A DNA stretch of 39,031 bases, from contig JAUHWP010000016.1 in the NCBI GenBank assembly GCA_030424645.1, positions 1 through 39,031 of the forward strand, given 5' to 3'. Below the pieces are notes generated by a model, which was not told the DNA's origin, ran no database searches, and saw only the letters and a list, made by a program, of their open reading frames with translations. The first letter of the stretch is position 1; each line of letters starts with the position of its first letter. Of the stretch, positions 1-39,031 are shown in pieces. The translations under genes and the position numbers were made by a program. Source of the DNA: Alphaproteobacteria bacterium (GTDB taxonomy: Bacteria; Pseudomonadota; Alphaproteobacteria; Rhodobacterales; Rhodobacteraceae).

Positions 1-2
1 CC

Positions 3-74
3 GAGCTTACCCGGAACTATCACATCCCGATTTCAAACACCGGTGCGGGAACGCTGCTTCTGGAATGCGCATAG
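3..74 (+). CDS. Possible C-terminal tail of a protein that begins outside the window
   Basis: A plus-strand frame is open from the window edge to a TAG at 72-74. It gives 23 residues ending in a hydrophobic stretch (...GAGTLLLECA). The residues look protein-like and the codons end mostly in G or C. The next feature is a GC-rich hairpin, which would suit the end of a gene converging on the saccharopine dehydrogenase gene. The piece is too short to assign to a family, and an open frame of this length can arise by chance in GC-rich DNA. Confidence 0.3.
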   Translation, partial: ELTRNYHIPISNTGAGTLLLECA

Positions 75-109
75 TCGGTATTTCGATGCTTCGGCGATAA
101 TCTGGCGCT

Positions 110-129
110 GCCCCGGCTTTCGCCGGGGC
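110..129. terminator. Perfect GC-rich hairpin downstream of the saccharopine dehydrogenase gene
   Basis: An 8-bp perfect stem (GCCCCGGC / GCCGGGGC) closes a TTTC loop. It lies 45 bases past the stop codon of the minus-strand gene at 174-1313, and also past the possible plus-strand gene end at 74. No clear T-run follows on either strand, so it may block 3' exonucleases or act as an imperfect bidirectional terminator rather than a classical one. Confidence 0.4.
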
Positions 130-173
130 GTGCCTGCCATGCCGGATACGCCCCCGATACGACGATGCTGGTG

Positions 174-1313
174 CTACAGGTGATCGACCACTTCGACATG
201 TTGCGCCAGTTCTTTCACGTGCCCCATCCATGCCTCGATCATTTCGGGATCGGCCGATGCGGCGGACACACCTGCGGGGGCTGTGCCGTCGCGGATCATG
301 TCAACAGCCAGCGACACGGGGGTTGAAACCAGCCGGGCCATGGCGGTGCCGCGGTCGTCGCCCCATGCGTCCATCACATAGGTTTTGTGATAGACCGTTT
401 CGCCATCCTTTTCGGCCTTCAGTGCCACGCACATGATGACACGGTCCGGCTCTCCTTTGTCATAGGCATTGTCGCGCCAGAACTGGTCGGACATTTCTTT
501 CAGACGCGCGTCACCGGATGTGCCTTCCAGCGTTTCGACCTCGGCAAACACGTCTTTCCACGCCTCGGACCAGCCGTTCAGGCGCAGGGTGCCGCGCACG
601 AAGGTATCGACGTTCCATGCGGGGTCGAACCTGTAATCCTCCATGAAGGGGATCGAGTCGCGGTTCGGGTAGACCTCGAAACTTTCGGGCACGGGCAGGG
701 GGGCGTCATAGCTGCTGATCGCGTCCCACGGGCGGGCCACGTCCAGCGGTTTGCCGCCCTTGACCGAGCGCGAGGGCGAGCGGAGTGCTTTCAGCACCCC
801 AAGGGGCGACCAGCTGAATTTGTAGCGAAACGGGTTCGGGATCTTCGGCACACCACCGCAATAGCTGATGAAGCTGAGTGTGTTGTCGGTATCAAAGGCC
901 GCGCTGGCCTTGTAATCCGCCACCAGCCAGTGCGCCATCAGGTGGTCGATGCCGGGGTCCAGCCCGATCTCGTTCACACAGGCCAGACCTGCATCTCGGA
1001 AGTCCTCGTCCAGCGCGCGCATCTCGGGCGAGATATAGCTGGACGATACGAAATGCGCGCCTTTTTGCAGGCAGCGCTGTGCCAGCGGCACATGCAGGTC
1101 GCCGGGCAGCATCGACACCGCGATGTCGCCGGGGGCCAGCGCGTCTGTCACGGCGTCCAGATCGAAGGCGCGAATGTTGTCGGTCAGGTCGCCCACTGCC
1201 TCGCGCGCCTTATCAACGGTCCGGTTCCAGACCACCACGTTGCCACCGTTTTCGATCAGGCGGCGCAGGCCGGGGATGGCCGACAGGCCGGTGCCACACC
1301 AATGGATAGTCAT
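174..1313 (-). CDS. Saccharopine dehydrogenase family protein (LYS9-like, glutamate-forming type)
   Basis: This 379-residue protein resembles saccharopine dehydrogenases/reductases that oxidise saccharopine to glutamate and 2-aminoadipate semialdehyde. An N-terminal Rossmann-like nucleotide-binding segment is visible at residues 1-35 (IHWCGTGLSAIPGLRRLIE, then VVVWNRT), and a family-typical stretch (NEIGLDPGIDHLMAHW) lies near residues 115-130. The ATG at 1313 has AAGGAG about 8 bases upstream. It is the last gene of a minus-strand operon that also holds a LYS1-type saccharopine dehydrogenase, so a two-step conversion between lysine and aminoadipate semialdehyde is likely, probably for lysine catabolism. 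Carboxynorspermidine dehydrogenases belong to the same superfamily and are the main alternative. The family is clear; the exact reaction is inferred from the neighbour. Confidence 0.75.
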   Translation of the reverse strand: MTIHWCGTGLSAIPGLRRLIENGGNVVVWNRTVDKAREAVGDLTDNIRAFDLDAVTDALAPGDIAVSMLPGDLHVPLAQRCLQKGAHFVSSSYISPEMRALDEDFRDAGLACVNEIGLDPGIDHLMAHWLVADYKASAAFDTDNTLSFISYCGGVPKIPNPFRYKFSWSPLGVLKALRSPSRSVKGGKPLDVARPWDAISSYDAPLPVPESFEVYPNRDSIPFMEDYRFDPAWNVDTFVRGTLRLNGWSEAWKDVFAEVETLEGTSGDARLKEMSDQFWRDNAYDKGEPDRVIMCVALKAEKDGETVYHKTYVMDAWGDDRGTAMARLVSTPVSLAVDMIRDGTAPAGVSAASADPEMIEAWMGHVKELAQHVEVVDHL

Positions 1314-1325
1314 AACGAAGCTCCT

Positions 1326-1574
1326 TCAGCCGAATTTCAGTTTTGCCGTGATGATCAGACCGACCATCACAAGGGCGATTGCGTTGGCGATGACCATCGG
1401 CCATGCCTCAAGCATCAGGCCATAGATCAGCCACAGGGCGATGGAGGCAAAGACCATCACGTTCGTTGGCAAGGACAGGTCTGCCGTGTGACGCGTGCGC
1501 CAGGCCCGAAGGGTTTGTGGTAACCAGCAAATCGTGCTGATCACGCCTGCGGTGCTTCCGATCAGGGTTTCCAC
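1326..1574 (-). CDS. SemiSWEET-like small membrane transporter (PQ-loop/MtN3 family)
   Basis: This 82-residue protein has three predicted membrane helices: residues 5-20, 35-55 and 58-78. The first helix contains a PQ-loop-type pattern (STICWLPQTLRAW, followed by RHTADLSLP), as in bacterial SemiSWEET proteins, which dimerise to move sugars through the membrane. The start is GTG at 1574, one base after the stop codon of the upstream LYS1-like gene, with AAGGA in that gene's end as ribosome binding site. Its place between two saccharopine dehydrogenase genes is unexpected for a sugar transporter. A role in moving an amino acid or related metabolite is possible but unproven. Confidence 0.8.
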   Translation of the reverse strand: METLIGSTAGVISTICWLPQTLRAWRTRHTADLSLPTNVMVFASIALWLIYGLMLEAWPMVIANAIALVMVGLIITAKLKFG

Positions 1575-1575
1575 G

Positions 1576-2631
1576 TCAGATATCCTTCATATGGGTCTTG
1601 AACGTCGCCTCGGCGCGCGCCCAGACGCCGGAAGACAGGTCATCAAGCGTCAGAAGCGAGGGCAGAAGCTGGCCAGCATAGTCGATCGAGCTTTCCAGAG
1701 GCAGCATCGACGGCAGGTTGTCGATGGCCATCACGTCCAGAGGCGGGTTTTCAGCCACGCGCAAGGCGGGGGCGTCCCAACTGGTGGCCTTGTCATAGAC
1801 CGGCACCGGGTTGTAATCGCTGTCCGGGTCACAGGCGACATCGCCAATGGCGGTCAGCTTGCGGCTGGTGGTCAGCGCCTCGCGCGGCACGAACACCGGG
1901 GTTTGCGGCCCGGCGAGGATGCAGTTGATGAACAGGTCGTGGTCAAGGATTTCGGGAAACGGGCCGCCGCTTGCGGTTTCGGCCATGTCCCATTTGGTGA
2001 CGCGAACGCCCATCGCCTCCATCAAATCCGAAGCACCCGTGCCGACCCGGCCAAGGGCGCCGATCACGATGGCGTCGGGGCGTGGGGCGTTCGTGGCGTC
2101 AAGCTCGGCGCGCAGGTCGTCCATCATGGCGTCCTTGTTCCGGTAGGCCCCGACCGGGCCGCACAGCTTGCCATGCTGTTGCGCCGCCCACGCTTTCAAC
2201 GTGACCGCCGCCCCGGCAAACCCGGCCCAATAACCGAACGCAGCGACACGCCGCCCGGCCTCGTCCACCAGATATTCCAGATCATAGAGCGTGCCACCCC
2301 CGGCCTTGAACCGCCTGAGCAATGCGCGGCCGGAATGCTGGCCCTTGAACGCGTGGCCGAACATGATGTGGCGGTGCGGCAGGGGGCTGCCATCCTCGGG
2401 CAGCTCCTTCAGGCCGAAAATGATCGCGTCCTTCGGTGCGCCGGGCCAGCTGTTTTCCGGGGCAATCTCGCAGCCCGCCTGCGCGTAGCCATCAATGCCG
2501 ATGGCGCGCACGCTGCTGTCTTCGACCGTGACGCGCAGGCCGGCGTCCATCAGCGACTTCGCACCATCGGGGGTTAGCCCCACGCGGTCTTCGTTGGCAC
2601 GTTGTTCGGCCCGAACCCAAAGATGTGTCAT
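1576..2631 (-). CDS. Saccharopine dehydrogenase (NAD+, L-lysine-forming type), LYS1-like
   Basis: This 351-residue protein matches the alanine dehydrogenase/saccharopine dehydrogenase fold of LYS1. It starts with the typical LWVRAEQRANEDRVGLTPDGAKSL segment (family pattern of R-x-E-x(5)-R-x(2)-L-T-P). It has the FGHAFKGQ lysine/saccharopine-site stretch near residues 91-98, LYDLEYLVDEAGRRVAAFGYWAG near 115-140, and a nucleotide-binding GALGRVG near 190-197. LYS1 enzymes interconvert saccharopine with lysine and 2-oxoglutarate using NAD(H). The ATG at 2631 follows AAGGAGAT. With the gene at 174-1313 it makes a two-enzyme saccharopine pathway. In bacteria of this group that pathway is mostly linked to lysine breakdown and osmotic stress rather than lysine synthesis; that direction is inference. 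Confidence 0.85.
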   Translation of the reverse strand: MTHLWVRAEQRANEDRVGLTPDGAKSLMDAGLRVTVEDSSVRAIGIDGYAQAGCEIAPENSWPGAPKDAIIFGLKELPEDGSPLPHRHIMFGHAFKGQHSGRALLRRFKAGGGTLYDLEYLVDEAGRRVAAFGYWAGFAGAAVTLKAWAAQQHGKLCGPVGAYRNKDAMMDDLRAELDATNAPRPDAIVIGALGRVGTGASDLMEAMGVRVTKWDMAETASGGPFPEILDHDLFINCILAGPQTPVFVPREALTTSRKLTAIGDVACDPDSDYNPVPVYDKATSWDAPALRVAENPPLDVMAIDNLPSMLPLESSIDYAGQLLPSLLTLDDLSSGVWARAEATFKTHMKDI

Positions 2632-2642
2632 GGCGGATCTCC

Positions 2643-3293
2643 TTAGAAATGCGTTTGCGCGTGATGACGATCTGGCATTTCCAGATGCGGGACGGCGTTG
2701 AACTGGATCAGGCTCAACCCGGCCGGGGTCAGCCGCAAACGATGCACCGAGCTGTTCATGATGGGCAGGATGGTGCGCGTGAATGCCCCGATTTCAAGCC
2801 CCATCACCACGCGGGTTGCCATGCCGATGAAGCCGCCCGAGGTAAAGATGATCGCATCTTCGCCCCGTTCGGCGATGTCGTGGATCACCTCGCCCACGCG
2901 GGTTTGAAAGTCGTGGAAGGTTTCGGGCGGGTCTTCGATCGTGCCTTCCTGCCACGCCGAGAATGTCAGCGGCAGGTGATCGACGAAATCCTCGTGGGTG
3001 CGTGGATGAGGAATGCCGAACTGGGCGTGCATCCGTTCGGACAGGTCGAAATAGCGCACCTCGTCCAGCCGGGCGTCGGCGGTGAATTTATCGGCGCCCC
3101 ATTCCTGCGCGGTCTGCTGGTGGCGGGTCAGCGTGCCGGTATATATCTTGGTATAGCGCTGGCCCGTATCACGCATGTATTCCCCAAGCCAGCGCGACTG
3201 CTGCCGACCCAGATCGGACAGTCGGTCATAGTCGGCTTCGTCCGTCGCCGTGTTGTTGGCCTGCCCGTGTCGGATCAGCGTGATTGTGGTCAT
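2643..3293 (-). CDS. Histidine phosphatase family protein (phosphoglycerate mutase-like)
   Basis: This 216-residue protein carries the family signature at its start (TLIRHGQAN), where the histidine is the phospho-accepting residue. It has a second catalytic region (TSGGFIG near residues 150-156) in place of the more usual GH motif. Arginines and a glutamine-rich segment (SRWLGEYMRDTG) follow the histidine phosphatase pattern. I chose ATG 3293 because AAAGGA lies at the right distance and the catalytic motif begins five residues in; an upstream ATG at 3356 would add 21 residues and run through a palindromic operator. The gene ends 11 bases before the saccharopine dehydrogenase gene, so it is probably the first gene of that operon. 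The substrate is unknown. Confidence 0.85.
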   Translation of the reverse strand: MTTITLIRHGQANNTATDEADYDRLSDLGRQQSRWLGEYMRDTGQRYTKIYTGTLTRHQQTAQEWGADKFTADARLDEVRYFDLSERMHAQFGIPHPRTHEDFVDHLPLTFSAWQEGTIEDPPETFHDFQTRVGEVIHDIAERGEDAIIFTSGGFIGMATRVVMGLEIGAFTRTILPIMNSSVHRLRLTPAGLSLIQFNAVPHLEMPDRHHAQTHF

Positions 3294-3320
3294 GAGGATT
3301 CCTTTCCGCCTATTGCTAGT

Positions 3321-3336
3321 GAATTGGATCCAATTC
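3321..3336. promoter_or_regulatory. Perfect 16-bp palindrome, GntR/VanR-type operator candidate
   Basis: GAATTGGATCCAATTC reads identically on both strands. It lies between the divergent histidine phosphatase/saccharopine operon (28 bases upstream of its start codon) and the formate dehydrogenase gene (about 100 bases upstream). The inner 12 bases, ATTGGATCCAAT, equal the operator half of the Caulobacter VanR (GntR family) system as I recall it. Its position suggests repressor control of the leftward operon, the rightward gene, or both. No regulator gene is nearby. Confidence 0.6.
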
Positions 3337-3385
3337 GAAAAGGGGGACTGGCGCAAAATCGGTGCGGGGTGTCGGGATTGGAAGA

Positions 3386-3414
3386 CTGACGCGCGGCGAC
3401 ACGTGGTCTATACT
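3386..3414 (+). promoter_or_regulatory. Candidate sigma-70 promoter of the formate dehydrogenase gene
   Basis: A -35-like CTGACG (3386-3391) and a -10-like TATACT (3409-3414) are separated by 17 bases. Transcription would start near 3421, giving a leader of about 18 bases that contains the GGAGG ribosome binding site at 3429-3433. The prediction rests on sequence match only. Confidence 0.4.
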
Positions 3415-3438
3415 GACGGCGAGAAGACGGAGGTTTCC

Positions 3439-6189
3439 ATGAGCGACGGCATCAAGTTCACGTTGGATGGCCAGGACGTGGTGGCGCAAGACGGCGAAAG
3501 CATCTGGGAGGTGGCCAAGCGCCAAGGCACCCTGATTCCGCATCTGTGCCACAAGGACGTGCCGAACCTGCGGTCCGATGGCAATTGCCGCGCCTGCGTG
3601 GTCGAGATCGAAGGCGAGCGCGTGTTGGCGGCCTCGTGCATCCGGCAACCGACCGAAGGGATGGTCGTCACCACCGACAATGCGCGCGCCAAAACTGCCC
3701 GCAAGATGGTGGTCGAGCTTTTGATGGCCGACCAGCCCGAACAGGCGCATGACGCGTCGTCGCATTTTCTGGACATGGCCGAACTGACCGGTGTCGAAAC
3801 CAGCCGGTTCCCGAAACTTGAAGCCGGGCGCATTCCGCTTCTGGATGACAGCCACGTGGCGATGAGCGTCAATCTGGACGCCTGTATCCAGTGCAACCTG
3901 TGCGTTCGCGCCTGCCGCGAAGTGCAGGTGAATGACGTGATCGGCATGGCGGGGCGGGGGCATGACAGCTATCCGGTCTTTGATATCGCCGACCCGATGG
4001 GCGCGTCGACCTGTGTGGCCTGCGGTGAATGCGTTCAGGCCTGCCCGACCGGCGCGCTGATGCCCGCGAAGGTCACGGATACCGAGGATTATGACCGTGA
4101 GGTCGAAAGCATCTGCCCGTTCTGCGGCGTGGGCTGTCAGGTCAGCCTGCGCGTGAAGGATGAAAAGGTCGTCTATGTTGAGGGTATCAATGGACCTGCG
4201 AACGAGGGTCGCCTGTGCGTCAAGGGCCGGTTCGGGTTTGACTATATCAACCACGCCCACCGCCTGACCAAACCACTGATCCGCAAGGAGGGCGCGCCCA
4301 AGGGGCTGAACGTCGATCCCGCCAATCCATTGACCCATTTCCGCGAGGCATCATGGGACGAGGCGCTGGACGCGGCCGCCAACGGGCTGAAACGCCTGCG
4401 CGATGAACACGGCGGCGAGGCGGTCGCCGGGTTCGGGTCTGCCAAATGCACGAATGAAGAAGCCTATCTGTTCCAGAAGCTGATCCGTCAGGGGTTTTCG
4501 CACAACAACGTGGATCACTGCACACGGCTGTGCCATGCTTCGTCGGTCTCGGCGCTGTTGGAGAATGTCGGGTCGGGGGCTGTGACTGCCACGTTCAACG
4601 AGATCGAGAATGCAGATGTTGCGATTGTCATCGGCTCGAACCCGATTGAAAACCACCCCGTCGCGGCGACCTATTTCAAGCAGTTCACCAAGCGTGGCGG
4701 AAAGCTGATCGTGATGGACCCGCGCGGCACGTCGCTCAGCCGGTTCGCAACGCATATGTTGCAGTTCAAGCCGGGCGGCGATGTGTCGATGCTGAACGCG
4801 ATCATGCATGTGATCGCCGAGGAAGGGCTGACCGACGACGCCTATATCGCCCAGCATACCGAGAATTGGGAGGCGATGCGCGAGCATCTGAAGGCATTCA
4901 CGCCCGAGGATATGGCCGGGGTCTGTGGCATCCCCGCGGATGACCTGCGGGCGGCGGCGCGCACCTTTGCCAATGGCAAGGCCGGGATGATCTTCTGGGG
5001 CATGGGCGTCAGCCAGCACGTGCACGGGACGGATAATTCGCGTTGCCTGATCGCGCTGGCGCTGATGACGGGAAATGTGGGACGTCCGGGCACGGGGCTG
5101 CACCCGCTGCGCGGCCAGAACAACGTGCAGGGTGCATCGGATGCCGGTCTGATCCCGATGTTCCTGCCGGATTACAAATCGGTGAAAGACCCGGCTGTCC
5201 TGGCCGAATTCAACGCGGTCTGGGGCACCGACAACCTGTCCGACAAACCCGGTCTGACGGTGGTCGAGATCATGGACGCCGTGCATGATGGCCACATCAA
5301 AGGCATGTATATTCTGGGCGAAAACCCCGCCATGTCCGACCCCGATGTAACCCATGTGCGCGAAGCGTTGGAGCGGATGGAGTTTCTGGTCAGTCAGGAC
5401 ATCTTCCTGACTGAAACCGCCAGCTATGCCGATGTGGTTCTGCCCGCCGCCGCTTTTGCCGAGAAAACCGGCACCGTGTCGAACACCAACCGGCAGGTCC
5501 AGATGGGCCGCCCTGCGGTGGCCCCGCCGGGTGAGGCGCAAGAAGACTGGTGGATCACGATCGAGCTGGCCAAACGTCTTGGGCTGGGTTGGACCTATAC
5601 GCATCCCGGCGAGGTTTTTGCCGAGATGGGTCGCCTGATGCCTTCCCTCAACAACATCACGTGGGACCGGCTTGAGGTGCAGAATGCCGTCACCTATCCG
5701 TCGCTGTCGCCCGAGGATCCGGGGCAGGCGGTTGTGTTTGGCGATGGGTTCCCCCGCGCAGGTAAACGCGCACGTTTCGCGCCTGCCGCGATCCTGCCCC
5801 CCGCCGAACTGCCGGATACCGAGTATCCGATGGTCCTGACCACCGGGCGCCAGCTGGAACACTGGCACACCGGGTCGATGACCCGTCGCGCCACTGTTCT
5901 GGACGCAATCGAACCCGAGGCAAACTGCTCGATGAACCCGAAAACCCTGCGGGAGATGGGTGTCGAGGCGGGCGATACGATCCGCCTGACCACGCGTCGC
6001 GGCACGATTGATGTGATGGTGCGCGCCGATTATGGCGTGGCGGAAAACATGGTGTTCCTGCCATTCGCCTATGTCGAGGCGGCGGCCAACACGCTGACCA
6101 ACCCGGCATTGGACCCCTATGGAAAGATTGCCGAGATGAAATTTGCGGCAGTCAGGGTTGAGAAAACCAACAGCATCGCAGCGCAGTAG
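3439..6189 (+). CDS. Formate dehydrogenase alpha (catalytic) subunit, molybdenum-dependent, cysteine type
   Basis: This 916-residue protein oxidises formate to CO2 at a molybdopterin (bis-MGD) site. Domains in order: a [2Fe-2S] ferredoxin-like domain (Cys37, 50, 53, 67); two [4Fe-4S] motifs (Cys149/152/155/159 and Cys192/195/198/202); the molybdopterin-domain [4Fe-4S] motif (Cys226/229/233/260); then the large molybdopterin and dinucleotide-binding domains. Alignment from memory with E. coli FdhF places the metal ligand at Cys365 (where FdhF has selenocysteine), followed by His366. The ATG at 3439 follows GGAGG; an open frame extends upstream to 3250 but lacks family sequence. The segment after the [2Fe-2S] domain (residues 90-125) has no cysteines, so the extra His-Cys3 cluster of NuoG/FdsA-type subunits is missing. 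No diaphorase subunits (FdsB/FdsG) or FdhD lie nearby, so the electron acceptor is unknown. Confidence 0.9.
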   Translation: MSDGIKFTLDGQDVVAQDGESIWEVAKRQGTLIPHLCHKDVPNLRSDGNCRACVVEIEGERVLAASCIRQPTEGMVVTTDNARAKTARKMVVELLMADQPEQAHDASSHFLDMAELTGVETSRFPKLEAGRIPLLDDSHVAMSVNLDACIQCNLCVRACREVQVNDVIGMAGRGHDSYPVFDIADPMGASTCVACGECVQACPTGALMPAKVTDTEDYDREVESICPFCGVGCQVSLRVKDEKVVYVEGINGPANEGRLCVKGRFGFDYINHAHRLTKPLIRKEGAPKGLNVDPANPLTHFREASWDEALDAAANGLKRLRDEHGGEAVAGFGSAKCTNEEAYLFQKLIRQGFSHNNVDHCTRLCHASSVSALLENVGSGAVTATFNEIENADVAIVIGSNPIENHPVAATYFKQFTKRGGKLIVMDPRGTSLSRFATHMLQFKPGGDVSMLNAIMHVIAEEGLTDDAYIAQHTENWEAMREHLKAFTPEDMAGVCGIPADDLRAAARTFANGKAGMIFWGMGVSQHVHGTDNSRCLIALALMTGNVGRPGTGLHPLRGQNNVQGASDAGLIPMFLPDYKSVKDPAVLAEFNAVWGTDNLSDKPGLTVVEIMDAVHDGHIKGMYILGENPAMSDPDVTHVREALERMEFLVSQDIFLTETASYADVVLPAAAFAEKTGTVSNTNRQVQMGRPAVAPPGEAQEDWWITIELAKRLGLGWTYTHPGEVFAEMGRLMPSLNNITWDRLEVQNAVTYPSLSPEDPGQAVVFGDGFPRAGKRARFAPAAILPPAELPDTEYPMVLTTGRQLEHWHTGSMTRRATVLDAIEPEANCSMNPKTLREMGVEAGDTIRLTTRRGTIDVMVRADYGVAENMVFLPFAYVEAAANTLTNPALDPYGKIAEMKFAAVRVEKTNSIAAQ

Positions 6190-6303
6190 CCACAAGACAT
6201 GCGGCTTCCAAGCGACTGGGGTTCGACGCTCGGTTGCTTTGTATCAAAGAAGCCTGTCGGCGTGGGTGTTAAACCTACCTTGACTGAAAATTCGAGGTGG
6301 GCC

Positions 6304-7119
6304 GTGAAATTCGTCGTTCTTATCACAATGGGCGTGGTTGTCGGGGCCATCCTTTACCTGATGCTTTCTGCGCAGCGCTTCTCGGCAGAGATCAACAGGC
6401 AGATCGGCAAGCTTTCGGATGCCCCGGTATCCAAGCCCAGACCCGAAGGTGATTTGCCAGAGATCTTGCGCGCCTTTGCCCTTAGGGGTCACGCGGGTGA
6501 AAACGGTTTCCCGCGTGTTGTGGAGTTCACACAGGAACTGGAACTGCGCCAAGGTGAAAAGTGGACTGCAATGACCGCGCGCCAATACATCGCGATCAAT
6601 AATCCGGGCTTTGTCTGGGTGGCCGAAGGATCGGGATGGCCTTTGCCCATGGTGCGCGTTTTGGACCGCTTCGTCGAAGGTGAAGGGCTGCTAGAGGCGC
6701 GATTGCTTGGTGCCGTGCGCGTCGCCAGGTTTAAGGGCGCCGATGCCGACCTGGGCGAGGCGATGCGCTATGTCGCCGAGCTTCCCTGGGCACCCGATGC
6801 GATACTGCTCAACCGTTCTGTTTCGTGGCGTGAGGTGGACACGCATGTTATGGAAGCCAAACTGCCTTTGTCAGAAGGGGCAGCGGTTGTGCAACTTATC
6901 TTTGACGACGCGGGCGATGTGGTCGAGATATATTCCGACAAGCGCCCTGACACATCGACCGGGGAAACCGTGTTGCGCGAATGGCGCGGGATTTTCGGCG
7001 CATATGCTGATATTGGTGGCCGTCGTGTTCCGACCGAAGCCGAGGTCGGCTATCTCGTCGATGGGAATTATGTTCCTTACTTCCGCGGGCGGGTAACATC
7101 ATATCAAACAAGGATGTAA
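6304..7119 (+). CDS. DUF6544 family protein with N-terminal membrane anchor
   Basis: This is a protein of about 271 residues with one N-terminal hydrophobic helix (residues 2-20, FVVLITMGVVVGAILYLML) and a soluble domain. The soluble domain contains patterns I associate with DUF6544: a GEKWTAMTARQYI segment, NNPGFVWVA, the MRYVAELPWAPDAIL core near residues 155-170, and a C-terminal DGNYVPYFRGRVTSYQ. I chose GTG 6304 because GAGGTGG lies just upstream and the membrane helix begins there; an in-frame ATG at 6199 would add 35 polar residues. The function of the family is not known to me. It follows formate dehydrogenase after 114 bases, so co-transcription is possible, and it converges on the sulfatase gene. 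Confidence 0.65.
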   Translation: MKFVVLITMGVVVGAILYLMLSAQRFSAEINRQIGKLSDAPVSKPRPEGDLPEILRAFALRGHAGENGFPRVVEFTQELELRQGEKWTAMTARQYIAINNPGFVWVAEGSGWPLPMVRVLDRFVEGEGLLEARLLGAVRVARFKGADADLGEAMRYVAELPWAPDAILLNRSVSWREVDTHVMEAKLPLSEGAAVVQLIFDDAGDVVEIYSDKRPDTSTGETVLREWRGIFGAYADIGGRRVPTEAEVGYLVDGNYVPYFRGRVTSYQTRM

Positions 7120-7153
7120 CACGTCGGCGGGGTCTTTCAGACCGTGGCGCCGT

Positions 7154-8815
7154 TCATCGCTTGTCGGGGGCTTTGCCCCGATACCTGGCCAGAAGTTCGT
7201 CATCGACCTCGGACCCATCATAAAGGCCCAGCAGAATGCCTTTGCGCAGCGCTTGGCCGCGCATTGCCCGGATTTGATCGTCCGACCGGGTGGTGCGTTG
7301 CGATATGCGTCGGGCCCAGGTGCCAAGGCGGGTATACATCTGCTCGATGATGTCGGCATGGTCGGGGTCGCCGCCAAGATCGTTCAACTCTTCCGGGTCG
7401 TGCTGAAGATCGAACAGCATGGGGCGAAAACCGCCATCGGCATGGATGAATTTCCAGCTTTTGTCGGCGATCATGAACAGGCGGCTTTGATCCGGTTCAA
7501 GCCCCAGCTTCTGCGCCATCGGCGTGGGACCGATATCGAATTCCGAGACCGCGAAGTCGCGCCAGCCATCTGGCGTTTCTCCTGTCAGGAAGGGGCGCAG
7601 GGATCGTCCTTCGATGATGTGTTGCGGCACCTCTGCCCCGGTCAGTTCGATGAATGTCGCCGCCAGGTCGATGCTTTCGACAAGGGCATCGCAGGTCGTT
7701 CCGCGTGTCGCGTCCGCCTCGGGCGAGGGATCGTAGACGATCAGCGGAATTTTTGCCGAGCAGTCATGGAACAGGTCCTTTTCCCCCAGCCAGTGATCGC
7801 CCAGATAATCGCCGTGATCCGAGGTGACGACGATCATCGTGTCATCCATGCGCCCGGATCTTTCCAGATAGTCGAACAGGCGCCCCATCTGATCGTCGCA
7901 TTGCTTGATCAGCCCCATATAGGCGGGGATCACCTTTTCCCTTACCTCGTCGCGCGAGAAACCGCGCGCGATCAGGTTTTCCATATAGGCGCCGAAGACC
8001 GGATGCGGGTCGTCACGCTCGCCGGGGTCGCGGACAGCTGGCAACACGTGCTCGGGGCCATACATGTCGTTATAGGGTGCGGGCACGATATAGGGCCAGT
8101 GCGGCTTGATATATGACAGGTGCACCAGCCAGGGCTTGTCGCTGTCCTTCCGGTTTTCCAGAAAGCGGATGCATTCGCCGGTAAGCCAGGGTGTTTCACT
8201 GTCTTCTTCGCGGATGTTGGCGGCTTGATCGGCATTCTGCATCAACCAGCCGGTAAGGACGTCGCCGTCATCGCTGACACCGGAATTGGCAAAGGTGTGC
8301 CAGGGGTTGTTGCCTTCATACCCCTTTGATTTCAGGTGTTCGTTATAGGGTGATCGGCGTTCGTCGTAAAATCCGTCGGGTCCTTCGGCCACCAGCCCGT
8401 CATCGCGGATCACCACGTCGAAGCCGCATTCGGCCACGCGGGCGCCGATGATGCTGTCAGGGATCAGCCCAAGACGGCGCATCCCCTCGGCATCGACGGT
8501 CATATGCGTCTTGCCCACCAGATAGGCATCCATGCCATTTGCGCGCAGGTGATCCCCCAGCGTCAGTTCCCCGACCTTGAGCGGATAGCCGTTGCGATGT
8601 GCGCCATGTGAATGGACGTAACGGCCCGTATAGAAAGACATGCGCGACGACCCGCATTGCGGTGACTGAACATAGGTGCGCGTGAAACGGACGCCTTTCC
8701 CGGCCAGCCGGTCGATATTGGGTGTGTGCAGGTGGGGGTGCCCGGCGCAGCTCAGGTAATCGAACCTGAGCTGGTCGAACATGATGAACAGGATGTTCTT
8801 GGCGGATCGGGTCAT
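7154..8815 (-). CDS. Sulfatase (alkaline phosphatase superfamily)
   Basis: This 553-residue hydrolase probably cleaves a sulfate ester, or possibly a phosphonate or phosphate ester. The N-terminal ILFIMFDQLRFDYL supplies metal-binding aspartate. The active-site segment is CGSSRMSFYTGRY with Cys54, the candidate for conversion to formylglycine. VVTSDHGDYLGDHWLGEKD carries the second metal-binding set (near residues 320-340). The third position of the active-site motif is Ser, where the common C-x-P/A-x-R has Pro or Ala. I chose ATG 8815 because it begins the fold directly; 84 upstream residues in the open frame are shadow sequence of the TRAP gene. No signal peptide is visible, so it is probably cytoplasmic and acts after uptake. 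It is the last gene of the dctP-dctQ-dctM operon, so its substrate is probably what the TRAP system imports. Confidence 0.85.
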   Translation of the reverse strand: MTRSAKNILFIMFDQLRFDYLSCAGHPHLHTPNIDRLAGKGVRFTRTYVQSPQCGSSRMSFYTGRYVHSHGAHRNGYPLKVGELTLGDHLRANGMDAYLVGKTHMTVDAEGMRRLGLIPDSIIGARVAECGFDVVIRDDGLVAEGPDGFYDERRSPYNEHLKSKGYEGNNPWHTFANSGVSDDGDVLTGWLMQNADQAANIREEDSETPWLTGECIRFLENRKDSDKPWLVHLSYIKPHWPYIVPAPYNDMYGPEHVLPAVRDPGERDDPHPVFGAYMENLIARGFSRDEVREKVIPAYMGLIKQCDDQMGRLFDYLERSGRMDDTMIVVTSDHGDYLGDHWLGEKDLFHDCSAKIPLIVYDPSPEADATRGTTCDALVESIDLAATFIELTGAEVPQHIIEGRSLRPFLTGETPDGWRDFAVSEFDIGPTPMAQKLGLEPDQSRLFMIADKSWKFIHADGGFRPMLFDLQHDPEELNDLGGDPDHADIIEQMYTRLGTWARRISQRTTRSDDQIRAMRGQALRKGILLGLYDGSEVDDELLARYRGKAPDKR

Positions 8816-8847
8816 GGCAATGGACAGCCTTTCAGGTTCGGTTCGTG

Positions 8848-10206
8848 TCAGCCGCGCATGATCGCCGGAAGCCAGGTGGCGATGCCCGGAAACACCAGGA
8901 TCAGCACCAGAAGCACGATCATGGCGATCACGAAGGGGAAGACCCCGCGGAAGATCGTCGAGATGGCCACGTCGGGCGTGGCCGATTTGACAACGAACAC
9001 GTTGATGCCGACCGGCGGCGTTATCAAGCCCAGTTCGACAGAGATCACCGCGACGATGCCGAACCACACCATATCGACACCCAGCGGTTCAAGAATGGCA
9101 GCAAAGATCGGCACCGTCAGGATCAGCATCGCAAGCGAGTCGAAGACACATCCCATGACCAGGTAGATCAGGCAGATCATCACGACAAACCAGATGGCCG
9201 ACACGTCCATTCCGCCCAGGAAATCGGTGATGGCGCGGGTAAATCCCGCAAGGTTGACGAAGTTCGAAAAGATAAGCGCACCGATGGCGACCACGAAAAT
9301 CATGCCGGTCGTGATGCCGGTTTCGATCACGCTGGCCCACAGGGTCCGAAACGACAGCTTGCCGCGGGCCAGGGCAAAGGCACCTGCCGCAAAAACGCCG
9401 ATCCCGGCTGCTTCGGTGGGTCTGAAGATGCCGAAATAGATCCCACCGATGATGATCGCGAAGATCAGCGCGATACCCCAGACCTTGACGAATGCTCGGA
9501 ACCGTTGGGCCATGGGCATGACGCCACCCCGTGGTCTGGCCTCCTGGTCGATGGTTGTCACCATGGCAACGGTCACGAAGAACAGTGCGGTCAGCAACAG
9601 GCCGGGCAGGATGCCGGCAATGAAAAGCTGGGCAATATCCGTTTCCGAAAGCAGCCCATAGATGACCATGGGAACCGAGGGCGGGATCAGGATGCCCAAC
9701 GTGCCTCCGGCAGCGATCGAGCCGGTGGACAGCCGGTCATGATAGCCGTAGCGCCGCATTGACGGCATCGCCACCCGCGAGATCGTGGCGGCCGTGGCGA
9801 TCGACGATCCGCAGACGGCGGCAAAGCCTGCGCAGGCGGCGATTGTGCCCATCGCCAACCCGCCGCGCCGGTGCCCGAGAAAGGCATTGGCCGCATCATA
9901 GAGGTCTTGGCTTAGCTCGCTGCGATGGATCAGGGCACCCATCAGCACGAATAGCGGGATGACGGTCAGGCTGTAGGAACTGGCCACGTCGAACATCTGT
10001 TGTCCCGACATGGACAGCGCGGCGTTGATGGCGCGCGTGTTGACTTCAAGCCCCGCATCGCCGACCGAAATGAGCGTTTGACCGACCAGATCGGCCCGCG
10101 CCCAGGCGAAACCGGCAACCCCTGTCAGGATCAGGGCAAATCCCAGGGGAACCCCGAGGAACGAAAGTGCAAGGAGCACGACAAATCCGATGAGCGACAG
10201 GGTCAT
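8848..10206 (-). CDS. dctM: TRAP transporter large permease (DctM family)
   Basis: This 452-residue, very hydrophobic protein has about twelve predicted helices and the DctM pattern. An N-terminal SLIGFVVLLALSFLGVPLGFALIL is followed by a conserved MPSMRRYGYHDRLSTGSIAAGGTLGILIPPS segment near residues 125-155 and a C-terminal GLITPPVGINVFV near 395-407. DctM is the ion-coupled channel of tripartite ATP-independent periplasmic transporters. The start at 10206 overlaps the dctQ stop codon in an ATGA, indicating translational coupling. The protein looks intact and full-length, although its dctP partner carries two stop codons. The substrate cannot be read from the sequence; the neighbouring sulfatase hints at a sulfated organic acid or alcohol. 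Confidence 0.93.
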   Translation of the reverse strand: MTLSLIGFVVLLALSFLGVPLGFALILTGVAGFAWARADLVGQTLISVGDAGLEVNTRAINAALSMSGQQMFDVASSYSLTVIPLFVLMGALIHRSELSQDLYDAANAFLGHRRGGLAMGTIAACAGFAAVCGSSIATAATISRVAMPSMRRYGYHDRLSTGSIAAGGTLGILIPPSVPMVIYGLLSETDIAQLFIAGILPGLLLTALFFVTVAMVTTIDQEARPRGGVMPMAQRFRAFVKVWGIALIFAIIIGGIYFGIFRPTEAAGIGVFAAGAFALARGKLSFRTLWASVIETGITTGMIFVVAIGALIFSNFVNLAGFTRAITDFLGGMDVSAIWFVVMICLIYLVMGCVFDSLAMLILTVPIFAAILEPLGVDMVWFGIVAVISVELGLITPPVGINVFVVKSATPDVAISTIFRGVFPFVIAMIVLLVLILVFPGIATWLPAIMRG

Positions 10207-10715
10207 TCGATTTCTTCCAGTTGAATTTTCCTGGCCTGCCCGGTGCCCTTGCCCAGCACGACCAGAACCAACAGGATCAGGCAGATCAGCAACGACAGCC
10301 AACCCAGCGCGGACATGGCATAGGCAATGGGTGCAAGCGGAAGTCCGAGCGAGCCGGACACCGCCTCGGAGCTGTGCAACACCGAAGCCTGTGCGGTCAT
10401 GCGCCAGGCGATCAGCCCCAGGGCCAACGCCGAAAACAGCAGGACCATTGCCCGATGTGCGTTGCGAAACCTTTGAGGAATCCGGGTTGTGAACAGGTCG
10501 ATTGTCAGGTGGCCTTCGGCCCGGGTGGCAAGCGGTAGCGCGGCAAAGACGGCCAGCGCCATGAGATATTGCACGATTTCATAGCCGCCGGGTAACGGGG
10601 CGCCGAACAGATAGCGCCCCGCCACGTCAATCGCGGTGATCGACGCCATCGCCAGAAGGAAGGTTGCCATGAAGGCTTCAAGAACCTTCTCGGCTATGGC
10701 CCATAGACGATCCAT
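10203..10715 (-). CDS. dctQ: TRAP transporter small permease (DctQ family)
   Basis: This 170-residue protein has four predicted membrane helices. It has the DctQ pattern of FLLAMASITAIDVAGRYLFGAPLPGGYEI near residues 18-48, where RY.F..P..G..E is typical, followed by ALPLATRAEGHLTIDLF. The small permease joins DctM to form the membrane part of the transporter. It starts three bases after the end of the dctP pseudogene and overlaps dctM by four bases. No damage is visible. Confidence 0.92.
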   Translation of the reverse strand: MDRLWAIAEKVLEAFMATFLLAMASITAIDVAGRYLFGAPLPGGYEIVQYLMALAVFAALPLATRAEGHLTIDLFTTRIPQRFRNAHRAMVLLFSALALGLIAWRMTAQASVLHSSEAVSGSLGLPLAPIAYAMSALGWLSLLICLILLVLVVLGKGTGQARKIQLEEIE

Positions 10716-10718
10716 GGA

Positions 10719-11738
10719 TCACTCTCCGGCCAGAAGGCGCAACTGCTCTTCATAGAAGGCCAGCGCAGCGGCGCCATCTATGCCTGCGGCATCGGCATTT
10801 TCGACCCACTGGGCGCGAAGCGGCTCCCATGCAGCGCCTGCGTCGGCGTCGAATGCGTCAGACGCGTCAAGGACCTGACCGCCAGCGTCGATAAAGCGTT
10901 GGCGGGCCTCGCCATAAGCCTCGTCAATGCCGGCTGCAAGATGGGCCATGGTCTCGCCCGAGGCTTGCATGATCGCGTTCTGGTCTTCAGGCGAAATCGT
11001 TCCCCATGCGTCCTCGCGGATGAAGAAGGCGAAGGTCGGCGCGAAAAGCCCGCCGGGGATCTAGGTCGCCGATGTCATGAACTGCGTGACCTTGAACGCT
11101 TCAAGCGCCGGATAGTTGACGCGGCAGAAGGCGTCAACGACACCGCCCGAGATGACTTCATACATTCGAACCGCCGGTCCGGGTGTGACCACGGCGCCAA
11201 GTGCGGTAAGGGCCTGAGATAAAACGCCCGGCAATCCCTAGGTCTTGAGGTTGGACGTGTCGTCCACGCTTTCGATCGGCGTGTCGCCCATCGTATAAAG
11301 GTGGCCCGGCGTAACGGCGACAAGGCCCAGAAGCTTCACATCATTCAGCTTGTCGGTGCCTGCGAAATGCTCCTGATACGTGCGCCAGAGCGCGACCGAG
11401 CTGTCTTCGGCATTCGTGTTGATGCCCGGCAGCAGCGACAGTTGCAGCAGCGGGTTCGAGTTTTCCAGGAATCCAACCATGATGAAACCGGCGTCGGCGA
11501 TCCCTTGCTGAACCGTGTTCAGCAACTCGGGCGGTGGGGCCAGCGATGCGGATGGCTGTTCAATCGTTACCCGGCCGTCGGTGACGGCTTCGATGCTTTC
11601 CAGCCACGGCTGCACAACGGTCCGGTTGGTCACGTCTGGCGGTGGCAGAAAGTTGTTGAACAGAACGGTGGTGTCCGCCGAGGCAGCCAGCGGCGTGCTC
11701 ATGAAAGAGGTAAGGATCAGGGCGCGCAGAGATTTCAT
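10719..11738 (-). pseudogene. dctP: TRAP solute-binding protein gene (dctP) interrupted by two in-frame TAG codons
   Basis: The frame from ATG 11738 to the TGA at 10719-10721 spans 340 codons, the usual length for a DctP. It is free of frameshifts but has TAG at codon 167 (11238-11240) and at codon 226 (11061-11063). The start follows GGGAGGAAA. The first 23 residues form a signal peptide ending in AASA before DTTVLFNNFLPP. The solute-binding fold continues across both stops: GALGAVVTPG-like sequence, MYEVISGGVVDAFCRVNYPA, then IPGGLFAPTFAFFIREDAWGTISPEDQ. A cell using TAG as a normal stop would make only a 166-residue, non-binding fragment. TAG ends other genes here (6187-6189, 12970-12972), so it is not reassigned. 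The DctQ and DctM partners are intact. Sequencing error, recent inactivation or suppression could explain it. Confidence 0.85.
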
Positions 11739-11810
11739 CATTTTCCTCCCGACGATTGTGGCGAGACGCAGTTGATGAGATTTGCGCTCAACAGTGAATA
11801 CGTTAATAGT

Positions 11811-11820
11811 TAACATGTTA
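11811..11820. promoter_or_regulatory. Palindromic operator candidate between dctP and the GMC gene
   Basis: TAACATGTTA is a perfect 10-bp palindrome in the divergent region between the TRAP operon and the GMC oxidoreductase fragment. On the minus strand it lies just downstream of a TTGACT (11829-11824) that could be the -35 box of the dctP promoter. The same 10 bases occur in the hpaR-hpaF control region at 14887-14896, so both sites may bind the same MarR-type repressor. Confidence 0.55.
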
Positions 11821-11862
11821 TGCAGTCAAGTTTGGATATTCAGCTCGGAAGGGGAACAGACA

Positions 11863-12972
11863 TTGGCGGATTACGATATCATCGTCGCGGGTGGGGGATC
11901 GGCGGGCTGTGTTCTTGCGGCCGAACTGAGCGCGGATCCGAAGCTGAAGGTGCTGTTGATCGAAGCAGGCCGGCGTGACACCAACCCCTGGATCCACATC
12001 CCTGCAACCTTCTTCAAGGTCATGCGGGGCGGCCGGGACGCAATCGTATATGAAGGCGAGCCGGAAACAGGTTTGGGTGGTCGTCCATTCCTTGTGCCGC
12101 AGGGCTATGTCCTTGGTGGCGGATCCTCGGTCAATGCGATGCTGTATATACGCGGTCAGTCTGAGGATTATGAAGCGTGCGAAGCAGCGGGTGCAGCCGG
12201 TTGGGGCTGGCGCGATGTTCTTCCTGTGTTCAAGCGGCTGGAGGCGAATCGCAATTTCGGAGAGCCGTTTCACGGGCGCGACGGCCCGCTTGCGGTGTCC
12301 GACCCGCGCCACCGTCATCCACTGAGCAAGGCCTTCCTGGCAGCGTGTAACGAGGCGCAACTGCGCTTGAACCCCGACTTCAACGGCGAACGGCAGGACG
12401 GTGTCGGGTTCTATCAGACCACCACGAACAAGGGGCGGCGATGGTCGTCGGCGCGGGCGTTTCTGCGCCCGGCCTTGAAGCGCGGAAACCTTACCGTGAT
12501 GACCCAGGCGCTGGTTGACCGTGTCCTGATCGAAAACGGTCGCGCAACCGGTGTTCGTCTGGTTGATGGCCGCGAGATCACGACACGGCGCGAGGTTGTC
12601 CTGACCGCCGGGGCGCTGGCCTCTCCGCTGATCCTGATGCGCTCGGGCCCGGGGGCAGGGGACAAGCTTGATGCGTTGGGCATTCCCGTCCTGCGGCCGT
12701 CGGTTTCGCGTATCATGCGGGATCTTGAAAAGCGGGGCCTGGTGACACCTGCCAAAAGCACCGACCGGCGCCACAAGCCTTGGCGGATCACGCCTGCGGG
12801 TCGGGAAATCTTCGATGCCGTCGCCATCAAGGCCGAGGCGGTCTATCGCGAGATCGAGGCGGCTTATGGCAGTGAAGAGCTGCGCGATCTGGTCCAGAGG
12901 TTGAACCGGCTGGTCGATCTCTGTGAAGCACTGCCCGAAGATGTCGTTTCAGATCTTCTGGCCGAACAATAG
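11863..12972 (+). pseudogene. Chimeric ORF: GMC oxidoreductase N-terminal half joined in frame to a MarR C-terminal half
   Basis: The first 276 or so residues are a GMC-family flavoprotein. They include the FAD-binding DIIVAGGGSAGCVLAAEL, GMC signature 1 (GYVLGGGSSVNAMLYIRG, near residues 80-97) and signature 2 (GALASPLILMRSGPG). Just after GIPVLRP, near base 12695, the sequence changes to a MarR DNA-binding segment: SVSRIMRDLEKRGLVT, the wing DRRHKPWRITPAG, and the dimerisation helix. The GMC substrate domain with its catalytic histidine and the N-terminal half of the MarR protein are absent. The simplest reading is a deletion between a GMC gene and a downstream MarR gene that kept the frame. 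The TTG at 11863 was chosen as start because GGAAGGGG precedes it and the FAD motif begins there. The 369-residue product should be neither a working oxidoreductase nor a normal regulator. Confidence 0.85.
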
Positions 12973-13068
12973 GCCGACCGGTCTGGAAACTTTGTCCAAG
13001 GTTCGGTGCGTCACCGGCCGTTCACCGCAACCAGCTTGCGGAGGCGAGCGTATGATCTGGAGAACACA

Positions 13069-14292
13069 ATGCCCCGCCATGGCATGATGATTGATGGGCG
13101 TCGCGTCGATGTGGCTGCGACGTTCGATGTGACCGACCCGGCAACAGGCGACACCGTGGGATCGGTGGCCAATGCAACGCTGGGCGATCTGGATCGTGCC
13201 GTCGCCTGGGCCAGATACACCGCCGGTCTGGCGCTTCCGATGAAGGTCTTGCAGGACAATAACGAAGGCAGGATTGAAATGCACCGCAAGCCGTTGGGCG
13301 TTGTTGGGTCGATCACGCCTTGGAATTTTCCGGTGATGATCGCGGTCTGGCATATTCTGCCTGCCCTGCGCACCGGTAACACGGTGGTCATCAAGCCGTC
13401 GCCTTATACGCCCATCGCGACCGTGCGTCTGGTCGAGATCATGAACGAGGTGCTGCCCGCCGGGGTTGTCAACATCGTCACATCGGACGATCGAGAGGAC
13501 AATATCGGCGCGGCGATGTCATCGCATCCGGGGATCCGCAAGATGGTGTTCACGGGATCGACCGCGACCGGAAAGCGCGTGATGGCCGGGGCTGCGGAAA
13601 CCATGAAGCGCCTGACGCTTGAACTGGGTGGAAACGATGCGGGCATCGTGCTGCCGGATGTGGACCCAGACGAAATCGCCGAAGGATTGTTCTGGGGTGG
13701 TTTCAACAATAGCGGCCAGACCTGCGCGGCCATGAAGCGGCTTTATGTGCACGAAGATGTCTATGACGAGGTTTGCGAAGCCTTGGCAGCCTATGCGGCC
13801 ACCGTGCCGGTGGGCAACGGCGAAGACGAGGGGTCGGCGCTTGGCCCGATCAACAACCAGATGCAGTTCGATAAGGTCAAGCGTCTGGTCGATGACGCAA
13901 AAAGCACAGGGCGCGTCCTTTTGGGGGGTGCGCCGGGTGCGGGGCTTTTCTTTCCGCCAACCCCGATCGCGGACCTTTCCCCGGATGCCCTTTTGGTTCG
14001 TGAAGAGCAGTTCGGACCCGTCCTGCCGATCATCAGGTATTCTGATATCGATGAGGCCATCGCGCAGGCGAACAATTCGGAGAACGGGCTGGGTGGCTCG
14101 GTCTGGTCACGGGATGTCGAAAAGGCCAAGGCAGTCGGTGCGCGCCTGCAATGCGGGTCTGTCTGGATCAACAAACATGGCGCGATTCAGCCCAATATCC
14201 CCTTTGGTGGGGTCAAGTCTTCGGGCTTCGGGGTCGAGTTCGGCGAGGAAGGCCTGGCGGAATATACCGACATCCAGATCCTGTATTGCTGA
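13069..14292 (+). CDS. Aldehyde dehydrogenase with a large internal in-frame deletion
   Basis: This 407-residue NAD(P)-dependent aldehyde dehydrogenase retains TPWNFP (Asn86), ELGG (Glu185) and the catalytic GQTC (Cys219). The spacing from the N-terminal VTDPATG to WNFP is 64 residues. In the complete aldehyde dehydrogenase at 18703-20151 the same interval is about 126 residues. The missing block, near residue 46 where DLDRAVAWARYTAG reads as two joined pieces, normally holds helices of the cofactor domain, including the segment around EQGKPL. The protein is therefore probably inactive or unstable. ATG 13069 follows GGAG; an in-frame ATG at 13006 adds 21 non-family residues. It follows the GMC-MarR chimera by 96 bases. 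By context the intact form may have oxidised an aldehyde made by the GMC enzyme, possibly an arylacetaldehyde feeding the hpa pathway. Confidence 0.8.
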   Translation: MPRHGMMIDGRRVDVAATFDVTDPATGDTVGSVANATLGDLDRAVAWARYTAGLALPMKVLQDNNEGRIEMHRKPLGVVGSITPWNFPVMIAVWHILPALRTGNTVVIKPSPYTPIATVRLVEIMNEVLPAGVVNIVTSDDREDNIGAAMSSHPGIRKMVFTGSTATGKRVMAGAAETMKRLTLELGGNDAGIVLPDVDPDEIAEGLFWGGFNNSGQTCAAMKRLYVHEDVYDEVCEALAAYAATVPVGNGEDEGSALGPINNQMQFDKVKRLVDDAKSTGRVLLGGAPGAGLFFPPTPIADLSPDALLVREEQFGPVLPIIRYSDIDEAIAQANNSENGLGGSVWSRDVEKAKAVGARLQCGSVWINKHGAIQPNIPFGGVKSSGFGVEFGEEGLAEYTDIQILYC

Positions 14293-14350
14293 GGCGCAAC
14301 GATAACCCGAAACGCGTTCAGGCTGTGCGGGAGCCGGATCGGCGCATCGG

Positions 14351-14815
14351 TCAGTCGTTCGACTTGAGGACCTCGATCAGCGTGTCGATTTCGTTCAGCA
14401 GGGATTCGATCCGTTCGATCCCGACCTTGGCCTCGATCTCCTTGTAGATCGCGGCGCTTTCCGGGGCCAGTTCCTTGATAAAGGCCTGGCCCCCGGCGGA
14501 AAGCCGGATCATGGCCCGTCGCCCGTCGCTTGGGTTTTTCCGCACTTCGATCAGCGACTTGGCTTCCAGCGCCTTGATGATCCTGGACAGTGACGGGGCC
14601 AGCACACATGCCCCCGCAGCCAGATCGGTCGCATCCATCCCATCGCTTTCGCGCAGAACCCGCAGAACCCGCCATTGTTGTTCGGTCACGCCATGCGACA
14701 GCAGCATGGGGCGGAACCGTTCCATCAGGTGTTCGCGCGCGCGCAACAGCGCAATGGGAAGCGTGCGATGGGTATCAGAAAGCTCCGCGGTGCTCTTTTT
14801 CCTGGAATCCAGCAT
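14351..14815 (-). CDS. hpaR: MarR-family regulator of homoprotocatechuate degradation (HpaR-like)
   Basis: This 154-residue protein has the winged-helix MarR fold: ERFRPMLLSHGVTEQQWRVLRVLRE (helices 1-2), the recognition region LAPSLSRIIKALEAKSLI near residues 92-110, and the wing DGRRAMIRLSAGG. The opening stretch (LPIALLRAREHLMERFRPML) is typical of HpaR, which represses hpa genes until the aromatic acid binds. It is divergent from hpaF, with a 12-bp palindrome between them, fitting autoregulation and operon repression. The ATG at 14815 has a weak ribosome binding site. It is convergent with the aldehyde dehydrogenase gene, ending 59 bases from it. The MarR half of the chimera upstream is a paralogous regulator of similar type. 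Confidence 0.85.
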   Translation of the reverse strand: MLDSRKKSTAELSDTHRTLPIALLRAREHLMERFRPMLLSHGVTEQQWRVLRVLRESDGMDATDLAAGACVLAPSLSRIIKALEAKSLIEVRKNPSDGRRAMIRLSAGGQAFIKELAPESAAIYKEIEAKVGIERIESLLNEIDTLIEVLKSND

Positions 14816-14866
14816 AGGGGATCGGCCTCATTGGTTCGAAAAGCATTTTGCTTCACAGGTTAAGGA

Positions 14867-14897
14867 TTGACAAGATGAACTTAATTTAACATGTTAA
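14867..14897 (+). promoter_or_regulatory. hpa operon promoter with 12-bp palindromic operator
   Basis: A consensus -35 TTGACA is at 14867-14872. A poor -10 (CATGTT, 14890-14895) lies 17 bases further on, inside the perfect palindrome TTAACATGTTAA (14886-14897). An operator over the -10 box is a classic repressor arrangement for a MarR protein. A second short inverted repeat, AAGCA-TTT-TGCTT, lies at 14841-14853 nearer hpaR. The transcript leader to the TTG start at 14916 would be very short, so the exact promoter is less certain than the operator. Confidence 0.55.
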
Positions 14898-14915
14898 GCA
14901 AAAGGGAGGCGAATC

Positions 14916-15305
14916 TTGCCGCATCTGAGGATCGAATACTCACCGGGCCTTGCCGGGCGCGTGAACATGAAGGGGCTGTGTCGTGCCGCGCACCGCGCGA
15001 TGGTCGAGACCGGCATCTTCCCGCTGGCGGGCATTCGGGTGCGGGCCTTCTGTGCCGATCATTGCATTGTCGCGGACGATCACGCCGAAAACGACTTTGC
15101 CGCCTGCATCCTGACGGTCGGTGCAGGCCGCGCGACCGAGGCGCTTCAGCAAGTCGGCCAGCACATCTTCGCCGCGCTTCAGGACTTTCTGGCCGACCTG
15201 TTGGCCACACCGCATTTCGCCCTATCGCTGGATATCCGGGAGTCCGACCCGGCGCTCAGCTGGAAAGACACGCCGATCCATGCTCGGCTCACAAAAAAGG
15301 ACTGA
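14916..15305 (+). CDS. hpaF: 5-carboxymethyl-2-hydroxymuconate delta-isomerase
   Basis: This 129-residue member of the tautomerase superfamily isomerises 5-carboxymethyl-2-hydroxymuconate, the acid made by HpaE, in homoprotocatechuate meta-cleavage. After initiator removal the first residue is the catalytic Pro (PHLRIEYS). Family segments include VETGIFPLAGIRVRAF near residues 30-45 and a C-terminal FALSLDIRESDPALSWK. The start is TTG 14916 with AAAGGGAGG 6-7 bases before it. Starting anywhere else would lose the N-terminal proline, which decides the start. It is the first gene of the hpa operon, and hpaE begins four bases after its stop codon. Confidence 0.9.
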   Translation: MPHLRIEYSPGLAGRVNMKGLCRAAHRAMVETGIFPLAGIRVRAFCADHCIVADDHAENDFAACILTVGAGRATEALQQVGQHIFAALQDFLADLLATPHFALSLDIRESDPALSWKDTPIHARLTKKD

Positions 15306-15308
15306 GAC

Positions 15309-16820
15309 ATGAGTGTTCTCGACGACAACATCGCAAAGGCCCAACAGCATATGGCGGGGTTCCGTGACACCGGCGTGATGAACCACATTGCCGGGCAATC
15401 CGTTCCGGCGCTTTCGGGGCAGACTTTCGAAACCGTTTCGCCGGTGGACCTTTCGGTTCTGGCCAAGGTCGCGAAGGGCGCGGAAGCGGATATCGACGCG
15501 GCTGTGGCCGCCGCCAAAGAGGCCTTTCCGGCCTGGTCGAAAATGCCCGGCGCCGAGCGTCGCAAGGTCCTGATCAACGTGGCCGAGGCCATCGAGGCGC
15601 GTGCGGAAGAGATCGCCTTTACCGAGTGCATGGATACCGGGCAGGCCTTGCGTTTCATGTCCAAGGCCGCGATCCGCGGTGCGGCGAATTTCCGGTTCTT
15701 TGCCGACCAGGCGCCCCAGGCGGAAGACGGCGATGTCACGCGCACGCCCACGCAGATGAACACGACCTCGCGCCGTCCGATCGGGCCGGTGGGGGTGATC
15801 ACGCCCTGGAACACGCCCTTTATGCTGTCCACCTGGAAGATTGCCCCGGCGCTGGCGGCCGGTTGCACGGTGGTGCACAAACCCGCCGAGTTCAGCCCGA
15901 TGACCGCCAAGCTGCTGGTCGAGATCGCGGAAAGCGCGGGTCTGCCCAAGGGTGTGCTGAACGTGGTCAACGGCTTCGGTGAAGACGCGGGCAAGCGTCT
16001 GACCGAACACCCGGATATCAAGGCCATCGCCTTTGTCGGCGAAAGCCGCACCGGGTCGATGATCATGGCGCAGGGCGCCAAGACCCTGAAACGCGTGCAT
16101 TTCGAACTGGGCGGCAAAAACCCGGTCATTGTCTTTGACGATGCAGATATCGACCGCGCGGTCGATGCGGCCACGTTCATGATCTATTCGCTGAACGGTG
16201 AACGCTGCACGTCATCCTCGCGCCTGCTGGTGCAGGAGAGCATTTATGACGAGGTATGCGCCCGCGTTGCGGATGTGGCCAAACGCATCAAGGTCGGCCA
16301 TCCCTTGGACCCCGAGACCGTGGTGGGGCCGCTGATCCATCCCGAGCACGAAACCAAGGTCCTGTCCTATTTCGACAAGGCGCGCGCGCAAGGGGCGACC
16401 ATCGCGGCCGGCGGCAAGAAGATCGGCGAGGACGGCTGCTATGTCGCGCCGACGCTGTTCACGCAGGCGACGAACGACATGGCCGTGGCGCAAGAGGAAA
16501 TCTTCGGTCCGGTGCTGACCGCAATCCCCTTCAAGGATGAAGATGACGCGCTGCGCCTTGCCAATGACGTGCAATACGGTCTTGCAGCGTATCTCTGGAC
16601 CAACGACCTGAACCGCGCGATGCGCATGACCGACAATCTTGAAGCGGGGATGATGTGGGTCAACTCGGAAAACATCCGGCACCTGCCGACGCCGTTCGGA
16701 GGGGTCAAAGCCAGCGGCATTGGCCGCGACGGCGGGGACTGGTCCTTTGATTTCTACATGGAAACCGTGAATGTCAGCTTCCCGCGGGCATATCATAAGA
16801 TACCGAAACTTGGCGGCTGA
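15309..16820 (+). CDS. hpaE: 5-carboxymethyl-2-hydroxymuconate semialdehyde dehydrogenase
   Basis: This 503-residue NAD-dependent aldehyde dehydrogenase oxidises the ring-cleavage semialdehyde to 5-carboxymethyl-2-hydroxymuconate. Catalytic positions are intact: Asn168 in TPWNTP, Glu266 in FELGGK and Cys300 in NGERCTSSSRL. The ERCTSSSR form of the cysteine motif and the C-terminal VNSENIRHLPTPFGG are characteristic of HpaE. The length agrees with the family (about 490). It lies between hpaF and hpaD. Unlike the deleted aldehyde dehydrogenase upstream, this copy is complete. Confidence 0.93.
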   Translation: MSVLDDNIAKAQQHMAGFRDTGVMNHIAGQSVPALSGQTFETVSPVDLSVLAKVAKGAEADIDAAVAAAKEAFPAWSKMPGAERRKVLINVAEAIEARAEEIAFTECMDTGQALRFMSKAAIRGAANFRFFADQAPQAEDGDVTRTPTQMNTTSRRPIGPVGVITPWNTPFMLSTWKIAPALAAGCTVVHKPAEFSPMTAKLLVEIAESAGLPKGVLNVVNGFGEDAGKRLTEHPDIKAIAFVGESRTGSMIMAQGAKTLKRVHFELGGKNPVIVFDDADIDRAVDAATFMIYSLNGERCTSSSRLLVQESIYDEVCARVADVAKRIKVGHPLDPETVVGPLIHPEHETKVLSYFDKARAQGATIAAGGKKIGEDGCYVAPTLFTQATNDMAVAQEEIFGPVLTAIPFKDEDDALRLANDVQYGLAAYLWTNDLNRAMRMTDNLEAGMMWVNSENIRHLPTPFGGVKASGIGRDGGDWSFDFYMETVNVSFPRAYHKIPKLGG

Positions 16821-16846
16821 CGCGCCGCAACCGGGAGGAAATAGAA

Positions 16847-17698
16847 ATGGGTGAAATCGTACTTGCCGCCAAATGCACACATGTGCCCACCATGCTCATG
16901 TCCGAACAGGACGGTCCGGTCAAAGGCAAGCGCCAGGCGGCCATCGACGGGCATATCGAGATTGCCCGCCGCGCCAAGGAACTGGGCGCGGATACGGTGG
17001 TGATCTGTGACACGCACTGGGTGATCAACGCGGGCTTTCACATCAACGCGAACGACCGCTTCAAGGGGCTGTTCACGTCGAACGAGTTCCCGCAGTTCAT
17101 CCAGGACATGGAATACGACTATGAAGGCAACCCGGAACTTGGCGATGCGATTGCCAAGACCGCGTCCGACCTGGGTGTCTATACCCTGTCGCACCACCTC
17201 GATAGTCTCGAACTGGAATATGGCAGCCTCGTGCCGATGCGGTTCATGAGCCGGGCGCACGGGATGAAGGTGGTGTCCATCGCCGCCTGGTGCACGGTGC
17301 ACGACCATCAGGAAAGCCGCGTCGTGGGCGAGGCGATCCGCAAGGCGGTCGAGGCCAGCGATAACAAGGTGCTTCTGGTTGCGTCGGGCAGCCTGTCGCA
17401 CAAGATCTGGGCCAACAAGGATTATGCCGCCAACAACGGCACGTTCACCATCTCGTCCGAATTCAACCGGCAGATGGACCTGCATGTACTGGACATGTGG
17501 CAGCGGGGCGATCATGCCACGTTCCTCAAGATGTTGCCCGAATATGCCGAATTCTGCTGCGGCGAGGGGTCGATGCACGACACGGCGATGCTTTACGGCG
17601 CGTTGGGCTGGGACAGCTACGACAAGGAATGCGAGGTCGTGACCGAGTATTTCCCGTCGTCCGGCACCGGCCAGACCAACGTCATTTTCCCCGTCTGA
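16847..17698 (+). CDS. hpaD: Homoprotocatechuate 2,3-dioxygenase, LigB type (class III extradiol)
   Basis: This 283-residue ring-cleavage enzyme aligns closely, from memory, with E. coli HpaD. Matching segments are LAAKCTHVPTM at the N-terminus with a metal-binding histidine, VICDTHWVINAGFHIN near residues 52-67, YTLSHHLDSLELEYGSLVPMRFM, and LPEYAEFCCGEGSMHDTAMLYGALGW near the end. It opens the ring of 3,4-dihydroxyphenylacetate at the 2,3 bond using non-haem iron. GGGAGGAAA precedes the ATG. It is followed after 16 bases by an unrelated dioxygenase for the same reaction. Confidence 0.93.
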   Translation: MGEIVLAAKCTHVPTMLMSEQDGPVKGKRQAAIDGHIEIARRAKELGADTVVICDTHWVINAGFHINANDRFKGLFTSNEFPQFIQDMEYDYEGNPELGDAIAKTASDLGVYTLSHHLDSLELEYGSLVPMRFMSRAHGMKVVSIAAWCTVHDHQESRVVGEAIRKAVEASDNKVLLVASGSLSHKIWANKDYAANNGTFTISSEFNRQMDLHVLDMWQRGDHATFLKMLPEYAEFCCGEGSMHDTAMLYGALGWDSYDKECEVVTEYFPSSGTGQTNVIFPV

Positions 17699-17714
17699 CA
17701 GAAAGGAAAAGACC

Positions 17715-18695
17715 ATGCCCATTCCCGCCCCGAACCTGTATCCGCCGTTCAACATCATCCGTCTAAGCCATGTCGACTTCGGCGTCACGGATCTGGCTGC
17801 GTCCAAGGCGTTCTATGTCGACACGCTTGGCCTGCAGATCACGGACGAGGATGCAGATACCGTCTTCCTGCGTGCGATGGAAGAACGCGGGCATCATTGC
17901 ATGGTCTTGCACCAATCCGATGTGCCACATGTCAAGGCGCTGTCCTTCAAGGTGTTCGATGAAGAACAGCTTGAAAAAGCCCATGACTGGTTCACCGCGC
18001 GTGGGCACAGTGTGGCCTGGGTCGAGCGTCCCTATCAGGGGCGCACTCTGGCCACCCACGATCACCTGGGTATGCCGATCGAGTTCTATTTCAAGATGGA
18101 CCGGCTGGAACCGATCCACCAGAAATACGCGCTTTACAAAGGTGTGAAGCCGCTCAGGATCGACCATTTCAATTGCTTCGTGCCGGATGTGGACGCGGCG
18201 GTCGGCTTTTACAACGAAATCGGCTTCCGCGTCACGGAATACACCGAGGACGAGGACAGCAAGCGCCTGTGGGCCGCATGGACCCATCGCAAGGGCGGTG
18301 TGCATGACATTGCTTTTACAAATGGCCTTGGCCCACGCCTGCACCACACGGCGTTCTGGGTCCCCACGCCCCTGAACATCATCGACCTTTGCGACCTGAT
18401 GGCCACCACCGGCTATGTCACCAATATCGAGCGTGGACCCGGTCGGCACGGCATATCGAATGCGTTCTTCCTTTACATCCTCGATCCCGATGGGCACCGG
18501 ATCGAAATCTATTGCTCGGATTATCAGACGGTTGACCCGGACCTTGAAGCGATCAAGTGGGATCTGAAGGACCCGCAGCGCCAGACGCTCTGGGGTGCGC
18601 CCGCTCCGCGTTCGTGGTTCGAACATGGTTCGTTGTTCGACGGGTTGGAACCCGAGCCATCGACGCTTGGTGCGTCGCCCATCGTTGCACCGTGA
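17715..18695 (+). CDS. Homoprotocatechuate 2,3-dioxygenase, vicinal-oxygen-chelate type (class I extradiol)
   Basis: This 326-residue protein has two glyoxalase-like modules. The C-terminal module keeps the metal ligands known from Brevibacterium fuscum HPCD: His151 (RIDHFN), His211 (GPRLHHTAF) and Glu264 (GHRIEIY). It also keeps the acid-base His197 (GGVHDIAF) and the long match GPGRHGISNAF.LYILDPDG. HPCD cleaves 3,4-dihydroxyphenylacetate with Fe(II) or Mn(II). The protein is about 40 residues shorter than the Brevibacterium enzyme at the C-terminus, which there closes the active site, and this may alter kinetics. It shares no ancestry with the HpaD gene just upstream, so the operon carries two enzymes for one step. 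A different catechol as preferred substrate is possible. Confidence 0.88.
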   Translation: MPIPAPNLYPPFNIIRLSHVDFGVTDLAASKAFYVDTLGLQITDEDADTVFLRAMEERGHHCMVLHQSDVPHVKALSFKVFDEEQLEKAHDWFTARGHSVAWVERPYQGRTLATHDHLGMPIEFYFKMDRLEPIHQKYALYKGVKPLRIDHFNCFVPDVDAAVGFYNEIGFRVTEYTEDEDSKRLWAAWTHRKGGVHDIAFTNGLGPRLHHTAFWVPTPLNIIDLCDLMATTGYVTNIERGPGRHGISNAFFLYILDPDGHRIEIYCSDYQTVDPDLEAIKWDLKDPQRQTLWGAPAPRSWFEHGSLFDGLEPEPSTLGASPIVAP

Positions 18696-18702
18696 GGCCG
18701 AG

Positions 18703-20151
18703 ATGCTGAAGGATGCGTCGTTGCTGAAGGAAGCCGCACTGGTCGGCGCGGACTGGATTGCCGCAGGGGACGGTGCGATTGCCGTTACCAACCCCGCGAC
18801 AGGCAAGACCATCGGTCATGTGCCGAATCTTGGGGCGGCGGAGACCGAAATCGCCATCGCCGCCGCCGAGGCTGCGCAAAAGGACTGGGCTGAACGCATC
18901 GCCAAGGAACGTGCAACCGTCCTGCGGTGCTGGTACGAGCTGATGGTCGGGAATGCCGACGATCTTGCCCGGATCCTGACCATGGAGCAGGGCAAACCGC
19001 TGGTCGAGGCGAGGGGAGAGATCCTTTATGGCGCCTCGTTCATCGAGTGGTTCGCGGAAGAGGCGCGGCGCGTTTATGGCGACGTGGTTCCCGGTCATGC
19101 CCCGGACAAGCGGATCGTCGTCATCAAGCAACCCATCGGGGTCGTGGCCGCCATCACGCCCTGGAATTTTCCGAATGCCATGATCACCCGCAAGGCTGGC
19201 CCGGCGCTGGCCGCCGGCTGTGCAATGGTGCTGAAACCTGCGTCGCAAACCCCCTTCTCGGCCATTGCGCTTGCGGTTCTGGCCCAGCGTGCCGGCCTTC
19301 CGGCTGGCCTGTTCTCGGTCATCACCGGCGCGGCCCGCGCCATTGGCGGGGCGATGACGGCCAGTGACACGGTGCGCAAACTGACCTTCACCGGTTCGAC
19401 CGAGGTGGGGGTCGAATTGATGCGCCAATCTGCGCCCACGGTGAAGAAACTGGCGCTGGAACTGGGAGGCAACGCGCCCTTTATCGTTTTTGACGATGCC
19501 GATCTGGATGCCGCGGTCGAAGGTGCAATCATCTCGAAGTTTCGTAACAACGGGCAAACCTGTGTCTGTGCCAACCGCATTTACGTTCAGTCCGGGGTCT
19601 ATGATGCGTTTGCCGAAAAGCTGAGCACCAGGTTGGCCACGCTGAAGGTCGGCGACGGTCTTGACGAGGATACGGTCTTTGGGCCGCTGATCGACGCAAA
19701 TGCTGTTGCCAAGGTCGAAGAACACATCGCGGACGCCACCAGTAAAGGCGCCAGGCTGGTCACTGGCGGTGCACGTCACGCTTTGGGTGGAACCTTCTTT
19801 GAACCGACCGTCCTGACCGGTGTCACGCAGGACATGGCAGTCGCCAGCGAAGTAACCTTTGGCCCTGTCGCCCCGCTGTTCCGTTTTGAAACAGACGCCG
19901 ATGTCGTGGCCATGTCCAACGACACCGAATTTGGCCTTGCCTCGTATTTTTTCACCCGCGATCTGGCGCGGGCCTGGAAGGCGGGCGAGCAGTTGGAATA
20001 CGGGATGGTCGGGATCAACACCGGACTTATCTCGACCGCCGAAGCCCCCTTTGGCGGGATCAAATCCTCGGGTCTCGGGCGCGAGGGATCGCGCTATGGC
20101 ATCGAGGAGTTCGTAGAAATCAAATATCTCTGCTTCGGCGGAATAGCCTGA
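18703..20151 (+). CDS. gabD: Succinate-semialdehyde dehydrogenase (NAD(P)+)
   Basis: This 482-residue aldehyde dehydrogenase of the GabD type has Asn155 (TPWNFP), Glu253 (ELGGNAP) and catalytic Cys287 in NNGQTCVCANRIYVQ. The CVCANR form, with a second cysteine two residues on, is typical of succinate-semialdehyde dehydrogenases. ATG 18703 lies eight bases after the previous stop codon. The HpaI aldolase in this operon releases pyruvate and succinate semialdehyde, so this enzyme feeds the product into the TCA cycle as succinate. The specificity is inferred from both motif and operon. Confidence 0.88.
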   Translation: MLKDASLLKEAALVGADWIAAGDGAIAVTNPATGKTIGHVPNLGAAETEIAIAAAEAAQKDWAERIAKERATVLRCWYELMVGNADDLARILTMEQGKPLVEARGEILYGASFIEWFAEEARRVYGDVVPGHAPDKRIVVIKQPIGVVAAITPWNFPNAMITRKAGPALAAGCAMVLKPASQTPFSAIALAVLAQRAGLPAGLFSVITGAARAIGGAMTASDTVRKLTFTGSTEVGVELMRQSAPTVKKLALELGGNAPFIVFDDADLDAAVEGAIISKFRNNGQTCVCANRIYVQSGVYDAFAEKLSTRLATLKVGDGLDEDTVFGPLIDANAVAKVEEHIADATSKGARLVTGGARHALGGTFFEPTVLTGVTQDMAVASEVTFGPVAPLFRFETDADVVAMSNDTEFGLASYFFTRDLARAWKAGEQLEYGMVGINTGLISTAEAPFGGIKSSGLGREGSRYGIEEFVEIKYLCFGGIA

Positions 20152-20161
20152 GGAGGCTCCC

Positions 20162-21037
20162 ATGACAATCACATCCGCCCGTATCGCCGCCTTTCATGCC
20201 AACGGCGCCGACCGCTATGGCGTCGTTACAGAGGCCGGAATCATTGACCTGACACCCGAGTTTGGCGCGCGGTTCAAAGGGCTGAAAGAGGTCATCGAGG
20301 CCGGTGCGCTTTCTGATCTGGTCGCGGCTGCCGACGGTCGTGCGCCCAGCTATCGCGAAGAGGATGTGACCTATCTCATCCCCATCGCCAACCCCGAAAA
20401 GCTGATCTGTATCGGCGTGAACTTTCCCGACCGGAATGCCGAATACAAGGATGGACAAGAGGCCCCGGGCCGTCCGTCGATGTTCATCCGCTTTCCGCGG
20501 TCCTTTGTCGGACACGGCCAGAACCTTGTCCGCCCGCCGGAATCCGAGCAACTGGATTACGAGGGTGAAGTCACGATCGTGATCGGCAAGGGCGGGCGTC
20601 GCATCGCGCGCGAGGATGCCTATGACCATATTGCGGCCCTTACGCTTTGCAACGAAGGCACGATCCGCGACTGGGTGCGCCATGCCAAGTTCAACGTGAC
20701 CCAGGGCAAGAACTGGGACGCGACCGGCGCGATCGGTCCGTGGCTGGTCCCGTTCGAGCGCGCCGAGCAGCTGGATGACATCAAGCTTGAAACGCGGGTA
20801 AACGGCGAGGTGCGCCAGTCCGACCGCACCGGCCGGATGATGTATGACTTCCGCTATATCGTGAACTATGTCTCGACCTTCTGCACCCTGGTGCCGGGCG
20901 ACGTGATCGTCTGTGGCACGCCCACCGGCGCAGGGGCGCGGTTCGATCCTCCGATCTGGCTGAAGCCCGGCGATGTCATCGAGGTCGAAGCCGAAGGGAT
21001 CGGCATCCTGCGCAACGGCGTCGAGGACGAGCAATGA
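20162..21037 (+). CDS. hpaG: Fumarylacetoacetate hydrolase family protein: OPET decarboxylase / HHDD isomerase (single-module HpaG)
   Basis: This 291-residue member of the FAH family has the metal-binding site visible in LDYEGEVTIVIGK (Glu-x-Glu pattern) and the catalytic stretch LIPIANPEKLICIGVNFPDRNAEY. WDATGAIGPWLVP, GRMMYDFRYIVNYVS and DVIVCGTPTGAG also follow the family. In E. coli, HpaG is a fused duplication that decarboxylates 5-oxo-pent-3-ene-1,2,5-tricarboxylate and then isomerises the product; here only one module is present. It overlaps hpaH by four bases (ATGA). Whether this single protein does both steps cannot be told from sequence. Confidence 0.85.
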   Translation: MTITSARIAAFHANGADRYGVVTEAGIIDLTPEFGARFKGLKEVIEAGALSDLVAAADGRAPSYREEDVTYLIPIANPEKLICIGVNFPDRNAEYKDGQEAPGRPSMFIRFPRSFVGHGQNLVRPPESEQLDYEGEVTIVIGKGGRRIAREDAYDHIAALTLCNEGTIRDWVRHAKFNVTQGKNWDATGAIGPWLVPFERAEQLDDIKLETRVNGEVRQSDRTGRMMYDFRYIVNYVSTFCTLVPGDVIVCGTPTGAGARFDPPIWLKPGDVIEVEAEGIGILRNGVEDEQ

Positions 21038-21831
21038 CCCCCGACGAGATCACGACGGCCGCCGCCGATCTTCTGCGGGCCGAAGAGACAGGCCAGCAGA
21101 TCGGCCTTCTGTCGCGTCGGCACCCGGGCATCACGCTTGACGATGCCTATGCCATCCAGTCCGCGCAGATGGCGCAGAAACTGGCTGCGGGTCGCAAGAT
21201 CATCGGCTGGAAGATCGGCCTGACCTCGAAGGTGATGCAGGATGCGCTGGGCATCGACACGCCGGATTCGGGCGTTCTGTATGATGATATGCTGTTTCAG
21301 ACCGGCGGCACCGTGCCCGCGGGGCGGTTCATCCAGCCCCGTGTCGAGGCCGAGATCGCCTTTGTCATGAAAGCGCCGCTGGACGGTGATGTCACCCGCG
21401 ACGATGTGCTGGCGGCAACCGAAACCGTGGTGCCGTCGCTTGAAATCCTCGATACGCGCATTCTGCGTGTCGATCCCGACACCGGGCAACCCCGCGTGAT
21501 CTTCGATACCGTGTCGGACAATGCCGCCAATGCAGGCATCGTGCTGGGGGCCGAGCGTCACGCCCCGGATGCACATGACCTGCGCTGGACCGGTGCCATC
21601 GTTCGCAAGAACGACGAGGTGGTTGCCACCGGTCTTGGAGCAGCGGTTCTGGACGATCCGGTGATGGGGATTGTCTGGCTGGCCCGGCGTATGCACCAAT
21701 ATGGACAACGTATCGAAGCGGGGCAGGTTATTCTGTCCGGCAGCTTCATTGCACCGATCGAATGCCCGCCGGGCACCGTCATCGACGCCGATTTCGGCGG
21801 CTTTGGCGCGGTTTCCATTTCTTTTGATTGA
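21034..21831 (+). CDS. hpaH: 2-oxo-hept-3-ene-1,7-dioate hydratase
   Basis: This 265-residue protein of the hydratase/decarboxylase branch of the FAH superfamily adds water to 2-oxo-hept-3-ene-1,7-dioate to give the aldolase substrate. Family segments include SRRHPGITLDDAYAIQ, GWKIGLTSKVMQDALGI, VEAEIAFVMKAPL with the metal-binding Glu-x-Glu, and LSGSFIAPIECPPGTVIDADFGG at the C-terminus. Its length is close to E. coli HpaH (267). The start overlaps the hpaG stop codon, which suggests coupled translation. Confidence 0.92.
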   Translation: MTPDEITTAAADLLRAEETGQQIGLLSRRHPGITLDDAYAIQSAQMAQKLAAGRKIIGWKIGLTSKVMQDALGIDTPDSGVLYDDMLFQTGGTVPAGRFIQPRVEAEIAFVMKAPLDGDVTRDDVLAATETVVPSLEILDTRILRVDPDTGQPRVIFDTVSDNAANAGIVLGAERHAPDAHDLRWTGAIVRKNDEVVATGLGAAVLDDPVMGIVWLARRMHQYGQRIEAGQVILSGSFIAPIECPPGTVIDADFGGFGAVSISFD

Positions 21832-21840
21832 GGTTTCGTC

Positions 21841-22611
21841 ATGCCCGCACCTGTGAACACCTTCAAGGCCCGGCTCAAGGCGGGCGATACGCAGATCGGC
21901 CTCTGGGTCGGTCTGGGCGATCCCTCGGTCGCCGAACTTGCTGCCGGATGCGGGTTCGACTGGCTGGTTATTGACGGCGAACACGGCCCCAACGGGTTGC
22001 GCGACGTGCTGGCGCAACTGCGGGCGGTCGGCGGCAAGTCGCACCCGGTTGTGCGGGTGCGCGATGACAACCGTGCCGAGATAAAGCAGATGCTGGATAT
22101 CGGGGCGCAAACCCTGTTGGTGCCCATGATCGAAAGCGGCGCGCAGGCCCGCGAGGTCGTGCGTTCTGTCCTGTATCCGCCTGCGGGCGTGCGTGGTGTG
22201 GGCGCGGCGCTGGCGCGGGCGTCCGATTACAACGGTGTCCCCGACTATCTGGAAACCGCCAACAACGAGGTTTGCCTGATCCTTCAGGTCGAAAACATGG
22301 CCGGGATCGACGCGCTGGACGATATTCTTGCGGTGGACGGTGTCGATGGCGTCTTTGTCGGCCCCGCTGACCTGGCGGCCGATATGGGCCATCTGGGACA
22401 GCCCGGCGCCCCCGAGGTGCAAGCCCTGGTGAATGACACGCTATCGCGTATCCATGGCGCCGGTGTGGCTGCCGGTATCCTGACCTCGGACCGTCGGCTG
22501 GCCAAGGGCTATGCCGATATGGGGGTCGAATTCCTTGCCGTCGGGTCGGACGTGGGGGTTTTGCGCGCGGGTCTGACGGGGTTGCGCGATGCCTTCCGGC
22601 AACGACGGTAA
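21841..22611 (+). CDS. hpaI: 4-hydroxy-2-oxoheptanedioate aldolase
   Basis: This 256-residue class II aldolase of the HpcH/HpaI family splits 4-hydroxy-2-oxoheptanedioate into pyruvate and succinate semialdehyde. The metal and substrate site is visible: WLVIDGEHGPN with His48, VVRVRDDN with the conserved arginine, the LILQVENMAGI glutamate segment, and VFVGPADLAADMG. It is nine bases after hpaH and is the last intact gene of the operon; a hairpin with a T-rich tail follows about 40 bases downstream. Confidence 0.93.
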   Translation: MPAPVNTFKARLKAGDTQIGLWVGLGDPSVAELAAGCGFDWLVIDGEHGPNGLRDVLAQLRAVGGKSHPVVRVRDDNRAEIKQMLDIGAQTLLVPMIESGAQAREVVRSVLYPPAGVRGVGAALARASDYNGVPDYLETANNEVCLILQVENMAGIDALDDILAVDGVDGVFVGPADLAADMGHLGQPGAPEVQALVNDTLSRIHGAGVAAGILTSDRRLAKGYADMGVEFLAVGSDVGVLRAGLTGLRDAFRQRR

Positions 22612-22650
22612 GGCGCAAGATGTGAAGCAAACCGGGACATCCGCAATTGC

Positions 22651-22674
22651 AGGCGTGATCTGAACGCCTTTCTT
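22651..22674 (+). terminator. Probable terminator of the hpa operon
   Basis: A 6-bp stem (AGGCGT / ACGCCT) with a 7-base loop is followed by TTCTT. It lies 40 bases past the hpaI stop codon. The stem is short and the T-run is interrupted, so termination may be partial. Confidence 0.4.
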
Positions 22675-22750
22675 GCGCGCGACCCCAATCGTGGCAGGCA
22701 ACAGGAATGCCGCGCTGCACAAATGATAAGGGAGGCCCGGAGTTTTCTGA

Positions 22751-22955
22751 AATCATATCGCGGCACTTGCGGTCGTGGCCTCGGCCATGGGAACCGCTGC
22801 ACATGCCCAGCAAACCCTGTCAGCCAAGGGCCGTGCCATCATCCAGCTTGTTGCCGGGCTTGAAAACGGCAAGGGGTATGAAGGCGTGCAGTCCAACTGG
22901 GGTCAGATGCCGCAGATCATTTCGGACTGGTCCGGTAATGCCCCCGCGCGACCGA
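22751..22955 (+). pseudogene. Remnant of a gene for an exported protein
   Basis: The 400-base gap between hpaI and the response regulator has one protein-like stretch and otherwise nothing recognisable. Reading from 22751, the frame gives a signal-peptide-like segment (AALAVVASAMGTAAHAQQ, with an AHA/QQ cleavage site) and about 40 further plausible residues up to about 22950, after which the sequence loses protein character. GGGAGG lies upstream at 22730-22735, but no ATG, GTG or TTG is in the right place; a stop codon sits at 22748-22750 in this frame. It looks like the broken 5' end of a gene whose remainder was deleted. I do not recognise the family. Confidence 0.35.
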
Positions 22956-23011
22956 TGGCGCGGATAAGGCGCAATCCTAAAGCGTTTCGTGCCGGATACC
23001 CGGTGTGGGCG

Positions 23012-23713
23012 CTATCCCCACTTCACGTCGCCCAGAAAGATATACCCGGCGCCATAGATCGTCTTGATCAGGCGCGGATTCTTGGGATCCTCTTTCAACT
23101 TGGTGCGCAGGCGCGAGATGCGGACATCCATGGCGCGGTCGAAGCTTTCGCCGGCAACGCCGCCAAGGGTTTCCTGCATCTGGGCGCGTGAAATCAGGCG
23201 TTTGGGGGCGTCAAGGAACAGGCGCAGCACCTCGCCTTCGGCATGGGAAAAGGCCGTTTCCTCGCCGCTTTCGTCTTCAAGGATGTAGCGGTCGAAATGC
23301 GCCGTCCAGCCGTTGAAGCGGGCGGTTTGCGAGGATTTCACGCCCGATTTCGGGCTGCGCAACCGGGCGCGGACACGGGCGACGACCTCGGACGGCTCGA
23401 AGGGTTTGATGATATAGTCATCCGCCCCCAACTCCAGCCCCGTCACCCGATCCTGCACCTGCGTGCGGCCCGAGATGATGATCACCGACGCACCGCTTTC
23501 CAAGGCCAACCGGTGCACCAGGCTCAGACCGTCGCGGTCTGGCAGGCCAAGATCGACAAGGCAAACATCGGGGGACATCGAATTCAACGCGGCTTCAAAC
23601 TCCGTGGCGCGGGCGAAACTGGCGGTGCGAAAGCCCGCATCCTCAAGCGCGTCCGACAGCATCCGGCGAATTTCGGGTTCGTCATCGAGGATGGCAACCA
23701 TGGGCTGGGTCAT
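23012..23713 (-). CDS. Two-component response regulator, OmpR/PhoB type
   Basis: This 233-residue protein has a receiver domain (residues 5-118) with the acidic pair AILDDEPE, phospho-accepting Asp54 (CLVDLGLPD) and Lys103 (DDYIIKPF). It is followed by a winged-helix DNA-binding domain (about 130-228) ending in RISRLRTKLKEDPKNPRLIKTIYGAGYIF, the standard OmpR-family wing. Its start codon overlaps the end of the histidine kinase gene in ATGA, so the two form a cognate pair. Its likely targets include the divergent acyl-CoA synthetase/ABC transporter operon, by position only. Confidence 0.92.
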   Translation of the reverse strand: MTQPMVAILDDEPEIRRMLSDALEDAGFRTASFARATEFEAALNSMSPDVCLVDLGLPDRDGLSLVHRLALESGASVIIISGRTQVQDRVTGLELGADDYIIKPFEPSEVVARVRARLRSPKSGVKSSQTARFNGWTAHFDRYILEDESGEETAFSHAEGEVLRLFLDAPKRLISRAQMQETLGGVAGESFDRAMDVRISRLRTKLKEDPKNPRLIKTIYGAGYIFLGDVKWG

Positions 23714-25632
23714 GTTCGGACCTCGTCAGACAGGAAGGTGGCAAGCTCGCCCTTGGTGAAAGGTTTGGGCAGAACCGGAAAACCGGCTTTGGCGCGGCGC
23801 GGGTCGTCGGAGGGAAGCGATGTCATCACCAGCATAGGGACATCTATACCCGCTGCGCGCAAGCCTGTCAGGAATTCCGGCCCGGTTTCTGCGCCTTCCA
23901 ACATCACGTCGCTGAGGATCAGCCCAAGCCCGTCCAGATCGACAAGCCCCATTGCTTCTTCGGCCGATGTGGCCTCGATCACCTGATGACCCATGGTGGT
24001 CAGCATTTCGCGGACGGATGCGCGGATGTCTTCATTGTCTTCGATCAGAAGGACAAGGCGCGGGGCAATCGGTTGCAGCGGTTTACGAAGCGGCAGGCGC
24101 ACCGATACGACGGCACCACCGGTTTCAGGCGAATTGAAAAGCTTCAACTGACCGCCCGCGACCTTGGTCTGGTCATAGACCATCGACAGCCCCAGCCCCG
24201 ATCCTTCCCCGCCCTTGGTCGTAAAGAACGGGTCGAGCGCGTGATCCAGAGCTTCGGGGGCAAAGCCCGGACCGGTGTCTGTGACACGGAATTCCACCCA
24301 GGTTTCGCGAATGGGCCGCGCGGTCAGATGAATGGTGCCCGGCCCCGAGCCGATGGCGTGGGTGGCATTCAGGATCAGGTTCAGAATGCCATCCTGCACG
24401 GCGCCGGCATCCAGAACGACCGGGTCATCAAGGTCCGAGACCGTGATCTTCAGGTCGATCCCGTCCGGCAGGGTGGACCGCGCCAGCGTATCCAGCCCCC
24501 GCAGCATGTCGGGCACCAGGGTCGGTTCGAAATGCAATTCGCGCCGCCCCGAGATCGACGCGATCCGGTCCAGAAGCGTTCCGCCCCGGCGCACCGCGGC
24601 CGTGGTGGCGGCAACCATCTTTTGCGCGTCTTCGCCCAGCGGCATCTGCGCCAACCGGCTTTGCAGGCCAAGGATGATGGTCAGAAGGTTTGAAAAGTCA
24701 TGCGCCACGCCCGAGGTCAGTTGCGCCGCGAGTTCGCGTTTGCGGGTCTGCGCCAGGGCGGCGCGGGCCTGTGCTTCCTGCGTGATGTCCATCGACAGGA
24801 TATAGACGCCGGTGATTTCGTCGTCGTCATGGTCCGGTGTCAGGGCGACCCGGATCCGACGCCCTGACGCGTCATCAACCAGTTCGAACACGCTGGGCTC
24901 GCCGGTGAAGGCGCGCGCGAAGTAAGGAGAGATACGGCTGTAGAACTCGTCGCCCAACGCCTCGCTCGCGTGAAGGCCCACCAGATCGCTGGGCCGACCG
25001 GGCATGACATCGCCCAACCGGCGGTTCGAGAACGTATAGCGCCGGTCGCGGTCGATGCGCGCGATATGGGCGGGCATCATCTCGGCGGTCAGGCGGGTGC
25101 GGCTTTCCATCTCGGTCAGTTCGCGCTTGGTTTCTTCCAGCGCCGAGTTGGCCGAGGCAAGCGCCCGGTTGGTCTGGGTCAGCTCTTCGGTATAGGCCAG
25201 CACCTGATCGGACAGTTCTTCGGAGCGGGCGCGCAGAAGGGCCTCTTGTCGCTTGATCGGCGTGATGTCGGTATAGACCGTGACCCAGCCACCTTGTGAC
25301 AGCGGATGCCCTTCGACCGAGATCACGCGACCATTGGCGCGGGTGCGCTCCATGTAATGCGGTTCGAAGTCCAGGGCTTGCTCGACCCGCGATGTGACGA
25401 AGCGTTCGATATCCCCGACCGCACCGTAATCACCGCGTTCCGCCAGATACCGGATGGTGTCGGAAAATTCCGCGCCGGGGGTCACAAGATGGTCTGGCAG
25501 GTCGAACATCTGTTGAAACTGGCGGTTTCCCACGACCAGTTTCAACTTGCGGTCATAGATGGAAAGCGCCTGTTGAATAAGGTTCAGACCGGCCTGCGTC
25601 AGGGCCGAGGTTTCGGTCGAAAGTTTTGCCAA
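23710..25632 (-). CDS. Hybrid sensor histidine kinase with PAS domains and receiver
   Basis: This 640-residue protein has no membrane helix, so it is a cytoplasmic sensor. Order: a PAS-7-type domain (residues 15-125, ending VTVYTDITPIKRQE), a coiled coil (125-180, LLRARSEELSDQVLAYTEELTQTNRAL), a second PAS domain (185-285), and a dimerisation helix with His311 (TSGVAHDFSNLL). The ATPase region follows (LNLILNATHAI N-box, DTGPGFAPE, GEGSGLGLSMV), then a C-terminal receiver (EDNEDI, Asp575, Lys623). The start is TTG 25632 behind AGGAGG. It is transcribed away from the acyl-CoA synthetase/Liv operon. Soluble kinases of this build often sense metabolic or redox state; the signal here is unknown. 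Confidence 0.9.
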   Translation of the reverse strand: MAKLSTETSALTQAGLNLIQQALSIYDRKLKLVVGNRQFQQMFDLPDHLVTPGAEFSDTIRYLAERGDYGAVGDIERFVTSRVEQALDFEPHYMERTRANGRVISVEGHPLSQGGWVTVYTDITPIKRQEALLRARSEELSDQVLAYTEELTQTNRALASANSALEETKRELTEMESRTRLTAEMMPAHIARIDRDRRYTFSNRRLGDVMPGRPSDLVGLHASEALGDEFYSRISPYFARAFTGEPSVFELVDDASGRRIRVALTPDHDDDEITGVYILSMDITQEAQARAALAQTRKRELAAQLTSGVAHDFSNLLTIILGLQSRLAQMPLGEDAQKMVAATTAAVRRGGTLLDRIASISGRRELHFEPTLVPDMLRGLDTLARSTLPDGIDLKITVSDLDDPVVLDAGAVQDGILNLILNATHAIGSGPGTIHLTARPIRETWVEFRVTDTGPGFAPEALDHALDPFFTTKGGEGSGLGLSMVYDQTKVAGGQLKLFNSPETGGAVVSVRLPLRKPLQPIAPRLVLLIEDNEDIRASVREMLTTMGHQVIEATSAEEAMGLVDLDGLGLILSDVMLEGAETGPEFLTGLRAAGIDVPMLVMTSLPSDDPRRAKAGFPVLPKPFTKGELATFLSDEVRT

Positions 25633-25723
25633 AGATGCCCTCCTGTCCCCCTGTTCGCTAGCACCAGAACGGCAGCATGAAAAGGTGTTTAGATGCCCGA
25701 GCGCGTTGAAATCATCCGTGTAA

Positions 25724-25739
25724 CAATTCGTTAGAATTG
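25724..25739. promoter_or_regulatory. Inverted repeat in the kinase / acyl-CoA synthetase divergent region
   Basis: CAATTC-GTTA-GAATTG is a perfect 6-bp inverted repeat with a 4-base centre, in the 215-base control region between the divergent kinase and acyl-CoA synthetase genes. It could be an operator for either direction. OmpR-type regulators usually bind direct repeats, so another regulator may use it. The region has no other recognised element. Confidence 0.4.
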
Positions 25740-25847
25740 CGAAAAAGTGGCGAAAGCTTTGACGGCGAAGTTTTTATGGTCAGGGTTGTAGGGCAGGATT
25801 CGTTCTGCACCCGGGAACGTCGCCCGTACCGACGGTGGGAGGAAAAT

Positions 25848-28013
25848 TTGTCACAGGAACTAGCCGCTCAGGGCGACTTTGCTTCCGTTCCCGCGCTGCT
25901 TGCGCGGAACGTGAACGAGTATGGGGATCGCCCGGCCTATCGTGAAAAAGAATTCGGCATCTGGCAAAGCTGGACATGGGCCGAGGCCGCCGAGGAAATC
26001 GAGAAGCTTGCCCTTGGTCTTCTGGCGCTGGGCATCGACCGTGGCGATCATGTCGCCATCATCGGTCGCAACCGTCCGGCCCATTACTGGGCGATGGTTG
26101 CCGCACAGAAGGTCGGTGCCGTTCCCGTTCCGCTTTACCAGGATGCCGTCGTCGAAGAGATGGAATACGTGCTGGACCATTGCGGCGCACGGTTCGTGAT
26201 CTGTGGCGATCAGGAGCAGGTCGACAAGGTGATCGAGGTGCAGGAGAAGATCCAACACATCGAACATGTGGTGTATTACGACAAGCGTGGCCTGCGCAAA
26301 TACGACCACAGCCACCTGCATTGGTATCATGACATTCAGGAAGAGGGCCGGGTTGCTCATTCGCGTCTGGAAGGCGAAATGGCAGCTCGCGAGGCTGAGC
26401 TGAATTATGACAGCACCTGCGTGATGCTTTACACGTCTGGCACGACCGGGCGTCCCAAAGGGGTGGTTCTGTCGAACCGCAACATCATCGAAAGCGCCAA
26501 GAATTCGTCAGGTTTCGACAATCTGGGCGTGAACGAGGATATTCTGGCCTATCTGCCGATGGCGTGGGTGGGCGATTTCATCTTTTCGCTGGGTCAGGCG
26601 ATGTGGTGCGGGTTCTGTGTGAATTGCCCGGAAAGCCCGGAAACCATGATGACCGACTTGCGTGAAATCGGTCCGACCTATTACTTCGCGCCGCCGCGCG
26701 TATTCGAAACCCAGTTGACCAACGTGATGATCCGCATGGAAGACAGCGGCGATCTGAAATACGCCCTGTTCCACCACTTCATGGATTTTGCCAAGAAGGG
26801 CGCGGGCGAGAAATACGGCATGCCGCGCCGTAAGATCACGACCCAGAAAAGGACCCTTGAACAAAAGATACGTCACGGGTTCCGGTATGCGATGGGAATC
26901 GGCTTTGCCGCTGAAACCATTGTCGAGAATGTTATCCGGCTTGGCTTTGCCAAGCTGCGCCATGGCAAGGACGTGCGCAAGCATTTCAGGGCGAAAGACC
27001 CGATCGGCCTGAAGCTGTATCGCGGCAACACGCATGACTACTTCAAGTATCGCCTGGGTGATGTGTTGGTCTACGGCCCCTTGAAAGACACGCTGGGCTT
27101 TGGCCGTATTCGCGTTGGTTACACCGCTGGTGAAGCCATCGGTCCCGAGATTTTCGAGTTTTACCGCTCGATGGGGATCAACCTGAAACAGCTTTACGGT
27201 CAGACCGAGGCCACCGTGTTCATCACCATGCAACCGGATGGCGAGGTTCGAAACGATACCGTTGGCGTGCCTGCCCCGGGGGTTGAGCTCAAGCTGTCCG
27301 ACACGGGCGAGATTTTCTATCGTTCACCGGGCACATTCGTCGAATATTACAACAACCCGGAAAGCACGGCAGACACCAAGGATCCCGAAGGCTGGGTTGC
27401 GACCGGGGATGCCGGTTTCTTTGACAAGGAAAACGAGCATCTGCGGATCATCGACCGGGCCAAGGATGTGGGCAAGATGGCCGATGGCCGCCTGTTCGCG
27501 CCGAAATATGTCGAGAACAAGCTGAAATTCTATCCCGACATTCTTGAGGCCGTCGTGTTCGGCAACAATCGCAACATGTGCACGGCCTTCATCAATATCG
27601 ACCTGACCGCGGTGGGCAACTGGGCCGAACGCAACAATGTCGCCTATGCGTCCTATCAGGAACTGGCGGGGCACCCGAAAGTGCTTGCGACCATTCAGGA
27701 GCATGTTGAGGCGGTGAACCGATCCGTTGCAGAAGACGAGATGCTGTCAGGCTGCCAGATCCACCGGTTCCTGGTTCTGCACAAGGAACTGGATGCCGAT
27801 GACGGCGAAATGACCCGCACCCGGAAAGTGCGCCGCAAGATCGTCGAGGAAAAATACGCCCCGTTGATCGACGCACTGTATGGCGGGAAGCCCGAACAAT
27901 TCATCGAGACCGAGGTCACCTATGAAGATGGCCGGAAAGGCTCGATCAAAGCCACGCTGGAAATCCGCGATGCGGCGGTTGTGGGCAATACACAGGGGAT
28001 GGCGGCAGAATGA
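25848..28013 (+). CDS. Long-chain-type acyl-CoA synthetase (AMP-dependent ligase)
   Basis: This 721-residue ANL-family enzyme activates a carboxylic acid with ATP and CoA. The nucleotide-binding loop YTSGTTGRPKGVVLS lies near residues 194-208. YGQTEATVFITM is the second ATP-site motif and GWVATGDAGFFDKENEHLRIIDRAKDV the third, followed by a C-terminal domain with TRKVRRK. At 721 residues it is longer than FadD (about 560), matching a large acyl-CoA synthetase subgroup found next to Liv-type transporters. The TTG at 25848 has GGGAGG five bases upstream; earlier in-frame ATGs at 25737 and 25776 would add residues without family similarity. It overlaps livG by four bases, making it the first gene of the transport operon. 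Confidence 0.87.
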   Translation: MSQELAAQGDFASVPALLARNVNEYGDRPAYREKEFGIWQSWTWAEAAEEIEKLALGLLALGIDRGDHVAIIGRNRPAHYWAMVAAQKVGAVPVPLYQDAVVEEMEYVLDHCGARFVICGDQEQVDKVIEVQEKIQHIEHVVYYDKRGLRKYDHSHLHWYHDIQEEGRVAHSRLEGEMAAREAELNYDSTCVMLYTSGTTGRPKGVVLSNRNIIESAKNSSGFDNLGVNEDILAYLPMAWVGDFIFSLGQAMWCGFCVNCPESPETMMTDLREIGPTYYFAPPRVFETQLTNVMIRMEDSGDLKYALFHHFMDFAKKGAGEKYGMPRRKITTQKRTLEQKIRHGFRYAMGIGFAAETIVENVIRLGFAKLRHGKDVRKHFRAKDPIGLKLYRGNTHDYFKYRLGDVLVYGPLKDTLGFGRIRVGYTAGEAIGPEIFEFYRSMGINLKQLYGQTEATVFITMQPDGEVRNDTVGVPAPGVELKLSDTGEIFYRSPGTFVEYYNNPESTADTKDPEGWVATGDAGFFDKENEHLRIIDRAKDVGKMADGRLFAPKYVENKLKFYPDILEAVVFGNNRNMCTAFINIDLTAVGNWAERNNVAYASYQELAGHPKVLATIQEHVEAVNRSVAEDEMLSGCQIHRFLVLHKELDADDGEMTRTRKVRRKIVEEKYAPLIDALYGGKPEQFIETEVTYEDGRKGSIKATLEIRDAAVVGNTQGMAAE

Positions 28014-28840
28014 CGACAGTGACCGACATGAACGCCGACAGCTATGTCACCGCAGACGGCCGCACCATTGGCGGCGTCGTGATGGACCTGAAAAACATCA
28101 CGCTGCGCTTTGGGGGCGTGGTGGCGATCAAGGACATCAGCTTTGATATTCGCGAGGGCGAAATCCGCGCGATCATCGGCCCGAACGGGGCTGGCAAATC
28201 CTCGATGCTGAACGTGATTTCCGGGTTCTACAAACCCCAGGAAGGCGAGGTTTGGTTCCGTGGCTCGAAACGCCCGCCGATGAAACCCTATCAGGTTGCG
28301 CGGCAGGGGCTGGCCCGGACGTTCCAGAACATTGCCTTGTTCGACGGGATGACGGTGTTGGATAACATCATGACCGGCCGCCTGAACCACATGAAGGCGA
28401 ACATGTTCCAGCAGGCGATCTGGAAGGGCAAAGCCGAACGGGAAGAGCTGGCCAACCGCGAGATTTGCGAGAAGGTCATCGACTTCCTGGAAATCCAGCA
28501 TATCCGCAAGACACCGGTGGGGCGGCTGCCCTATGGCCTGAAGAAGCGGGTCGAACTGGCGCGCGCGCTGGCCGCGCAGCCGTCGCTTCTGCTGCTGGAC
28601 GAGCCGATGGCCGGCATGAACGTCGAGGAAAAAGAGGACATGTCGCGCTTCATCCTCGACATGAATGACGAGTTCGGCACCACGATCGCGCTGATTGAGC
28701 ACGACATGGGCGTGGTGATGGACCTGTCCGACCGCGTGGTCGTGATGGATTACGGCAAGAAAATCGGGGACGGCACACCGGACGAGGTGCGCAACAACCA
28801 GGATGTGATCGACGCCTATCTTGGCGTGGCGCACGATTAA
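28010..28840 (+). CDS. livG: Branched-chain-type ABC transporter ATP-binding protein (LivG-like)
   Basis: This 276-residue ATPase has Walker A GPNGAGKSS (near residues 61-69), the LivG-type RTFQNIALFDGMTVLDNI, a signature region in which LPYGLKKRVELARAL replaces LSGGQ, Walker B LLLLDEPMAGMN, and a C-terminal DAYLG that is common in LivG. The Gly-rich signature is unusual (LPYGL), but the LivG family often varies here. An N-terminal extension of about 25 residues precedes the domain. The start overlaps the acyl-CoA synthetase stop codon. With LivF it powers the two permeases that follow. Confidence 0.92.
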   Translation: MTTVTDMNADSYVTADGRTIGGVVMDLKNITLRFGGVVAIKDISFDIREGEIRAIIGPNGAGKSSMLNVISGFYKPQEGEVWFRGSKRPPMKPYQVARQGLARTFQNIALFDGMTVLDNIMTGRLNHMKANMFQQAIWKGKAEREELANREICEKVIDFLEIQHIRKTPVGRLPYGLKKRVELARALAAQPSLLLLDEPMAGMNVEEKEDMSRFILDMNDEFGTTIALIEHDMGVVMDLSDRVVVMDYGKKIGDGTPDEVRNNQDVIDAYLGVAHD

Positions 28841-28850
28841 GGGGGGACTT

Positions 28851-29837
28851 ATGCCTGAACAACTTCTCTTTGCGATGGAAGTCACCCTGAACGGCCTGAT
28901 GGCCGGGGTGCTTTACGCGCTGGTCGCGCTGGGCTTTGTCTTGATCTTCAAGGCGTCCGGTATCTTCAACTATGCTCAGGGTGTGATGGCGCTGTTTGCG
29001 GCCCTGACACTGGTTGGCATTCAACAGGGACAGGTGCCCTTTGCCCACCTGATCAATGCGATCTTCGGCACCGAGGTGCACCATTTCCCGTGGCATGTGC
29101 CGTCGATCATCGCGATCATACTGGCGGCGGGCGTGATGGTTCTGTTTGCCTGGATTGTCGAGAAATATATCCTTCAACACCTGATCGGGCAGCCCGATAT
29201 CATCCTGTTCATGGCGACCATCGGTCTGGCCTATTTCATGGAAGGCTTCGGTGACATCATGTGGGGCTCGGACATCAAGACGCTTGATGTCGGCTTGCCG
29301 CAGGGCATGAACATGGCCATCGACGAAGCCACCTATAACATGTTCGGCTACGGGTTCTTCATCGACAATCTGGATATCGTGGCAACGGTCGTGGCGGCGC
29401 TTCTGGTGACATCTTTGGTGATCTTCTCGCAATACACCAAGCAGGGCCGCGCCTTGCGGGCCGTGGCGGACGACCACTCGGCGGCGCTGTCGGTCGGGAT
29501 CTCGCTGCGCTTCATCTGGGTGCTGGTCTGGTCGATTGCCGGCTTCGTGGCGCTCGTGGCAGGCATCATGTGGGGCGCCAAATCGGGCGTGCAGTTCAGC
29601 CTGTCGCTGATCGCGCTGAAGGCGTTGCCGGTTCTGATGCTGGGCGGTTTCACCTCGATCCCCGGCGCCATCATCGGCGGGTTGATCATCGGTGTGGGCG
29701 AGCAGTTGTTCGAATTTGCCATCGGTCCAATGATCGGCGGCGCGACGCAGAACTGGTTTGCCTATGTGCTGGCGCTTATCTTCCTGATCTTCAGGCCCCA
29801 GGGCCTGTTCGGCGAAAAAATCATCGAGAGGGTCTGA
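28851..29837 (+). CDS. livH: Branched-chain-type ABC transporter permease (LivH-like)
   Basis: This 328-residue membrane protein has about eight helices. It opens with the LivH pattern EVTLNGLMAGVLYALVALGFVLIFKASGIFNYAQGVM and contains the conserved RAVADDHSAALSVGI cytoplasmic loop near residues 200-215 and a C-terminal GLFGEKIIERV. I chose ATG 28851 because GGGGGGA precedes it; an upstream ATG at 28821 lies inside livG. livM begins three bases after its stop codon. Confidence 0.93.
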   Translation: MPEQLLFAMEVTLNGLMAGVLYALVALGFVLIFKASGIFNYAQGVMALFAALTLVGIQQGQVPFAHLINAIFGTEVHHFPWHVPSIIAIILAAGVMVLFAWIVEKYILQHLIGQPDIILFMATIGLAYFMEGFGDIMWGSDIKTLDVGLPQGMNMAIDEATYNMFGYGFFIDNLDIVATVVAALLVTSLVIFSQYTKQGRALRAVADDHSAALSVGISLRFIWVLVWSIAGFVALVAGIMWGAKSGVQFSLSLIALKALPVLMLGGFTSIPGAIIGGLIIGVGEQLFEFAIGPMIGGATQNWFAYVLALIFLIFRPQGLFGEKIIERV

Positions 29838-29840
29838 TCC

Positions 29841-30917
29841 ATGTTTTACCGCGAAGCAGGTGACTTCAAAACGTCCTATCGTGACGACAACCAGACCTTC
29901 CCGATCCGCCTTGATCGGATGGGATATTACATCCTGATGTTCGTGGCGTTCCTGGTGGTGCCGTTCTTCATCAACGACTATTGGGTCAACGCCGTGTTCG
30001 CGCCGTTCCTGATCTATGCCATCGCGGCGCTGGGCCTGAACATCCTGACCGGCTATGCCGGGCAGGTGTCGCTGGGCACCGGCGGGTTCATGGCTGTCGG
30101 GGCCTATGCCTGCTATAAGCTGATGACCGGCTTTCCAGAGGTCAGCATCGTCATTCACATCATTCTTGCCGGTGGGATTACCGCCATGGTGGGCGTGGCC
30201 TTCGGCCTGCCGTCGCTGCGCATCAAGGGGTTCTATCTGGCGGTTGCCACGCTGGCCGCGCAGTTCTTCCTTGTCTGGCTGTTCAACAAGGTGCCGTGGT
30301 TCTACAACTACTCTGCCTCGGGTCAGATCAACGCGCCGGAACGGTCGGTGTTCGGGGTGATCGTGACCGGTCCCAACACGGAAGCCTGGGCGAAATACAT
30401 GATCTGCCTGGTGTTTGTGGTGGTGCTGGCCTGGGTTGCGCGCAACCTGACGCGCGGCATGATGGGACGCAAATGGATGGGCATCCGGGATATGGACATC
30501 GCCGCCGAGATTATCGGGGTGAACCCGCTGATGGCGAAGATGTCGGCCTTTGCGGTATCCTCGTTCTTTGTCGGGATCGCCGGGGCACTGTTCTTCGCGG
30601 TCTATCTTGGTGCGGCCGAGGCAGGCGAGGCTTTCGGCATCAACAAGTCGTTCCTGATCCTTTTCATGATCATCATCGGTGGTCTGGGGTCAATCTTCGG
30701 CAGCTTCGCGGGTGCGGCCTTCATGGTTCTGATGCCGGTTCTGTTGAAAAACGTGCTGGTCGGCGGCATGGGCTGGCCAACCGACCTGGCCGCGCATTTC
30801 GAGTTCATGATCGTGGGTGGCCTGATCGTCATCTTCCTGATCGTCGAACCCCACGGCCTGGCGCAACTGTGGCGCCTGACGAAAGAAAAACTGCGCCTGT
30901 GGCCCTTCCCGCACTAG
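29841..30917 (+). CDS. livM: Branched-chain-type ABC transporter permease (LivM-like)
   Basis: This 358-residue membrane protein begins with a polar stretch of about 28 residues and then has eight or more helices. The LivM signature is visible: AIAALGLNILTGYAGQVSLGTGGFMAVGAYACY near residues 54-86, SLRIKGFYLAVATLAAQ near 125-141, and the ATP-binding-protein contact loop WMGIRDMDIAAEIIGVN near 211-227. It ends in EPHGLAQLW. It pairs with LivH to form the transmembrane pore. Confidence 0.93.
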   Translation: MFYREAGDFKTSYRDDNQTFPIRLDRMGYYILMFVAFLVVPFFINDYWVNAVFAPFLIYAIAALGLNILTGYAGQVSLGTGGFMAVGAYACYKLMTGFPEVSIVIHIILAGGITAMVGVAFGLPSLRIKGFYLAVATLAAQFFLVWLFNKVPWFYNYSASGQINAPERSVFGVIVTGPNTEAWAKYMICLVFVVVLAWVARNLTRGMMGRKWMGIRDMDIAAEIIGVNPLMAKMSAFAVSSFFVGIAGALFFAVYLGAAEAGEAFGINKSFLILFMIIIGGLGSIFGSFAGAAFMVLMPVLLKNVLVGGMGWPTDLAAHFEFMIVGGLIVIFLIVEPHGLAQLWRLTKEKLRLWPFPH

Positions 30918-31024
30918 GGCCCGCGCTTTCAATTCCCCCTGAGCCGACACCAAGCCGGTTCACGGGGGCAAGGCAACGTGACCCATAACGGGCACATAAA
31001 TTTGCTAATCTAGGGAGGAAGCAA

Positions 31025-32311
31025 ATGAAGTATTCGAAACTCGCAGCGGCCAGTATCACGGCCCTTATGGCGGCGACCCCGGTTCTTGCGGACCTTGTGT
31101 TCCCGTCGCTCAGCTATCGGACCGGGCCTTACGCGGCGGGCGGTATTCCGTATGCAGATGGTTTTGCGGATTATTTCACCCTGCTCAATGAACGTGATGG
31201 CGGCATTGGCGGCGTGATGACCTCGGCGCCCGAGTGTGAAACGGCATACAACACCGAAAAAGGCGTTGAGTGCTACGAAGCGACCAAAGGCGAAGGCGCG
31301 CTGGCCTATAACCCGCTGTCGACCGGCATCACCTATCAGCTGATCCCGAAAGTGACCGCAGACGATATCCCGCTTTACACGCCGGGTTACGGCCGGACTT
31401 CGGCTGCAAACGGCAAAGTGTTCAGCCACGTGTTCAACTTCCCGGCCAACTACTGGAATGCGGCGTCGCTGGCGGTGAACCACCTGAAAGAGGTCAGCGG
31501 CGGTGATCTGAACGGCAAGAAGATTGCGCTTGTCTATCACAACTCGGCCTATGGTAAGGAGCCGATCCGCACGCTTGAAGGTCTGGCTGAAAAGCACGGT
31601 TTCGAATTGGTGACGGTGCCGGTCGATCACCCCGGTCAGGAACAGAAAGCCCAGTGGCTGCAAATTCGCCGCGAGCGTCCCGACTTCGTGATCATGTATG
31701 GCTGGGGTGTGATGAACCAGGTTGCCATTCAGGAAGCCGCCAACATCCGCTATCCGATGGAGAACTTCATCGGCGTCTGGTGGTCGGGTGGTGACCATGA
31801 TGTGGCCCCGGCAGGTGCTGCCGCGAACGGCTATAAGGCTGTGACCTTCCACGGGGTTGGGTCGGATTACCCGGTGTTTGACGATATCCAGAAATATGTT
31901 GTGGATACCGGCAAGGCCGCGGGTAACGGCGACAATATCGGCAAGGCCATCTATAACCGTGGCGTCTATGCGGCGATGCTGCTGGCCGAAGCCGCCAAGA
32001 AGGCACAGGAAATCCATGGCACGCCGGACATCACATCGTCGATGATGCGTGATGGTATGGAAGCCTTGGAAATCACCGAAGAGCGGATGACCGAACTTGG
32101 TATGCCCGGCTTTGGCCCGACCTTCACCGTGACTTGCGAAAATCATGGTGGTCCGGGCACCGGCGCAATCCAGCAATGGGATGCCGCGGCTGGAAAATGG
32201 TCGCTGATTTCGGATTTCGGTCCGTCGGATATGGAACTTATCCAACCGCTGATCGACGAGGATTCGGGCGCTTACGCGGCCGAGAACAACATCGAACCGC
32301 GCTGCAACTGA
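31025..32311 (+). CDS. livK: ABC transporter substrate-binding protein (Leu/Ile/Val-binding family)
   Basis: This 428-residue periplasmic protein has a clear signal peptide (MKYSKLAAASITALMAATPVLA, cleaved before DLVF). The mature part follows the type I periplasmic fold used by Liv systems: SYRTGPYAAGGIPYADGFADYFTLLNERDGGIGG, the KKIALVYHNSAYGKEPI hinge segment, and ADDIPLYTPGYGRTSAANG. It is longer than classical LivK (about 370), as in subgroups proposed to bind aromatic or other organic acids rather than branched-chain amino acids. Its ribosome binding site, CTAGGGAGG, is strong. It sits 107 bases after livM with its own leader, which allows higher expression than the rest. Confidence 0.92.
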   Translation: MKYSKLAAASITALMAATPVLADLVFPSLSYRTGPYAAGGIPYADGFADYFTLLNERDGGIGGVMTSAPECETAYNTEKGVECYEATKGEGALAYNPLSTGITYQLIPKVTADDIPLYTPGYGRTSAANGKVFSHVFNFPANYWNAASLAVNHLKEVSGGDLNGKKIALVYHNSAYGKEPIRTLEGLAEKHGFELVTVPVDHPGQEQKAQWLQIRRERPDFVIMYGWGVMNQVAIQEAANIRYPMENFIGVWWSGGDHDVAPAGAAANGYKAVTFHGVGSDYPVFDDIQKYVVDTGKAAGNGDNIGKAIYNRGVYAAMLLAEAAKKAQEIHGTPDITSSMMRDGMEALEITEERMTELGMPGFGPTFTVTCENHGGPGTGAIQQWDAAAGKWSLISDFGPSDMELIQPLIDEDSGAYAAENNIEPRCN

Positions 32312-32327
32312 TCGGCGCATAAACTCC

Positions 32328-32355
32328 GTCGCCCGGGCCGGTCGGTCCGGGCGAC
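32328..32355 (+). promoter_or_regulatory. Strong hairpin after the binding-protein gene
   Basis: A perfect 9-bp GC-rich stem (GTCGCCCGG / CCGGGCGAC) with a 10-base loop lies between livK and livF and has no T-run. Hairpins in this position commonly stabilise the upstream binding-protein mRNA and attenuate downstream expression; that role is inferred from location. Confidence 0.5.
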
Positions 32356-32388
32356 CCCCGAACACAGAACATGAACAGGACGACCGAC

Positions 32389-33237
32389 ATGCTGGACGCC
32401 GCACAGACCGCTGAAAAGACCGCCAGGAACGCGGGCGAGAACCTTCTGGAGGTCAACAATATCGAGGTGATTTATAATCATGTGATCCTCGTGTTGAAGG
32501 GTGTAAGCCTGAATGTGCCGAAAGGCAGCATCACGGCCATTCTGGGTGGCAATGGCGCGGGCAAGACGACAACGCTGAAAGCGATCTCGAACCTGCTGCA
32601 ATCCGAGCGGGGCGAAGTCACCAAGGGGTCGATCCTGCACATGGGTGAGAATGTGGCCGAGCTGAACCCCTCGGCGCTGGTGAAACGGGGGGTCATTCAG
32701 GTGATGGAAGGCCGCCACTGTTTCGAACACCTGACCGTCGAAGAAAACCTGCTGACCGGGGCCTATACGCGCACCGACGGCAAGGCCGCGATCGCCGCGG
32801 ATCTTGAGATGGTTTATGAGTATTTCCCGCGCCTGAAAGAGCGGCGCAAGAGCCAGGCTGGCTATACTTCGGGCGGCGAACAACAGATGGTCGCCATGGG
32901 CCGTGCGCTGATGTCGCGCCCGGATATGATCCTGTTGGACGAACCCTCGATGGGGCTAGCGCCGCAGCTGGTCGAACAGATTTTCGAGATCGTCAAGAAA
33001 GTGAACGAGCAAGAGGGCGTGACCTTCCTGCTGGCTGAACAAAACACCAACGTCGCGCTGCGTTACGCGCATTACGGTTACATCCTGGAAAACGGTCGCG
33101 TGGTGATGGACGGACCCGCCGCGGAACTGCGTGAAAACCCGGATGTTAAGGAATTCTATCTCGGCATGTCGGATGAAGGTCGCAAAAGCTTCCGTGATGT
33201 GCGGTCGTACCGCCGCCGCAAGCGCTGGCTGGCCTGA
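32389..33237 (+). CDS. livF: Branched-chain-type ABC transporter ATP-binding protein (LivF-like)
   Basis: This ATPase of about 282 residues has Walker A GGNGAGKTT (near residues 51-59), VIQVMEGRHCFEHLTVEENL in the Q-loop region, the signature YTSGGEQQMVAMGRALM, Walker B MILLDEPSMGLAP, and a H-loop region with LLAEQNTNVALRYAHYGYILENGRVV, all typical of LivF. The ATG at 32389 has AGGA eight bases upstream; an ATG at 32371 without a ribosome binding site would add six residues. A C-terminal tail of about 20 basic residues (KSFRDVRSYRRRKRWL) is as in LivF subgroups linked to CoA ligases. Confidence 0.92.
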   Translation: MLDAAQTAEKTARNAGENLLEVNNIEVIYNHVILVLKGVSLNVPKGSITAILGGNGAGKTTTLKAISNLLQSERGEVTKGSILHMGENVAELNPSALVKRGVIQVMEGRHCFEHLTVEENLLTGAYTRTDGKAAIAADLEMVYEYFPRLKERRKSQAGYTSGGEQQMVAMGRALMSRPDMILLDEPSMGLAPQLVEQIFEIVKKVNEQEGVTFLLAEQNTNVALRYAHYGYILENGRVVMDGPAAELRENPDVKEFYLGMSDEGRKSFRDVRSYRRRKRWLA

Positions 33238-33305
33238 CGCCGCCCTGCATAACGACAAATCGCAACGAAGGGCCGGTGGATACCGGCGATGACAAGAGGT
33301 CGCTC

Positions 33306-34505
33306 ATGTCCAAGTATTTTGACGCGCTGGAAACCCGTTCGGCTGACGAACGCACGAGCGCATTGATTGATGGGCTGCGTGCGCAGATTGCCCGCGCCCG
33401 CGCTGTGGAAAGTGCCTGTCAACTGGACGGGCCTGACATTTCATCCCTGTCTGATCTGGCGAAATATCCGGTGCTGCGGAAATCGGATCTGAGCAAATGG
33501 CAAAAGCAGAACCCGCCCTTCGGCGGCTTCGCGGTCAGGAAACCGGCTCACATTTTTCAATCCCCCGGTCCGATCTACGAACCCGGTGGCGTCAGCCATG
33601 ACTGGTGGCGGATGGGGCGGTTCCTTCATGCTTGCGGGATTGGCGAAGGCGACATTGTTCAGAACTGCTTTGGCTATCATCTGACACCTGCGGGCATGAT
33701 CTTTGAGAATGGCGCACAGGCGGTGGGTGCCTCCGTGCTTCCTGCCGGTGTCGGTCAGACCGAATTGCAGGTGCGCGCAGCCGCCGATATCGGCACCACG
33801 GCTTATGCGGGCACGCCGGATTACCTGAAAATCATTCTTGACCGCGCGGATGCGGATGGTGTGGCGCTGAAGATCACCAAGGCGGCTGTCGGTGGCGGTG
33901 CGTTGTTCCCCAGCCTGCGCCAGGAATATGCGGATCGCGGGATCAACTGCCTGCAATGCTATGCCACCGCTGATCTTGGCAACATCGCCTATGAAAGCAA
34001 CGCCATGGAGGGAATGATCGTCGACGAAGGCGTGATCGTCGAGATTGTGCGCCCCGGCACCGGCGATCCGGTTGTCGAAGGCGAGGTGGGCGAGGTGGTT
34101 GTCACCACCCTGAACCCGGATTATCCGCTGATCCGTTTTGCCACGGGCGATTTGTCAGCCGTCATGCCCGGCACCAGCCCTTGTGGCCGGACCAATATGC
34201 GGATCAAGGGATGGATGGGCCGTGCCGACCAGACTGCGAAGATCAAGGGCATGTTCGTGCGCCCGGAACAGGTTGCCGATTTCGTCGCCAAGCACGCGGA
34301 AGTGTCTAAGGCTCGTGTCATCGCCACACGTGAGGGTGAAATGGACGCGATGACCGTTCAGGTTGAGGCCGATGGCGGCGATGCAGAGAACTATGCAAAA
34401 TCGGTGGCCGAAACGCTGAAATTGAAGGGTAAGATTGAACTTGTCGCACCCGGCAGTCTGCCCAACGATGGTATCGTGATCGACGACAAGCGCGTTTACG
34501 ACTGA
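33306..34505 (+). CDS. Phenylacetate-CoA ligase (PaaK)-like AMP-binding protein
   Basis: This 399-residue protein of the PaaK branch of adenylate-forming enzymes would make an aryl- or acyl-CoA from an acid, ATP and CoA. Visible parts are the N-terminal helical region, GYHLTPAGMIFENGAQAVGASVLPAG near residues 120-145, YAGTPDYLKIIL, the PLIRFATGDLSAV segment carrying the ribose-binding aspartate near residues 275-288, and the C-terminal RIKGWMGRADQTAKIKGMFVRPEQV hinge. The usual SSGTTG phosphate-binding loop is replaced by QSPGPIYEPGG near residues 85-95. ATG 33306 follows AAGAGG. It is the last gene of the Liv operon and is followed by a strong terminator. The natural substrate is unknown. 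Confidence 0.85.
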   Translation: MSKYFDALETRSADERTSALIDGLRAQIARARAVESACQLDGPDISSLSDLAKYPVLRKSDLSKWQKQNPPFGGFAVRKPAHIFQSPGPIYEPGGVSHDWWRMGRFLHACGIGEGDIVQNCFGYHLTPAGMIFENGAQAVGASVLPAGVGQTELQVRAAADIGTTAYAGTPDYLKIILDRADADGVALKITKAAVGGGALFPSLRQEYADRGINCLQCYATADLGNIAYESNAMEGMIVDEGVIVEIVRPGTGDPVVEGEVGEVVVTTLNPDYPLIRFATGDLSAVMPGTSPCGRTNMRIKGWMGRADQTAKIKGMFVRPEQVADFVAKHAEVSKARVIATREGEMDAMTVQVEADGGDAENYAKSVAETLKLKGKIELVAPGSLPNDGIVIDDKRVYD

Positions 34506-34539
34506 CGGGACCGGATGGTTTTTACGGTCCTTCAGATAC

Positions 34540-34569
34540 CTGCCGGTTTTGCGACCGGCAGGTTTTTTA
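34540..34569 (+). terminator. Rho-independent terminator of the acyl-CoA synthetase/Liv/PaaK operon
   Basis: A perfect 9-bp stem (CCTGCCGGT / ACCGGCAGG) with a 6-base loop is followed by six Ts. It is 35 bases past the PaaK-like stop codon. Confidence 0.9.
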
Positions 34570-34646
34570 CGTTGAGCGAGGCTGTTTTTCACTCACAATG
34601 AACCAAACAGGCGCTTCGGCGTTAACACTGTATGATGGAGGTGCGT

Positions 34647-36122
34647 ATGACCAATCGGTTTCAAATCATGGTGGCCGCAGCCGCAATATGCTGCGTGTCG
34701 GGCCTGGCGTTGGCCAAGGATGCGGCTTTGCTGGTCGTGCAAAGCGATTATCGCTATCTGGATGACGTTGAAGATGTCGAAGATGCCGCCATGTTAGAGC
34801 GCCGTCTGACGGCGGAGGGGTTCACGTTTTTTGACAGCCAGTCCGAACAGGCCGAGGATGTCTGGGACGTGATCTCTGACTTTCGGGCCGAGGTCGAGGA
34901 CGCGGATCGTCTGCTGGTCTTCATGTCGGGCCGGTTTGCCAACAATGGCGATGAGACCTGGCTGATCACGCGCTATGCCGAAGACCTTGATGACCTGTCC
35001 ATTGGTGGGGTCGGTGTGCCGCTGAGCGCGATTTTGCGCAGCCTGGCCGATCATCCCGGGCAGGCATTGGTTCTGCTGGCGCCGCAGGGGCAGGATACCC
35101 CCCTTGGGGTCGGGTTGACGCCGGGGATCGGAGAGTTTGATGCCCCCGAAGGTGTTGGCGTTCTGATTGGGCCGTCCGACGGGCTTGCGCGCTTCGTCGA
35201 CGAGACCGCGTTGACCCCGGATGCCAGGATGCGCAGCGTGTTGCGGGCGGATCATCCAGGCGTCGATGTGTTTGGGTCGGTTGCCGATAACTCACCCTTT
35301 ACCCGGGGCGAAATGTCAAAAGCCGAAGCTGCTGAAGTCGCCTTGGGGCTTTCGCGCGGCGAGCGGCGGGATATTCAGCGCGATTTGACCATTCTGGACC
35401 ATAATCCGGGCGGGATTGATGGGATTTTCGGCCGGGGGTCGCGCGCGGCGATTGCGGACTGGCAGGAAGCACAGGATTATGATCCAACCGGATATCTGAC
35501 CGAGCGACAGGTAAGTCTTCTTGAACTTCAGGCTTCGAAACGGGCCGAAGAGCTTGAGGAAGCCGCGCGAAAGCGGGCCGAGCAGCAGGCGCGGCAGGAC
35601 CATGCCTATTGGGAGAAAACCGGCAAGGGCAGCACCGTCAAAGGGACGCTGGCCTATCTGAAGGAATACCCGGATGGGCTGCATTCAGATCAAGCGAACG
35701 CGGCACTCGCCAAGTGGCAAAGCGGCAGCGAAGCCAATATTGGCAAGGGCGAAAGGGCTTACTGGAACAACGCCCGTTCGATAGATACCGTGCAGTCGTA
35801 TGAGAACTATCTGGACAAGTATCCGAAGGGTCACTTTGTTGACGTTGCCAAAAACAGAATTGAAGAGCTCAAGCAGGCACAGAAGCGTCAGGCCGAATGG
35901 AAAGCGCTTGCCGCTGCCGAGAAGTCGCTGTTGAAGAACGGACCGCTGAGGCTGATTGTCGAACAAAGGTTAACCGGGCAGGGGTTCAACGTCGGGCAGG
36001 TCGACGGCACCTTTAATGCGCAGACCCGCAAAGCGTTGCGCCAATATCAGAAAAGCCGTGGGCTGAATATCACAGGTTTTGTTGATCAAGTCACCTTGGC
36101 CCGATTGATGATCAATATGTGA
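34647..36122 (+). CDS. Secreted caspase-like (degenerate) and peptidoglycan-binding domain protein
   Basis: This 491-residue protein has a signal peptide (residues 1-23, ending LALAK). Residues 26-190 resemble a caspase-like fold, with repeated-strand patterns AALLVVQSDYRYL, DADRLLVFMSGRF and QALVLLAPQG. The His-Gly and the Asp-x-Cys expected at the catalytic positions are SGRF (94-97) and APQGQD (145-150), so it should not be a protease. Then come a peptidoglycan-binding repeat (IQRDLTILDHNPGGIDGIFGRGSRAAIADWQ), a charged coiled coil (SKRAEELEEAARKRAEQQARQ), two similar AYW...YL..YP.G repeats of about 40 residues, and a second peptidoglycan-binding repeat at the C-terminus. It probably sits in the periplasm on cell wall. 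The ATG at 34647 follows GGAGG; the gene stands alone after a terminator. Confidence 0.75.
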   Translation: MTNRFQIMVAAAAICCVSGLALAKDAALLVVQSDYRYLDDVEDVEDAAMLERRLTAEGFTFFDSQSEQAEDVWDVISDFRAEVEDADRLLVFMSGRFANNGDETWLITRYAEDLDDLSIGGVGVPLSAILRSLADHPGQALVLLAPQGQDTPLGVGLTPGIGEFDAPEGVGVLIGPSDGLARFVDETALTPDARMRSVLRADHPGVDVFGSVADNSPFTRGEMSKAEAAEVALGLSRGERRDIQRDLTILDHNPGGIDGIFGRGSRAAIADWQEAQDYDPTGYLTERQVSLLELQASKRAEELEEAARKRAEQQARQDHAYWEKTGKGSTVKGTLAYLKEYPDGLHSDQANAALAKWQSGSEANIGKGERAYWNNARSIDTVQSYENYLDKYPKGHFVDVAKNRIEELKQAQKRQAEWKALAAAEKSLLKNGPLRLIVEQRLTGQGFNVGQVDGTFNAQTRKALRQYQKSRGLNITGFVDQVTLARLMINM

Positions 36123-36169
36123 CGGGGTCTGCCAGCCTTCACAGGCGGTTGGATCCGACGTCTTGAAAC

Positions 36170-36192
36170 AAAAAAGCCGCCCAGTGGGCGGC
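36170..36192 (-). terminator. Rho-independent terminator of rpmJ
   Basis: On the minus strand a GCCGCCC / GGGCGGC stem with a 3-base loop (36176-36192) is followed by six Ts (36175-36170), about 25 bases after the rpmJ stop codon. Confidence 0.85.
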
Positions 36193-36217
36193 CCTTTCGA
36201 TAACGCTGCTGATGTGC

Positions 36218-36343
36218 TCAGCCCTGACGGGCTTTGAACCGGCGTTGCGTTTTGTTGATCACGTAAACGCGGCCTTTCCGGCGCACCACGCGGCAATCGC
36301 GGTGGCGGTTCTTCAGCGAGCGGAGCGAGTTGCGAACTTTCAT
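36218..36343 (-). CDS. rpmJ: 50S ribosomal protein L36 (C-minus form)
   Basis: This 41-residue basic protein begins [17 protein letters not shown] and ends [11 protein letters not shown], the alphaproteobacterial L36. It keeps only one cysteine, so it is the zinc-free version rather than the four-ligand zinc-ribbon form. GAAGGAGAAGG precedes the ATG at 36343. The gene is monocistronic, with a strong terminator directly behind it. Confidence 0.97.
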
Positions 36344-36424
36344 GTTCCTTCTCCTTCAACGCGGCGCTGCGGTTGCGCCTAAGCTTCACTATGCCGTCTG
36401 ACCTTGCGGTCGTCTGGCGGTTCA

Positions 36425-36499
36425 TGGTGGGCGATACTGGGATCGAACCAGTGACCCCTTCGATGTCAACGAAGTGCTCTACCGCTGAGCTAATCGCCC
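36425..36499 (-). tRNA. tRNA-Val (anticodon GAC)
   Basis: On the minus strand the acceptor stem pairs GGGCGAT with ATCGCCC. The D-arm is GCTCAGCGGTAGAGC, the anticodon arm CTTCG-TTGACAT-CGAAG with GAC, the T-arm has GGTTCGATCCC, and an encoded CCA end follows the discriminator A. All arms pair well. Confidence 0.97.
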
Positions 36500-36535
36500 T
36501 GAAAAACTTCCTGAACCGGTCAATCGGACCAATCC

Positions 36536-36562
36536 AAAAAACGCGACGCGGGAAAACCCGCG
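36536..36562 (-). terminator. Terminator-like hairpin upstream of tRNA-Val
   Basis: On the minus strand CGCGGG-TTTT-CCCGCG is followed after TCGCG by six Ts. It lies in the gap between tRNA-Val and the N-formylglutamate amidohydrolase gene. No minus-strand gene feeds into it, so it may end a short unannotated RNA or shield the tRNA from antisense transcription. Confidence 0.3.
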
Positions 36563-36666
36563 CCGGTTCGCGGTTCTATAAAAGGAGTCGGAGCCGTGCG
36601 CAAGGCCTTTTGACGAGAGATTTTTTGCAATAAACTGGGGTGCAGGACAGGCACAAAGGGCTTCGG

Positions 36667-37527
36667 ATGTCGACACCACCATATACGCTGACATTGCCGA
36701 AGGCGCACACAACCAGTGTGGTCTTTGCGTCGCCGCACAGCGGTCGCGATTATCCGCCCGAGTTCATAGAAAACAGCGTGCTGGATGAACAGGCGGTCCG
36801 GTCGTCCGAAGATGCCTTTGTCGATCAACTTTATGCCGCCGCCCCGGACCATGGCGCACCGTTCTTGATGTCTAACACCCCGCGGGCCTATGTCGATCTG
36901 AATCGCGGACCCGAGGAACTGGACCCGGCCCTGATAAAAGGTCTGCGTCGGGTCGATCACAATCCGCGCGTGTCGTCGGGCCTGGGGGTCATTCCGCGCG
37001 TCGTTGCCGGCGGGCGCGCGATCTATCGTGGCAAGATGTCCTTGCGCGATGCGCAGATGCGGCTGACGCAGCACTGGCATCCCTATCACACGGCACTTCA
37101 ATCGCTGATCGACCGCAGCAACGCCGTGTTCGGCGAGTCGATCCTGATCGACTGCCACTCGATGCCGCACGAGGCCGTGACCAGCCTGTGCCGGGGTGCG
37201 CGCCGCTGTCCGCAGATTGTTCTGGGGGATCGCTTCGGGGCCTCTGCGGCGTCAGATATCGTTCTTCGCGTCGAGGCTGCGTTCATCCGCGCGGGGTTCG
37301 AAACCGCGCGCAACACGCCATTTTCCGGGGCCTATATGGCACAACATTACGGGCGCCCGTCGCGCAGGCAGCATGTGGTTCAGGTCGAGATTGATCGCTC
37401 GCTTTATCTAGACGAAGGAACAGTGCGCCCAAACAGCGACTTCTTCCAGGTCAAGGCACGGTTGACATCCGTCATTGCCGAGATTGCCGAGATCGGGCGC
37501 GGCGAAAACGCCCTGGCGGCCGAGTAA
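36667..37527 (+). CDS. N-formylglutamate amidohydrolase family protein
   Basis: This 286-residue metal-dependent hydrolase is of the HutG/FGase family, which releases formate and glutamate in one route of histidine breakdown. Motifs: FASPHSGRDYP near residues 20-30, NTPRAYVDLNRGPEELDP near 70-87, GVIPRVVAGGRAIYRG, ILIDCHSMPH with metal-binding residues near 160, and QVEIDRSLYLDE. ATG 36667 follows AAAGGG; an upstream ATG at 36640 adds nine residues. No other hut genes are near, so a different N-acyl amino acid substrate is possible. It ends two bases before the convergent dinB stop codon. Confidence 0.88.
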   Translation: MSTPPYTLTLPKAHTTSVVFASPHSGRDYPPEFIENSVLDEQAVRSSEDAFVDQLYAAAPDHGAPFLMSNTPRAYVDLNRGPEELDPALIKGLRRVDHNPRVSSGLGVIPRVVAGGRAIYRGKMSLRDAQMRLTQHWHPYHTALQSLIDRSNAVFGESILIDCHSMPHEAVTSLCRGARRCPQIVLGDRFGASAASDIVLRVEAAFIRAGFETARNTPFSGAYMAQHYGRPSRRQHVVQVEIDRSLYLDEGTVRPNSDFFQVKARLTSVIAEIAEIGRGENALAAE

Positions 37528-37529
37528 CC

Positions 37530-38783
37530 TTAGCGGATCGCACGCCCCTTGACGATGCTGTCATGCCCGAACCGCGCGCGAATCTTGTCAGTCGCCCGTT
37601 CCGCCGCGCGTCGCTTGGCGGCGTTCGGATCAAGCAGATCGTCGCTGAGATCGGCGTTGTCGGCAGACCCAAGATGGCTGAGACCCACACCGATCAGGCG
37701 AAACGGCCCCTTGTCGGCAACCGTGTCCAGCAGGCTGCGCGCCGTCCGATAAATCCGGTCAGCCGATTGTGTCACGTCCCCCAGATTGCTTTGCCGGCTG
37801 AGCGCCCGGAAATCGGCGCGTTTCAGCTTCAGCGACACCACCCGCCCGGCCAGGTCGCGGGCCTTGGCACGGTCCGAGACTTTTTCGGACAGGCGCCACA
37901 GATGGCCGTCCAGAAGATCGGTGTCTGACGTGTCTTCGAAAAACGTGGTTTCGTTCGAGATCGACTTGACCGGCGCATGGGCTGATACCCGGCGCTTGTC
38001 TTCGCCGCGCGCCAGATGCCAAAGCCGGTCCCCCATTCCGCCGAACCGTGCGATCAGGTCGGGCTTGTCCCAGCGCAGCAGGTCGGCAAAGGTGCGAATG
38101 CCCGCCTTTTCCAGCGCCGCCTGGCTGACGCCGCCCACGCCCCAGATCAGGCCAACCGGTTTGTCGTGAAGAAACCGGGCGGTTTCCGCCTTGCCGATCA
38201 CGGAAAACCCGCGCGGCTTGTCGAGGTCCGATGCCACCTTGGCCAGGAACTTGTTGTGGCTCAGCCCGATCGAGCCGGTCAGCCCCAATTCGTCCTGCAT
38301 CCGCTTGACCAACCGGGCCAGCATCACCGCAGGTGGCGCGCCATGCAGTTTCGCGGTGCCGGTCATGTCCAGAAACGCCTCGTCCAGCGACAGGGGTTCG
38401 ATTGAGGGGGACAGTTCGTCCATCATCGCCCGGATCTGTCTGGACACGGCGGCGTAATGGCTGCCGCGCGGGCGGATCACCACGGCATCCGGGCACAATT
38501 TCAGCGCCTGGAACATCGGCATCGCCGAGCGCACACCCCGGATACGCGCCACGTAGCAAGCGGTCGACACCACCCCGCGCTTGCCGCCGCCGATGATCAC
38601 GGGTTTGTCCGCCAGCTCCGGATTGTCGCGCTTTTCGACCGAGGCATAGAACGCATCGCAATCCATGTGCGCAATGGTCAGGTCAAACAGCTCGGGATGT
38701 GCAATCACCCGCGGGCTGCGGCAGGACGGGCAGCGGCGACCATCGGTAAATTGGGTCAGGCAGTCTCGGCACAGGGCGGGCAT
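37530..38783 (-). CDS. dinB: DNA polymerase IV (Y-family) with N-terminal zinc ribbon
   Basis: This 417-residue translesion polymerase is of the DinB/UmuC family. Polymerase motifs: HMDCDAFYASVE with catalytic Asp41, SLDEAFLDMTG with the second acidic pair, GLSHNKFLAKVASDLDKP in the palm, VGLIWGVGGVSQAALEKAGI in the thumb, and the little-finger domain after residue 290. Before the polymerase fold is a four-cysteine segment (Cys5, 8, 18, 21: CRDC and CPSC) that should bind zinc; E. coli DinB lacks it. The ATG at 38783 is the first start that keeps this ribbon; an open frame continues 67 codons upstream without family sequence. No LexA-box-like element was recognised. Confidence 0.92.
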   Translation of the reverse strand: MPALCRDCLTQFTDGRRCPSCRSPRVIAHPELFDLTIAHMDCDAFYASVEKRDNPELADKPVIIGGGKRGVVSTACYVARIRGVRSAMPMFQALKLCPDAVVIRPRGSHYAAVSRQIRAMMDELSPSIEPLSLDEAFLDMTGTAKLHGAPPAVMLARLVKRMQDELGLTGSIGLSHNKFLAKVASDLDKPRGFSVIGKAETARFLHDKPVGLIWGVGGVSQAALEKAGIRTFADLLRWDKPDLIARFGGMGDRLWHLARGEDKRRVSAHAPVKSISNETTFFEDTSDTDLLDGHLWRLSEKVSDRAKARDLAGRVVSLKLKRADFRALSRQSNLGDVTQSADRIYRTARSLLDTVADKGPFRLIGVGLSHLGSADNADLSDDLLDPNAAKRRAAERATDKIRARFGHDSIVKGRAIR

Positions 38784-38840
38784 GTGGTATGGTAACTTAT
38801 CCAGGGCGTGGCATAAACAATTGCGGACCAGAGGCAGCAC

Positions 38841-39031
38841 ATGAAATTCAGTGGAGCGAAGCTTGTGTTGCTGATCGGCGGTCGGGTGGCAACCCTGTTG
38901 CGCGACGATTTCCCCAATATCCCACATCCGGGCATGTGGGACTTCCCCGGTGGTGGCAATGACCCCGGTGAAACCCCCGAACAATGCGTGCTTCGCGAAA
39001 CATATGAGGAGCTGGGGTTGCGTCTGACCGA
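38841..39031 (+). CDS. NUDIX hydrolase, 5' part only
   Basis: The first 63 residues of a NUDIX-family protein run off the window end. After [21 protein letters not shown] the sequence GMWDFPGGG leads into the NUDIX box: Gly and Glu of GGNDPGE, then RETYEELGL. The box binds the metal that attacks nucleoside-diphosphate-linked compounds. GAGGCAG precedes the ATG. It is divergent from dinB with 57 bases between the start codons. The substrate cannot be predicted from this part. Confidence 0.88.

Follow-up and report, generated by a model that had tools for sequence, protein, structure and literature searches.

The palindrome that occurs twice in the aromatic locus of this alphaproteobacterium is probably an operator for an HpaR-type repressor of the MarR family. 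The most plausible account of the locus is that two paralogous repressors used this one operator type, HpaR at the hpa genes and a second protein, MarR2, at the dctP gene of a TRAP transporter, and that MarR2 has since died and left the dctP site orphaned. As a regulatory element the palindrome belongs to a known class, and the evolutionary twist is a modest one.

The window, i.e., the entire stretch of 39,031 nucleotides that was analysed, contains TAACATGTTA at 11811-11820 and 14887-14896 and no further copy, and 100 dinucleotide shuffles of the window gave zero copies. Scanning the whole genome (3,242,835 bases in 208 contigs) again gave exactly two exact copies, both in the aromatic locus, which bears out the recurrence reported in the preliminary description. 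If up to one mismatch to the 12-mer TTAACATGTTAA is allowed, three places are found, at 14886, at 11810 and at position 35181 of contig C132, and the probability that, of three sites placed at random in a genome of this kind, two fall within 3087 bases of each other is about 0.006. The copy at 14886-14897 is the full 12-mer, while the copy at 11810-11821 reads TTAACATGTTAT, one base off the HpaR consensus; in terms of the form TTAA-N4-TTAA, the former is exact and the latter combines a TTAA half with a TTAT half. Both copies lie in divergent intergenic regions, as had been proposed, namely dctP(-)/GMC(+) and hpaR(-)/hpaF(+). A listed open reading frame (11782-12972) would overlap the copy at 11810-11821, but the homology to GMC oxidoreductases starts at a TTG near 11864, and the copy is therefore intergenic. 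The TTGACT described near this copy is present on the minus strand (11829-11824) and is part of the dctP promoter; the other copy had been said to overlap the candidate -10 of hpaF, and by eye no clear -10 is discernible there.

An AT-rich palindrome may of course recur by chance in intergenic DNA that is itself AT-rich, and at the base composition of the window a genome would be expected to hold about 0.7 copies of the 10-mer. However, both copies are kept in orthologous promoters, with a fixed spacing to the -35, and this conservation rules out chance recurrence for practical purposes, leaving it only the slightest probability.

Features of the aromatic locus discussed in the text, in window coordinates
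Feature	Position	Strand	Remarks
dctP pseudogene, TRAP transporter	10719..11738	-	In-frame TAG at 11240-11238 and 11063-11061
Degenerate second dctP operator AATACGTTAA	11797..11806		TTAACCYGTTAT in four relatives
Putative operator TTAACATGTTAT, minus strand ATAACATGTTAA	11810..11821		Inside the dctP promoter, aligned with relatives
TTGACT, conserved -35-like hexamer of dctP	11824..11829	-	ACTTGACT identical in 5/5 sequences
Fused remnant: N-terminal half of GMC oxidoreductase and C-terminal half of MarR2	11864..12972	+	Start inferred from homology
Aldehyde dehydrogenase, phenylacetaldehyde type	13069..14292	+	61-residue in-frame internal gap
hpaR, intact MarR-family repressor	14351..14815	-	TIGR02337, 154.0 bits (cut-off 121.2)
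Imperfect second operator TTCACAGGTTAA	14852..14863		hpaR side, 34 bp from TTAACATGTTAA
TTGACA, conserved -35-like hexamer of hpaF	14867..14872	+	TTGTCA on the opposite strand can serve hpaR
Putative primary HpaR operator TTAACATGTTAA	14886..14897		Between hpaR and hpaF, immediately 3' of the hpaF -35
hpaF, 5-carboxymethyl-2-hydroxymuconate isomerase, first gene of the hpa operon	14916..15305	+	PF02962

The two copies have different neighbours. The one at 14886 adjoins hpaR, a member of the TIGR02337 family, and the hpa operon, in which hpaF is followed on the plus strand by hpaE and two hpaD-type dioxygenases, while the one at 11810 is next to dctP, at a distance of 2.5 kb from hpaR. Of 12 hpaR/hpaF regions that were aligned, 11 have TTGAC followed by the site at a short, nearly fixed distance, and the imperfect second site is found at exactly 34 bp on the hpaR side in the window, in Ruegeria marina (L034) and in two further loci (L036 and L037). 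The copy at 14886-14897 is best read as an ordinary HpaR operator, because it has the TTAA-N4-TTAA form of known HpaR footprints and is conserved upstream of hpaR. HpaR bound at this position would cover the region by the hpaF -35 and repress the hpa operon along with the divergent promoter of its own gene, presumably assisted by the weaker site at a distance of 34 bp. An aromatic effector would end the repression by releasing the protein.

A study of Yersinia pseudotuberculosis (PMC7180172) describes HpaR footprints in the hpaG1 promoter at two TTAA-XXXX-TTAA sites, one of which overlaps the -10, and states that the HpaR operators of the hpa-meta system are as in Escherichia coli W. Compared with the Yersinia system described there, the window has the same TTAA-N4-TTAA palindrome, likewise in two sites with one of them in the core promoter, and hpaR likewise adjoins the hpa genes. 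The spacing differs, with 34 bp between the sites in the window and sites at about -189 and -8 in Yersinia, and the operon of the window, with its predicted operator, is of a marine alphaproteobacterial type with hpaF first. A text search of the literature for TTAACATGTTAA and TTAACATGTTA returned matches only on human genes, sequencing contaminants and Brassica, judging by their titles. At the level of titles, literature searches also turned up no alphaproteobacterial HpaR operator, and a search for HpaR together with RegPrecise returned no papers.

How widely the site is conserved upstream of hpaR can be read from a sample of 107 loci, retrieved from two collections by means of the HpaR protein or its family (L004-L111 without L010), of which three with identical upstream regions were removed to leave 104. 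Within about 200 bp (210 bp) upstream of hpaR, TTAACATGTTAA occurs exactly in 10 of the 104 loci, compared with 3 of 1666 control windows taken from these loci. When one mismatch is allowed, the figures become 23 of the 104 and 7 of 1666, where some of the seven control matches are hpa sites themselves (e.g., L009, which bears the hpaF site of G120). Three control palindromes were found upstream of none of the 104. For loci with an HpaR identity of at least 50% the frequency with at most one mismatch rises to 14 of 34. The site is therefore not universal: within the 210 bp, 81 of the 104 loci, and 20 of the 34 at the higher identity, have no TTAACATGTTAA even at one mismatch.

A scan of 290 genomes of the family gives the same picture from the opposite direction. 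The exact 12-mer occurs at 42 sites in 37 genomes, compared with 17 sites for a reversed control pattern, and 22 of the 42 (in 20 genomes) are at most 200 bp from an HpaR match. Five further sites are found just 5' of hpaF or hpaE, which brings those at hpaR, hpaF or hpaE to 27. Three others precede a sulfatase gene (in G031), a distant TRAP dctP (in G241) and a probable transporter operon (in G114), and a single site (G241:C10) was left unread. The remaining 11 lie at loci without a match to the window proteins used as queries; a background of roughly this size is expected, because the reversed control itself has 17. The two surveys yield a predicted HpaR operator consensus for marine-type Alphaproteobacteria, checked against controls, which may be used to find aromatic-degradation regulons.

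The motif could also belong to another resident regulator of the genus, one that reads TTAACNNGTTAA and counts the two copies partly among its targets. At 9 of 20 loci of the genus, that of the genome studied here included, a pyridoxal-phosphate decarboxylase gene has such a site in its promoter; this genome also encodes a second HpaR-like protein, on contig C24, and window positions 10700-15400 gave only short DNA matches in other members of the genus. However, the decarboxylase sites vary freely in their central dinucleotide, which the hpa sites do not, and the TTAAC-type palindrome was not seen upstream of the gene on C24. The short DNA matches are also compatible with diverged hpa genes in the genus, and HpaR itself accounts for the conservation at hpaR/hpaF. 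We consider such a regulator improbable, and retain HpaR as the predicted reader of the hpa site.

The copy at 11810-11821 is best understood from its relatives. The dctP promoters of the window and of four other genomes (G034, G178, G234 and G317) align, with ACTTGACT, four bases, the site and then a second site, and this copy thus belongs to what is conserved in the dctP promoter. The first site reads ATAACRYGTTAT in G034, G178 and G317, TGAACATGTTAT in G234 and ATAACATGTTAA in the window, which keeps the layout of two sites behind ACTTGACT although its second site is degenerate. The gene order sulfatase-dctM-dctQ-dctP of the window is found again in G034, G178 and G234, where an HpaR-like gene, MarR2, lies divergently to dctP, and the same dctP-MarR2 junction occurs in G317, which belongs to the genus of G178 and whose MarR2 has an internal stop. 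The dctP site thus faces MarR2, not HpaR, in all four relatives. Furthermore, the hpaR/hpaF intergenic region of G034 has no such palindrome though its dctP site is kept, which argues that MarR2 reads the dctP site there. The TTAAC-type palindrome is also absent upstream of the 17 other HpaR-like genes closest to MarR2, so that the specificity of MarR2 is deduced from its own promoter alone. We infer that the copy at 11810-11821, which falls between the -35 and the -10 of the dctP promoter, is the same type of operator. Its ancestral reader would have been MarR2, an HpaR-like paralogue and repressor whose gene diverges from the TRAP-sulfatase operon.

The window shares with these TRAP-sulfatase operons both the gene order and the operator-bearing dctP promoter, but differs from them in having a GMC fragment between the site and what remains of MarR2, and in that dctP and MarR2 are broken. 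An intact divergent MarR2 gene is missing from the window, where the C-terminal half alone is left, fused to the GMC fragment. The chimera is real: positions 54-129 of TIGR02337 (HpaR) match its residues 303-377, after the N-terminal half of the GMC protein. The MarR2 part starts at the recognition-helix region (PSVSRIM), and neither the front of the MarR2 domain nor the second half of the GMC protein is present. The nearest relatives of the MarR2 half are the four MarR2 proteins (44-46% identity), with which it groups at a FastTree support of 0.967, on a long branch; the FastTree value is quoted because the branch labels of IQ-TREE are unsafe after midpoint rooting. Since the half is short and long-branched, the case for its being an orthologue of MarR2 is a moderate one. 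The chimera probably no longer acts as a repressor, because the N-terminal part of the MarR domain is missing. The damage extends to both sides: the aldehyde dehydrogenase is 61 residues short relative to that of Gemmobacter fulvus, and the window DctP, 51% identical to the DctP of G034 over 340 residues, is interrupted by two stops, while dctQ, dctM and the sulfatase gene are open. With MarR2, the GMC gene, the aldehyde dehydrogenase and dctP all broken, the site at 11810-11821 is an orphan.

These results support only in part the proposal, made in the preliminary description, of a single regulon covering the TRAP/sulfatase, GMC and hpa genes, with possible cross-talk between two paralogous MarR repressors. 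Its premise holds in that a predicted operator of the MarR/HpaR type is present in both promoters and the motif is conserved in relatives, 5' of hpaR/hpaF as well as of dctP. Of the two MarR-type proteins, HpaR is intact; all that is left of the second is its C-terminal half, joined to a GMC protein that is itself truncated. The strongest form of the proposal is that HpaR has always governed the hpa operon together with the TRAP, sulfatase and GMC genes, and still does. The two copies have an identical core and are the sole two in the genome, and the copy at 11810 is one base off the HpaR consensus. In addition, the exact TTAACATGTTAA of G031 stands just 5' of a sulfatase gene whose product is 64% identical to that of the window, in a genome whose hpaR has a one-mismatch site upstream, and G114 has a second exact copy ahead of the probable transporter operon, which adjoins hpaR. 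However, the single cases of G031 and G114 are within reach of the background, since the control pattern reaches 17 sites across the 290 genomes. It is MarR2, not HpaR, that stands opposite the dctP site in four relatives, one of which (G034) has the dctP site while its own hpaR/hpaF region lacks the palindrome, and the dctP gene of the window is interrupted by two amber codons. We therefore regard a continuous HpaR regulon as unlikely.

Among the candidate repressors in the locus, HpaR is the only intact one that might still use the orphan dctP site. HpaR may co-regulate both promoters, and one route to this would be that HpaR inherited the orphan operator once MarR2 died, the remaining sulfatase and TRAP genes joining its regulon. 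During such a capture the dctP operator would have drifted from ATAACRYGTTAT towards the HpaR consensus, giving TTAACATGTTAT. We regard this as less likely than not, and if true it would provide a snapshot of an operator takeover between paralogues. As for cross-talk, the paralogous repressors are real, but one is dead and its operon is decaying, and any exchange between them more probably belongs to the past than to the living cell. The locus lends itself to asking whether a repressor adopts the operator of a dead paralogue.

The neighbouring genes give some indication of what the decaying module once did. The aldehyde dehydrogenase resembles phenylacetaldehyde dehydrogenases, its relative in Phaeobacter inhibens adjoins a gene annotated as tyramine oxidase, and on a plasmid of Gemmobacter fulvus the aldehyde dehydrogenase, GMC and ABC transporter genes, hpaR and hpaF stand side by side in this order. 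It is reasonable to suppose that the module imported and desulfated a derivative of an aromatic alcohol or amine, which was then oxidised to 4-hydroxyphenylacetate for the hpa pathway. The locus would then represent a satellite module for uptake and oxidation, probably feeding 4-hydroxyphenylacetate, that is decaying while its control site remains readable.

The HpaR closest to that of the window (68%) is found in Ruegeria marina, and its locus helps to order the missing pieces. An intact cluster dctP-GMC-MarR2-aldehyde dehydrogenase-hpaR was not found among 295 genomes of the family searched with the MarR2 half, 394 searched with the full MarR2, or plasmids. Like the window, R. marina has two HpaR sites 34 bp apart and remnants behind hpaR, comprising the aldehyde dehydrogenase, pieces of MarR2 and the end of the GMC gene. 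The breakpoints are different ones: the deletions and frameshifts differ from those of the window, and it is the end of the GMC gene and the front of MarR2 that survive there. Pieced together, the two loci suggest the ancestral order dctP-operator-GMC-MarR2-aldehyde dehydrogenase-hpaR. We also note that what appears by eye to be a transposase gene lies beyond the remnants in R. marina.

Beyond the window, the genome carries a one-mismatch copy of the putative HpaR operator, TTAACACGTTAA, close 5' of a pyridoxal-phosphate decarboxylase gene (PF00282). A site of the form TTAACNNGTTAA is found at this promoter, with a variable centre, in nine of the 20 genus loci read, the window's own genome being counted in. 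In another family genome (G031) a sulfatase gene that stands alone has an exact TTAACATGTTAA 52 bp upstream of its start.

The genome also has a second HpaR-family gene, scoring 126.8 bits and thus above the cut-off, with an hpaF-like gene (34% identity) immediately 5' of it on the same strand; no TTAAC-type palindrome was seen upstream of the HpaR-family gene.

Within the window, dctP is full-length except for two in-frame TAG codons, and downstream of it the reading frames of dctQ, dctM and the sulfatase gene are open. The gene next after the HpaR-like paralogue MarR2 in two relatives (G034 and G317), which looks amidohydrolase-like by eye, is missing in the window. In Ruegeria marina, an ORF past the GMC oxidoreductase remnant appears, likewise by eye, transposase-like.

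Coordinates of the sites and genes discussed
Feature	Sequence	Position
Decarboxylase promoter site	G000:C132 (= L152)	35181-35192 (= 7182-7193)
Sulfatase upstream site	L211	8022
Second HpaR-family gene	G000:C24 (L151)	795-1618
dctP	window	10719-11738
Amidohydrolase-like gene	L148; L188	9980-11737; 1422 onwards
Transposase-like ORF	L034	11683-12555
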